Shown piece after piece: positions 1-64,000 of a stretch of DNA of 64,000 nucleotides. Within the stretch, counting starts at the first letter, position 1; each line of letters starts with the position of its first letter. The DNA comes from Xanthostigma xanthostigma. Lineage: Eukaryota > Arthropoda > Insecta > Raphidioptera > Raphidiidae. The notes beneath the pieces were generated by a model that saw only the letters and a list, made by a program, of their open reading frames with translations, was not told the DNA's origin and ran no database searches. The stretch covers positions 15,662,509 through 15,726,508 of the forward strand of contig OY754475.1 of assembly GCA_963575645.1 (NCBI GenBank). The letters are read 5' to 3'. The position numbers and the translations under genes are program-made.

Positions 1-1401
1 AAAAAATAAGGTTAGCACAATCGGTCTCCCCTTTTTCACTGGAAGCGTCGATGAAATCAGATTAAAATGGTAATTTTTCATAAGAGAACGTAAAACCTCT
101 CCCATCTGAACTTTTGTGACGCAGTTTTGAGATTGTATTTATGAATAATTATATATTATTATGTTAAAAAACAGCTTAAATTAATAAAAGATGAGCGTTT
201 TAGATTGAGATTGTTATCGCGTACAAAGATATATTTCACAAAAAATACAAAACCGCTTATTCATTTTATATTATAGATAGTGATTTTTTTTTATTGTGAC
301 AAATAATACAAAGAAAAGAAAAAAAAAACAAATAAATATACATAATATTCATTGGCAAATTGGCAGTATGAAAAAATATTAGGTTATGTTGCAAATGCAT
401 GAATTTTTTTATGACGCAATGTGGCATTACGGTAAAACGAGCGGCTAGCGACACAAATCATAAAATAGTTAGACACGAGATGTACATAGAATTCTTTGCA
501 CGTACCTCTTATAAATTAGCTGATTTTCACTTCGTATTAAGTGTATATTTATACATATTATATCTGAAAGTTCGGACATATTGGAAATTTGGATTGATTA
601 CGAAGATAAAACCTATTTTGCTTGTCTGTTGCTCATATGAATTTATATAGCAACTGACAGAGATATGAATATTGGATTGGTAAAATCACATTACTTTTCG
701 TTTACTTTACGCACTAGTACGAAAAAAGATCATTTCAATACCGCTATACGGGCATGAAAACCAGCTATTTTATATAGTATCGTGCAAAAAATATATTATA
801 TACGTTGTCTGGTATATAAGTAGATACGAAAATAATTGTCAACGAGTCATAGGTACATACTTTCGATTTTTTGTTAATATTACATTGGCAAATTAATTCT
901 TTTATTCGAAAAAAATACAGCTTATTTAAGGCATAGAAAGGTAAGTCTCCTGAAAATTTCATGAAAAAAAATCATTTTTTCAGGAGAAAAAGATTAAAAA
1001 CGGAAAACGCGGTTTTTTCGATATTTCTCTGAATCTTTAAGGTTATGTGAAAAAATTGTATTCATAAAAGTTGTAGAACCTTTTAATACCTACAACATTG
1101 CTACACAACGTTTTTCGATTGGAGGTCAACTTTCGCCGGAAATAACGAAAAACCGCCTTTGACCCCTAAAACGCGCCCCCCACAGCCCTCCGGTCTTTTA
1201 CGCATTTGAATTTTTAGTTTCTGTATTTCTGACGGCAGTTTCTTCTCTTCCTCATCATTCGTTTTCTGTTATTAATTTTGTCCCTTTTTCACTTGATTTT
1301 GGACTAACTGTAGGTACTGATCTATTAAACTTATTGTAAAATTTTTAGACCGTTTTTGAAAAATTTACTTTTAATCGTTTTTAAGTGATTATATACATAT
1401 A
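1..1401. other. AT-rich non-coding stretch
   Basis: I see no gene here. The short open frames have no recognisable domain, biased composition or splice context. Text near 1000-1200 reads like decayed repeat sequence, but I could not assign it to a family. Confidence 0.6.
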
Positions 1402-1582
1402 AATATCAATTTTTCCATTGAAAATCATTCATATATAGTTTTAAAGTTATAAATAAATAAGAATGATAGAGAATTTTTAAGTGAATTATATCAATTTACT
1501 TAAAAATTCTCGATCAATTTTATTTATTTACAATAACTTTAAAACTATAAATAAATGATTTTCAATGGAAAAAGTTGATATT
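1402..1582. repeat. Foldback element, about 85-bp arms
   Basis: The sequence starting AATATCAATTTTTCCATTG reappears inverted at the right end, with few mismatches along both arms. It has no coding capacity. This is the structure of a small hairpin MITE; the superfamily is not determined. Confidence 0.7.
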
Positions 1583-1813
1583 CGTGAAATTCAACTGAAA
1601 CCGCGAATAGCTTTTGAAAGAGTATATTTATCATAAAATACTAAGACCCCCTTTTTTATAGCGCATTCAATTTTTCTAATTTTCTTGAAGAAGTATTTTA
1701 GACAAACTCTTTAAGTATGCTACAAAGTATTTTTTTTTTTGTTTTGTTTATGTTTCATCGAATATTGTCAAATAATTGAAAACCTACGCACTGCTCCAAT
1801 GTAGAGCCACATA

Positions 1814-2530
1814 CCGGGTGAGGCAAAAGTCCCGGAACGGTTGAATATCTCGCATACTACGCATCATATAAAAAAAAAAATACGTGTCAAATATTTTTCG
1901 CAAAACTATTTTTTGATACCACACATGACTCCCCACCCCTCACCCAGTTGGTGGGGGGAGGGGCAACTTTAAAATTTTAAATAGGAATCCCTATTTTTTA
2001 TTGCAGATTCGGATTCTACGGGAAAAATTACATCAATTGTATGTAATTTCTTTTTTATTTTAATTTTACTATCAATACAACAAATTAAATTCACCCTTCA
2101 CTAAATAAATCCATATCTACAAACTAACGATTTCATAAAATTTTTAAGTCTAGTCCTGTCGGGCCGATTTTAATAAAATTTTGGTAGCACATTTTAATCA
2201 TTACTAAAGGGTTAAATTTCAATTTTGAAACGATTCGGAGAAATTTTTCGGATTTTTCGGGCCCAAAAATATTTTTCAACCCCTAAAACCCACGGGAAAA
2301 ATTACATCAATTGTATGTAATTTTTCCCGTAGAATCCGAATCTGCAATAAAAAATAGGGGTTCCTATTTAAAATTTTAAAGTTGCCCCTCCCCCCACCAA
2401 CTGGGTGTCATGTCATGTGTGGTATCAAAAAATAGTTTTGCGAAAAATATTTGACACGTATTTTTTTTTTTTTTATATGATGCGTAGTATGCGAGATATT
2501 CAACCGTTCCGGGACTTTTGCCTCACCCGG
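1814..2530. mobile_element. TA-target MITE, CCGGGTGAG family, copy 1
   Basis: The terminal inverted repeats begin CCGGGTGAGGCAAAAGTCCC and extend for over 200 bp on each side. They are flanked by a TA duplication (1812-1813 and 2531-2532), as in Tc1/mariner-type elements. The centre (about 2050-2290) is unique to this copy relative to the second copy at 26.3 kb, but it resembles the inside of another repeat family at 13.1 and 27.8 kb. No transposase frame is present, so it is non-autonomous. Confidence 0.8.
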
Positions 2531-2532
2531 TA

Positions 2533-3035
2533 TATAATTGAAAAGTACTTAAAACATTTTTGGAACACACGTAATACTTCAAGGAAATGATACTTTTCCA
2601 TCTGCAATTGGTTTCATATCATTTGCTTGTCCCAGTCAAACGTTGGAGCCATTTCCGTAAAGCGCGCACGTTCCCACAAGTTTATTGCAATATGAACAGT
2701 CGATCGACGCTTGTCAATTTGTGACTTTAGTTAACATATTTCTGCTTGCTCGTATTTCATGTGACGGTTACATGTTACACATGTTTCCTTCGTAAACTTT
2801 CCCGTTCTTTTCAATGGCGTTTTTTTTCTAAAAATGAGTCGGGAAGGAGATATTTTCAAAAAACTGTTTTAGGCGCCATTTTACCAATATGTTGGCGCGA
2901 GTGGCAAAGATACGAGGTGGCAAAGTAGAAATTCGGAAAGAGCACATCGAAATCTAAAATCACCTATTTAAAACTCCCGGAAGACTTTACAGGTAACCTC
3001 TTTTATCGGCACCAAATGACTGTAAGTACTATAAG
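2533..3035. other. Non-coding spacer
   Basis: No gene, RNA or clear repeat boundary is recognised in this interval. Confidence 0.5.
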
Positions 3036-3253
3036 TAATAGCAAACCGAACTAAAAAGTAGAAAGTACTTATTAACAAAATATTTCAATTGTAGTAGGGG
3101 GCTTGATATTAAATGTTACAATTATTTCATTGGTAGCTGTTTATAAAATTGGAGTTATAATAAAAATATAGTAATCGTCACCCCACGCTTTTTTACTATT
3201 ATTAAATTATTTTCTTAATAATTATTTCTACTTTTTAGTTCGGTTTGCTATTA
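3036..3253. mobile_element. Short TIR element (MITE)
   Basis: TAATAGCAAACCGAACTAAA at the left end is inverted at the right end, giving terminal repeats of about 30 bp around an AT-rich centre. There is no reading frame. The superfamily is uncertain. Confidence 0.65.
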
Positions 3254-4178
3254 AAGCGTGTTTTTTAAGTTTTTTTAACCTTTAATTTATTTTCTTAATT
3301 TTTAGTCTCAAAACGACATCAAAAGTACTTTTTTTCCAAATTTTTAAATTCAAATTTATTTTTATGAAATAATTGTATTGTCATCGGCCCTTGCCACGTA
3401 TGCAAGTTTTCAAGTTAATCAGACTTCTTGAAATTGGTGAAAATTATGCTGAAAGATTTCTTTACATAATATATACATAGGTAAGTACATTCATTCATAT
3501 ATATAGGTCAAGCTAATATAAGCATGTTAATGAATTAAAATTTAATAAATTAACCGTTCGTTATTTATTTTGTTAAAATATTTTTTTTTAACTTTAGGTA
3601 TAGGCTGTGTACACGAAGCCTATTAGCGCCGCTAGTGGGTAATAGAGAATTATTGAACTCACTTTTTATGGAAATCGCAACTTGTTTGAAAACTTTAGTT
3701 GGCCATGATGTGTCAAAAAAAAAATGTAATACGGAAAACTGATGTTAATTTGTTTGTCAATAGTCAATATAATAGATGTTTCAGTACTTGATTTGACCAT
3801 CGCTTAGTTCATAGGAAACAAAATTGTATATTAGATAGGTTTTAAATAGCTTTTTAATTAGCGCAAAAAAACCAGGAAAAAGCACCACTATGTGCACTTA
3901 TGCACTAATTATAGTTTAATAAATTTGTTATGTAGTAACTATTCAAACAAGGTATGCTTTGTTCCTTTATGTTTATATTTTTATATTTATTTTCCAAGTT
4001 AGATGGAATAAATAATTCTCTGAATAGCAGAGAGCATAAATTCAGTTATTGTAGGAGAAAGTGGCACTATTACATTACATTTATGATACATACTACGTAT
4101 TTTGCACTTACTTCCTATATAATAGCTGAATGTCACGTCATATTAAAGTACATTTTTAATTCTTTTAACAGATTTATT
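3254..4178. other. Non-coding spacer
   Basis: AT-rich sequence without a recognisable gene. The 106-codon open frame at 3954-4274 has no motif and runs into the inverted repeat of the next element, so I do not call it. Confidence 0.5.
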
Positions 4179-5459
4179 AGTCCAGTCAAAATAAATAACA
4201 AAAATAGTAGTAATTTTACAAAAATTTCCATAGATCTGAAAATTGGTACGAGTCTTAGGTACCTACACTATTAAATTAATAAAATATCCAAACTCCTCAC
4301 CGATCCATTGACTTTGAATAAATTTTGTAGCAGATGCAGGATCGGTGGGAATTTTTGATATTTTATTTGTAATAATGTACTTATGGTCTCAGATCTGGCT
4401 ACGAAGGGGTTGGGGTCACTCGGTGCAAAGCTGAAAATTTGCAGAATAATAGGAGATAGTTAATTGCCAGAAGGCTAGGTGGAAGATAAAGAGCCGCCAG
4501 AAGACGCTTATGTTGCGAAAAATTTTGCAATAATTATGTGACTCAGTGCACTTCTGGCAATTTCTATACTTATTCTGTAATTCAAAACTAGATTACCTGC
4601 AAAACGCCAGAAGGCTAAGTGGAAGAATGACAGAGAGATTTAGGCAAATACATACCCTATAAGCTATAAGGCAATTAATTAATCGTCATATATTTTCATT
4701 AATAAAATTACGTTGTTATAACAACGTAATTTTATTAATGAATTATGAAAATATATGACGATTATTTTTTTTTTACTTAAATTACGTGCTCAGCAACTTT
4801 GGCTATATGCACGAAAAGTTGTTGAAATACAACTACTCATATACATAGGTAAGTACTAAAATATAAATATGGAATTAATAAGGTAAATAACAATAATAGT
4901 TTGCATAATATTGATAAATAGGGTATTAAGTAATTTAGATTTTGTTTTCTAGGTGGGTCAGTGTTAGAAACTGCAGAAGTTTGGTAGTGCTGCCATCTTT
5001 GTCTTGTAGTATGTCTTCCAGTGAATTCGGTAAGTTTGCATATTTTTTGCATTCAATTAATATGTGCTTTACTATAATTAAATTGTTGATCACAAGTTTG
5101 GCATAACGATTATTTTTATTTCTATCAAAATGACATTAATAATTTTTAATATTTGTCGAATATAATTATTATATCATGTTTGAATTTTCAGTATGTCCTT
5201 ATAACTATATAATGTATAATATATTATATAATATATAGAAGTGCACGGAGTCACATAATTATAGCAAAATTTTTCGCAACATTAGCGCCTTCTGGCGGCT
5301 CTTTACTTCCGCCTTCTGGCAATTTTTTCCCTACTTACTTGTACTATCTCCTATTATTCTGCTAATTTTCAGCTTTGTACCGAGTGACCCCTACCCCTCC
5401 GTAGCCAGCTCTCCGTCTATTAAGACCTGTACCAATTTTTAGTCTGTTTTGACTGGATT
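4179..5459. mobile_element. Long-TIR element, about 1.28 kb
   Basis: The outer ends (TCCAGTCAAAA...TTTTGACTGGA) and a longer inner block (4396-4560 against 5236-5415, containing GCCAGAAGGC and its complement) form imperfect inverted repeats of over 200 bp. The centre holds its own near-perfect palindrome at about 4679-4766. No transposase is encoded. It is a non-autonomous DNA transposon, with a second palindrome either original or nested. Confidence 0.65.
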
Positions 5460-7268
5460 ATAAGTATGTTCATTTGCTATTCATTTCCGGGGTTACCTCA
5501 TGTGACGGTCGATTATTTATTTTTTAGGAATTTTTTTGACGGTCAATAAAAAGATAGAACTTTGAACTTTTTATGATATATTTATTAATACTTCGGAAGT
5601 GTATAAAAAAATGTTCAAGCATAAATCTCCATATAAACATGAGTTGTACCACTCCAAAGACACCCATCTTAAGAAAAAGGTTATTGACGGTCTTCATGAT
5701 TCCGAATGATTGGCTTATAGCAAATAAAAAAATTAAACGGCATTTTAATCTGTAAGCCTATGACAATAAGATGAACTAGAATTATTCGAAAATATTTAAA
5801 ATTGAATAATTGAATGGAATCTACCATTAAAATTTCAAACCGTTTTTGAGATATCGTGAAGACAAATTAGAAAAACACAGTTTTGAGAAAAGATTCAAGT
5901 ACGATTTAAACTATGAAATCTTAACTCACCATTAATCTGCAGAAAGCTCACACAAGATTAACTAGAATTGATACATTATATAAATCAAAAATGAAAAAAA
6001 GTCGATTTATCGGGTTTTGCATGTTTGCTCCTCATTTGTATTAGAGGGTCTCAAGTAACAAGCCGACAGGTCACAATTATTAGGCTCCTCTTCTAACAAC
6101 TTCGAATATTATAAAATCATTTTACCAACATAATCTAAACATGTTTAGGAATTTCTATGCCAAAAAATATCGATTTTTTCTTCTAATCACATGGGGTGAC
6201 CCCCTTAAGTTGTTTACAAAAGCTAGGCCTACTTAACTTCCTCTGTTCCTCATATACTTTTATAATATTATGTTAACATATTATTGGAGATTACTGTCAG
6301 GTTGGTTAGATGTCGACTTATTCGAGGTGTCAGACATTTTAAATGGTTCATGTTATTTGTCAAAGAACATTGTTTTAGCGTTTTGGTTGAAGTTTTTAAG
6401 CTATCCAATTAAAAAAACAAACAGTAGGTATCTATCAATTTTTTACATGTTGTCAAAACAATGCATCTTTCGGAAAATTTAGAGGGAAAACGCCCCAAAA
6501 TCAAAAAAAGTCATAGAGGAAATAGGTGTCAGACTAGGCCTAATGAAGCCATATACAAAGTTTGGGGAGAGTATTTGTCAGTAAAATTTTTGCCGACGGG
6601 CACTGACTGACTTTTTTAAATCTAACAGTAGCAACAGTTTAGTGTTTCTATAGTTTTATTCCTGTACTGGATTTGAAAAAATCAGCCTGCATGAAATATT
6701 TTGAAGGAGCTACGAATTTTGAGATATTCAGCCCTTTGCCAGGCAGGGGTTGTCCCGGTTACGAAATGCCAGATTTGAGTTTTTGTGCTCAGGGGCACCT
6801 GAACTTATTGCTTAGGAAATTTCAAACATGATTAAATATATAATATTAAGTGACCGGGTGAACCCACGCATTGTCGCCCGTCTCAGCTGACAGAATGCGT
6901 TTTTTACGTTCAGGGTAGAGCCCTTAGAGTATGTACAAAAACTCAGGTTTTAGGAAATACTATACGTAAAATAGTCACTAGCTCTTTACCATTAGCAGAA
7001 AGCTCGCACCGAGCCTAAAAAATGCAATGCTGAGCGATAGCGAGAGCTACGGCAGTGTCTAAAAGGGATCGAAAAAACCTAAACGTCTACGGGATCATGT
7101 GCAGACAATATAGGAAACAGTAATACTCGACGTTTTCACGAAAAATTTATGGCGTGGACCCGAACTGCGCCTTTCATTTTGTTTTTTTGCATTACAGCAC
7201 TAGCGTTAAATGAGTCATTTTTCTACCGCTACGCAGGCATACATATATTTTATAGGGGGTGTGCAGAA
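5460..7268. other. Non-coding, no assignable feature
   Basis: About 1.8 kb with only short, motif-free open frames. It probably consists of degraded interspersed repeats, but no boundaries could be fixed. Confidence 0.5.
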
Positions 7269-7399
7269 TAGTATATTACACCACAAGGGCCGAAAGTGTG
7301 ATATTTTTGCCCTGTGGGCCATGATTCCTGAGGCGAAGTCGAGGACATCATGGCGCGAGAGGCAAGATATTAAACTTTCGGCCAGTGTGGAGTATACTT
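7269..7399. repeat. Small imperfect palindrome
   Basis: Sequence around AGTATATTACACCAC and GGCCGAAAGTGTGATATT is inverted at 7360-7399. This is a hairpin MITE of about 130 bp. Two overlapping open frames on opposite strands are by-products of the palindrome. Confidence 0.5.
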
Positions 7400-8289
7400 T
7401 TTTCTTCATACCTCGGTAGTAAGCACACTTATTAAACACATTAATTAAATAATAACATAAAAACACAGATAAATTCCAAGAAAGTAGCTTTGAAGTTATA
7501 CGTAAAAACACGAATGACAGCTGTTCACGACTATTAGCTAAAATGTAATAGGGTTGCTATGGAAACGACATCTAAACAACAGTTGATTGGTTGTGTTTGC
7601 TTTACTACCGCCCGAACGTACGAAATTTCCCCATTGATGCGTGTAATCCCACCAAGGAGTAAATGTTAGACTTTCTGCCGAATGTATGCACTTATGATCG
7701 AGGTATAAAGAAAAGTATATTTTTTAATTAAAAAAAATTAAATATGATATTTTTTTCTGAAAAGCTTTCTGCAATGTAGTAATTTATTATTGATAATTAA
7801 GTGTTCTGCCGTAACATAACGAACCACAAAACGTTCAATTTTAGATGTGTCATAAACTTGACAGGTCAATTTCAACACGATGCAAATTTTAATAGCGGGA
7901 CACAATTACGCCGTGTAGCTCTTTATTTGAGATTTCGTCGCAAATAATTGCAGCCAGTATAGAAATTAGCACCAAAAATTTTACTTCCCAACTCTGCTAT
8001 GGTAGGTAAGAAAGGATTGTTTTCAATCCGAATGTTACTATTCCAACCCACAAGTGGGGAATAGTACTAGTTTAGGTCAAAAATCACTCTTCAAAAATAC
8101 AATATCGTTTTATTTTGAGGTCCGCCGAATCTTTATAGTTTCGGAAATATTTTAAAAATAAAAAAAAAATCTTTTGTTTTGTAGATCTGTCAAAAATAAA
8201 CTAGATGAAAATGCTTTGATTAATTTTTACATGACGTGGAACATATTATGTAGGTAACCCTGGCAACGAATAGCAAATATCTTATTGAA
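7400..8289. other. Non-coding spacer
   Basis: No gene or bounded repeat recognised. Confidence 0.45.
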
Positions 8290-9200
8290 TACTAGCCATT
8301 ACCCGCGTCACCTCACGCGGTATCAGAAATTTTGTTTTCTTTATTTACTACCTATATCAGATGTCAATATTTTTTAAGTTGGAATGGTCCCGTCGCCCAA
8401 TTGACTGGATTTTTTTTCTATGACAACGCTGTAGTTTCCATAACAGTTCGATATTCTATTAATTTTTGTAAGACTATATTTAGTTAAAAGAAATATTTTC
8501 TAAAGCTTATAGTTTTGTCAATATTTTAAAAAAAATCTTCTATTCTTTCTTCTGATGTTATTGATCTGTTAAAAAGAAATGAGTTAGTTGACAAGCATGC
8601 GTTGGATAATTTTTACCATGGAAACGAAAAACAAACATAATATAAATATTTCATTATTTTGAAAATCATAATTAATTTTGAAAAATTCTATAAAAAGCTA
8701 ATTATATTTAAATATTAATTATTTTTATATTTTTAGATCAATTCTGAAGAAGGTCCAAATCCGGATTGAAACGTTAATGTATTAATTTTATATTGTTTAT
8801 TAATATATTGTCTGAAAAATTGGTCGATAATTTTATTTATTGAATAAATATTTATTACTAGTCGTTGTGTGCGTCATCGCATGCGTTAACAGAAAATTTA
8901 TTTTACTTATTATAGGCACTATTTTATCAAATCTTTAGTCGAATTGACAGGAATTTTCAATATAGTAGTCAAGTAAAATGTCTACAGAAGCCCGATCTGA
9001 ATCTAACAGAGTTTTATGTTATGAAAGGAAATAATAAAGAAGGAAGATAAAGATTTCAAATATGATTTACACGCATTTCCGTTAGAACGAGTGAGCAAAA
9101 TTGACACCCGAGGTAATAAAATAATGGTATCTCTGAATTTCCAACCAGCAATCTCCTTTAAACTTGATTAGAGAGTATACGATATGTAAGGAAACTGTCG
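8290..9200 (-). mobile_element. Two adjacent decayed Helitron-like copies
   Basis: CTAGCCATTACCCGCG at 8292 and CTAGTCGTTGTGTGCG at 8869 each open a stretch with parallel text (CAGAAA...TTTATT, then AATTGACNGGA). Read on the minus strand these are CTAG-type 3' ends. A TIR-element end containing CTGAAGAAGGTCC...GAAACG lies between them at about 8740-8850, matching the right end of the element at 16.1-17.4 kb. Confidence 0.45.
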
Positions 9201-9730
9201 AAATACTTTTATACGAGGTGTACCAATAAATTAGATTCAAATAAAGTAAGCAATTTTATCAGTTATTATAATTTGGTGTTAATTAGGAGTATCGGATACT
9301 TATAAAATAATATGTCCTCCGCACTCTTTATTTCAAATCGTTTTCCCCAGTCTAAAAACTCTATTTATAAAGTTAGAGCCTTGTCTATAGGTAAAATAAT
9401 ATTATTAAATTATTACGAATTATCCGCTATGTGCAGTTCCGATGACAATAACGTTGCAATAATGAAGCTCGGAGAGAAAAGTCTACGTCCTTTATAACTG
9501 TCAAACCAAAATACGATTTTTTTTTTAAATATCACGAATAAAACACTTACCTACCATCTATATCTATACTAATATATAAAGCTGAAGAGTTTGTTTGTTT
9601 GTTTGAACGCGCTAATCTCAGGAACTACTGGATCAATTTGAAATTTTTTTTTGTTGGATAGCCCATTTATCGAGGAAGGCTGTAGGCTATATAATATCAC
9701 GCTACGACCATTAGGAGCGGAGCATTAATG

Positions 9731-10605
9731 AAAAAATTGGTTGTCTGTAAAGTTGGTTTACGGACGATAGTTTTACGTGATAACGTATTCCGCTCGAATA
9801 TCATATTTAATAATACATAACCTAAATTTTAGTAGCTGTCAAACTTTATTTTTACCGACTAATAATTTGATCAACCAAAGCAAAATACATATTTTTAAGC
9901 AATTATAAAAGACATTTAAAAGAATGTATATATATTATATATTTGTTAACAAACCGTATAATTTATCTGCTGTTATGAAATGCAGATATCTCCCAAGATT
10001 TGTTTTTGATACAAAATGTAGCTGCGTTTGTGTAAAAACTATCAATTGATCAATACATTTCCATTCGTTGTGAATAATATCATATTTTATCCATAATGAC
10101 GGCGATCAGTTATTTTTAACAAAATAAAATGACATTTATTAATTATTATTAGCGCCATATTGCCATTATCGTGCGTTCAGTTATACTTTGGCTTGCATGA
10201 ATCGGTAATAATTATATGACACAAAAAATATCCGTGCATAAACGAACAAATAACGATGTATTATCTGAAAAATTGCTTTAAAAATTCGATAATTTATGAC
10301 ATTTTTATTAGATGTCTTGATTTTAAGTCTTAATTTCCACGGTTTATAAAACAAAGGCCATCTGTCAGATGTAGCTTTCGCTGGAACAGCCGAAAAAAAT
10401 GTTGAACGCACACTACTCTCTGACGTCACGCGAGAAGAGTGAGAAATGCGTACAAGCCGACGCCGATCGTGCTTCTCTATCGCTTATACTGCGCTCTCGC
10501 TTGCACGCACAGGGTCAGGCGGAACGTTACGGCGTTACACTTTTTCGTGCGTGCAGCTGGTGTTTCATCAATTTATAAGACGTTATCACGTCAAAATGTT
10601 GCAAA
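9731..10605 (-). repeat. ACGTGATAACGT repeat family, copy in reverse
   Basis: One end reads GGTTGTCTGTAAAGTTGG...ACGTGATAACGT and the other TTATAAGACGTTATCACGTC. The same two ends recur in direct orientation at 11.7-12.6 and 39.8-40.4 kb. The middle of this copy diverges from those copies. No protein frame is present. Confidence 0.55.
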
Positions 10606-10683
10606 ATGTATTTCAAAAATAAGCTTCTATTCATGTGAAATGCACTAACTAGATATACTCATATTAGCGTTGTGAACACACAA

Positions 10684-10756
10684 CACCAGCTGGCTCAATC
10701 GGTAGAGAATGCGACTGTCAATATCAGGGTTGTGGGTAGGAGCCCGACGTTGGGCG
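10684..10756 (+). tRNA. tRNA-Lys-like sequence, probable pseudogene
   Basis: 73 nt line up with an insect-type tRNA-Lys: the D-arm TAGCTC region appears as GGCTCAATCGGTAGAG, and the acceptor end GTTGGGCG is kept. The anticodon position reads GTC in a Lys-type body, the T-loop TTCGA is changed to TAGGA, and the acceptor stem is mismatched. A T-run follows within about 10 nt. It is better read as a decayed tRNA or a SINE head than as a working gene. Confidence 0.5.
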
Positions 10757-11035
10757 AATGTATTTTTTTTTTTAATTTTCTACATTGCTTTCTTCTAAGG
10801 CTTACATTTAAATTTATTTTAATTTTATTTAATTAATTAAAAAAAAATATTAGTTAAAAAAAGTATAAATACTGCTTTTTATCGACAAAAACTTTTGAAC
10901 GGTAACTCCGATCATCATGAAATTTGGACACAACATTCATCTCGGTAAACTAAGATGAATGTGTGTACTCGTGTTCCTCTCTTCCCCATTCGTTCTTTTA
11001 CACCCGGGTGAAACCGGACGGGACCGCTAGTATAC

Positions 11036-11415
11036 AATAAAATTCCCGTGTCACAATTTTGGCAGCGCTAATCTCCGAAATCACCAAACAGATTTTAAAG
11101 AAATTTTGTAAATGTGTCTTGCTTGGTGCAACTGTAGGATAGTTTTTGTTAAATATTTTTTACAAAATTGCGGTATTTTCTCAAAAAACCTTTTTTAGTA
11201 ACACGTAACGACATCTGTTCTATCAGAAGTCAGTTGTTTGTTTGCTTCTGAACTATTAGTTCAAAAGCAAACAAACAACACTGTTTAGTACCAAATAGCG
11301 ACATATTATGTTAGAGCTTGCAATTTGTTCAAAGCTATTAATTCAGACGCCGGGCCACAAATGAAAATATACATTTTGCAGAATTATATCTATCGCACCC
11401 GGGTGAAACGGGACG
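11036..11415 (+). mobile_element. Helitron-like fragment
   Basis: It starts ACAATAAAATTCCCGTGTCAC and ends in ACCCGGGTGAAACGGGACGG followed by ACCGCTA, nearly the same 3' end as the Helitron just upstream. It sits directly behind that element, and another 5'-like start (ATTATAAAGAGG) follows, so these elements appear joined end to end. Confidence 0.45.
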
Positions 11416-11656
11416 GACCGCTATATTATAAAGAGGTACAGTTTGTAAGTTTGAATGTAGGAGGCAATCTCAAAAACTACTGATCCGATTTGAAAATTTT
11501 TTTCACCAATATTTAGAATGAACTTTCAGGATGCATACAGGCTATATATACAGGTTGGTCTATTTTAATCTTACTTTGAAAAATTTGATTTTGACAGCTC
11601 GGTAACTTGATAGATTTGAATTTTCGAAAAAAAAGTTTCCAACAAAAGTTGTATTT

Positions 11657-12617
11657 TTGACGTGATAACGTCTTATAAATTGATGAATCACCAATCTTAT
11701 AAATTGATAAAACACCGGCTGCATGCACGAAAAAGTGTAACGTTCCTAAATCCTAACGTTCCTAATCTTCCTAACGTTCGTAACGCGTAACGTTCCGCCT
11801 GACCCTGTGCGTGCTTTTTGCTAATTTCTCGCTCAATTTAAATCAGATCGGTTTGAAACCAGTCTTAAACGAAAGAGGAGAACATTTTACATAGATTTCG
11901 TATAACAGAATTTGCCTAAACAGTTTTTGACGTGATAACGTCTTATAAATTGATGAATCACCAATCTTATAAATTGATGAATCACCAAACTTATAAATTG
12001 ATAAAACACCGGCTGCATGCACGAAAAAGTGTAACGTTCCTAAATCCTAACGTTCCTAACGTTCGTAACGCGTAACGCGTAACGTTCCGCCTGACCCTGT
12101 GCGTGCTTTTTGCTAATTTCTCGCTCAATTTAAATCAGATCGGTTTGAAACCAGTCTTAAACGAAAGAGGAGAACATTTTACATAGATTTCGTATAACAG
12201 AATTTGCCTAAACAGTTTTTTTATACAAATTTATATAGAAAAATAGCTGTATAAATGCAATGTTGTCTAATGCATGGCGCGACGCGGTCGGTCGTCTTTG
12301 TTTGCCGTACATGGAAATTAGAAAATAACGTATGTCTTGTCTTAACATAAAAACGGCTGCATTTCTAATGTTTAATTCAATTTTTTGACATTAGTATTTT
12401 GTGAAATGCAACGCCTTCTAAGTTAAGTATTGGAATAACTAATTATTATTAGAACATAATACTTTGACAGTTGCAAACGTCACTTTTGACATTTCTTATC
12501 ATTCCGACACCAAGGATAAGCGGGTTGAAACCAAATTTTGGGAGTTTTAGGTTATGTATTACGGAATACGTTATCACGTAAAACTATCGTCCGTAAACCG
12601 ACTTTACAGACAACCAA
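11657..12617 (+). repeat. ACGTGATAACGT repeat family, full copy plus tandem partial
   Basis: A first 270-bp segment (11657-11925) is repeated directly at the start of the full copy (11926-12617). The left end is TTGACGTGATAACGTC with repeated TTATAAATTGATGAATCACC units. The right end is ACGTTATCACGTAAAACTAT...GACAACC. Copies also occur at 9.7 kb (reversed), 23.4 kb (reversed, partial) and 39.8 kb. There is no open frame of note. Confidence 0.6.
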
Positions 12618-12624
12618 TTTTTTT

Positions 12625-12855
12625 TTAAAGATAGATAGACATGTACTTTTTATGTGTATTATTATTAATAATATTCATTTTTACAATTTTGTCTTAAAAC
12701 CAAACAAAGTAGAAACTAATGTAATGAAATTTTTAAAAATTTTTTAAAAATTTCATTACATTAGTTTCTACTTTGTTTGGTTTTAAGACAAAATTGTAAA
12801 AATGAATATTATTAATAATAATACACATAAAAAGTACATGTCTATCTATCTTTAA
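12625..12855. repeat. Perfect 231-bp palindrome
   Basis: The left arm of about 115 bp, starting TTAAAGATAGATAGACATG, is repeated inverted without any mismatch I can find. The centre is an A/T run near 12740. It adjoins the end of the previous repeat. Perfect arms imply a recent origin, for example a young hairpin MITE or an inverted duplication. Confidence 0.8.
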
Positions 12856-12892
12856 CTGCGAATATCTCGAAAACCAATGACTTTACAACAAA

Positions 12893-13420
12893 CTAAAAAC
12901 TCGGGTCGCAGTGCGAAACCCTGCCGACAAATAGTGTATTTGCTTTTATAAGCAGTGTGGCTCTATTGTATGTACTTAACTTTGTTTTTGCACAAAATAA
13001 AAAAAATTACCCCTTAATACACCCCTTAAAACAACATTTTTTTACTTAATTTCAATACTATATAGTATATACCAATTCAACATCTGTACCAAATTATATA
13101 CACCCTTCAGTATCAATAAACTTGCGTTTTCATAAAATTTGTAAGTCCGGTTCTGTCGGGCCGATTTTATTAAAATTTTAGCAGCACATTTCAATAATTA
13201 CTAAAGGGTTAAATTTCAAATTTGAAACGATTCTGAGAATTTTTTCGGTATTTTTGGGCCCAAAAACATTTTTCAACCCCTAAATACCCCCCTTAAAATG
13301 GCCCGATCGGGCCCATTTTAAATAGGCTTCTTGCGATGATGGATTCCAACATGTGGACCAAATTTCATTTAAATCGATTAAGTCTGTCGAGAGTTATCGT
13401 GGTCACACATATATATATAA

Positions 13421-13451
<31 letters not shown>

Positions 13452-13600
13452 CATATATATATAAACATTTCCAAAAATGGTGCCAAACTTCTTAGAAACT
13501 TATGAAACGTCGAGAAATTTTGGTCCGACCCCTAGGTCCCGCCATCCGACCGACGCCAATAGTGTAAGTGCCTTATGGCAAATACACTAACAAGTGTACA
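12893..13600. repeat. GTGTATTTGC TIR repeat, copy 1
   Basis: It contains TA-flanked inverted ends (TAGTGTATTTGC and GCAAATACACTA). The homology with the second copy (27570-29850) also includes about 45 bp outside the left end (CTCGGGTCGCAGTGCGAAAC). The inside contains TGTCGGGCCGATTTTA, an (AT)n microsatellite at about 13410-13460, and a conserved block ending CCGACCGACGCC. Non-coding. Confidence 0.6.
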
Positions 13601-15479
13601 TTATTGACTTAGAAAATATCAAAAAAATTAAAATTATAGTCAAAATTAAAATTTAGACACCGGCGTAACATTTAGAAGGGGCACAAGTATTACTTACTCC
13701 TGCCGTACGCCACTGGTAGAGCGTACTGAACTAATTTTTTTATTGTTAGGTGCATTTTATGATATTTAACAAGTGTGCCGATTTGAGTAAAATTATACGG
13801 TGTATTAACAAAATTATGGACATTAATAATTTTTCAGTTTTCAACTTCAACACCCTGTATTTCGGAAACGAGCAACATTTTATCTAAGCATATTTCGCTT
13901 AATCGTTTTATTTTGAATTGGAGAATCTGCGGTTGTTCTATGTCCCATTCTTAATGGGACACCCTGTATTATGTAGATACTCGAAAATTTTCTCAAGACA
14001 TTTCTTAGATACGTCATAATGTTAACGTTTTTGTAATTTTCGACATACATAAGTGCAACCTTTAAATTTAACAAACTTCCGTAAGTCAAAAAAACAGCAA
14101 AAGTCAACTGTGTATACTCTATAATAGTGTATATTATTGTGTAGGTATCTAAATCAGTTTTATCAATTCAAGTTTTAAAAGAACTGGTTGAAGTATCAAT
14201 GTCTTTTAAAAAATCCGTTCTTTTCTTTCCTATAAATAGGTTTGATTATTTAAATAAAAAAAGCTACGTTTGTAAGAGCACCAGCACTGCATCGTTTTGT
14301 ACCATCAATTTTTCGTGACAAATAGTAAATAAAAATATAAATATATAAAAACTTATAGTTATATACTTACATTATTACGAAACGGTGAAAATGAGGATTT
14401 ACACTGTGCAGTGTTATGAAATACAAAATATTATTTTTATTATCAATCTAAACAAACAATAATTGTACTTAAAAATTTTTCAAATGTTATTATTTCTTTT
14501 TTATGTATAAATGCTTATAAAAAAAATTTAAATACCCTCTCAATAAACTTTTTTTTATCACAGGTATTTAAAAAAGAATAATTATCTAAAATTACGTGAA
14601 AAAATCTAACATTAAAAATTGCGATAATTAAACAACACGTTTCTTATTCATTTAAAATAGAGAGCACTTGAATTTATTTTCGAAGCACTGTTTTGGCACA
14701 AAATCACAAACGATAAACATTCCTAAACGGCGTCTCTGCGTCTGGAGAGAATATCCTGTCGGTTGTCTGTTTCTGCCACCTCGACCGACAGCAACGCCAC
14801 GCTGTATTTGCACGCCCGGTCAAACTACTACACGTCAAGCTCTGAGTTTATTCTGCCGCTACGCGTCGAGGCAGTCTGCATGAATGCGCGCGGCTATAAA
14901 ATGCCCAGTTCGATAACTTACTGTGTACCTACAGACATCAACATTACATCTTCACTCCCACACGCGACTGTAATCTATCCTATCTCACCAAAAACGTAAA
15001 TGTGAAAAAGCGGCCAAGTTCCGAATGCCGGTCGTCTTCGATCGGGATGAGACTCTGGGCGTTTGTTGAGATTGGTGGGACGCCAACGGAATTTTTGGCG
15101 CAAGTGCCTCAAATAGTATATTACTAGTTTCTTGAAAACAAATCCACATAGACGTTTGAAATTTAAAATACTGTTCCTTTATGGAAACGTCAACCCCCCG
15201 AAAAAATCATTTCTGTGACGTAACTAGCCCCGGGGATAGAGGGGAGCCGAAAAGGGCACGAAATAGTTTGCGTAAATATATTGCCCAGTGCTTTGCGAAA
15301 ACTTGGTCGAACACCCCGTGCGCTTTCATTGTTATAATAACATGTCTATTACAGTACCTTGATGTTGCGAATAAGTGAGGTTAAGGAGCAAGACCCGTTA
15401 CAAGTTATCCACATTCATATCGATACCATATTACTATAGTCTCAAGACAATTGGAGTGAAACATACACTTGCACAGTGA
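13601..15479. other. Mostly non-coding; possible repeat end near 13.85-13.98 kb
   Basis: ACACCCTGTATT appears at about 13850 and again at 13970, a style common at DNA-transposon ends. A more GC-rich block (14720-15010) holds a candidate core promoter. I recognise no protein in the overlapping open frames at 14668-14999 or at 15181-15378. Confidence 0.4.
14893..14930 (+). promoter_or_regulatory. Candidate TATA-type core promoter
   Basis: CTATAAAATG sits in a locally GC-rich region, with a pyrimidine-rich initiator-like stretch about 30 nt downstream. No gene that it would serve is recognised, so it may be a relic of a transposon or LTR promoter. Confidence 0.25.
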
Positions 15480-16077
15480 TCTGGCAATCTTTTACTATAA
15501 GGATAATAAATTGATCCACACAAGATAATTAAAATTAATTTAATAGCAACTAATTTCGATCAAAGATCATCATCAGGCATATAAAATTATTACAAGAAGC
15601 TGGAAGATAAAACAATTTAGTTATAAATTTCTTACGATCATAATTATACAAATACATGATTTACAGAATGGCATACCTTAATTAATACAAAGGCATGTGT
15701 TGTCCAAAGAATGAGAAGTTGCAATTTAAGAAACATTATAGTATATAAATGTAGTTATAAGTAAAGGAAAACCAATATTCCAACCAAAAATGTTGAATCA
15801 AAGTCATTTTTAAAACAAATGTGAATTTTGTAGCCAAATAGCAGAAAACGAATATGTCTGAACAAGATAAAATATCAAATGAAAATGATGGCGGAAACAA
15901 TTTATTTATCTTTTACTAAATGGAGGATTTAGGCTTTCACCCGTAACACCCAGGCCTAATACGGCACAATTTGAGGGGCAGCAAAATTAAGGAGGCGACT
16001 AAAATTTTAATAGCGATTAAAATTTGAATGACAAATACAAAAAATAAAACTCAAATCTTTGATTAACGTTTGATTAC
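15480..16077. other. Non-coding, with one hammerhead-like motif
   Basis: On the minus strand, at about 15560-15595, the sequence reads CTGATGATGATCTTTGATCG followed by AAA. The rest shows no gene. Confidence 0.4.
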
Positions 16078-17440
16078 TCTTCAATAAATAAAATTATCGA
16101 CTAACTTTCCAAATAATACATTACCAAATTATATAATTATAATTCAATTAATGAACGTTTCGATCCGGATTTAAAACTTCTTCAGAATAACAATTAAGCT
16201 AAAAAATATAAAAATGATTGGTAAGTAACAGGGGAATTGACTGTGTATTTTTAAGGAATTTGATTAATATATTTAATAAATAAAACGTAGTTAAATCACT
16301 CTCAAGTCACGTGACAACGAACGCCAATCAGAGTTCATGACGTCACTTGTTCCATCAGACGCTGTTCACGCTGTCAGAATGCTTCATTGTTTGGTTAATA
16401 TTTACAGTGATTTCTGTGTAATTTCTTCAAAATTCGTTTGCTTATATCTTTGTAAAAGACTGGAAGGAATTTTTACATAATGGAAAGTGGATTTATTAAT
16501 GCCATAGTTCGAATTTTACTTTATTTATAACCTCAAAATCCCAATATTTTTTCTCTGAAAACTTAATAAATAATTACTTCTATGAGAAAAGGAAACAAAT
16601 AGTATTATCAGAACGTCAAAATGATCTTCACAAAAATACATTTTAGATTGTGTAGCTACAAGTGCCGGATCCCTACGGGCAATCTGAAGTAATTTACCTA
16701 TTTTTTGAACGTGGAACATGAAAAAAATAGCTTTTTAGGTGTTTTGCTTGCAGTACTTGCACACTAAGGCACCGCACAATACATACAAAACTTAGATATC
16801 ATATTTTATAACAACAATTACAAAAATTTGAAACCATAGAGATATAAGTTACTAGACTACGCTAGCGTGTATGCTAGCCATAAGAGAAAGTGTCTGCAGT
16901 TCAAAGAGAGAACGCTGCAAACGTTCCGTATCACTATATATGTTTACTCAAATCAGCATTGTTTTGAATCATTAGTTACCATAGAGATAAGGAACTTTTC
17001 TCTCTCTGAATTGCAGACACTTTCACGGCTCACTCGCGTACTCTAGTCTAATATCTCTATGGTTGAAACGTATGACGTCACAGCAGTCACGTGACAGGTA
17101 TTGGCGTTTTGAAGCAATTTTTGAAACGGAATTTAAAATACATGATTTTGTAAAGCTTGAGTGATATTTAAAAAATAATAATAAATATTTGGGGCTATAT
17201 TAAGTACTTATGCACTATTTAAAACACGTTCCCAAAAATAGTCATCCTTATTATTTTAATAATAAATAAAAATATGTAAGTAAATTACTTACTAATCATT
17301 TTTATATTTTTTTTTGCTTATATGCTATTCTGAAGAAGATCCAAATCCGGATAGAAACGTTAATTAATTGAATTATAATTATATATTTTTTTAACATATT
17401 GTCTGAAAAATTGGTCGATATTTTTATTTATTAAAAAATA
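16078..17440. mobile_element. Long-TIR element with hammerhead-like ends
   Basis: The left end (16078-16215) and right end (about 17300-17440) are inverted copies: each has an AT-rich terminus, then GAAACGTT, CCGGAT, CTTCTTCAG (in one orientation) and TTTTTATATTTTT. A related single end lies at 8.7-8.85 kb. The centre carries a nested MITE and no protein frame. The superfamily is unclear; Penelope-type derivatives are one possibility. Confidence 0.55.
16832..17064. mobile_element. Nested MITE (AACCATAGAGATAT)
   Basis: AACCATAGAGATAT at the left is mirrored at the right. Longer arms contain AGTGTCTGCAGTTCA with its inverse and alternative halves around ACTAGACTACGC. It is about 230 bp, non-coding, and inserted inside the previous element. 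Confidence 0.65.
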
Positions 17441-19000
17441 AAATGAGTTTTCCGTCGATTATAAGAATGATTTTTCTAGCTTTCTCTCTCAGTGTGACTC
17501 AGAAATTTTAATATTTCAAGACTACCATTTCAAAAAATCTGTATGCAATCACTTAAATACTTCCACTGGTTAATTTTGGGGTCTTATCCTTTTAGGCAAA
17601 ACCTGCGGAGCTGCTAGCTTCAGAAAAAATAAGCACCGCCACAGAGCCGAATGATAAAAAGAATGGTATGAGATTTGAGGGCTATTGAAGGGCTAATTTA
17701 GTACCCCGTTATTAAATTTAGGGCTCTTGTTTCTTTAGACAAAACTTTGAATAATTTATATACGGTGGAAGTACGGGTCGCATATGGTGGAAGAGCGGGT
17801 CAAGCTGGCAACGCCACAAAGCGTAATCGTATTAACGATTGCATGAGATTTAAGGGCTATTTTAATGCCCTATTTTGAAATAGAAGTAAATATTTTGATG
17901 AGTCATTATGAAATTTGGTTGGCAACATAAATCAGACGTAAAATCATTTGCTCAGCATACAAAGATTTTGTTTGCAATAAATAAAAATCGGGCTGCAATC
18001 CATGTTCTGCAAAGAATCTTAATAAGGGTCAGTACTTTAACCATAAGCGGGCAGCTGGCAATATTATTTATCCGCTTAATAAACAGTCGCGCAGCAAAAT
18101 GATTACTTGGTCAGCAAGATTTCAAAATTGGCCAGAAGAGGAAACATTTCTGTATCCAGTTTGTCTCATTGGTATGCATATTTATAATATGGTTAACAAT
18201 ATAAACAAACGAATTGCATTTGTGTTTGGGTGGAGTTTTTTAAAAAACAATTACGGGGTCGTGTCGATGCGATGGTGTTTTTTTTTGCGCAGTGAAAAGG
18301 GGAGGGTATTTGGAGGAAGTTCTTTAACAAAACAATTAAGAGGTTGTGTGTACAAAGTGAGATAGTAATAGAGTAATTCTACACGAGTTGATATGACGTG
18401 TATAATATGTGATTTCTGATTGGTTATATTAAAAAAAATGACAGTGAAAGACGAAAAGTAATTCCATTTTTTTTTTTTTTTTGATGAAATTTGTGAATAA
18501 ACCGCAATTTTTTTTGCTGCACATAATTAAATATTTTGCTTACCCTCTGAGTTCTTACCAAAATTTTATTCAACATGGGTCACTCATTGCAGCTTATTTA
18601 TTTAATCAACTGTACAAATATTTTTACAGCTATCCAAAATGGCATAAATTGCTGATTGATTTAGATATGTCTGCTAGCCATGAGTTGTTGGCCAATTAGC
18701 TATTATGGCTGACCTATTACATTTTCCTGCTTACAAAAACATGAATCCACACAGTTGATGCACACATTTTTATTTTTATTTCAACCTTAATTATGTATAT
18801 TTATTTCTTTTCTTTTCTTTATATTATTTTCTAAATAATAAAAAAAACATGAATACTTGACTAACCCAATAAATAACACCTTTTTGAAATTTAGGGCTCT
18901 TGATTTTTCGGTTTACATCTGTGATTAACGTCTGTACGGTGGAAGTACGGGTTACATATGGTGGAGATGGGAATCACTCGTGGTGCAAACGTCAGTACAA
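17441..19000. repeat. Dispersed short direct repeats
   Basis: TAGGGCTCTTG, ACGGTGGAAGTACGGGT and GAGATTTNAGGGCTATT occur two or three times between 17.57 and 18.97 kb, with 1 kb of AT-rich text between the second and third set. Several open frames (17908-18102, 18099-18365, 18481-18699) have no recognised domain and are not called. Confidence 0.4.
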
Positions 19001-19591
19001 TAATATTATGATGAAGGAAGGTTTTGGTTGAGGATCATAAAATAAGCTTTACCAATGTTTCGCTAGTGGCCAACGTTTCGAAAAATGTATTTTCATCTTC
19101 AGGGCCTCAAGCTGGTCAAGTGGTGGTAAATTGTTCTAACAGTATACATGATCAAATTATTATGAGTTAGTATAATTTTAAACATCTTATTATAAAACAT
19201 TAATTAAAAAATAATATTATGACGTCAATAAGCTGTTATCTATTTAAACGTAATGCTTCTTTATTTTCCAGATTTAGCAAATTTTGGATAGCAATAGAAT
19301 CAGAGGGAGAGATAGTGAGGAGAGAGATTGTATCATTGTCTGAAGTCATCAGCATCTATATTTTGGAACAAATATCAATTGTCAAACTCAAATGCCAATT
19401 CCAGATTCTAGGATTATAACCAAAGATTAGAGTGTTTAGCTTATTTTTTGAAGAGAAATTTCTTGTGTGGCACTTTGGCGATTTGAAGAGTAAAAATTAA
19501 AACCAGTGGGAGTATATGCCCAAGTAATTCAAGAATTACAAGGCGCGAAATTTTACGTCATATATCCCGGTGTTTTGTTTGAAAATCGGTG
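19001..19591. other. Non-coding, with one hammerhead-like motif
   Basis: On the minus strand at about 19070-19105 the sequence reads CCTGAAGATGAAAA...TTTTTCGAAACG. Otherwise I see only motif-free open frames. Confidence 0.4.
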
Positions 19592-19742
19592 TATATGTCG
19601 CCGGGATATTGTCAAATCCGTGATTTTGTAATTTCACTAGTGAAATAATTACAATATCACGATTGACAAAGATTCGTGATATTATAATTTCACTAAGTGA
19701 AATTATAATATCACGGGTTTGACAATATCCCGGCGACATATA
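19592..19742. mobile_element. Hairpin MITE (TATATGTCGCCGGGATATTG)
   Basis: A 25-bp perfect terminal inverted repeat encloses further palindromic blocks (TAATTTCACTAGTGAAAT-type). It is about 150 bp with no coding content. Confidence 0.7.
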
Positions 19743-20048
19743 TATTTAACGACACTTGGAGCTTAATATAGTATAACTTAATTTACTTATTCTAAGAAAA
19801 AAATAACAGTTGAAAATAATGAAACACAGAAAGGAAAATATAATTTTAATAATTTCACGGTTCTCTATGTAATATGTTATTGTGTCATGCAAAAATTAAA
19901 CAAAGAGCTACCTAACTAACCTCTTCAGGAACAAAAGAACAACAGATTTTTTTTCAAAATATTTCTGAAATTATGAGTTTAGAAAAAAAAAATTAAAACT
20001 TTCTTGTAAAAACAGATAGAAAAATAAACCGTTATGAAAAGTACCCAA
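19743..20048. other. Non-coding spacer
   Basis: Nothing recognised. Confidence 0.45.
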
Positions 20049-20655
20049 TCTAATATATAAAATTCTCGTGTCACAGTTTTCGTTGCCATACTCCTCCGAA
20101 ACGGCTTGACCGATTTTGATGAAATTTTTTGTGCTTATCCGGTATCTATGAGAATCGGCCAACATCTATTTTTTATCCCCCTAAATGTTAGGGGTAGTCC
20201 ACCCCTAAATTTTTTTTTTTATTTTTTAGACAAAATTTTTAATTTCTATTTTTTTATGATACAACATACAAAAATACATACAATCCTCAATTTTCACCCT
20301 TCTACGATTAACCCTTATTTTTTAATAGCCATTTTAGTAATTTAATCATTTTTCCTCTCCGGTCGAAAACTGATCAATCGTCATTTAATTAGTTATCCCC
20401 GCCAGATGTCTACAGGTGTCACTTTGCCAACATCTATTTTTCATCCCCCTAAATGTTAGGGGTAGTCCAACCCTAAATTTTTTTTCTTCCTTCCCCATTC
20501 GTTCTTTTGCACCGGGCACGACGGCGCAGCCGGAGTGCTCGACATACACACATATACGTCCATGTATATTTTAAAATAAATAAAATAGATAGATAGATGT
20601 TCCAATTAAATTGTTTTATTATTTCACTTTATACGTAGGGAAGCACGTACAATAA
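20049..20655 (+). mobile_element. Helitron-like element, 3' truncated
   Basis: It starts TCTAATATATAAAATTCTCG after an A, a common insect Helitron 5' end. It runs through one copy of the GCACGACGGCGCAGCCGGAG core and breaks off within the GAAGCACGTAC 3' region, where the next element begins. Confidence 0.55.
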
Positions 20656-20672
20656 TCTATATATATAAAAAT

Positions 20673-21530
20673 CAATGCCACTTTTCGTTGTAATTTTATA
20701 ACTCAAGAACGGACTCATCTATCCAAACCAAATTTTGAGGCTTTGTTCGGACTATTTAGTAGATGGTTTATGTGAAGTTTGCACAAAATCGGTCGAGCGG
20801 CTCTTCATTTATCTCATTTTTTGTAACAAATATCTATAAAAATAAATGCCAAGATATATAAAAAATGTGATAAATGAAGAACCGCTCGACCGATTTTGTG
20901 CAAACTTCACATAAACCATCTACTAAATAGTCCGAACAAAGCCTAAAAATTTGGTTTGGATAGGTGGGCCCGTTCTTGAGTTATAAAATTACAACGAAAA
21001 GTGGCATTGATTTTTATAGATATTTGCTAGAAAAAATGTGATAAATGAAGAACCGCTCAACCGATTTTGTGCAAACTTCACATAAACCATCTACTAAATA
21101 GTCCGAACAAAGCCTAAAAATTTGGTTTGGATAGGTGAGCCCGTTCTTGAGTTATAAAATTACAACGAAAAGTGGCATTTTGATTTTTATACATATAGAT
21201 GCCACTTTTCGTTGTAATTTTATAACTCAAGAACGGGCTCACCTATCCAAACCAAATTTTTAGGCTTTGTTCGGACTATTTAGTAGATGGTTTATGTGAA
21301 GTTTGCACAAAATCGATCGAGCGGTTCTTCATTTATCACATATTTTGTAACAAATATCTATAAAAATCAATGCCAAGATATATAAAAAATGTGACAAATG
21401 AAGAACCGATCGACCGATTTTGTGCAAACTTCACATAAACCATCTACTAAATAGTCCGAACAAAGCCTAAAAATTTGGTTTGGATAGGTGAGTCCGTTCT
21501 TGAGTTATAAAATTACAACGAAAGTGGCAT
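20673..21530. repeat. Five-unit foldback array, orientation + - - + -
   Basis: A unit of about 150-170 bp (CCACTTTTCGTTGTAATTTT ... CGGTCGAGCGGTTCTTCATT) occurs five times: about 20673-20850 (+), 20865-21005 (-), 21036-21180 (-), 21195-21345 (+) and 21380-21530 (-). Identity between units is high. The transcript could form extensive duplex. Confidence 0.7.
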
Positions 21531-21825
21531 TTTTTAAAAATCAATTTTTTGACGTGTGTAAATACTTAAATATTGTAAGTAGGTTTTGGAATTTTATACA
21601 AACAATGAAACAATTGTTTTCAAAATATTATGACAGTTAATCTTTAATTACTATCCAAATGAGACTTAAAATAAATACGTATTTGAAAGAAAGTTAAAAA
21701 CAATTATTATTATAGGTGAGTAATTTTAATAAATAAATTTAATAAATAAATTTTTAACCTAAATTTGAAGCGAAAGATGCAATATCATAGATCAAGATGA
21801 CGGCGAATCAGTTTTACAAGTACCG

Positions 21826-22150
21826 GCAAGTGTTTTAAAGACCAGTTATCCACGAATACTTTACGCTATTTTTTTTCGAGCACGACGGCGCAGCCGGTGT
21901 GAACCCTCGAAATAGAGCAAGTGTTTTAAATACCAGTTATCTACGAATACTTCACGCTATTTTTTTTTCGAGCACGACGGCGCAGCCGGTGTGAACCCTC
22001 GAAATAGAGCAAGTGTTTTAAAGACCAGTTATCTACGAATACTTCACGCTATTTTTTTTTCGAGCACGACGGCGCAGCCGGAGTGAACCCTCGAAATAGA
22101 GCAAGTGTTTTAAAGACCAGTTATCCACGAATACTTTACGCTATTTTTTT
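21826..22150 (+). repeat. Minisatellite, 91-92 bp, about 3.5 units
   Basis: Units start at 21826, 21917, 22009 and 22101. Each carries GCAAGTGTTTTAAAG, then a T-run, then CGAGCACGACGGCGCAGCCG and CCCTCGAAATAGA. The last unit is cut short. The same core with a different spacer recurs at 57.6-58.0 kb. Confidence 0.8.
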
Positions 22151-22324
22151 ATTGACGTATGCAGTCATATATATTTCCATACACACATATACGCACATGT
22201 ATATTTTAAAATAGCTAGCAATTAATAAAATAGATAGATAGATAGATGTTCCAATAAATTTTTTTTTATTATTTGACTTTATACGTAGCTAAGCACGTAC
22301 AGGGCCGCTAGTTATTATATAAAA

Positions 22325-23345
22325 ACAACTTTATAGCATATATGCGCCGACTTTAGCTCAAAGAATTTTTTACAAAACTTTCTTTAAAATAGAACAATAA
22401 TACATTATAAAAAGTACACCATTATTATATAAAAAACAACGATGGCATGTATCTCTTTTGCGCATGCGCCGATTTTTCCCAAAAATTATACAAAACTCTT
22501 GTACAAATAGATCGAATAATAAACTGTTATGAAAAGTATACCATTGTTATATACAAACAACTTTATAACTTATACTTCTTCTGCGCATGCACCGACTTTC
22601 CCTCAAAAAAACATTTTACAAAACTTTCTTATAAAGTAAATAAAAAAAACATTATAAAAAGTACACCATTATTATATAAAAAACAACTATGGCATGTTCT
22701 TCTTTTGCGCATGCGCCGATTTTTCCCAAAAATTATACAAAACTCTTGTAAAAATAGATCGAATAATAAACTGTTATAAAAAGTATACAATATGTTATAT
22801 ACAAACAACTTTATAACCTATACCTCTTCTGCGCATGCGCCGACTTTCCCTCAAAAAACATTTTACAAAACTTTCTTGTAAAGTAGAATAATAAAACATT
22901 ATAAAAAGTACACCATTATTATATAAAAAACAACTATGACATGTATCTCTTTTGCGCATGCGCCAATTTTTCCCAAAAATTATACAAAACTCTTGTAAAA
23001 ATAGATCGAAGAAAAAACCGTTATGAAAAGTATACCATTCTTATATACAAACAACTTTATAACTTAAACCTCTTCTGCGCATGCGCCGACTTTCCCTCAA
23101 AAAAACATTTTACAAAACTTTCTTATAAAGTAGAATAATAAAACATTATAAAAAGTACACCATTATTATATAAAAAACAACTATGGCATGTATCTCTTTT
23201 GCGCATGCGCCGATTTTCCCCAAAAAATTTACAAAAATTTCTAGTAAAAATAGATAGAGTAAAAACCGTTTTAAAAACTATATTATTATTATATAAAACA
23301 ACATTATAAGAGATATATTCTTTTACGCATGCGCCGATGTTCCCC
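22325..23345 (+). repeat. Dimeric satellite array, 247-bp higher-order unit
   Basis: Monomers of about 123 bp alternate between type A (CAACTATGGCATGT, then CGCCGATTTTTCCCA) and type B (CAACTTTATAAC, then CGCCGACTTTCCCTC). Type A starts at 22437, 22684, 22931 and 23178, exactly 247 bp apart, with type B between. Nearly every monomer contains TGCGCATGCGCC. The open frames here (22447-22779, 22941-23138) are translations of the repeat, not genes. Confidence 0.85.
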
Positions 23346-23380
23346 GAAAACAATAGACCACTTCATATTTGCATATCAAA

Positions 23381-23828
23381 CATCCTCCCAAAATTTGGTT
23401 TCAATCCGCTCATCCTTGGTGTCGGAATGATAAGAAATGTCAAAAGTGACGTTTGCAACTGTCAAAGTATTATGCTCTAATAATAATTAGTTATTCCAAT
23501 AGTTAACTTAGAAGGCGTTGCATTTCACAAAATACTAATGTCAAAAAATTGAATTAAACATTAGAAATGCAGCCGTTTTCATGTTAAGACAAGACATACG
23601 TTATCTTCTAATTTCCATGTACGGCAAACAAAGACGACCGACCGCGTCGCGCCATGCATTAGACAACATTGCATTTATACAGCTATTTTTCTATATAAAT
23701 TTGTATAAAAAAACTGTTTAGGCAAATTCTGTTATACGAAATCTATGTAAAATGTTCTCCTCTTTCGTTTAAGACTGGTTTCAAACCGATCTGATTTAAA
23801 TTGAGCGAGAAATTAGCAAAAAACTTTT
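23381..23828 (-). repeat. ACGTGATAACGT family, partial reverse copy
   Basis: Reverse complement of the central and right part of the copy at 11.9-12.6 kb, from CCCAAAATTTGGTTTCAATC to GAGCGAGAAATTAGC. It lacks both ends and abuts the satellite array. Confidence 0.65.
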
Positions 23829-24276
23829 TTTTTCTTAATTTTCTCCCCTCTGGGACCAAAATTCAAAAATCGGGCGACGTTAGGATTTAAGTTACCCGGA
23901 GACGAATCGAACAAAAAAAAGTTTTTTAAAAGCGGTTAAGGCGTTTGAGCTGTACGCTGGATACAAAAAGCGTGACTCACAGATTCACAGATTCACAGAC
24001 AAAGCGAGTACATATAGGCGCTTTAGCTTACGCTATTCGCGCCTAAAAAAATGGCTGTTATGAAACAAAAATTTGTTTCAAAAACCATGGTAACGTTTTT
24101 GAAGTAGTTACATCGAAAAGAGTAAATTGTTTAAAATAAAAACTATAGAAGTTCCTCTTTGGTCGTGTGTCCCACAACAATGCCTTTCTTCATTTTTGTT
24201 AACATCAGAAAAAATATCGGTGTCGCCTTCATCATTCATGTTTTCTTTAATAAACTATCTAAATAAATATTTTAAA
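23829..24276. other. Non-coding spacer
   Basis: No gene is seen. A short tandem CACAGATTCACAGATT occurs near 23980. Confidence 0.45.
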
Positions 24277-24753
24277 TCTAAATATATAAAAGGAAACCGT
24301 GACTGACTGATCCATTAAACCACAACTCAAACGACTGGACGGATTGGGCTAAATTTCGTACACAAATAGTTATTACCATGTAGGCTTCCACTAAGAACAG
24401 ATTTTTGAAAATTTAACCCCTAAAAAGGTGTAACGGGATTCAAAATTTGCTTGTAGAAATCATATAAGATGTACCAATTCGAAAATGCGCTGGATTACTC
24501 CTGTCAACAAATAAATAAACACGTGTTTCGTGCTTTTTCGAAAACAACCCCTTCAGAAGGTGAAAAGAGGTAAATAGTCTATAAATCAACATGGGTGTCA
24601 TTTTCAAGGTTTGTCAGAACGTTGGGCCCGTGAATGTCATCAATTTTAAAATTTATTATGGGGTCTACGTCGAGAAATGAATAATTATGCCAAATAATAG
24701 GAATGCATCCGTGTTTCGTCTCAATCGCGTGCGAAGCCGCGGGTAACGGCTAG
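24277..24753 (+). mobile_element. Short non-autonomous Helitron
   Basis: 477 bp with 5' TCTAAATATATAAAAGGAAA after an A and 3' GCGAAGCCGCGGGTAACGGC then TAG before a T. This is the cleanest Helitron-type terminus pair in the window, and it has no coding capacity. Confidence 0.65.
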
Positions 24754-25200
24754 TAATAATACAATTCAGTCAAAAAAACGTAAAATGAATAGAGAAATGT
24801 CATTAGTCAGTATTGTATAGATCTCCATGCTCTATGAGTAGGTATTATAATAATAATAATAATGCGTTTAACGTCCGTTTCTCGACTTTATGTCATAACA
24901 GACGCCATTCGCACCATTACAATTTTTTTTCTGCAACACTTCCCGTTATTTTCGCCAATTTTTAAACTGCAACTTAATTAAGTTAATTAATAGCAATGGG
25001 CGAATGAAGGAATTTTTAGGAAATTAAGAATAAGATAGGGAAATTTTGAGCACAGGAGTTTGACAGGTAATCGGCCATGGCCTTGAATAAGAAACCATCT
25101 CGATTTTTATCTGGAATTATTGAGGCAAACCATGGAAAACCTCAATAAGATGGCCGGTACAGGAATTACCTCTATGAGTATTAACATATAATAAAACGTA
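24754..25200. other. Non-coding; possible retroelement tail
   Basis: The block near 25060-25165 (CCATGGAAAACCTC and GGCCGGTACAGGAATT) resembles text seen in LINE or SINE tails, but I cannot assign it. No gene is seen. Confidence 0.3.
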
Positions 25201-26290
25201 ACAAAATGCTTAATGCGCAGTCAGTTTCCACGATTTTATTTTGGTTTCATGTTTAGACTTTGTACCGAAATGATCAATTGGAAACCGTCCGATAACCGTC
25301 CATATCTCAGATGGAACGCATTTTATTTACTGCGTGTGATCGTGACGTGACGATAAATTTGCCGTTTTTTAGAGAGGTTAGAACAAAGCTATTAATTGTT
25401 CTATATTTATTTGCCTAATAAAGACAGCTGGCTTAAGCTCGCTAAATCACTGCTATCAGTTTTGTCTAATTCCAAAACATAACTTGGCAATCCTGAACAA
25501 TACGACGCCCCTACTTCTGATTTTGACCGTATGAATGATAACGACGCTGCTGCTCTGTTTGTCTGGTTGCAAACTATGTTCAGCTCAATGTCCGGAAAAT
25601 GTTATTTGGGTGTATATCATTATCAGGTGATTTATCAATTACACTAACCCCGTTGTCCGTTATATTTCCGGCAGGCCATTATCTACCTAATGATTCATGT
25701 GAAATTATAGTTCAAAAAAGAAATTGATTTAAAAATTATTAATACATATAAATTACATACTTAGGCTTAAGGTTTAACTCACACTTACCATTTCCCGACC
25801 ACAAAAAAGTGCTCCTTTTATAGTTTTTATATAGTTTTTATAGTTTTAAAAAAACTATTACAGCTAGGAGCTTAATTTTCTTTTTATTGCAAAGGTACTA
25901 AAGACCCCTTCTTTGCACCGAAAGCTGGATGCGGTGGGTCAATTAAAACCGGCAGAAGGAGGGGGGGTGGCGAAAAAATGTAAAGTGACGATCTTTAATG
26001 CGATGTTTTTCAATTTCATATTATAAGTATTGACTATTGTAAACATTTTATTCTATGCATTGGACTAGATATAGTTCGCAAATAGATAAATTACAATTTA
26101 GCAGCGCCAACGTTATTCGTATGGTCGAAATCTGAAGTAGGGACCTGTATTCTGCATGTTTGCCCATAACCTAGTTAATAATTATTCTGTGATTCATCAT
26201 GGAAGATAATTGTTGTCATAGGTATATATAGATACTTCACACATTTTTAATTTTTACACTTTCTCCTAGTTTTTATTTTTTAAATGATGT
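25201..26290 (-). pseudogene. Relic of a third ZAD-gene 5' region without exon 1
   Basis: TTCTGTGATTCATCATGGAA at about 26190 and TTTTTAATTTTTACACTTTC at about 26250 match the two flanks of exon 1 in genes A (38.83 and 39.05 kb) and B (63.61 and 63.86 kb). Here the flanks are nearly joined and the exon with its splice donor is missing. Weaker resemblance extends upstream (ATCACTGCTATCAGTTTTGT at about 25450, as at 63.55 kb). No zinc-finger exon is found to the left. Confidence 0.45.
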
Positions 26291-26314
26291 GAGACAAAAA
26301 TAATGATACATATA

Positions 26315-26799
26315 CCGGGTGAGTTAAAAGTCCCGGAACGGTTGAATATCTAGCATACTACGCATCATATAAAAAAAAAAAAAAATACGTGTCAAATATT
26401 TTTCGCAAAACTTTTTTTGATACCACACCCGCCAACCAGTGTGTGGAGGGAGGGGAAACTTCGAAATTGTGAATGGAATGTCATCCATTATTGCGAAATT
26501 GGATTGATTTTTTTAAGTTTTTCGCGATTACCGCGACATCGGTCGCGAATCGAAAAAACGATCGAAGTAAAATTGATGTAATTTTTTCCGTAGAATCCGA
26601 ATCTGCAATAAAAAATAGGGGTTCCTATTTAAAATTTTAAAGTTGCCCCTCCCCCCACCAACTGGGTGGGGGGTGGGGAGTCATGTGTGGTATCAAAAAA
26701 TAGTTTTGCGAAAAATATTTGACACGTATTTTTTTTTTTTTTTATATGATGCGTAGTATGCGAGATATTCAACCGTTCCGGGACTTTTGCCTCACCCGG
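26315..26799. mobile_element. TA-target MITE, CCGGGTGAG family, copy 2
   Basis: Same terminal repeats as the 1.8-kb element, flanked by TA (26313-26314 and 26800-26801). It is shorter (485 bp), with a different, GC-richer centre. Confidence 0.8.
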
Positions 26800-26941
26800 T
26801 ATCTACTTCATGCATAAAAATTTTTTTAAAAATAATCAAAATTTGAAAAACTCACGACTGGTGTAAACATTGTAATAGAAAAAAACAAAATTAGAAAAGA
26901 AAATATTAATAAGAAATCTCTAAAAATCTTAAAATAAAATA

Positions 26942-27230
26942 GAAAAAGGATTATTAAATAAAATTTTAAAACCCCCCGACTTAAAAGAGGTAAGTAACCA
27001 AAGAAAATCCGTTGGTCGCTGCCATTCGCTGCCCTGAATTAAGAATAGGAAAATATCAATTGAAGACTACAGTTATTTACGTACCTAACGTAATTTCAAT
27101 CAGTCATATACTCCAAAATTGCAATATTTTAGTTCATTTCAGGGCAGCGAATGGCAGCCACCGACGACTTTTCTTTGGTTACTTACCTCAGTTTAGTCGG
27201 GGGGTTTTAAAATTTTATTTAATCCTTTTT
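26942..27230. mobile_element. MITE with about 90-bp TIRs
   Basis: AAAAGGATTA, then AAAACCCCCCGACT...AGGTAAGTAACCAAAGAAAA and CTGCCATTCGCTGCCCTGAA, appear inverted at the right end. There is about 110 bp of unique centre and no gene. Confidence 0.75.
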
Positions 27231-27569
27231 CAATTACAACGTTTACATTCGTCCTGGGTTTTTTCAAAATTTTAAATTTTTGTTTGCTGTGGTGATTCTT
27301 TGTGTCCAAGAGTGTACTGCACTTCTCCACGTGATATGCGGCTGCCCAATGACACGACGGAACGCGGGTTACCGGCCAACACAAGAAGAACGTGAACACA
27401 CTCGGTAGATTGATTTCATTAGAGCAAGGTCATGTAACATGTGAAAATTAAGAAGTAATAAAATTCGATAAAATATTTGCTACAAACTGATTGATAGTTT
27501 ATTTTTGTGTTTTTGCCTGTAGCTAATAGTATATATAAAAAAATCCTTATTGTCGTTATTTATAAATAA
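27231..27569. other. Non-coding spacer
   Basis: Nothing recognised. Confidence 0.45.
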
Positions 27570-28095
27570 AAACTCGGGTCGCAGTGCGAAACCCTGCCGA
27601 CAATATAGTGTATTTGCTTTTATAAGCAGTGTGGCTCTATTGTATGAACTTAACTTTGTTTTTGGACAAAAGAAAAAAAATATCCCTTGATACACCCCTT
27701 AAAACAACATTTTTTTCTTAATTTCAATACTATATACCAATTCAACATCTGTATCAAATTATATACACCCTTCAGTATGCAAATCCATATCAATAAACTT
27801 GCGTTTTCATAAAATTTGTAAGTCCGGTCCTGTCGGGCCGATTTTATGATTTTATTAAAATTTTAGCAGCACATGTCAATAATTACTAAAGGGTTAAATT
27901 TCAAATTTGAAACGATTCTGAGAATTATTTCGGTATTTTTGGGCCCAAAAACATTTTTCAACCCCTAAATGCCCCCCTTAAAGTGGCCCGATCGGGCCCA
28001 TTTTAAATAGGCTTCGTGCGGTGATGGATTTTAACATGTGGTCCAAATTTCGTTAAAATCAATTAACTCCTTCGAAAGTTATTGCCCGCACCTAT

Positions 28096-28127
<32 letters not shown>

Positions 28128-29850
28128 TGTAACCTCAACTGAGGAGAGCCGCGGCTAGCGTAGTTCAGGCGGCGCGAGGGGCGTGGGCGAAGCCAATGAG
28201 AGATGAGAATTATCTTGATGGGAAAAGCCAGAAAGGCTGTAAGTATCCAACCACCGACCACTTACACGAATTAAATAACTAATGGTAAAATAATTAAATT
28301 AAATAAGTTAACCAAGGACGACACAATAACAACAACAAATGTTGTCACGTGACGGTGAAAACTAAAGTAGTGTGGGCCCACCGACCAAAGGTGAAAAGGG
28401 CGCCAGGACACAAGGGCCACACTATAGAAGTATCCAGGGAGTCCACCCCTGGACTATCGTGCCACGCTGACAACAAGGAATTAAATAACACGCCCAAAAC
28501 CGTTTCCCAAAACGCTTGAAAAACAACAACAAACAACAACAACGATCCACTCACAAAAGAATGGGTCGCCACCAAACAAATGAACAAATCCAAAATTCAC
28601 AACAAAAACAACCAAAATGAAAGCGACTAAACAGCCGCACGTAACAATTATTTAAACAAATAACTCCACGGCACTGACTAAATCCAGTGCCAACTTAATC
28701 TACAACACTCGACGTGTACAACAATTAGTCGACGAACCCAAATTAAATAATAGTTGTCGCATCGACCTCAATACAGCGAGACGGCGTGTCGCGCCAACCT
28801 CAGAACCAAACGATAACACGACTAAGGCCTGAAATAATCTTCAAACATCAAAACATTAAATGATTAGCGGCATCGGCTTATAATAATGCATTTGACATGT
28901 CATGACGCAGTAATTAATAAAGCATAGCTGATACGTGGCGGCGTAATTACGACAACTCACAATTTCTGAACAGAATTATTCCAGAAATTCCAGGAATGAA
29001 TCCTGATCCGCGACAACTACCTCAACGCTAATCCTAAACAGCAGAAAAACAGAAACTAACATCCAGAGTGCCAACAGGCCTGTTAATTCACGGTTGATCT
29101 ATTTGTAAAATGGTGACAACAATCAAAGGTGGGAAGGAACCTAAAATTTGGGACCGCTCTGCGCGGAACCAAATTCTCTGTGTTAAAAAAAGGATGCACG
29201 GAGGAATGCCCTAAATCGCCAACGAAACTAGAAGTTTACAACCACTAAAACCTAGTCACAAAATGCCTACGAAGATTCGCCACCAAAATAATAATCAAAA
29301 CGCAATATTCAATACGATAAAATCCGTCAACCAAGGATCCGATGTTTACACGTTGAATATTCACCCGCTAATCAGCTCACAAAACACAGTGTATTGTGTA
29401 TGTCATCTTAAGACAAGATTCGACGCACGTAGATGTCCTGTCTACGTTTCCTCGTCTAGCGCACCGCTCTACGCAATCGTTCGCTCTCTCGCACACTGAC
29501 CATAGCTCAAGTCGGGACAGCCGTCTGTCTCCGTGTGAAAGGCAGACCTCGTGTCGTTCTTTATTAACTCATGGCTTTTTCGCCTCTCTCGCTCGCACTC
29601 ATTATCAACCTTTTTGCAATTTAAAATAACTTCTAATAATTCACATATTATTTCTACACAATTTACTCAAGACAAAATGGCTTAAGGTTGTAAAACGTTA
29701 CAATATATATATACATATATAAACATACTTTTCCAAAAATGGTGCCAAACTTCTTAGAAACTTATGAAACGTCGAGAAATTTTGGTCCGACCCCTAGGTC
29801 CCGCCATCCGACCGACGCCAATAGTGTAAGTGCCTTATGGCAAATACACT
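27570..29850. repeat. GTGTATTTGC TIR repeat, copy 2, split by an insertion
   Basis: The left part (27570-28127) matches 12893 to the (TA)n tract of copy 1. The right part (29703-29850) continues with the rest of the tract and the CCGACCGACGCC end. The two halves are separated by the 1.6-kb element at 28128-29702. Confidence 0.7.
28128..29702. mobile_element. Putative solo LTR in a (TA)n tract
   Basis: 1575 bp begin TGTAACCTC and end AACGTTACA, the same six terminal bases as the Gypsy LTR in this window (TGTAAC...GTTACA). It splits the TA-repeat of another element, so the target duplication (probably ATAT) cannot be told from the repeat. It contains no gag or pol. Short open frames inside are not convincing. 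Confidence 0.55.
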
Positions 29851-30112
29851 AAAAATGTACATTGAACCATCAGTAGGTTAGGAAGATTTCAAATGTAATT
29901 ACATTTTTTAACTTTACATACAAAAAATATACAAATACATTTACTATTGTGTTTATTTTTCTCTTGTGCGGGCACCTTTAATTCTAAAAATAATAGGAAT
30001 ATAAAATTATTTCTCATCAGTAAGAAACAACTTTCTTTAATTTATTCTAACTTGCAATCAACACACAAAATTTATTTCACTTATTACTAACGTCACACTT
30101 TTATAATTTTTT
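29851..30112 (-). other. 3' UTR region of ZAD-ZNF gene A
   Basis: Sequence from about 29935 matches the region downstream of gene B at 59.5-59.64 kb (CCTTTAATT, TTTCTCATCA, CAATCAACACA in the same order), so the duplication that made the two genes included the 3' UTR. Confidence 0.5.
30071..30076 (-). terminator. Candidate poly(A) signal, gene A
   Basis: AATAAA on the minus strand, about 110 nt past the stop codon and at the aligned position in gene B (59623-59628). A second AATAAA lies at 30041-30046. Confidence 0.4.
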
Positions 30113-30185
30113 CTCCAGTCTGTACGCATTTGTGAATATTTAAACTGTTTGCGTGGCAGAAAAACTTATTACACAAGTCACACTG
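30113..30185 (-). pseudogene. Twelfth zinc finger of gene A, beyond the stop
   Basis: Directly after the TAA, the same frame goes on as a recognisable C2H2 finger (QCDLCNKFF then SLNIHK). The linker tyrosine codon of the TGEKPY motif has become TAA. The second histidine is already lost (HKCVQTGEK), which fits loss of constraint after truncation. Confidence 0.7.
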
Positions 30186-31862
30186 TTATGGTTTCTCACC
30201 AGAATGCAAACGTTTATGAATTTTCAAATAGTTTGAACGATTAAAACATTTATTACAAATGTCACACTTAAATGGATTTTCACCGGTATGTGTACGTTTG
30301 TGAATAGACAAATTGGATGATCGACTGAAACATTTATTGCAAACATCACACTTATATGGTTTCTCACCAGTATGAGTACGGTTGTGTACATTTAAATGCG
30401 TTGATTGAGTGAAACACATATTACAAACGTCACACTTATATGGTTTCTCACCAGTATGCGTACGTTTGTGAATATTTAAGATCCTTGAATAGGAAAAGCA
30501 TTTATTACAAACGTCACACTTATATGGTTTCTCCTTTGTATGAGTATATTTGTGAATTTTCAATGTGTCTAATGTAATGAAACTCGTATTACAAACGTCA
30601 CAACGGTATGGTTTCTCACCAGTATGAGTACGTTTGTGAATTTTCAAATAGTTTGAATGATTGAAACATTTATTACAAATGTCACACTGATAAGGTTTCT
30701 CACCAGTATGTATACGTTTATGAATATACAAATTGGACGATCGATTGAAATTTTTATTACAAACGTCACACCGATATGGTTTTATACCAGTATGTAAGCG
30801 TTTGTGGACACTTAAACTGCTTGAATGAGAGAAACACTTATTACAGACGTCACACCGATAAAGTTTTCTGCCAGTGTGAGTACATTTGTGAACATTTAAA
30901 CTTCTCAAATCACGGAAACACACATTACAAACTTCACACTTGTATGGTTTTTCACCAGTATGCACACGTTTGTGTTTGGCTAAATTAGATGAAGCGCTGA
31001 AATACTTATTACAAACGCCACACTTATATGGTTTCTCACCAGTATGAATACGGTTGTGTGTTTTTAAAGCTGATGTATTTTTAAAACATTTATCACATTG
31101 AATACATTGATACAATTTTCTTGCATTTGTTTTTTTCTGCTCATCACGATTTATAGTGAGGATAAGCCTTCCTTCTTCTTGTCTGTCAACATTTTTTGTT
31201 ACATCTTCGTAGTTTATTTTACTACTATCACATTTAAGTAAATTTTCTTCTGTGTCTTCAACATGCTGAAATAAAGTATTGTCCATCGGTTCGTTTTTTA
31301 TTTCGGATTTGAAAGGCATATTCTTATTAACTTTATCTGCTAATTTAAAATTAGCAACGTCATCATTTTTCAAGTTGGTACAACATTCGCTTTGATCTGA
31401 TATAATGTTAGCAATATTGATCTTTGAGTCTTTACAGACGATTTCACAATAATCACTTTTAGATAACGTTTCTACTGTTTTTTCAGTACAGTCATTCGAA
31501 AATAGTAAATTCGTGCCTATTGGTTCATCTTTGACTTCGCATTTGAAATATATTTCATTACTATTATTGGTAGTTGAACAAATATTTTGTTGTGCTTTTT
31601 CTTTCAGATTTATATTTATGTGAGATGCCTCAGGAGTTTCCAAAGATTCACTTTCATTAACGATATCCGCATTGGTGTTATGGATTAAAGGATCCTCATA
31701 AGACTCAGTTTTGATTGGTTTCTCATAAGTGTGAAGTTGGTGCAGAATACTTCGCAATGTTTTGTCAGACTGTATTATTTGTACCCGAAACCGGTGAATT
31801 TTCTCCAATTGAATGTAACATAGTTCGCAGATTAAATTTGGCATCTCATCGTGTCTTGTTAT
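30186..31862 (-). CDS. ZAD-C2H2 zinc-finger protein A, exon 2
   Basis: Predicted nuclear DNA-binding regulator. The exon starts at a TTTTCAG acceptor (exon 5' end 31862), phase 0, not at the intronic ATG upstream. It opens with the second half of the ZAD dimerisation domain (CELC, matching CRLC in exon 1). An acidic linker of about 230 residues follows, with VKDEP, IKNEP and IKTE motifs that fit the SUMO consensus. Eleven C2H2 fingers with TGEKPY-type linkers close the protein. With exon 1 the product is about 607 aa. The frame stops (TAA) within the linker to a twelfth finger. Paralogue B lies at 60.8-63.9 kb in the same orientation. Its DNA target is unknown; members of this family bind specific sites and often act in the germline or early embryo. 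Confidence 0.9.
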   Translation of the reverse strand: MTRHDEMPNLICELCYIQLEKIHRFRVQIIQSDKTLRSILHQLHTYEKPIKTESYEDPLIHNTNADIVNESESLETPEASHININLKEKAQQNICSTTNNSNEIYFKCEVKDEPIGTNLLFSNDCTEKTVETLSKSDYCEIVCKDSKINIANIISDQSECCTNLKNDDVANFKLADKVNKNMPFKSEIKNEPMDNTLFQHVEDTEENLLKCDSSKINYEDVTKNVDRQEEGRLILTINRDEQKKTNARKLYQCIQCDKCFKNTSALKTHNRIHTGEKPYKCGVCNKYFSASSNLAKHKRVHTGEKPYKCEVCNVCFRDLRSLNVHKCTHTGRKLYRCDVCNKCFSHSSSLSVHKRLHTGIKPYRCDVCNKNFNRSSNLYIHKRIHTGEKPYQCDICNKCFNHSNYLKIHKRTHTGEKPYRCDVCNTSFITLDTLKIHKYTHTKEKPYKCDVCNKCFSYSRILNIHKRTHTGEKPYKCDVCNMCFTQSTHLNVHNRTHTGEKPYKCDVCNKCFSRSSNLSIHKRTHTGENPFKCDICNKCFNRSNYLKIHKRLHSGEKP

Positions 31863-32020
31863 CTGAAAAGATAGATAGATAAATAAATATTTCTTCATTA
31901 AATGCCAAAAAATTGGGGTAGAATAAGTTTGTACGATAAATGACTAGAAATTAATACTTTGTATTACACATTTTTTTTTTAATTAACGTGAGTTTTGTTC
32001 TTGGCGAACGCAAAAAGTAT

Positions 32021-32290
32021 TCAGACTTGTATCATGATCGATTTTATATTCACGGAAAAAAATGTAGTTTTCTTTGACAAACATGACAGACTCCAAAATA
32101 TGAAAATTTCATTATTTATGAAATAGTTCCTGCAAGAATCGCGTGGTTTAAGACCAAAAAGAATTACAGGACACATTTTTTTCAGTTTTAAGACGACGTT
32201 AGTGTTGCCCCAAAATATAATACCATATCTTAATCTAGCAACTATGAATGAATAATACGCACTTAGGCACGCCACCTGGTTAATATTATT
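32021..32290 (-). pseudogene. LINE reverse-transcriptase C-terminal relic
   Basis: The frame contains AYYSFIVARLRYGIIFWGN and LFGLKPRDSCRNYF. These are hallmark strings of the region after the RT domain in many arthropod LINEs (RLxYGIxxWG, GLKPRDSCRxYF). It is short, with no intact 5' part, and lies in the intron of gene A. Confidence 0.65.
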
Positions 32291-32398
32291 GCTAATTTAA
32301 TAAATAAAATTATTATCAATAATTTTCTTTATTGAAGAGTACTAATCAAAGACCTGATTATTGCTAATTGTTCTACCACAATAACAACGCAAGCTGCG

Positions 32399-32468
32399 AT
32401 ATCGGTATGGCCGAGCGGTTAAAAGCGTTAGTCCATAGCAAGGTGCCGGGTTCGATTCCCGCTGACAC
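32399..32468 (+). tRNA. tRNA-like sequence (Leu/Ser-type body), pseudogene or SINE head
   Basis: It has an A-box-like TGGCCGAGCGGTTAAAAGC and a perfect T-arm CGGGTTCGATTCCCG (B box), 70 nt between candidate acceptor strands ATATCGG and CTGACAC. The acceptor stem has three transition-type mismatches and the long variable arm of Leu/Ser tRNAs is missing. A T-rich stretch follows. Probably not a functional tRNA. Confidence 0.5.
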
Positions 32469-32738
32469 AAGTAATATTTTTTTTTCTATTCCATTTTCTT
32501 TTTAATTTTTTTTTCTATTTTTTTAATTGGTTTTTTTAAATCTATTTTCTCAAATATTTTTTTTCATTACCTATAATATGTACAGTGGAAAACTTGCGGG
32601 ATGTGCACTTTTGGTTTTGCCAACTATTTTATTTATTTGAAGAGTTCTATTCAGATGTTAATCTATAAGATTTAAATAAAAGTATAATATTACTAAAACG
32701 TACATTCTTAACTGGTAAATGTGCGTTGTTAGTTGTCA

Positions 32739-33143
32739 CTGGTGTCCGACCAAAACTAGTTTTACAACCGAAATCGAATATCGGTTTCTGTTTCGGTCGA
32801 AACCGAAACTTACTTCGAGAGCAATTCTATAGTGTATGTTTTTTTAAGCTTTTGTTCATTTTAGCCGTTGCAAATAATGTGCTTGTGTTCATAGAAGCAA
32901 TTATTTGATAAGCTCACGACAGCGCACAGTTAACACGGACGCGAGGGCAAGTCGACAGTGACACTGCGACTCTTCGTTGCTGCTTCACTACGCCGATCGT
33001 TCCCAAAAGCCGCACGGAAGCTCACGAACCTAGTTTCGGTTTCGGTCCTAGTTTCGGTAGATTTTCTGCCGACACCAAAACTAAACCGAAACTCTAATTT
33101 AACGCCGAAACTCGCTGAAACCGAAAATTCGGTCAGACACTAG
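32739..33143. mobile_element. TIR element (CTRGTGTCYGACC)
   Basis: CTGGTGTCCGACCAAAA at the left and its inverse (GGTCAGACACTAG) at the right enclose 400 bp full of CGGTTTCGGT and its complement. No clear target duplication is seen. It looks like a hAT-type MITE. Confidence 0.5.
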
Positions 33144-33324
33144 CCATCATTATGGTAGTTTATTGAATAAAAATGAACCCTAAAATATTTCACTGACACA
33201 AAACTCAAATTAGAATTTAGTGTAAGCGCTAATTTTTCTTACTTTTTATTCACAATTGTGGATCTATTTTTAATAACATCAATATACCTATATTAGATAT
33301 CGTGTCCATCGATAATAGTTAGTC

Positions 33325-35269
33325 AGAAAAAATTCGCAGGTTTGTGGACAATAGTTATATTTATAATTGTACGACGTTTCGTCTATAAATTTAGACTTTT
33401 TCAAGTACAAATTGAAAATTATTTAATTAAAACAATAATTATGAAAAAAACATTATAATCCATGGAAATCGTACCATAAAAGGGGTCTTCACTTGCATCA
33501 AATCGGGCAGTTCTGATTTTTTTTATATGTTGTATGTAATGAGGTGGTAATGACAAATATAATTTTTCCACCTCGAAAGCCTTCCGGAACATTGTAAAAT
33601 TCATGAAAAGCCATTAAATTTTGGATCATTTTTCAGTTTTTGCCATTTTTTACCACCAAGGACCTGTTTTACGGTAGTAGTCATATGAATTCTTTTAAAG
33701 AAGACTAAATTTGCAAGAAAATGAGAATAGTTGGGTCTCGATAAGCTGAATAGTTTCAAAGATACAGCTGTTCAAATGTTTGCAAAATTTCTTAAATAAT
33801 ACAATTTAGAGTTTAGGGTGTCTGTCAAAAATATTTTTCTACTAAAGGTGTGCTTTTTATTATTTTTATATATAGTATAGGGTATATAATTATTTATAAT
33901 AAAAAAAAACAAAACCATAATACTTTGCCGTAGTTAAAAATAGTTCTTCCAAGTTACGCTGTGGCAGCCAATCATAAATCGATGTTCCCAAACAATATTT
34001 TTCACTACATTATGCATCCCTGTTGTTATCGAGTGAGGTTAGAAATCCTGAAATGGGAGCTTGGTCTGACGAAACCACCAGCTCCTCAACCCCTGCTAAA
34101 CATGATTTCCTGCAACTGCAAAAAAGGTTGTACCAGCAGCTGTGGTTGCAGAAAAGCAGGACTCAAATGCTCGGCTGTTTGCAACCACTGCAGCGGCCAA
34201 TCTTGTGATAACAAACCAGACCTGATGTGTGATGACATTGATGAACCTACCATCGATGACCCACCATCAGATGACGATTTCGACCTGCCTGAGCTGGTCG
34301 TTGACGAAATGCTACCGAAGCAAGCTCCCAAAAGATGTACCGTCGATTTAGAGGTTCAGCCTGGTCCATCAAAGATATACAAGAAAAACTAATAATACAA
34401 CTCCTGTGACGACCTCAACTTCAACCGCCACATGCAAAGATAATATGTATAACACAGTCTTTAAATTTTTATGCTGTAATTATTTCTTTTTAAAATTATA
34501 ATGCTTATTTCATAAGTCGTATTTCATTTTGTTTACTCACCTCAGCAACTTTGAACAGCTGTAGCTAGGGAACTATCAGATCTTAATATATCAAATTGGT
34601 CTCGTTTTGTTAAAAAAATTGTCTTCTTTAAAAACGTATATGAATTTATGCCGTGAAATAGATCAATAATTGACCACATTGACGAGAACGAGTAAAAACT
34701 CGAAAAAAAATTTTTTTTTGAAATTTTGCAAACATTTGAACAGCTGTATCTTTGAAACTATTCAGCTTATCGAGACCCAACTATTCTCATTTTGTTGCAA
34801 ATTTAGTCTACTTTAAAAGAATTCATAGTGACTTCTACCGTAAAACAGGTCCTTGGTGGTAAAAAATGGCAAAAACTGAAAAATGATCAAAAATTTAATG
34901 GCTTTTCATGAATTTTACAATGTTCCGGAAGGCTTTCGAGGTGGAAAAATTATATTTGTCATTACCACCTCATTATATACAACATATAAAAAAATCAGAA
35001 CTGCCCCATTTGATGCAACTCAAAATGTACCAATTCCATGGATTATTATATTTATTTTTATTGTTTAAAATTTATACATAAACTTGTTGCCATGTTTTTA
35101 TCTTATGTACCTTAAATTTTGTTAATTGCTATGGTTAGTAATTAATGTTTTTTTCATAATTATTGTTTTAAATAATTTTCAATTTGTACTTGAAAAAGTC
35201 TAAATTTATAGACGAAACGTCGTACAATTATAAATATAACTATTGTCCACAAACCTGCGAATTTTTTCT
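33325..35269. mobile_element. Element with about 0.5-kb TIRs enclosing a CXC reading frame
   Basis: The left arm (33325-33808) and right arm (about 34724-35269) are inverted copies with few differences, ending AGAAAAAATTCGCAGG. Each arm contains GACGAAACGTCGTAC next to GTCTAAATTTATAGAC, a stem resembling the hammerhead-like ends at 16-17 kb. Between the arms lies one cysteine-rich frame. The 16-bp string TTAATAACATCAATAT occurs at 33270 and directly after the right arm, a possible long target duplication. It sits in the intron of gene A. Confidence 0.7.
33961..34392 (+). CDS. CXC (tesmin-like) cysteine-rich reading frame
   Basis: The open frame has no ATG at its first codon (GTG); the first ATG is at 33982, and the frame is open back to a TAG at 33931. 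Nine cysteines in CNCKKGC...CGCRKAGLKC...CNHCSGQSC match the CXC zinc-binding pattern of tesmin/TSO1-type proteins. A PPAPQPLL segment precedes it and an acidic tail (SDDDFDLPELVVDE) follows. From memory, similar cysteine-rich tails end larger multi-copy arthropod proteins, so this is probably a 3' fragment rather than a whole gene. Function unknown; the CXC fold binds DNA in its known members. Confidence 0.6.
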   Translation: MAANHKSMFPNNIFHYIMHPCCYRVRLEILKWELGLTKPPAPQPLLNMISCNCKKGCTSSCGCRKAGLKCSAVCNHCSGQSCDNKPDLMCDDIDEPTIDDPPSDDDFDLPELVVDEMLPKQAPKRCTVDLEVQPGPSKIYKKN

Positions 35270-36078
35270 TATTAATAACATCAATATTAATCTAAGATCA
35301 CTTTGTATTGATAAACGGTTACTTTTTATCTACTTTTTGCAATTTTAATCTCCATTATCACTACAAATAATTATTTTGGCATAAATAATACAACCGTACA
35401 GCATGAACTTGTCACTCGATAACCATGAACTGACACCAAGAAGACTGACACCAAAGCAGACACGTGACCATTAAAACCACGATGACCACAGGGAAATGAC
35501 AGTTTGAAGGTGCATTTTTTTATGTCAAACATATACTGGCGCGTTTGGATGTGAGTAAAAACGTGCAAATACCTACCCTACAAACAGGCCAATCTAGTTA
35601 CTAGAATTTCGTTAGATATGAAAGCGCAAAAATGTGTGTTAGCGCTTGCTGTGTGCTCGCGTTGAATTATAACATGGCTATTGTTGATGGCGACATCTAA
35701 CCTAGTTATTAGTTACTAGAATAGTGGCGCTGCTTGTAACTTAAAGTTGAATTTGACAAGCTTAAATTATGGTTCACATCTATCTGCCAGGCGTCCAACG
35801 ACGGCTCCTCTTTTGGTATAAAACATCTAATGGCGCTTTGATTGGTGTAAAACCATGCAAGTGGGACGTGTTACGTTTCAATTGACGCGACGCTGTTCAT
35901 GGAACGTGTTACGTTTCATTTTTCGTTTACTGTGTGTATATGCGAAATCTAGTTACTATAATTTCGCTTAAATTCATGATTCACTGCGAGGCGTCCCACG
36001 ACGGCTCCTCTTTTTTTTTAAACGAGTGACTAAAAAGATTTGGATACACTCGCATAATAACTTGTTACTAATGCTTTA
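35270..36078. repeat. Imperfect tandem duplication, about 200 bp
   Basis: TGCCAGGCGTCCAACGACGG with CTCCTCTTTT (about 35790) is repeated at about 35985, and CTAGTTACTAGAATTTCG recurs around both. No gene is present. The first 300 bp (35270-35570) show nothing recognisable. Confidence 0.5.
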
Positions 36079-36661
36079 CCCCGGGACCGCACATTGAGGC
36101 CAGTGTTGGCGCATGTTGGCGGTATTATTTTTGAAAAGCGTCCACACATTGGGATTTATTGGAGCAAACCTCAGTTAGTTCCAAGCAGAGCCAACATCAA
36201 CATGTCGGACCTAGAAGTGGCTGTGGGTGCGGTTGCTGTGCTAAGCGCTGCTTATCATAATATTATTTTTCTACAAATGTTTTTGTGGTCTTTAATTATT
36301 GGATTCCATAAAACTGGTTCTGCTTGATAAAGCTCCAAAAACAGTAATACATTTTCATTTGACCATGTCTCCTTTGATGACATCATTTATAATTTTAAAT
36401 AATATTACAACGTTGTCACTCACTTCATCAGATACTGAAGACTAATATAATTAATTGGCGTTTTACACGCCAATGTGTGGTCGAATACACAAACGTTGGG
36501 ACAAATTCCCTTAGATGTTTCGTCAAAAAACCGACACAAGACGGCCAATGTCCAGCGTTGGACCAACGTTGGAGCAAATATTAGTACCAACGCTATAATC
36601 TCGATCCACACATTGGCCGAGCATTGTTGGCTCAACATTGACCCCAATGTGCGGTCCCGGC
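36079..36661. mobile_element. PIF/Harbinger-like MITE (GGGACCGCACATTG)
   Basis: Inverted ends CCCCGGGACCGCACATTG and CAATGTGCGGTCCCGGC are flanked by TTA, the three-base target of PIF/Harbinger elements. Internal CACACATTGG/CCAATGTGTGG strings repeat the end motif. A frame starting MSDLEVAVGAVAVL at 36202 may be a leftover 5' coding end, but is too short to name. Confidence 0.6.
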
Positions 36662-36739
36662 TTACCCGAATAGCATGTTTAACATTACTGTCTAAGAGTA
36701 GTGCTTATAAAAGTTATCACTGTGGCTACGTAAGAAGAA

Positions 36740-36970
36740 TATAGTGTAAGACGTGTAACAGTAAAATTTTAGCGAATAAATAATACTTAATAAAAAAATC
36801 GTTCTCCCGAAATCTAAGCAAGCTTTCGAAATTTCATATTTCTTATCTCATTTTGGTTTATTTCTCCGAGATCTATAAAAATGAACAGTGAAATCTTAGT
36901 GCCGCGGAAGTGGAGTAGTATCCACCTACTCCAAACTTCTCTGACAGACTCTGACTTCACTTTGATTTAG
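36740..36970 (-). repeat. Duplicated intron segment, gene A side
   Basis: AGCGAATAAATAATA, then TTTCATATTTCTTATCTCATTT and TTCTCCGAGATCTATA, aligns with 63.33-63.45 kb in the intron of gene B. The segmental duplication that created the paralogues therefore includes intron sequence. Confidence 0.5.
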
Positions 36971-37307
36971 AGAAAATGTCCCGCATTATTGTGAATTTTA
37001 CAATATTCGATTATATTTTACTCTTGTGACTATATGACTATTGACTGTACGAACGCATTCACTTTTCACGGACGCAGTCGAAAACGAATGTCCTTTTTTG
37101 CGAAAATCCGAAAGCGAATGACCTGTTTTAGTAGTCTAAGTTTAACAAACATCAACCTTTTTTTGCTCCTTAGAGCAGCTTAGGTTACTAAAAAAAAGGA
37201 AGTCTTTTCTCAGTGAAATGAACAAACATTTTTTGTCTCACACTGTGTTAGGATAAAAATGGTCACCCTATTTTGATTGTCCTAACTATCAGCATCGTCT
37301 ATCTATA
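36971..37307. other. Intron sequence, nothing recognised
   Basis: Part of the large intron of gene A, without a bounded repeat. Confidence 0.45.
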
Positions 37308-37315
37308 GTCTATAC

Positions 37316-37676
37316 CAGTGTTTTTCAACCTGTGGGTCGCGACCCCCTGGGGGGTCGCTAAGCTTCTGTAGGGGGGTCGCCAGAGATCGAGAGAATTTTA
37401 GTAATACTACCTATGTGCGTAAATTGCGTTAGTTAGTTATCAATTGGCGACGTATTCGATGTATGTAATTGCTAAATAATGTGTTTTACGTACGTTTTAT
37501 GTACTTATATCCGAATCCTAATTATGGAGACGTATAAAAACGTCGTATGGAATGAATATTAATTGTAACACTGTAACATACACATACATACATGATAAAA
37601 AAGCGAAGGGTCGGGGGGTCGCGAAATATTTTTTCATACCAGGGGGTCGCATCATGAAAAAGGTTGAAAAACACTG
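37316..37676. mobile_element. hAT MITE (CAGTGTTTTTCAACC)
   Basis: The terminal inverted repeat CAGTGTTTTTCAACCTGTGG matches the classic hAT style. It is flanked by a perfect 8-bp duplication GTCTATAC (37308-37315 and 37677-37684). The inside carries GGGGGGTCGC repeats and no transposase. Confidence 0.9.
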
Positions 37677-37677
37677 G

Positions 37678-38790
37678 TCTATACTAATATTATAAAGAGA
37701 GAGAGAAAATTTTGTGAGTTTGTGTGTATGCGGAGGGTAATCTCTGGAATCATTGCAACAATTTGAAAAATTCTTTCAACATTTGAAAGGTACATTACTC
37801 CCGACCAACATAAGTTATATATAATGTATATTATGTGCAAATTAGCTAAAGTTATGATGATATTCGTCAACTAAGTCGGAAAAAGACGTGCCTCTTGAGA
37901 GCTTCCATGGCGTGCGCTACGTGAATACATAGTTAAAATAAAATATTTTCAACAAAAAAATTGAACCGACTTCAAAATATGCACTAAAAAGTAATAAAAT
38001 AATTGCATTTTTGGAGTCGGTGTTATTATTGCTAGGTATATTGTAGTGTTTCCTTGGCTGACACCGACTCCAAAAATGCAATTATTTTATTACTTTTTAG
38101 TGCATATTTTGAAGTCGGTTCAGTTTTTTTGTTAAAAATATTTTATTTTTCTCTTTTTAGTGTTAATCCAACACTAAAAATCGGTGAACATACATAAAAA
38201 AACATTATGCGTGCCTTTGAAAGAGTTTCCCTCGATTTCTCCGGATTCCACCATAAGATCCTGACTTGGTTCCGATGGAACCACCTCGGAAGTGCACTCT
38301 TTCGAATAAAAAAAATATTTGAAAATCGGTCCATAATTGACGGAGAAATCGGTGAAAATACATAAAAAAACAAAATTTATACACACAACATTTAACCTCC
38401 CCCTTTTTTGAAGTCGGTTAATTACACAAATAGCTGAATATATCTTAAGTATTTAATTCAGAGCACATTTGGCAAAATAAATATGTCGGCGGCGGCGGCG
38501 GCGGGAATGTCAGCGCGAGAAGGGCTCAGGTATGCGAAGAAAGAACCTAACAAAGAGAGAATGCGAATTTTGTGAGATTGTGTATATGCGAAGGGTAATC
38601 TTCGAAACTATTCATCCGATTTCAAACATTTTCTCACCAATATTTAGAATGAACCCTCAGGATGGACATAGGCTATATATTATCGCGTTAAAATAAAATC
38701 GCTTTTCATGGAGATAAATTTTGTAACTTATTCGACGAAAAAACGATGGCAATTTGTAAACTCGTGCGAAGCCGGACCGGGCCACTAATC
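37678..38790 (+). mobile_element. Helitron-like element split by a foldback
   Basis: The 5' part TCTATACTAATATTATAAAG and the 3' part GCGAAGCCGGACCGGGCCAC are Helitron-like, but the CTAG terminus is mutated. Between them, 37940-38415 is a foldback with ACCGACTTCAAAA ends and a palindrome (TGCACTAAAAAGTAATAAAA and inverse). A (GGC)n run lies at about 38487. A related foldback is at 57.1-57.4 kb. Confidence 0.45.
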
Positions 38791-38905
38791 TCTGATAAGA
38801 TAAGTAAGCCGTTCTGTGATCATGGAAGATAATTGTTCTGTTACAGGGTTTGTAATATTTAATATCTCAATGTTAGATCGATTACTCTGATCAAAGTGAA
38901 CTTAC

Positions 38906-39052
38906 CTGAATGGAAGCACAATTCATAATTACATTAGCTATTTGATTCCCCATTTTGGTTGAAAACGCGAATATGTCTGTCACCGTAACGTCACTGGATA
39001 AACACAATCGACACCATGTAGTCAAGACGTCATTTACCGATATTTTATTCAT
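38906..39052 (-). CDS. ZAD-C2H2 zinc-finger protein A, exon 1
   Basis: 49 codons from ATG at 39052 to a CAG/GTAAGT donor (exon end 38906), phase 0. It encodes the first half of the ZAD, with TTWCRLCLSS carrying the first zinc-binding cysteine pair, then DIFAF and MGNQIANVIMNCASIQ. It joins in frame to exon 2, whose CELC supplies the second pair. The 7-kb intron contains a LINE relic, a tRNA-like sequence, several DNA transposons and a Helitron. Exon 1 of gene B is clearly homologous. Confidence 0.88.
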
Positions 39053-39832
39053 TTTTAAAAGGATGAATTGTCAAATTGACAATTACAATAATGACCTAAT
39101 TGAAATAATAGGGAATATGCATGTGGTTTAAATTTACATGATTTTTATTGTCCGGACATTATGCCTAAACAATTATTTTACTATTTAGTTCGCTTTTAAT
39201 TGTAAAAAATATTAATTAAAATGTGCAAAATAAGCGAGGGAAATTCAATTTTGCGAAACGCATCACTATTGGTCGAAACAAAACGTGACGTTACATGGCA
39301 CGTCACGTCATCTGATTAATATTTAAATTTAATTTTCGGTAGATGGTATAACTGGAGTATGTTCTCGCGTTTGGTTTATCGTTCATGACAGCAGTCATAA
39401 CCTAAACAGTGCATTTTTAATCATGAGTGAAAGTCATCGTTATTTGACGTTACAAGCTACTCCTGTCAAATTAATAATCAAAAAACTGTCATTTAGACTT
39501 CATGTTTCTCGAGTTGTTGATGTTGCCATGGTAACTTTTTTTGATACAGTCTAAATTATTTATAATCAAAAAATAATAATATAACGTTAGATATATGTTT
39601 CATAGTTTGAATAAAAATAATAATATTGATTACAAATATCTTTGATTTAAATTTTGTAATTCCCGCCAGTGCCATTTTAACCCATAATAAACCCTCGTCT
39701 TTATTATTGGTAGAATAAGTTGCAGCGTTGACAAATTTGTTAATGTAAATTGTAGTTGCGTCCAACTTATACAGTTATTTAGTCCAAAAAATGTTAAATA
39801 TAAATTATTTAAATGGTCAATAATTTTAATTT
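39053..39832 (-). promoter_or_regulatory. Upstream region of ZAD-ZNF gene A
   Basis: The first 100 bp upstream of the ATG resemble those of gene B (GTCAAATTGRCAATTA then TTAATTGAAAT), so promoter-proximal sequence was duplicated with the gene. No TATA box is obvious. The palindromic TGACGTTACATGGCACGTCA at 39287 may bind CREB-type factors, but this is a guess. Confidence 0.35.
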
Positions 39833-40408
39833 TTGACGTGATAACGTCTTATAAATTGATGAATCACCAATCTTATAAATTGATAAAACACCGGCTGCAT
39901 GTTCGAAAAAGTGTAACGTTCGTAACGCGTAACGTTCCTAACGCGTAACGTTCCGCCTGACCCTGTGCGTGCTTTTTGGTAATTTCTCGCTCAATTTAAA
40001 TCAGATCGGTTTGAAACCAGTCTTAAACGAAAGAGGAGAACATTTTACATAGATTTCGTATAACAGAATTTGCCTAAACAGTTTTTTTTTACAAATTTAT
40101 ATAGAAAAATAGCTGTATAAATTCAACATGAAAACGGCTGAATTTCTAATGTTTAATTCAATTTTTTGACATTAGTATTTTGTGAAATGCAACGCCTTCT
40201 AAGTTAAGTATTGGAATAACTAATTATTATTAGAACATAATACTTTGACAGTTGCAAACGTCACTGTTGACATTTCTTATCATTCCGACACCAAGGATAA
40301 GCGGATTGAAACCAAATTTTGGGAGGTTTAGGTTATGTATTACGGAATACGTTATCACGTAAAACTATCGTCCGTAAACCGACTTTACAGACAACCAATT
40401 TTTTTTAT
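39833..40408 (+). repeat. ACGTGATAACGT repeat family, further copy
   Basis: Same left end (TTGACGTGATAACGTC), middle (TCAGATCGGTTTGAAACCAG) and right end (ACGTAAAACTATCGTCCG) as at 11.9-12.6 kb, with an internal deletion around 40118. Confidence 0.7.
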
Positions 40409-41922
40409 ATGTAAATAAAAAGGTTTTTTTAATCTATTACAGTTATTTTTATAAAAAAATCTTTATTTAAACATAAGCAAAAATAGGTTTAAAGACAAAT
40501 CGTGTACTGATTCTCTATAAATCTAGTATCTACCGTGTTAAATTTCTATTTTTCAAGTATTAATATTTCAAAAACTAAGCGGTCAAAAATTTTCAAAAAA
40601 TTAATTTAGTTTACATACACTATAATTATGATTGTATGGAAAAAAATTTATTGAAAAATCTTTATTTTTTTTCATGCGCTAACCTCCTTAAAACTGAAAA
40701 CAGAACAGAACGTGCCATGTGACGTAACACAAGACCCGCGAAAAATGGCGGCGTTCAAACAAGTCGAATTTTATCGATGTTTTAAAATTTATTTTAATTA
40801 TTAGTTTGAACATTTCCATGAGTGTTTATATTTTTTATGGTGTTATAATGATGTAAAAAGTGAATTAAAAATATAAAAAAAATGCAGACAAAGGTGCAGG
40901 TACCTATAATCAAATGAGATCAAAAAATTATGTAAAAATTAAATGTATTGAAAAAAAGCACTTTTTTCGGAGCCTGTTTTGGGCATCAAAAATTGACATA
41001 TTTTATTTGCTGCAAAAATTGTATGATAGAATAAGTCTAGAAGAAGTGATTGAATCATTGAGTCTTGAAAAGTTGCTCTAGCATAATTTCCTGACCAACA
41101 GGGATGTTTTTACGAAACGTGTTTTTTTTCGAAAACATGCGATATTTCGAAAAATTTGCAAAATTTTTTGCTAAAAAAAAACCTGAAGATTTGTGAACCT
41201 ATAACACATAATTTCACCAAATATCAACTTTGAAATCACAAAAGAAAAAAAGTTATTCACAAATTTAAAAACGACTATTTTCGATGGTTTTTCCAAGTTT
41301 TCTCAGCACCTACGCATTCGAATCGGACTGAACGCGCGTCAATCGATAGGTTTTTTTAAGATCTACAACTCTGTAATTTAACTTTTTTGCATTAGAGATC
41401 TACTTCTTTTTTAACGCGAAAAAAGCGTTTGAAATATTATACAAGAGACATTGCTAAAAAAATACATCGATAAAATTGATATACCATATTATGTTTAAAA
41501 ATGAGTCCCGAGAAATGACAATGGGTGAGTAAAATTACATCCGAAGACCGAAACGACAATTTTTAAAGGATCTAAAATAACGGCGGAAGATTTCAAAATG
41601 ACGACCTAAATAATATTTACAAAGGGAACGACTGCTATTATATGGAAAAATGGTTGGTAAAGTTGAATCTTGGATTTCTCGTTTAAAAAATACATAACAT
41701 TGAAATTAATTCGTTTTTTTAAAAAAAATAGTACAAAATCAACAAATCACAGCAAATTAATAATATGTTTATTGAACTATTCCAAGCAAAGTTCGGTCAC
41801 CCAGATATTTAAAATACGTTGATATAAATTATTATTAATTACAGTATTATATTAAAATACTTACCTACATCAAAATGATCCTTGCAACACAAAAAAATGG
41901 ATGTTTCGTGATGTTGACACCA
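40409..41922. other. Non-coding, unclassified
   Basis: 1.5 kb without a convincing gene. Style and composition suggest an old repeat, but no ends could be fixed. Confidence 0.45.
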
Positions 41923-42986
41923 TGTAACGATATTAATTTAATAATATTAATATCACGGTAAAATCTAGTTTGCTTTATATTCGTGTACAGTAATAGGTAC
42001 ACGAAATTGTGTTCAGACGCGTTTATGATTAAGCAGAGACCGGTATTGAGTACGTATTAGCGCCGCGTCTAATTGAACTTATATTTTTGTAATTAATATT
42101 ATGCTGTCCGCCAATAGATGGCTACTCATTAATTTCCTTTTTAATTAATATTTTTATTAAAAATGATTAGCGGTCGTACCTACTGCGGTTCGACATTTAT
42201 TGGTGTCAAGCAACAGTGCGCATAAAAATTAGTCTTTCAGTGACCACTCTGTTGGCTCAGTGGCTTGCTAGTTTACGATCGTGTTCCGTCTATTCTAGTA
42301 TGGCCTATCTAGTCTAACGGGGAAAGCTTTGAATAGCCCTTTAAGTGCTGGTTTACGATCGTGTTCCGTCTATTCCAGCATTTTGTGGGTTCATTCTCAG
42401 CTCGCTTGCCGAAGATCTGGAAACTATTGGTGTACGATCGTGCTGTCGTCTGCTCCGATAAGTTTCCCGGTGTCTTCTAATAGCACACTGCTTGACCACC
42501 GCGAGGGTTCTGGTTCATGATCGGGCATTTCGTCTGTTCCAGACCTTAGCGTAAATCGACCCACGACCGCAACGACCGTATTAAATTCAATGACCGTGCC
42601 GAGGATATAAATAATGACCTAATAAAAAACACAACGTAGGAATGACCTAGAGATCCGAGTTAAATATAATTATAGTCCCGCCCGAGTTTAGGGTTCTTCA
42701 GACCGCTAGACTCATTAACTTTATTATTATGTAAAATTGAATGTGACCGTACAAATAATATCGTTATTTGCACTGATGGGAGTATTTAATTAAAAGTACT
42801 CTGTTGACCAATGAAAGTAAATTAGCCATTTGAACCTATTGTTTATTTCCATTATATAATTTGTGTATTGTTATAATTTGTCAATTTATTTTTTATATAT
42901 TAAATTATTCGTGTTAAAACTTTAACGCTCGAACCTGTTTATTTAAAAACCCAACCAACCCCCACAAGAAAAATAATAACGTAACA
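41923..42986 (+). mobile_element. Solo LTR, about 1.06 kb
   Basis: It starts TGTAACGATATT and ends AATAACGTAACA, with a 4-bp duplication ACCA on both sides (41919-41922 and 42987-42990), as left when two LTRs recombine. CATAAAAATT followed by TCTTTCAGT about 10-15 nt later, near 42220, resembles an LTR promoter. Imperfect tandem units around TTTACGATCGTGTTCCGTCT lie at 42250-42540. No gag or pol is present. Confidence 0.65.
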
Positions 42987-43228
42987 ACCATTGTTTTCGA
43001 CGTGTAACATCTTGTGGCACATTTAAAAACATTTTGTGGGGAGTTTTTTATGTAATATTCGTACACCTTTGTACAACGCAAGCACGATACAATTTAATAG
43101 TACTAACAGACGCTCGAACTTGGTAAGTTGGTCCGCTCCGACAACGGACATGGTACGGCGGATCAAGTTCGCTGGTTGCAACAGACGACCGAATCTGTCA
43201 GTCTCCTTGTGTACACAGATACGTAATC

Positions 43229-43549
43229 ATGCCTCCGATTAAGCGCGCGAAAATTGCGATTGTTCTAGCGGCAACGTTAATGCCGCCACAAACAACAAGG
43301 AAGAAAAGAAAGGAGTGGGCAAAATTCTATTTGAAAGATTGCGATGAATTTAGTCATATGAAGTTACTAAAATCGCTTGATAGCGAAGATCATATTTTGA
43401 ATAACACTCCCGAAGAATTTCTAGAGCGTTGTTACGCGCTTCTCTGTTACAATATAACTTATCTGATAGATCCCACAAACATGGGAAATCTTTTTATAAT
43501 ACCAATACTCCACCAAGAACTTCGCGTTCTGTCAAAATTTCTGTCATGT
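43229..43549 (+). pseudogene. Harbinger transposase N-terminal fragment
   Basis: It starts at ATG 43229. KRKEWAKFYLKDCDEFSHMK with LLKSL fits the N-terminal W-K...FSH-LL pattern of PIF/Harbinger transposases, and DPTNMGNLFI resembles their DTNMR motif. The frame runs into the hAT MITE at 43558 and ends there. The DDE catalytic region is missing, so it cannot be active. It could instead be the start of a small cryptic host-like protein, but the surrounding TIRs make a transposase relic likelier. Confidence 0.55.
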
Positions 43550-43557
43550 TGCACAAC

Positions 43558-43934
43558 CAGGGCTGTATTTAGGGGAGGGCAACCGGGGCTACAGCCCCGG
43601 GGCCACCACAAAAGAGGGACCCCTACAATAGAGACTTTGGAAAAAAAATTCAAATTTCCTGAGCATTGAAAGTGATTTACTTCGGGAACTGGATTTCAGC
43701 TCGGAAAGTTCTGTTCGTTAATTCTAAAATTTAATTTTTAGATACTTTTTGTTTCTGATTATATTTATATGTTTGTTAAATAATAAAAGAATCTATACTT
43801 GGTTTCACAATAAATTATTTATTGGAAAAATCGACTGAAAAAAATTGTCCATTTTATTTGGAAAATAATTTGGGGCCAGGGGGCCTCCACTCCTTTGTTG
43901 CCCCGAGGCCTCCAGACCTCTAAATCCGGCATTG
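43558..43934. mobile_element. hAT MITE inside the Harbinger relic
   Basis: CAGGGCTGTATTTAGGGG at the left and the inverse of CAATGCCGGATTTAGAGG at the right. The flanking 8-bp duplication TGCACAAC/TGTACAAC has one mismatch. It is 377 bp and non-coding. It must predate or accompany the Gypsy insertion 48 bp downstream. Confidence 0.8.
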
Positions 43935-43982
43935 TGTACAACGTTTTGAATTATAATGACGTCGTTATACGGTTATATGTAT

Positions 43983-44637
43983 TGTAACAGGCTTAACCAT
44001 GGATTTCCGAGTCACCTGTGTACTGTGAGCACTGTGTGCTGTCTAAGCAATCACAGGTGTACCGGGTGAAATCTGATATGTCCGCCGCACGCGCTGCTTA
44101 ATAGCTGACTACGCTAAGTGAATGGCCGCTGTGTACAGCTGAGATAGTCATACATCGGGCTATTTAAATAGCGTAGCACGCGGCGCGCGGGAACAGTGGA
44201 TAATGATGAACAGTGGATAATGATGAACAGTGGATAATGATGAACAGTGGATAATGATGAACAGTGGATAATGATGAACAGTGGATAATGATGGATAGTG
44301 GATAATGATGGGTAGTGGATAGTAGATAGTGAATACAGTCAGATAGTGAGTTAGTTTTTGACGGTGTGTGTGTGTCCTCGATCTTCACCCTGTGATCGGC
44401 GCAGTCATGTTCGGTAAGTCCATTTTGTAAATGTTTCTAGTTTTTGTATATATTAGGGTCTTCAACCCGGTCCCATTTGGGGACTTATCTTTGTAGTGTA
44501 AATAATATTATACTATTTAAGATTATGAGTGTTTCTTTCTCAGTCCACCCATCATCCCTGAACGCCATCCCGTCGAACTCAAACTAACCCAAGCCTTCCG
44601 CTCGGGTTAGAATTAAATAACTGGGGTAACAGTTACA
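43983..44637 (+). repeat. 5' LTR of the Gypsy element
   Basis: 655 bp, TGTAACAGG...AACAGTTACA. It contains a TATA-like CTATTTAAATAG (44160-44171), six tandem 17-bp units (AACAGTGGATAATGATG) from 44192, and ATGTTCG/GTAAGT at 44407-44419, a start codon directly before a perfect splice-donor sequence. Confidence 0.92.
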
Positions 44638-44638
44638 A

Positions 44639-44656
44639 TGGTGGCAGCGGGGTGGG
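44639..44656 (+). other. Primer-binding site, tRNA-Leu type
   Basis: One base after the LTR, TGGTGGCAGCGG is complementary to the CCA-ending 3' terminus typical of tRNA-Leu (CCGCTGCCACCA). The match continues imperfectly into GGTGGG. Confidence 0.65.
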
Positions 44657-44778
44657 ATGGTTTTTGGGGATAAGGGGCCTCGTCGGGAAATGCTCATTTT
44701 CTTTTGATTGGGATTTTTTTTTTATATATTTAGTTCATTTCTTTCTTTTTAAAAAATTTTTATTTGTTATAATCAAAA

Positions 44779-45815
44779 TGCCTGACCCAGCTGTAAATGC
44801 GCCGGTGATCAACGTAACGACGCGTACTTCACTAGGCGTTATTGCGAATAGTATCGAACCGTTCGATGGAAAGGGAAATGCACATAGTTATTTTGAACGC
44901 GTTGAACGACGAGTAGCGCTAGACAACGTATCAGAGGAAGAATTGTTACAAATAATCAAAACTAGGCTTCAGGGTGACGCGTACGACTATTTTAAAAGCG
45001 ATCCATCTTTAGATAATTTAACCTATCAAAATTTTAAAACTAAATTTATAGAGAGATTCGAAAAACAATTTATACCGGGGGTCGCGCAATTGCAATTATT
45101 CCAAACCATACAAAAAAGGGAGGAAACAGTGTGCCAGTTTATAACCAGACTGAAATTAGTGGGCCAGAGGGTATTAAAAGAAAACTTACGTAACGCTTCA
45201 CCAACCAATGCACCGGGAATCGAAAAATTCTGCGAAGACGCACTTTTAAACCAGTTCAAAGTAGGCTTGAATAGGGATATCTTGAAGGGAATAGGGACCA
45301 TGTTAATGAGGGAAGACAATTTAACCATAGACAAGGCACAACAATTAGCGCAATTAGAGGAGGCGAATCAAAATGTTCTAAAGCGTGGACAAGGGATATT
45401 GGGGTTAATAGAAAATTCGGGAAATTTTGAGGGATCAAGCACCAACATAAATGTAACGGGAACAAATAAACGGGTTGTGTCTTCCAAAACCTACGTGACA
45501 ACGGGTTTAGAATGCTTTAACTGTAAGCAGAGGGGTCATCGGGCTGTAGAGTGCAGGAGTAGAATTATTTGCCATTTTTGTGGGAAATTTGGACATATAA
45601 CACGCGACTGTCGGACGCGGGTTAACGACAATAGGGGCGAATACAGGCAAAAACCACAAACACGGTTCAATAATAACGGGCAACGGGTTAATTCGGGACG
45701 AAATTTGGAATTCAATGCAGCCATGAGGGGACGGAGTCAAGTATACACACACCCACCAACACGGGGTAGATCGACACAGGGGCCACGGGGGACTACAAAT
45801 CATTTAAACGCATAA
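44779..45815 (+). CDS. gag: Gypsy Gag polyprotein
   Basis: Structural protein of the retrotransposon particle. The likely start is ATG 44779 (MPDPAVNAP), about 140 nt after the LTR; the frame is open further upstream, but that text is poly-T-rich leader. A retrotransposon-gag domain covers the middle (FDGKGNAHSYFERVE ... ERFEKQF). Two CCHC zinc knuckles follow (CFNCKQRGHRAVEC and CHFCGKFGHITRDC), then a basic Arg/Asn/Gly-rich tail. It ends in TAA six nucleotides after a slippery heptamer, with pol in the -1 frame. The frame is intact. Confidence 0.93.
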
Positions 45816-48800
45816 AACCTCGTAACCAAACACCTTTCACTATTAATCAAGCGTGCCGAAGAAGGGATATTTCAAGTATAATTAGGGCTAAATTTCAGGG
45901 AAAAATCGTATCTTTATTAGTAGACACTGGGGCAGTTTTATCGGTTATCAAGGCAGACGCCATTGCTGCGTCAACAATTCAAAAGACCAATATCAGTTTG
46001 CATGGTATAACAGGGACCGATTTAGATATACTGGGTGTCACAAAAATCGCAGTCGAAATTGGAACTCGTGTTTATGTACATGAGTTTTTTGTCAGTAGGG
46101 ATGCTACAATGGTAACAGACGGGCTATTAGGGGGCGACTTTTTGAACAAATATGGGGCTATTATTGATTATAATACAAATACAGTAACTTTACAGGGGAA
46201 TGAAATATCTATGGAACCGGGAGTAAATAGAACTCAAAATCATTGTTATTCGGGATTAGTGGAGAAAAGTTTAATAAATAAAATTTATCGGAATCAAATG
46301 ACGCAAACTGATACGACACGTGAAATTGGGGTACAATGCACGATTGATGGTGAACAGGTGAATGGACAGGGCGGGGTAGTTAGAAATCGGTTAATTGAGA
46401 AATCTGTTAATAATAAAGCGAGCAAGAGTAATTTTAATAAAAGTGATGAAATAATAAGGGTTTTATCAAGCCGGGAGTTTCCCAATCAGGGATGGGAAAA
46501 CTTAGTACGTGATGTAGCACAAAGAATGAGGCGGGAATTAAAATTAGATGAGATACGCGAACATAATTTATCAAGGGAAGCTGAGTTATCAGGGGTAAAT
46601 CGTAAGGAAAAATGTACTTCTAGCATTAGGGAAAAATGCAACAGGGATGAAACGGTTGGGATAGCCGTAAATAGGGACGGTAGCGTGATAGAAAGTGAAG
46701 CTATCGATAATAAAGTAATAAGAGGTAACCAAGTTGAGGCACCAGGGATGGGTGTACTAAAGGTAACTTGTGGTAGAAAAAATAAACTAAAAGGGAAAAA
46801 TAAGGTAAAGTGGGGAAATATAAGTATAACGGAAGATGTTTTAGTGCATAGGGAATGCACGCCAAATGATTATGCTATAGGGGATGAAGGCACTAGGGGT
46901 GCGCTAGAGCCATTAGCGCCCCCCAAACGAGGTCACGAGGATGGCTCCCACGTGATCCGTTTGTGTGATGATGTAGAAATACCCGGGAGAAGCGAAGTCA
47001 TTTGTGGGGTAACTCAGGGATTGATCAACCCAGGGGAAACAATGTTACTTGAACCACTAGAAGTTTTAGAATATGGGATAATGAGTGCAAGAGTTGTAGC
47101 GAGAGCAAATAAATATGGGGAAATACAAATATGTCTTGTAAATGTTAGTGCTAAAGATATCACTTTAAGGAAGGGAACACCTATAGGGATGGGTGAAAAG
47201 TTGGATAGTACAGTCCAAAGTGAAATTAAAAGTTATGATGAAACGGCGCAATGTGCAATGGTTCGTTCACAACGTTATAATAAGAGGCAAAGTTTAATAT
47301 GGGATTTTGAGGAAATTTTCAATTTGGAACACTTAGTTCACGAAAATAAAACGCGCTTAATATCGTTACTAACCGAGTACCGCGATATTTTTCTACTAGG
47401 GGATACGAAACTGGGTAAGGCTCGTGGAATAAAACACCGTATCATAACCGAAAATATACCACCTATTGCGAAACCGCCGTATAGAGTGCCGTATGCACAA
47501 AGGGATGTGTTAGACGAGAATATAAAGCAAATGTTAGACGAAGGGGTAATTAAACATTCACAGTCACCTTGGTCAGCGCCAGTCGTCATGGTGCCTAAAA
47601 AAGCTGAGAATGGGGAGGTAAAAACTAGAATTTGTATAGATTACCGGGGTTTAAACCAAATTACGAAGCGAGATTTTTATCCACTACCAAATATGACGGA
47701 GACAATTGATCAGTTAGGGCAAGCTAATCTGTTTACAACTTTAGATTTAGCCTCGGGTTATTGGCAAATAGAAGTCGCGGAGGAAGATAAGGAAAAGACG
47801 GCGTTTAGTACGCCCACGGCTCATTACCAATTTGAACGCATGCCGTTCGGACTGGTAAATGCGCCGGCCACTTTTCAAAGATTCATGAACACAGCTTTAA
47901 TGGGGTTAACAGGTAACAAATGTCTAGTGTATTTAGACGACATAATTGTCTATAATTCTAACGGGGTTGTTGAACATCTAAATAGATTACGGGAAGTATT
48001 TCAGCGCATTAGGGAAGCTAACTTAAAATTGAAACCTAGTAAATGCAGTTTTTTGGTAGATCAAACAAAATATTTGGGTCATATAATTTCTAAAGATGGG
48101 GTCAGACCTGATCCCGACAAAATTTTAGCTGTACAAAATTATCCTATACCAAAAACGGTAAAAGATATTCGGGCATTTTTGGGGCTTGTAGGATTCTATA
48201 GGAGGTTTATTGATCAATTTGCGCAAAAAGCCAAACCGTTAACGCAACTGACTAAAAAGAACATCACTTTTACTTGGACACAGGAAGCGCAACTAGCTTT
48301 TGACGATTTGCGAACCGCTTTATGCACCAAACCAGTCCTACAATATCCAGATTTTACACAGCCCTTTATTCTATCTACCGATGCTTCAGGCACGGCTATA
48401 GGGGCAATATTAAGTCAAAACTATAATGGACATGAACGACCAATAGCGTACGCAAGTCGTCAATTAAATAAAGCCGAGCAAAATTATTCCACCACCGAAA
48501 GAGAATGTTTGGCCGTAATTTGGGGAGTAAAGCACTATAGATGTTATTTATATGGACGGACGTTCAAACTTGTCACTGATCACCGACCGTTAAAGTGGTT
48601 ATTGACTCGGACAGAACCGACGTCCAGGTTAGCGCGCTGGGTATTAACATTAGCTGAATACGATTATGAAGTAGTTCATCGGTCGGGGAGTAAACATGGC
48701 AACGCCGATGCCTTGTCGAGACTGACAATCAACCAGGTTACTGACAATGACGCCACTGACAGGTATGAACCATTTTTAAATAGAGACCTCATTAAGAGAG

Positions 48801-49659
48801 AACAGGCAAACGATAGCAGTTTATTGAATATTTTTGAGAACATACAAAATAATTCTGAGTACGGAAAGTATTTTATAGATAATGACGGAATTTTATATAG
48901 ATCGCGAACAGGGAATGAGCGCCACGATAGGTTAGTTGTACCAAAAACAATGACTACCAAACTCATACATGACTATCATGACCTACCGTACTTTGCACAT
49001 CAGGGATGGGAGAGAACCGCTGACATGATTAAGTTAAAATTTTTCTGGGTTAACATGAATACTGATATTAAAAACTACTGTGAGAATTGTATTTCATGTC
49101 AACAACGAAAAACTTCTCCACACAAAAGACCGGCTCCCTTGCAAACCTTTCCGACACCACACGGACCATTTGACCGAATTGCAATGGATATTGTGGGTAA
49201 ATTAGTGACTACTGACTCAGGTAATAAATATATATTGACTATTCAGGACCATATGACAAAATATTTAGAAGCTATTCCGTTAAAAGACCAAACCGCGGAG
49301 ACTGTAGCTAAAGCGTTCGTGACACATTTTGTAACACGACATGGGGTACCCAAACAATTAATAACTGATCAGGGGAGAAATTTTTTGTCATCACTTATGG
49401 GGAATATTTGTAAATTACTAGGGGTTGAACAGATTCACACGACACCTTACTACCCGCAGGGGAACGGGGTAATTGAAAGGACGCATCGCGTACTAAAGGA
49501 TATGTTAGCACATTTTGTTGACGAGCGACAGACAGACTGGGACGAGTGGTTGCCGTACGTATGTATGGCCTACCGGAACTGTGTTCACAGTTCGACAAAC
49601 GAAAGTCCATTTTTTCTGGTTCATGGGAGAGACATGAATTTACCATATGACGACATTAA
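45770..49659 (+). CDS. pol: Gypsy Pol: protease, RT, RNase H, integrase (interrupted)
   Basis: Enzymes for replicating and integrating the element. It is expressed by -1 frameshift from gag. In order: aspartic protease with LVDTGA at about 45915; a long variable spacer of some 350 residues; reverse transcriptase with FTTLDLASGYWQIEV (about 47733) and VYLDDIIVY (about 47930); RNase H starting STDASGTAIGAIL (about 48375); and integrase with an HHCC zinc region (to 49100), the DDE residues in MDIVG (about 49190), TDQG (about 49365) and VIERTHR (about 49470). The frame is clean up to the LINE insertion near 49658, after the integrase catalytic core. The remainder of pol resumes at 52098. This copy cannot make full-length Pol. 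Confidence 0.92.
45803..45809 (+). promoter_or_regulatory. -1 ribosomal frameshift site TTTAAAC
   Basis: T-TTA-AAC in the gag frame is a canonical X-XXY-YYZ slippery heptamer. It lies in the gag/pol overlap (pol frame open from 45770, gag stop at 45813-45815). Slipping back by one nucleotide enters the protease frame. I did not identify a definite downstream pseudoknot. Confidence 0.75.
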
Positions 49660-49664
49660 ACAGT

Positions 49665-51719
49665 AGTACACATCCTCGAACACTAACACACAAAAAAACC
49701 ATACTTAAACCATGGATTACCAATGCGCTACTTGTCTCTATAAGGAAAAGAGACAAATTACATAAAAAAATTCTTAACAATAGACACAATAACGAACTAC
49801 ACATTTATTATAAAAACTACAAAAATCTATGCAACACGTTAATAAAAAGAGCTAAGGAAGATTATTACACAACACAAATAACACAAAACAAAACAAACCT
49901 ACAAAAAACATGGAAAATAATAAAAAACATAACCCACACAGGCACATTTAAGTCACAACACAGCATACAAACACTGAAAACAGACACACACACTATTGAT
50001 GCTGAAACTGATCCAAAAGCAGCCGCTATAAGTTTCAATAAACATTTTACGGAAGTTGGAAGCACTCTGGCCAATGAAATTATAACTAAAACAGCACTGA
50101 ACGAAGAACAACTTGCCAACCTTGTCCATCAACTCCCATCCGTCCCACAATCCATATATTTAGCGCCTATAACTGACGTTGAAGTACTAGACCTAATTAG
50201 CGGACTGAAATCTAATACAGCCCCTGGACCAGACAAAATAACCGTAACTATACTGAAGACAATAAAAAAGCAAATATCTATGCCATTGACCCACATTTTC
50301 AATTTAAGTTTTGTCGAAGGAAAATTTCCAAACCACTTCAAAAAAGCAGTTATATGTCCCATTTACAAATCCGGAGACAAGACCATACTTTCTAACTACA
50401 GACCAATTTCCTTATTAAACACACTATCTAAGTTACTTGAAAAAGCTGTTAAAAACAGACTAATGACTTATCTCGACAAATACAATTTACTATCTGACAG
50501 ACAATACGGATTTCGACAAAACCGATCGACTAGTGACGCGCTTGCTAAACTGACAGAAATAATTACATCTGACATAGACAAAGACAAAAAAAGTTTAGCT
50601 ATATTTCTGGACTTAGCAAAAGCATTTGATACAGTTTCCCACAAAATCCTCCTCCAAAAACTTACCAATATTGGCATCCGAGGAATACCTTACAAATGGT
50701 TTGAAAGCTACCTGACAAACAGGACACAGACTGTCAGAATTGATACAGTTCAGAGCTCAGAACGCTCCATCAGTTTTGGTGTTCCACAGGGAACAGTACT
50801 TGGACCGATACTTTTCTTACTATACGTCAATGACCTGTGCAACATGGAAACTGATGGACTGATATTATCATACGCCGATGACACTGTGCTGTATTTCTCT
50901 GGCCAGACTTGGGACGAGACAATAGCGGGAGCGGAGAAGCAAATGACAAAAATATATAGATGGCTTAACAATAACCTACTGACTTTAAACGCAACGAAGA
51001 CAAAATACATAACTTTCAGTGCCAACATAACAGGACAACCGACGGACCCACAACTACGACTCCATAAATGTGACAACCCCCTTGCCTGTAATTGTACACC
51101 ACTGACAAGTGTTAACAATATCAAATATCTTGGCGTTACAATAGACTACAGACTGAAGTGGGATGTACACATACAGATTCTGACAAATAGACTACGAAAG
51201 CTCATCTATATATTCTCGACATTGAGACGTTACATGACTGAAACCAACTTAAAGACAGTATACTTCGCTCTTTGCCAGTCACTATTGACCTACGGTATAA
51301 TCGCGTGGGGAGGTACTTTCAAAACCATTGTAGCCCCTGTCCAAACCATTCAAAACATTCTCATCCGAATTATCCTTAAAAAACCATATATGTACCCATC
51401 CTCAAAACTGTATCATGACTTTCAGGTGTTAAATATATATCAACTTTACCTTAAAACTATTCTTATTCATTATCATCACAGATCCTCTCTACGTATTCCT
51501 ATTCAACATTCCTACGAAACCAGATCCAAACTGCACCAAGCTATCCAAATCCCCAAGAAGGCAAAAACGTTCGGCCAAAATCACTTTACCTATCTGGCTC
51601 CTAAAATGTATAACCGCTTGCCTCTGGAAGTTAAACTTTCAAGCATCAATACCTTCAAAAAACAAGTTACGCATTGGCTAATCCAAAATCAATCGAATAC
51701 ACATCACAACACCACATAA
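49665..51719 (+). CDS. LINE ORF2 fragment, reverse transcriptase
   Basis: Non-LTR retrotransposon polymerase of the Jockey/CR1-type group. The apparent ATG at 49647 belongs to the host Gypsy sequence. LINE coding starts after it, in the linker between endonuclease and RT (KPWITNALLVSIRKRDKLHK). RT motifs: NYRPISLLNTLSKLLEKAV, QYGFRQNRSTSDAL, FLDLAKAFDTVSH, FGVPQGTVLGPILF and LSYADDTVLYF. A C-terminal LTYGIIAWGG region follows. The endonuclease domain and ORF1 are missing by 5' truncation, so it is dead on arrival. The frame itself has no internal stops, so the insertion is young. Confidence 0.88.
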   Translation, partial: STHPRTLTHKKTILKPWITNALLVSIRKRDKLHKKILNNRHNNELHIYYKNYKNLCNTLIKRAKEDYYTTQITQNKTNLQKTWKIIKNITHTGTFKSQHSIQTLKTDTHTIDAETDPKAAAISFNKHFTEVGSTLANEIITKTALNEEQLANLVHQLPSVPQSIYLAPITDVEVLDLISGLKSNTAPGPDKITVTILKTIKKQISMPLTHIFNLSFVEGKFPNHFKKAVICPIYKSGDKTILSNYRPISLLNTLSKLLEKAVKNRLMTYLDKYNLLSDRQYGFRQNRSTSDALAKLTEIITSDIDKDKKSLAIFLDLAKAFDTVSHKILLQKLTNIGIRGIPYKWFESYLTNRTQTVRIDTVQSSERSISFGVPQGTVLGPILFLLYVNDLCNMETDGLILSYADDTVLYFSGQTWDETIAGAEKQMTKIYRWLNNNLLTLNATKTKYITFSANITGQPTDPQLRLHKCDNPLACNCTPLTSVNNIKYLGVTIDYRLKWDVHIQILTNRLRKLIYIFSTLRRYMTETNLKTVYFALCQSLLTYGIIAWGGTFKTIVAPVQTIQNILIRIILKKPYMYPSSKLYHDFQVLNIYQLYLKTILIHYHHRSSLRIPIQHSYETRSKLHQAIQIPKKAKTFGQNHFTYLAPKMYNRLPLEVKLSSINTFKKQVTHWLIQNQSNTHHNTT

Positions 51720-51745
51720 TCGAGCAACTTGCACTCTATATCTAT

Positions 51746-51870
51746 GCGTTGCACACACACACACACACACACATACACCCCCACACACACACCAACACGC
51801 ACACGCACATACCCACACACACATTCATACACACACTCTCTTTCACACATACACAGTATACAATATACAC
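51746..51870 (+). repeat. (CA)n microsatellite in the LINE 3' UTR
   Basis: A run of ACACAC with interruptions such as CACGCACAT and TACACACAC, lying between the ORF2 stop and the 3' tail. Confidence 0.85.
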
Positions 51871-52097
51871 ATAAATAAGTATCCCCAACTGCAAAGTAGT
51901 AACAGGGTAAAAAAAGAAAAAAAAAATTCTGGTCTGCACAGCTACCTACAATATGAGTCCTGCCCTAGCACTGGCATCGCCAAGTTGGGCAGGAAACACT
52001 TAACCTTAAAGCTACTGTGAACAATTTGTATTTGTATTAATTGTATTTAATTAAATTAAATAAATAAATAAATAAAAAAAAAAAAAAATAAATAAAA

Positions 52098-53236
52098 TTA
52101 TACAACCACAAGGTAGACGTTATGACTACGCGGAAAATTACGCGGCGGAAATGATGGAACGTTTACACCAAGCGTTCACTAGGGCTGAACAAAATTTAGA
52201 GCGAACTAGGGAAATACGGAACAAAACTTTTAATGCGAAATCAAAACCTGTTAACTTTAATTTAGGTGACCGAGTATGGTATTATGATAGCGCGGCAAAA
52301 CTGGGGATAACAAAGAAGTTAACCAGACCTTGGACTGGTCCATACAGAATTATAGGGGTTAAAGGACCAGTGACTTTTAAAATTTCGAAAATTAATGGGA
52401 GAAAAACTGTAGTAGTTCACGCGAATAAATTGAAACATTATAAGGGACCACAGGACGAACATCCAAACGACGAACCTCAAGGGGAAAATGAGAGTGAATT
52501 TAGAATTGAGGAAGTAGAAGGGGATTTATTTACAGCACCACCCGAGTACGCACTAGCGCATTGCGTAGCTCAAGACCTTCGGATGGGGAAGGGTATCGCG
52601 TTACAATTCAAGGAAAGATTTCATGGGGTAAAAGAGTTAAAGGCTCAGAACGCCAAAGTGGGTACAATCGCGCATCTTGTACATGAGGGTAGGTATTTGT
52701 ACTACTTGGTAACTAAACGATTTAGTGCCAACAAACCCACCCTTAACGCGTTGCGAAAAAGCTTGGAATTTCTTCGCGAACATATGCATCTAAACGCACT
52801 TCAAAAGCTAGCCATGCCGGGTATCGGTACAGGGTTGGATCAGCTTAAGTGGGTAGATGTGAAAGATGTAATTATTGATGTATTTAAAGACAGTAACATA
52901 AACATTAGAATTTATTATTGTGAGTCTGATGAAAGGGAAAATGACTTGAAGGAGAGACGTGATGAAAATGAAGATACATGGTTCACTATACAAATAGCGC
53001 CAGAGGGTCTGCCTGAACCAGAGACCCCACGTGACGAAAACGAACAACCCATAGAAGACCTCACCGCGGAGGACGAGCGTGAGATATCGGACGAATCCGA
53101 TGATGATGGCGATGTCACCGTAAGGGTACAAGAAGGACTGCCGGCTGAAGAGCCGCAGGGCGAGCGCGTCCGCTATCGCACTAGAGCACGAGCACGGGTA
53201 TCTGACCACCCGTGGGTGTTAGACAAGCCGATATAA
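52098..53236 (+). CDS. Gypsy Pol C-terminus: integrase GPY/F module fused to a TARG1-like macrodomain
   Basis: Continuation of pol after the LINE. Residues are counted from ATG 52151. The integrase C-terminal GPY/F module is at about 59-80 (RPWTGPYRIIGVKGP). After a 20-residue linker a macrodomain spans about 122-258: VEGDLFTAP, ALAHCVAQDLRMGKGIALQF, RYLYYLVTK, MPGIGTGLDQLKW. The layout matches TARG1/OARD1, an enzyme that removes ADP-ribose from acidic residues, far better than viral or MacroD-type domains. K189 and D230 occupy the places of its catalytic Lys and Asp. An acidic stretch (about 300-322) and an Arg-rich tail (RVRYRTRARARV) end the protein. There are no introns. Inferred role: reversing host ADP-ribosylation; not shown by sequence alone. 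Confidence 0.88.
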
Positions 53237-55172
53237 TAGCTTAATAAATCCTAGAGTGCCATTTACGCTTTTCCTATGTTATTTTTAATATTTATTAACA
53301 TAAATTAACTTTCAGAACTTTTATTGTCGGTGACGACCATTATTGTAGCAGCTGGAAGTAACGCAAGGTACTACTGGGAAATATCTAGTCAGAGCAAGGT
53401 ATCCGTGGCTATGTGCACCAGGTGAGAGCTGCCGATATGCAATATGCACAGGTAGTATAAACAACGCTCCGGAGGTACGTATGTAAACAACGGTAAGACA
53501 TGGGATGACGTAATAGTCCAGACTGATGTTAAAATTTACAATAAAGATTAAATTATCATACAATCAAATTTGAGTCAAACGGGATTTTGATTAAGGGGGC
53601 GGTATATCTATGTACACCGGGTTGGTGTAGACGTTGATAAAGGAAAACAATTCGGGATAAGAGAGTTGTATTGACCTAAGTTTTTATATTTTTTTTAAGG
53701 GGAGCGCTCATTTCAATAAAAGTAACTGAGTATAATTCTATTATGTTGTAATATTGTAGAAAAAGAAAACGAATGTTTAAAAATTTATATTCTAAAATAA
53801 GTATCTGCTAGAGGAAAAAAAAAAGAGAAAGGAAAACATAACACGTGTAAAATATTGTTTTGTTATGTGCACTATTTTGTCATTTACTAATAAGGGACTC
53901 ATATTATAGGAGACAGCAGAGACTGGCGGACGAACGTTCCTGTGAGGCACTGCCAAAGCGACCACGGTCACAGCAACCCCAGAAGATACAATCCCCACAA
54001 CATGCTCACGATTCAGAGGGTTCATCTCGCCACTATCGCTATCAGGCCGACGAGTTTGACCAACATATCATGCAACGCAAGGTCCCGGGTATGTCAACGC
54101 ACGGAACCCTGACCTACGCTATGATGTTGTGTTATATAATGCTCCCATTATCAGAATATGGAGACAGCAACGTGATCCATGCACAACTACGCACTTATCG
54201 CAAGACTGCAGATTGTGCATTGTTTCAACACTAATCGTTATAAACAAAATAAATACTAGAGGCGGAACGAAAGACATTATACGTCTCCGTATTAAGGCTT
54301 CGAGCTTTGGAAGTGGACAAGGACTGTCAATGGTCAAGTTTACTAAAACTATATATAGCAGTGATGTATATATAAATATGTGAGTGCGGGGAGAAGGGCT
54401 GTGATCGGACGTTCAGTGTTCTCGTAGGGCGGTCGTTATCGTCACGTCGCTCAGTAGGGACTTTAAGTGAAATAGGGATTAGAGACAAGTGAAAGCGGAA
54501 TTTTCGAATTTCACAGTATCAAAAAAAAAAAAAGATTTTTTTTGTAATAGGAATTTTCTGTTGAATTATAAGAATTTTAAATATCGTTTGTTTATTGAAA
54601 ATTGAAATTAGTAAATTCCGTTTTTTAAAAAAAAAAAAAAAAAATTCATTGAGTTATCTTTTTGGATATTAATAATTATTTAAGTTTATTTATGGCTAAT
54701 TTCGAGAAATGCGTTGAATTTTATAAAGAATTTTATATAAAGGGACAGTCAACATTATTAACATTGTTTTGTGAAGTATGATTTTTTTTTGTGAATTTGT
54801 TAATTTATGATTTTGATGGATTTGTTAGTGAATTTGAAAGGATAAGAAAATTATCAAGTAGAATTTGACGAAATCAGTAAAGAATATTTATGTGGAATTT
54901 TGGTTTACATAATGTAAATAAATATTTAATAATGAAACAGAATTATCCGTTAGATTATGAACCATAACTATCTTAAGAATAAAAATTTAAAACTCTACCA
55001 GAATTAGTTGGTATGTTATTAATTTTATTAGAAAAATTTTGGGGTTTTGTAAACCTTGCATCGATTGCGTCACCAGTATGGAGGGAGAGGTACACACACA
55101 CTACGACGATTTGAATTTTTTAAACAAACAAACTCGGACAAACCGAGTTGGTTTGTTCTAAGGGGAGAGCAA
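53237..55172 (+). other. Gypsy region between pol and the 3' LTR
   Basis: 1.9 kb where an env gene would sit in env-bearing Gypsy elements. No env-like protein is recognisable (no signal peptide, furin site or membrane anchor frame). An open frame at about 53890-54234 (RRQQRLADERS..., basic and Gln-rich) is unidentified. TATATAAATA at 54370 followed by TTCAGTGTT about 40 nt later looks like a promoter. The rest is AT-rich. Confidence 0.5.
55123..55172 (+). promoter_or_regulatory. Hairpin plus polypurine tract before the 3' LTR
   Basis: AACAAACAAACTCGG and CCGAGTTGGTTTGTT form a 15-bp stem with one mismatch and a five-base loop (55123-55157). It is followed by AAGGGGAGAGCAA, the purine-rich primer for plus-strand DNA synthesis, which abuts the LTR. 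Confidence 0.7.
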
Positions 55173-56530
55173 TGTAACAGGCTTAACCATGGATTTCCGA
55201 GTCACCTGTGTACTGTGAGCACTGTGTGCTGTCTAAGCAATCACAGGTGTACCGGGTGAAATCTGATATGTCCGCCGCACGCGCTGCTTAATAGCTGACT
55301 ACGCTAAGTGAATGGCCGCTGTGTACAGCTGAGATAGTCATACATCGGGCCAGTGGCGGATTTACAGATTTGCCGCCTGTAGGCTATTTAATTTTCGCCG
55401 CCTCTGAATTTTGATATCTTAGTCCACAATCGTATCAATTACTTACATTTTCTATCAATGAAATTCCGACTTTATGATTTGTGTTCCAACTTTTCCTGTA
55501 TGGTTAGTATCATTGAGAACTAAGGTACCGTGTCAAATCCTTGATTATTTTAGTCAGAATTTTTTACCCATAAAGAAATAATTTTCTGAAATTGAATTTG
55601 ACAATTTGCTGCAGCAATCATGATTAGACTATCGATATTATATCAAGATTAAATTGTGTAAGCAGATCTCATAATAATTAGGTACATGGAGAAAAAATTA
55701 TAGAAATTATCAGTGAAGAAAATATGTAAAAATAACTAAATTTCGATTATAATATCAAATCGCTATTGCGATATTCTAAAAATTCATGATCATTAAAGGA
55801 TACTTTATAAAGCGTTTAGCAATTGTTCATGTAGAGATGTTGAAATATTTAGTATTTAGCACTGTATATAAGGACTATATTTCGATTTTTGTTAAATATT
55901 TTGATTTCTCTTCAATTTTCGAAATTCGTATTTTGTGTGGATAATAATTTTTTGTTTAATTTTGTAAATCGAAATAAAAAACTTATAAACTAAATCTGCC
56001 GCCCCTTAAAATTTGCCGCCCTAGGCTTCAGCCTACTCAGCCTGCTGGTAAATCCGCCACTGCATCGGGCTATTTAAATAGCGTAGCACGCGGCGCGCGG
56101 GAACAGTGGATAATGATGAACAGTGGATAATGATGAACAGTGGATAATGATGAACAGTGGATAATGATGAACAGTGGATAATGATGGATAGTGGATAATG
56201 ATGGGTAGTGGATAGTAGATAGTGAATACAGTCAGATAGTGAGTTAGTTTTTGACGGTGTGTGTGTGTCCTCGATCTTCACCCTGTGATCGGCGCAGTCA
56301 TGTTCGGTAAGTCCATTTTGTAAATGTTTCTAGTTTTTGTATATATTAGGGTCTTCAACCCGGTCCCATTTGGGGACTTATCTTTGTAGTGTAAATAATA
56401 TTATACTATTTAAGATTATGAGTGTTTCTTTCTCAGTCCACCCATCATCCCTGAACGCCATCCCGTCGAACTCAAACTAACCCAAGCCTTCCGCTCGGGT
56501 TAGAATTAAATAACTGGGGTAACAGTTACA
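55173..56530 (+). repeat. 3' LTR of the Gypsy element, with hAT insertion
   Basis: Same sequence as the 5' LTR once the 712-bp hAT MITE and its 8-bp duplication are ignored, except that it has five rather than six 17-bp tandem units. It is followed by GTAT, the target duplication. Confidence 0.92.
55351..56062. mobile_element. hAT MITE in the 3' LTR (CAGTGGCGGATTTAC)
   Basis: The terminal repeats CAGTGGCGGATTTAC...GTAAATCCGCCACTG are flanked by a perfect 8-bp duplication CATCGGGC (55343-55350 and 56063-56070). It is non-coding. Comparison with the empty site in the 5' LTR (44150-44160) proves the boundaries. Confidence 0.95.
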
Positions 56531-56715
56531 GTATCAAGTCCGTCGTACTGCTGTACATACGCACGGATATTGTACCGGACCGGACCAAGTCCGATGTGCA
56601 TCTCATCGAACCGGGCGGACACGCAGACTACTGTACAGACGAACAGATTTGGTACGGAGCGGACCAGATCCGCTGTCCGCTTCGAACCAAGTTCGACCGT
56701 CTGTTAGTACTATAA

Positions 56716-57084
56716 GATTCGACATTTTTGATAAATTTCTTAATATATTGACGGTATTCAATCAATGAGAGGTTAAAAGTGTTAAAACACTGTGTCAGTT
56801 GCATGTGATGATAATAGAAATTAATATTATGACGTCACATTATGCTCGGGAAATGTCGGCGCGTTCTCGGAACTGGGTACAAAAATTTATTTTTAATTTG
56901 ATATAAGTTTTGAATTATAACGAAAATAAAAAAAAGAAAAATAGTTTTGTTATAAAACTTATATACGATCTTTCCATTTATGACAAAAAAAATTTCATTC
57001 AAAAGCCCAATTTGGGAAAAATTCGGAAAAAAACCCAAAACAAAGTAGTAGACTTATTATTAAAAAAAAAGCGTAAGTTTATTT
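56716..57084. other. Non-coding spacer
   Basis: Flank of the Harbinger nest; nothing recognised. Confidence 0.45.
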
Positions 57085-57427
57085 ATTAACCGACTTCAAC
57101 AAAAAGGAGGAGGTTCTGTGTTCGTCTGTATATATATTTTTTTTTTTTATGTATGTTCACCGATTTTTAGTGTTAGATTAACACTAAAAAGAGAAAAATA
57201 AAATATTTTTAACAAAAAAAATTAACCGACTTCAAAAAAGGCACTAAAAAGTAAAAAATAATTGCGTATTGAAATGTTTTGGAGTCGGTGTCAGCCAAAA
57301 TGAAATCTATTCCGAGAACTACACCGACTCCAAAACATTTCAATACGCAATTATTTTTTACTTTTTAGTGCCTTTTTTTAAGTCGGTTCAATTTTTTTGT
57401 TAAAAATATTTTAATTATATAGTTTTA
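57085..57427. repeat. Foldback with ACCGACTTC ends
   Basis: The palindrome around AAAGGCACTAAAAAGTAAAA and TGTTTTGGAGTCGGTGT has arms of about 90 bp and resembles 37940-38415. It belongs to a common insect repeat carrying AACCGACTTCAAAAA. Confidence 0.6.
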
Positions 57428-58225
57428 CTAGCGGCCCTGTACGTGCTTCGCTACGTATAAAGTGAAATAATAAAACAATTTAATTGGAACATCTATCTAT
57501 CTATCTATCTATCTATCTATTTTATTAATTGCTAGCTATTTTAAAATATACGTGGGCGTATATGTGTGTATGTCGAGCACTCCGGCTGCGCCGTCGTGCT
57601 CGAAAAAAATAGCGTAAAGTATTCGTGGATAACTGGTCTTTAAAACACTTGCTCTATTTCGAGGGTTCACTCCGGCTGCGCCGTCGTGCTCGATGAAACG
57701 TTGCGCCATCTATTGAATATTCACTCAATCCAGTCAACAGGTATCGCCGTCTGTTAAAATACTTTGGAGCTAAGCTCTATTTCGAGGGTTCACTCCGGCT
57801 GCGCCGTCGTGCTCGATGAAACGTTGCGCCATCTATTGAATATTCACTCAATCCAGTCAACAGGTATCGCCATCTGTTAGAATCCTTTGGAGCTAAGCTC
57901 TATTTCGAGGGTTCACTCCGGCTGCGCCGTCGTGCTCGATGAAACGTTGCGCCATCTATTGAATATTCACTCAATCCAGTCAACAGGTATCGCCATCTGT
58001 TAGAATCCTTTGGAGCTGGAGCTAACAGATAATTATGACTGTCAAGGAATAGACAAATAATTTGCAATAAAATAATATTGCGACTATAAATTGAAATGTA
58101 AGCTATCCTATCTTTCAAGTTGGGTCGAATTGCACACGGTGTGCAAATCAAATTTAAAATCGGTTCAGTAGTTTAGGAGTTCATCGCGGACAAACAACGT
58201 GACACGTAATTTTTATATATAAAGA
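57428..58225 (-). mobile_element. Helitron-like element with internal minisatellite
   Basis: On the minus strand: 5' TCTTTATATATAAAAATTAC after A, and 3' GAAGCACGTACAGGGCCGCT then AG before T. The 3' end matches the plus-strand Helitron ending at 22311. It includes an (ATCT)n run at 57490-57520 and three 123-bp tandem units. Confidence 0.65.
57651..58018 (-). repeat. Minisatellite, 123 bp, three units
   Basis: Units start at 57651, 57774 and 57897. Each holds CTATTTCGAGGGTTCACTCC, GGCTGCGCCGTCGTGCTCG and a spacer GATGAAACGTTGCGCCATCT that is absent from the 92-bp version at 21.8 kb. Confidence 0.85.
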
Positions 58226-58226
58226 T

Positions 58227-59452
58227 TTATTGGGTCAAGGCGTGCTTGATCCGTTTATGTCTGTAATTGTAGGGAAGTTCTTCTTTAACACAATTTCCGA
58301 TTTCGCTTATCACTGAGTGATTGCTGGTAGCACATTTTTTGAAAAAATTGTCCGTTAGGTCATATATGTATTTATTTAATGGCACTAAGTCGACTAAACT
58401 GTGAAGAACGGGGACTGGCGTATATCTTGGGTATTGTGTTATGATTCTGAGTGATTTATTCTGAGTTATTTGTAGTGAAGCGTAATTTGACTTGCATGTT
58501 GAACTCCATACAGGAGCGGCGTAGGTAAGAATAGGTCGGATACACACTTTATATATTAGTAGTTTATTATGCTTGTTTAAGTTTACTTTATTGTTGAATA
58601 TTGGAAATAGTTGTCCGAGCGCTGCATATGCTTTACTTGTGATATGTTTGATGTGTTGGCTGAAATTTAGTTCGTTGTCTAGTATTAAACCTAGGTATTT
58701 GATATGAGGTGACCATGGGATAACATTTCCTTGAACGGTGACATTTTTGTTTATGTAAGGCCTGCGCTTAGTAAACATGATTGCTTCAGTCTTTGCAGCA
58801 TTAAGTTTTATTTTCCATTTTGAGGAATATTTTTCTATTTTATTAATAGCTTTCTGCAACCGGTTCGTAATAGTATCTATGCGCCATGAACTTGTAAATA
58901 GGGGTGTATCGTCAGCGAATAACGATAGGGAGACATCATCCGTGCGAGGTAGGTCATTGATATATAAGTTAAATAGAACAGGCCCGAGTATTGAGCCCTG
59001 TGGTACTCCCGCAGTTATATTAAAAACATTGGATTCAATGTCGTTTACAGAAACTTTGAACTGACGGTAAGTTAAGTAGGACTTTATGAATTTAACTATG
59101 TAAGTCGGAAATTTATATTTTATAAGTTTATAAATTAAGCCGGTGTGCCAGACACAATCAAATGCTTTCTCTACATCTAAACATACCATTCCGGTATGTT
59201 TCCTAAGATTAAAGTTGTGCATGATATTGTCACTAACACGCGCCAGCTGCTTAACGGTAGAATGTTGTTTTTTAAAACCAAACTGTTCTCTTATGAGGAT
59301 GTTCTCAGTATGTAGATGTTTGTTTACTCTATTTAAAACAACGCGTTCGATAGTTTTACTTAAGGTACTCAGCAGGCTTATGGGCCGATAGCTGCTAAGT
59401 AAGCTAATATCTTTACCAGTTGTTGGAAGATTTCTACCGAAGATTATCTGGG
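58227..59452 (-). pseudogene. Jockey-clade LINE reverse-transcriptase fragment
   Basis: The frame is open upstream of its first ATG (59222) to about 59450 and includes YRPISLLSTLSKTIERVV and REQFGFKKQHSTVKQL. Then CLDVEKAFDCVWH, AGVPQGSILGPVLFNLYIND and LSLFADDTPLF (the RT active-site motif), and a C-terminal PILTYAAPVW region. The domain order and wording are typical of Jockey elements. The endonuclease half is missing at the 5' side and the 3' UTR is cut by the Helitron. It lies downstream of gene B. Confidence 0.85.
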
Positions 59453-59687
59453 AAATACAATAAAAAAGTCATTATAAATTTTAAAAAAAGTTATTTTTGT
59501 ATATTATTCATATTTCTCATGAGAGTACGCCTTTAATTGTATAAATCATGCGAATATAAAATGCTTTCTCATCAATGAGAAATAATTTGAATTTATCCTA
59601 AGTTGCAATCAACACAAAAAACTTTATTTAACATCTCCCGAATGAGCTTGTGTATAAGTTGACTACTTGACTGACTGAAACACTAAT
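59453..59687 (-). other. 3' UTR region of ZAD-ZNF gene B
   Basis: Homologous to 29.94-30.1 kb downstream of gene A. AATAAA on the minus strand at 59623-59628 is the likely old poly(A) signal. A trace of one more zinc finger (59640-59700) is present. Confidence 0.5.
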
Positions 59688-59689
59688 TA

Positions 59690-60202
59690 TAGACCGAGAA
59701 ATGCTGAACTTTTCGGAAGCTGATTTAGGCATGGAAGTTTAATAAGTGTAAACAACGAAAATTACATTCTGTGTCACCAAGTCCAGTCGTTTTTAGGGGT
59801 ACTCAATCAATCCCTAAATATGCACTAGTAGGGTTGAAAATGTCTACTCATTTTGGCAAGGCTGAGCTTTTCACAGTATTTCGAATACACAGCATTTAAA
59901 AAGAACAAAACAGCTTTATCTCACCCCTTCAAAGCAGTCTGCCAGGGTGTCTCAACCGGAATTTTGTTCTATCTTTTAAAATACAGTTTAGAAAAGGTTT
60001 ATTTGAAATACTGTAAAAAAGTCAGCCTTGCCAAAATGAGTTGACGTTTTCAGCCCTACGAGTGCATATTTAAGGGTTGATTAACCCTAAAAATGACGAC
60101 GCAAAATGTCATTTTCACTGATTGCACTGATTACACTACATTATAAAGTATGTCATTTCCATGGCAAATCAGCTTCTAAAAAGCTCAGTAGCTCTCAGTC
60201 TA
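59690..60202. mobile_element. TIR element in the 3' part of gene B
   Basis: TAGACCGAGAAATGCTGA and the inverse of TCTCAGTCTA form the ends, flanked by TA. Longer arms contain CTCATTTTGGCAAGGCTGA and its inverse. 513 bp, non-coding. Confidence 0.65.
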
Positions 60203-60206
60203 TAAA

Positions 60207-60397
60207 AACGTCACATTTTTATGGTTTCTCTCCAGTCTGTACGCATTTGTGAATATTTAAATAGTTTGATTGACTGAAACGCTTATTACACTAGTCACAA
60301 TCATATGGTTTCTCACCAGTATTTGTACGCTTGGCATTTTTTTAAATGGTTTGATTGATTAAACACTTATAAAATTTGTAATAATAAAAACTATTTT
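60207..60397 (-). pseudogene. Degraded zinc fingers of gene B
   Basis: On the minus strand the text still reads TGEKPYDCD, stop, CNKRFSQSNYLNIHK and TGEKP, stop, KCD. These were C2H2 fingers of gene B, now cut off by stops, a frameshift-rich segment and the MITE at 60399-60831. Confidence 0.75.
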
Positions 60398-60398
60398 A

Positions 60399-60831
60399 GT
60401 GTGACATTTATGCTCAGTTGACAGAAAGTCTTATTTGACAATAACCTTAGATTGTGAACATAAATATTTCTCCATATGAAAAGCATAGTAGATTTTCAAA
60501 TCGATCCTGCTCAAAAAATAATTGATCGATTGAAACGATATTTTTCGTAAACTGTGTATACATGTAATTTTAGCATCGTTTTTTGTACAGTTTCCACTTG
60601 AAAACAACGTTTTTCTACGAATTTTGATAAAAATTTAGCTTATAAAGCAATTTTATTCTATGTAGAACAATCATGAAAAATTTGTTTTTATGTAAATACA
60701 ATCCAATGTTCTAGATGGCAGGAAGTTTGAATACTCCTGATGTATGTAAACTGACATGATCACAATCTAAGGTCATTGTCAAATCAAATTTTTTGTCAAT
60801 TTTTAACTGCAACCCAGCATTAATGTCATAC
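60399..60831. mobile_element. TA-target MITE at the gene B stop codon
   Basis: The ends GTGTGACATTTATGCT and the inverse of AGCATTAATGTCATAC are flanked by TA (60397-60398 and 60832-60833), with inner inverted repeats (TGACAATAACCTTAGATTGT). The right TA is part of the TAG stop codon of gene B. Confidence 0.8.
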
Positions 60832-62069
60832 TAAGGCGGATTTTCGCCAGTATGTGTACGTTTGTGAATATACAAGTTGGATGATCGATTGAAACTTTTA
60901 TTACAAACATCACATTTGTGTGGTTTCTCACCAGTATGAGTACGTTTGTGAAGATTCAAATGATTTGATTGTTTGAAACATATATTACAAACGTCACACT
61001 TATACAGTTTCCCACCAGTGTGTGTACGTTTGTGACTTTTAAAGCTGCGTGCATAGAAAAAACAGTTATTACAAACGTCACACTTATATGGTTTCTCCTC
61101 AATATGAGTACGTTTGTGAATTTTCAAATTCTGTGATCTATTGAAACGCTTATTACAAACGTCACACTGGTATGGTTTCTCAACAGTATGAGTACGTTTG
61201 TGGAAATTTAAACTCCTTAAACCAGGGAAACAGATATCACAAACTTCACACTTGTATTCTTTCCCTATAGTATGAACACGCTTGTGTATTCTTAAACCAT
61301 ATGTATTTTCAAAACTTTTATCACATTGGATACACTGATACAATTTCCTTGGATTTATTTTTTTCTGTTTTAAAGTGAGGTTATGTTTTCCTTCTTCTAG
61401 TTTGTCAACATTTTCTGTTTGGTCTTCGTTACTGATTTCACTATCATCACATTTAAGTGAAGTTTCTTCGGTGTATTCAAAATACTGAAACAACGAATTA
61501 TCATCCATCGGTTCGTCTTTGATTTCAAATTTGAAAGGCACATTGTCATCAATTCTATCCGCTAATTCATCATTTTTCAAGTTGGTGCAATATCCGCTTT
61601 CATCCATTATACTGTTGGCAATATTTATCTCTGAGTCTTCACAGACAATTTCACAATCATCACTTTTAGATAACGTTTCTTCAGAATAATCAGTGGGAAA
61701 TGATACATTCATGCTCATTGGCTCATCTTTTACTTCGAGTTTGAAATATATTTCATTCTTGGTAACTGAATGAAAATTTTGTGGTGCATTTTCTTTCCGA
61801 TTCATATTTATGTGAAATGCCTCAGGAGTTTCCAAAGATTCACCTTCATTAACGATATCCGCATTGATGTTATGAGTTAAAGGATTCTCAGAAGATTCCT
61901 GACTGAAACACTCGGTTTCGATTTGTGGCTTATTACCGTGAAGTCGGTGTAGATATCGTCGCAATGTTTTGTCAGACTGTATTATCTGTACCCGAAACTG
62001 ATGACTCTTTTCCAGTTGAATGTAACATAAATCGCAGATAAAATTTGGCATCTCATCGTGTTTTGTTAT
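60831..62069 (-). CDS. ZAD-C2H2 zinc-finger protein B, exon 2
   Basis: Paralogue of protein A. The exon starts at a TTCTCAG acceptor (62069), phase 0, with QITKHDEM and the second ZAD cysteine pair (CDLC). An acidic linker carries VKDEP and IKDEP motifs (SUMO-type). Six C2H2 fingers follow, then the frame ends GENPP and TAG at the edge of a MITE. With exon 1 the product is about 462 aa. Gene A has eleven fingers; additional broken fingers of B survive beyond the MITE at 60.2-60.4 kb. The reading frame that remains is intact, so the shorter protein may still be made. Predicted nuclear DNA-binding protein; target unknown. Confidence 0.87.
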   Translation of the reverse strand: MTKHDEMPNFICDLCYIQLEKSHQFRVQIIQSDKTLRRYLHRLHGNKPQIETECFSQESSENPLTHNINADIVNEGESLETPEAFHINMNRKENAPQNFHSVTKNEIYFKLEVKDEPMSMNVSFPTDYSEETLSKSDDCEIVCEDSEINIANSIMDESGYCTNLKNDELADRIDDNVPFKFEIKDEPMDDNSLFQYFEYTEETSLKCDDSEISNEDQTENVDKLEEGKHNLTLKQKKINPRKLYQCIQCDKSFENTYGLRIHKRVHTIGKEYKCEVCDICFPGLRSLNFHKRTHTVEKPYQCDVCNKRFNRSQNLKIHKRTHIEEKPYKCDVCNNCFFYARSFKSHKRTHTGGKLYKCDVCNICFKQSNHLNLHKRTHTGEKPHKCDVCNKSFNRSSNLYIHKRTHTGENPP

Positions 62070-62130
62070 CTGAGAATCGAGAAAACAGTTATTAAAACTC
62101 CCATTTATAATCACATTATTGGTGCAGTCA

Positions 62131-62738
62131 AATTTTGGCATTCTAGATGTTATCTCAAAAGTCTCATAAGGTCACGTGTGAGCGTCCTTAGATATTCAAG
62201 GTCAAAATTCACGAAAATCGTTTTTGTGAAAATATCTCGCTTCATTTGCCTCAAGTCGTATTTGCCTTTATTATTAAAGTTGTAGAGTACAAAATTCTCT
62301 AAAAATTTCGTCTCAAACAATTTTAACCGTTTTTTGAATAGAGCGCGAAAAGTGTGGAGCGCTCAGCCAAATTCGCGAATCCCAGCCATAGTACCTACGG
62401 TTTTTTAACTTAATTATTCGTTAAATATTTGCCAATTAACTATTTATTACATTATATTTATAATTATATAACTTATATTTATATGGAATAAGTGTCTCGA
62501 ATGTATTGCGCTATGACATGTATGGCTATCTCGAAAACGGTTAAAAAAATTATTAAGACGAAATTTGCAGAAAATCTTGGTACTCTATAACTTTTATAGT
62601 ATATGCAAATACGATTTGAGGCAAATAAGCGAGATATTTCCAAAAAACTGATTATCGCAACCTTTGACCTTGAATATCTAAGGACGCTTACAGGTGACCT
62701 TATGAGACTTTTGAGACAACATTAAGAATGCCAAAATT
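62131..62738. mobile_element. Long-TIR element in the intron of gene B
   Basis: AATTTTGGCATTCT and about 190 further bp (CTCAAAAGTCTCATAAGGTC, TCCTTAGATATTCAAGGTCA) are inverted at the right end. 608 bp, no coding capacity. Confidence 0.75.
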
Positions 62739-62832
62739 AAGGTTTACACAAATATTCAGCTTATTCGTTTCATTCCGACGTGAAACCCTAAAGTAACTGG
62801 ACTATATAGCAATACTTTATAAGTGATTATAT

Positions 62833-63200
62833 CAATACTAATATTACAAATGCGAAAGTAACTCTGTCTTTCTGTCTGTTACACTTTCACGGCTAAACCG
62901 CTGCGCCGATTCTGATGAAATTTAACATGGAGATAGGTTTGAAGCCTGGGGAAGGACATAGGTTATTTATTTTTTTCATAATTCAACCCCATAGGGATGA
63001 AGTGAGGGTTGCAATATTTTATTAAAGTTACGCTTTCACAGCTAAACCGCTGGGCCGATTGTAATGAAATTTATTATGGAAATACTCTGATGAAGGACAT
63101 AAACTACGTTTTTTTTTAAACTAACCTCTAAGAGGGTTAAATTCCTACTTATAAATTAAAGTAAAAAGTGGATATTCCGGTACTTTTAATGCGAAATCTT
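62833..63200 (+). mobile_element. Helitron-like fragment in the intron of gene B
   Basis: It starts TCAATACTAATATTACAAAT and carries two copies of a GGCTAAACCGCTGCGCCGAT-type block (62893 and 63040), characteristic of insect Helitron-like repeats. The 3' end was not found. Confidence 0.45.
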
Positions 63201-63289
63201 GATGCGCCCAAATTGTGTAGGTAATGGTACACGTTTACAAGTTTCTGATCTTTATTTTATCAAGCATCATTGAATCAATAGTTAATTGG

Positions 63290-63700
63290 CGCCCCGGATA
63301 CTGTAAGATATGTAGCAGTAAGAATGTTAGCAAATAAATAATAGGTACCTAATCAAAAATACCGTAATCTCAAAAACAAAACGCGATATCTTAATTTTTA
63401 TTTCTTGTTTCATTTTTATTCACTTCCACAAGATCTATACAAATCAAAATCAAATATTGATGCCACGGAAAACCTACTCTTCAACGAGAGGTATTAGAAG
63501 TTAATATGTTCTAGTCTAAGCCCCACTGAATTTCACATTGATTTTGGTAGTTATCACTGCTGTCAGTTTTGTCTAGCTACAACACATAGGTAAGCTAGAT
63601 TAGTTATTCTGTAATACATCATGGAAGATAACTGTTCTGTCAAAGGTTTTGTGATAAATATATCTATGTAGGATCGATTACTCTAATCAAATTAAACTTA
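63290..63700 (-). repeat. Duplicated intron segment, gene B side
   Basis: Aligns with 36.74-36.97 and 38.81-38.90 kb in the intron of gene A, including ATCATGGAAGATAA and GGATCGATTACTC next to the splice donor. Shows that a block including the first intron was duplicated. Confidence 0.55.
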
Positions 63701-63701
63701 C

Positions 63702-63851
63702 CTGAATGGAAGCACAATTCATAATTACATCAGCTACTTGATTCCCCATTTTGGTTGAAAACGCGAATATATCTGACACTGTAATGCCACTTGATAAACA
63801 CAACCGACACGTTGTACTCAAATCATAAGTATTTATCGGTATTTTATTCAT
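63702..63851 (-). CDS. ZAD-C2H2 zinc-finger protein B, exon 1
   Basis: 50 codons from ATG 63851 to a CAG/GTAAGT donor (63702), phase 0. TTCRLCLSSGI holds the first ZAD cysteine pair; the end, MGNQVADVIMNCASIQ, is nearly the same as in gene A. The intron to exon 2 is 1.6 kb and contains a TIR element (62131-62738), a Helitron-like fragment and sequence shared with the intron of gene A. The window ends 150 bp upstream. Confidence 0.87.
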
Positions 63852-64000
63852 TTTTAATTTTTGCACTTTCTCCTAGCATTTAAATATTTTCAAAATGGTG
63901 ATTGGTCAAATTGGCAATTAGCGCTAATTGCAATAATTTGACTTAATTGAAATCATTGACATAAAGAATAGAGGACGCAAAAAAATGTACAAAATTAAAT

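What the first reader, a model, noticed from the sequence alone, without database searches (positions are those of the whole stretch)
52514..52924. TARG1/OARD1-like macrodomain fused in frame to Gypsy integrase
Seen: the pol frame runs from the integrase GPY/F module through a short linker into GDLF, AHCVAQDLRMGKGIA, YYLVTK and GIGTGLD motifs. Known: TARG1/OARD1 removes ADP-ribose from acidic residues using a Lys and an Asp, both in place here (K189, D230 from ATG 52151). Inference: the element captured a host macrodomain, without introns, and may use it to reverse PARP-type modification of its own proteins or of host factors during replication. I am not aware of a well-described case in Gypsy elements, but cannot exclude one.
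Basis: partly seen in the sequence, partly recalled or inferred. Interest (0 to 1): 0.93.

Follow-up and report, generated by a model that had tools for sequence, protein, structure and literature searches.

The report
ADP-ribose eraser inside insect-type retrotransposons
A family of virus-like jumping genes carries, built into its own copying machinery, an enzyme domain of the kind that cells use to strip off the chemical tag ADP-ribose, and related families in the same genome carry it at different places, which suggests that this tag gets in the way of such elements.

Summary
Confirmed, and wider than reported. Window 52514-52924 encodes a complete TARG1/OARD1-type macrodomain (human OARD1 E 5.6e-39; model against TARG1 TM 0.97, 0.9 A), in frame after the integrase C-terminal domain of a young Ty3/Gypsy element (43983-56530). 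This copy's pol is broken upstream by a non-LTR insertion; six other copies carry the same fusion, three in 1,674-aa frames. The assembly gives 90 domain matches (two are probable host exons), 36 in frames of 1,400 aa or more. Related families carry the domain at other places: between protease and RT, or between RNase H and integrase. Catalytic Lys and Asp are kept in 14 of 15 element domains compared; substitution patterns mostly show purifying selection. The probable host OARD1 has an intron; element domains have none. The number of captures is unresolved. Best reading: a tethered ADP-ribosylhydrolase that clears host ADP-ribosylation from the element's cDNA or pol/gag proteins; activity and substrate are inferred. 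Closest precedent found: fish endogenous retroviruses with macro-domain ORFs, seen only through a review. My literature searches listed no macrodomain in a Gypsy pol, which is not proof of absence.

The parts
43979..43982 (.). 4-bp target-site duplication GTAT, left copy
   Evidence: sequence directly; the same 4 bases follow the 3' LTR
43983..44637 (+). 5' LTR, 655 bp, TGTAAC...GTTACA
   Evidence: blastn to 3' LTR, no mismatches; one 17-bp repeat unit more than the 3' LTR
44562..45815 (+). gag open frame (stop to stop; its first part overlaps the LTR), capsid plus two CCHC zinc knuckles
   Evidence: Pfam Retrotrans_gag 2.4e-5, zf-CCHC 7.1e-9 with 2 stretches
45770..49662 (+). pol, first part: protease, RT, RNase H, integrase zinc-binding and core domains
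   Evidence: Pfam RVP 5.7e-8, RVT_1 4.2e-37, RT_RNaseH 2.6e-42, Integrase_H2C2 2.6e-19, rve 1.5e-12
49663..52093 (+). non-LTR retrotransposon inserted in pol (RT frame 49638-51719, ends in an A/T-rich tail); boundaries approximate, no clear target duplication found
   Evidence: RVT_1 6.3e-41; frame of pol broken here
52100..52513 (+). integrase C-terminal domain and acidic linker
   Evidence: Integrase_p58_C E 1.9e-10; first 105 aa 100% identical in L070-L075, where the integrase core precedes without interruption
52514..52924 (+). TARG1/OARD1-type macrodomain, 137 aa
52715..52717 (+). codon of the predicted nucleophile Lys (K68 of the domain; K84 of TARG1)
   Evidence: alignment; catalytic role of K84 from PMC8501950, passages
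52838..52840 (+). codon of the predicted catalytic Asp (D109 of the domain)
   Evidence: alignment; the role of the TARG1 Asp is recalled
52925..53236 (+). acidic C-terminal tail ending RTRARARVSDHPWVLDKPI; the L079 family has a like ending with no macrodomain before it
55160..55172 (+). polypurine-tract-like stretch before the 3' LTR
   Evidence: sequence directly; role recalled
55173..56530 (+). 3' LTR, split by a 712-bp hAT-like insertion 55351-56062 with 8-bp duplication CATCGGGC
   Evidence: the hAT label rests on duplication length and inverted ends, recalled
56531..56534 (.). target-site duplication GTAT, right copy

Best explanation
The domain is a working TARG1-type (ADP-ribosyl)hydrolase that Gypsy-like, often envelope-bearing elements keep tethered to their polymerase/integrase polyprotein. 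It most likely acts in cis on the reverse-transcription and integration complex: host PARPs, triggered by the single-stranded cDNA, DNA ends and strand gaps that these steps create, put ADP-ribose on the DNA and on Glu/Asp of nearby pol and gag proteins, and the tethered domain removes the last unit through a Lys nucleophile and an Asp, so that synthesis, gap repair or integration can finish. Shown: domain identity, fusion, kept catalytic residues, several slots in pol, mostly purifying selection, an intron in the probable host gene. Inferred: activity, substrate, benefit to the element.
For: TARG1 identity by sequence and fold and weaker matches to DarG, the DNA ADP-ribosyl glycohydrolase (NCBIfam 1.9e-14, below its cut-off; PADLOC 1.3e-17). 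Lys and Asp kept in 14 of 15 element domains compared, down to L103 at 31% identity to the window. dN/dS between copies of one family is mostly 0-0.35; between families synonymous sites are saturated or nearly so while dN is 0.29-0.54, and L099 against L102 has dN 0.15 with saturated dS. The domain could be placed within pol in 28 of 30 loci, the window among them, and in L103 and a metagenomic pol; 36 of 90 matches lie in frames of 1,400 aa or more. Published: TARG1 reverses thymidine-linked ADP-ribose on DNA and needs K84 (PMC8501950, passages); PARP1 ADP-ribosylates single-stranded DNA at unligated Okazaki fragments and 3' overhangs and TARG1 removes it (PMC11102865, abstract and passages).
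Against: No activity was measured. The macrodomain diverges faster than the rest of pol (window against sister families: macro 51-57%, integrase 55-60%, RT-RH 66-72%; window against L082: integrase 78%, macro 50%), so the constraint is weaker than on the core enzymes or the domain was replaced. Three copy pairs do not show purifying selection: L083-L084 (0.589), L100-L101 (0.634) and L073-L075 (2 nonsynonymous, no synonymous changes), all on few changes. L089, L099 and L102 have Ser for a Gly of the MGxGIA loop, and L103 is very divergent. Broken or cut copies exist and were not in the 15 (L005, L105-L111). A Gypsy protein from a metagenome, P0006, ends after the integrase C-terminal domain with no macrodomain in that piece. 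How many Gypsy copies here lack the domain is unknown. Nothing seen here links the host's PARPs to retroelements.
Confidence: 0.55

Rival explanations
1. Trans-acting counter-defence: the protease frees the domain, which strips ADP-ribose that antiviral PARPs put on host or element proteins in the cytoplasm, as is thought of the macrodomains of alphaviruses and coronaviruses.
For: Several of these families carry an envelope gene (Monjiviricetes_fusion E 8.5e-81 and 1.2e-203, Baculo_F 1.8e-13), so they are virus-like. The slots in pol differ, which fits a domain whose place matters little. Foldseek also lists alphavirus macrodomains.
Against: Closest kin are TARG1 and DarG, with alphavirus domains well below. 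The window copy shows no envelope ORF. Release by the protease is not shown.
Confidence: 0.25
2. Reader, not eraser: the domain binds ADP-ribose and steers integration to ADP-ribosylated chromatin or broken DNA, as the chromodomain after integrase is thought to steer chromoviruses.
For: The commonest slot, after integrase (21 of 30 loci), is where chromoviruses carry their chromodomain (recalled); macrodomains bind ADP-ribose.
Against: Both catalytic residues are kept in 14 of 15 domains, more than binding should need; the slots near the protease fit steering poorly.
Confidence: 0.12
3. Small-molecule role: the domain clears O-acetyl-ADP-ribose or ADP-ribose 1''-phosphate, for instance from tRNA chemistry, like yeast Poa1p.
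For: Poa1p is among the structural matches; human OARD1 is also called O-acetyl-ADP-ribose deacetylase 1; a review says fish retroviruses carry macro or CNPase ORFs (PMC4977317 passage), two activities of that RNA chemistry (recalled).
Against: A small-molecule enzyme needs no tether to pol; Poa1p ranks below TARG1 and DarG.
Confidence: 0.06
4. A passenger without function, captured and carried along.
For: The domain evolves faster than RT; L109 and L112 have cut versions, and several copies are degraded; three pairs of copies show no purifying selection.
Against: dN/dS well under 1 in most pairs within families and low dN against saturated dS between families, catalytic residues kept in 14 of 15, 36 of 90 matches in frames of 1,400 aa or more.
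Confidence: 0.02

Closest known systems
TARG1/OARD1 (C6orf130)
   Same: Whole 137-aa domain, Lys and Asp of the active site, E 5.6e-39, TM 0.97 of the target
   Different: Here encoded within a Gypsy pol polyprotein, intronless, about 46-48% identical to the human enzyme
DarG, antitoxin macrodomain that reverses DNA ADP-ribosylation
   Same: Next best structural and profile matches
   Different: Only about 25% identical; scores far under the DarG family cut-off
Epsilon-like endogenous retroviruses of fish with macro-domain or CNPase ORFs (Basta et al. 2009, cited in PMC4977317)
   Same: A macro domain carried by an LTR retroelement
   Different: The review speaks of additional open reading frames of retroviruses, not of a pol fusion in Ty3/Gypsy; the paper itself was not held, so its macro subfamily is unknown to me
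Chromoviruses (Gypsy elements with a chromodomain after integrase)
   Same: Gypsy pol with an extra domain C-terminal to integrase (recalled)
   Different: Extra domain is an enzyme-type macrodomain, and other families carry it in other slots
Bdelloid rotifer LTR elements with captured ORF3 (GDSL, DEDDy; PMC5408684, abstract and passages)
   Same: Cell-type enzymes acquired by LTR elements and shared among them
   Different: A separate ORF3, other enzymes; the words macro and ADP-ribose do not occur in that paper

Membership tests
TARG1/OARD1-type macrodomain | Best sequence match is TARG1 over the whole domain | tested here: met
   E 5.6e-39 single sequence, 1.7e-54 profile; next, DarG macrodomain 5m31, 6.3e-14 (5m31 named DarG)
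TARG1/OARD1-type macrodomain | TARG1 fold | tested here: met
   model mean pLDDT 80.6 from 7 sequences; 4j5r TM 0.97 of the target, 0.74 of the model, rmsd 0.9 A
TARG1/OARD1-type macrodomain | Catalytic Lys (K84) and Asp | tested here: met
   K68 and D109 of the domain; 14 of 15 element domains, the other cut before the Lys
TARG1/OARD1-type macrodomain | Hydrolysis of Glu/Asp-linked or thymidine-linked ADP-ribose | not testable with these tools
   needs purified protein
Pfam Macro PF01661 | Score above curated cut-off (22 bits) | tested here: not met
   window domain 20.0 bits; pieces of sister families L010, L012, L013 and P0009 27.5-34.4 bits
Ty3/Gypsy LTR element | Pol order PR-RT-RH-IN | tested here: met
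   for the window
Ty3/Gypsy LTR element | Two LTRs, short target duplication, polypurine tract, gag with zinc knuckles | tested here: met
Envelope-bearing Gypsy (insect endogenous retrovirus) | env ORF after pol | tested here: inconclusive
   relatives yes; window copy only a chance-level match E 0.64; L076, a fragment of the window family, has a 33% env match downstream
DarG | Score above NCBIfam equivalog cut-off (250 bits) | tested here: not met
   53.7 and 60.5 bits for the window and L013 domains
Fish endogenous retroviruses with macro ORF | Same macro subfamily and gene place | not testable with these tools
   original paper not held

The most novel reading that the evidence does not exclude
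Gypsy-like retroviruses have repeatedly taken up, moved or replaced a host-type TARG1 hydrolase inside pol, at three different slots, because ADP-ribosylation of the element's DNA or replication proteins is a real barrier to reverse transcription or integration; the domain is a built-in anti-PARP device of retroelements, parallel to the macrodomains of RNA viruses but of another subfamily and aimed at the DNA stage.
Probability: 0.4. Interest if true: 0.9.

Novelty: new variant of a known kind. Interest (0 to 1): 0.8.

Why it matters
Macrodomains of RNA viruses pointed to PARPs as antiviral factors (recalled). A TARG1-type domain within the polymerase/integrase polyprotein of retroelements, mostly under purifying selection and found at several places of pol, suggests that ADP-ribosylation also restricts reverse-transcribing elements, perhaps at the DNA stage. 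That turns an open question, what ADP-ribosylation of nucleic acids is for in animals, into a test: does the element's cDNA carry ADP-ribose, and does the domain remove it.

Tried and rejected
Passenger or pseudogene: disfavoured by dN/dS and kept catalytic residues. Assembly artefact or chance ORF: rejected, six further places carry the same integrase-macrodomain order at 98-99%. Known family by Pfam: the general Macro model is too weak for the window domain. Single capture against several: not settled; the trees of 15, 13 and 23 rows need 3, 2 and 3 changes of the element label, but one clade of all element domains is not rejected (p-AU 0.082 with 13 rows, 0.171 with 23), one clade of the four after-integrase domains in the 13-row set is not rejected (p-AU 0.212), and the five element domains of this genome in that set already stand together with weak support (68/77). 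Rows P0007 and P0008 were dropped from the later trees; L112, cut, was kept in the 23-row tree; L111, cut, was dropped. Two pairs of near copies (L079/L084, L082/L085) are among the 15 element domains. Relatives in IMG/VR: a scan with the window domain found none; a scan with the alignment gave 51 loci at 27-56% (best segment), and none of these 51 stretches matches the window's RT-RNase H or integrase at E 0.01. GTDB genome contigs: 48 pattern matches, no relative. Protein database, 3 searches: 8 proteins; 2 proteins; and only the query itself. Env in the window copy: none detected. Literature: ten searches. None of their listings shows a title or abstract start about a macrodomain in a Gypsy pol; the only related statement found is one sentence in PMC4977317. 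PMC12948488, PMC6638189 and PMC5434184, which hold some of the terms, were not opened. PMC12992720 was searched by word and holds none of the six terms asked; PMC8672886 was searched by word and its few matches were irrelevant. Broad searches listed at most 20 papers (of up to 3,867), and preprints and most subscription papers are not held, so absence is not proved. Not done: how many Gypsy copies lack the domain (searches by integrase C-terminal region and by RT did not complete). The host's order was not determined; 'insect' in this report rests on the kin of the probable host OARD1 (P0001, P0002) and on the envelope types.

Full report
What is there. The window holds a Ty3/Gypsy element at 43983-56530: two LTRs of 655 bp that align without a mismatch (they differ by one 17-bp repeat unit and by a later 712-bp hAT-like insertion in the 3' LTR), a 4-bp target duplication GTAT, gag with two zinc knuckles, and pol in the order protease, RT, RNase H, integrase. 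The LTR identity points to a recent insertion. Pol is cut near 49663 by a non-LTR element that ends near 52093; after it the frame resumes with the integrase C-terminal domain, an acidic linker, the 137-aa macrodomain at 52514-52924 and an acidic tail that ends at 53236.

Identity of the domain. Against solved structures the best match is human OARD1/TARG1, E 5.6e-39 over 144 residues; a profile of six element domains gives 1.7e-54, and the next family, DarG, 6.3e-14. An AlphaFold model built on seven sequences (mean pLDDT 80.6; 30 of 183 residues under 50) matches TARG1 with ADP-HPD or ADP-ribose bound, TM up to 0.97 of the target (0.74 of the model) and 0.9 A, then DarG at TM 0.80. The predicted nucleophile Lys and the Asp are residues 68 and 109. 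Pfam's general Macro model alone would have missed the window domain (20.0 bits, cut-off 22).

Copies. A search of the whole assembly with the domain (99 candidates scored, 90 matches at E 0.001 or better; the tool calls its counts lower bounds) gives, besides the window, 7 places of its family at 94-99% identity, with a second fragment of one of them. Six of the seven (L070-L075) have integrase core, integrase C-terminal domain and macrodomain in the same order and spacing; three of these lie in open frames of 1,674 aa. Of the 90 matches 36 lie in frames of 1,400 aa or more (my count from the listing). Two of the 90 are the exons of the probable host gene, and some others are two pieces of one copy.

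Slots in pol. Of the 30 loci (one is the window itself), 21 have the domain after integrase, 7 between protease and RT (six of them about 45 aa after the protease match, L077 about 235 aa after it), and 2, L076 and L078, could not be placed. Of 14 further places read, L099-L102 are a distant Gypsy lineage (integrase 38-39% identical to the window's) with the domain after integrase, L103 has it between RNase H and integrase (RT 48%, macro 33%), L104 is the probable host gene, and the other eight are degraded, cut or rearranged copies. A 1,610-aa pol from a metagenomic contig, P0009, also has it between RNase H and integrase. In one copy of the L079 family the slot after integrase is empty: its integrase is followed by an acidic tail that ends in RTRARGRVSDHPWVLDRRI, like the window's RTRARARVSDHPWVLDKPI, with no macrodomain match there, while the same family carries one next to the protease. 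So the domain has been gained, lost or moved within a set of related pols.

Selection. Within families dN/dS of the domain is mostly 0-0.35, on few changes per pair; the exceptions are L083-L084 (0.589), L100-L101 (0.634), L073-L075 (two nonsynonymous and no synonymous changes), and L010-L011, which do not differ. Between families synonymous sites are saturated or nearly so while dN is 0.29-0.54; for L099 against L102, dS is saturated and dN 0.15. The Lys and Asp are present in 14 of 15 element domains compared; the fifteenth, L112, is cut before the Lys. Copies read as broken (L005, L105-L111) were not among the 15. Against a simple picture: the domain diverges faster than the rest of pol. 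Window against sister families in this genome: RT-RH 66-72%, integrase 55-60%, macro 51-57%; window against L082: integrase 78%, macro 50%. Either the domain evolves fast or it has been replaced.

Origin. L104 holds two exons of an OARD1-like gene with a GT-AG intron of about 0.96 kb and a long, repeat-rich N-terminal part, as in a grasshopper protein (P0001); its macrodomain is 62% identical to that of P0001 and 58% to a fly OARD1, P0002. Element domains are 32-58% identical to it and have no intron. The trees do not settle the number of captures: the best trees need two or three changes, one clade of all element domains is not rejected (p-AU 0.082 with 13 rows, 0.171 with 23 rows), and in the 13-row tree the five element domains of this genome stand together with weak support, 68/77.

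Setting. Relatives carry envelope genes of two kinds: Monjiviricetes_fusion (L009, and L068 behind the L013 pol; E 8.5e-81 and 1.2e-203) and Baculo_F (L113, of the L079 copy, 1.8e-13). The window copy has none that I could detect. One Gypsy protein from a metagenome, P0006, found through the integrase part, has no macrodomain after its integrase C-terminal domain, so relatives without it exist.

How it may work. [quoted passage not shown] PARP1 modifies single-stranded DNA at unligated Okazaki fragments and 3' overhangs, and TARG1 removes it (PMC11102865, abstract and passages read). Reverse transcription and integration make single-stranded DNA, ends and gaps (established knowledge). I therefore infer that the tethered domain clears ADP-ribose from element DNA or from the proteins that hold it. 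A trans role against antiviral PARPs is the main rival; a reader role and a small-molecule role are less likely; a passenger is least likely.

What is known. My literature searches found one related sentence, in a review: some fish endogenous retroviruses carry additional ORFs for CNPase or macro domain proteins (PMC4977317, passages, citing Basta et al. 2009, which is not held). Captured enzymes in LTR elements are known in rotifers (PMC5408684, abstract and passages). No listing showed a report of a macrodomain in a Gypsy pol; this is not proof of absence. I rate it a new variant of a known kind.

Noticed in passing
L006/L067 (C4:29502751-29503461, minus): A copy 98% identical in DNA to L008 up to about the start of env has in env's place a 237-aa ORF with Sina-type RING and zinc finger (E 5e-6 and 1.4e-6, just under Pfam cut-offs): env appears replaced by a seven-in-absentia-like E3 ligase.
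   Followed up: partly
L011 (C3:47043100-47046400) and places with frames of 701-703 aa: An internally deleted pol that joins protease to integrase C-terminal domain and macrodomain in one 703-aa frame; frames of 703 aa are listed at 8 places, L011 among them, and 701 aa at one. Only L011 was read; it may be a non-autonomous form that keeps protease and macrodomain.
   Followed up: partly
L009, L008, L068, L113: Related macrodomain-bearing pols have different envelopes: Monjiviricetes fusion type (L009, L068 by Pfam; L008 by 66% identity to L009) and Baculo_F type (L113).
   Followed up: partly
window 55351-56062: hAT-like insertion in the 3' LTR, inverted ends of the type CAGTGGCGGATTTAC, 8-bp duplication CATCGGGC.
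   Followed up: partly
window 57651-58000: Tandem repeat with a 123-bp period, nearly three copies at 98-100% (the search region ended at 58000).
   Followed up: no
window 58227-59468, minus: Second non-LTR reverse transcriptase frame, 413 aa (RVT_1 1.4e-40).
   Followed up: no
L070 and L071 (C11:9025803 and C11:9034679): Two copies of the window family 8.9 kb apart in the same orientation, both in 1,674-aa frames: perhaps a tandem pair sharing an LTR.
   Followed up: no
L104: Probable host OARD1 has a long, charged, repeat-rich N-terminal region, as does the grasshopper protein P0001 that a database names a TFIID subunit.
   Followed up: partly
L016-L066: 51 IMG/VR loci encode TARG1/DarG-like macrodomains at 27-56% identity (best segment), without a match to the window's RT or integrase nearby; perhaps phage answers to DarT.
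   Followed up: partly
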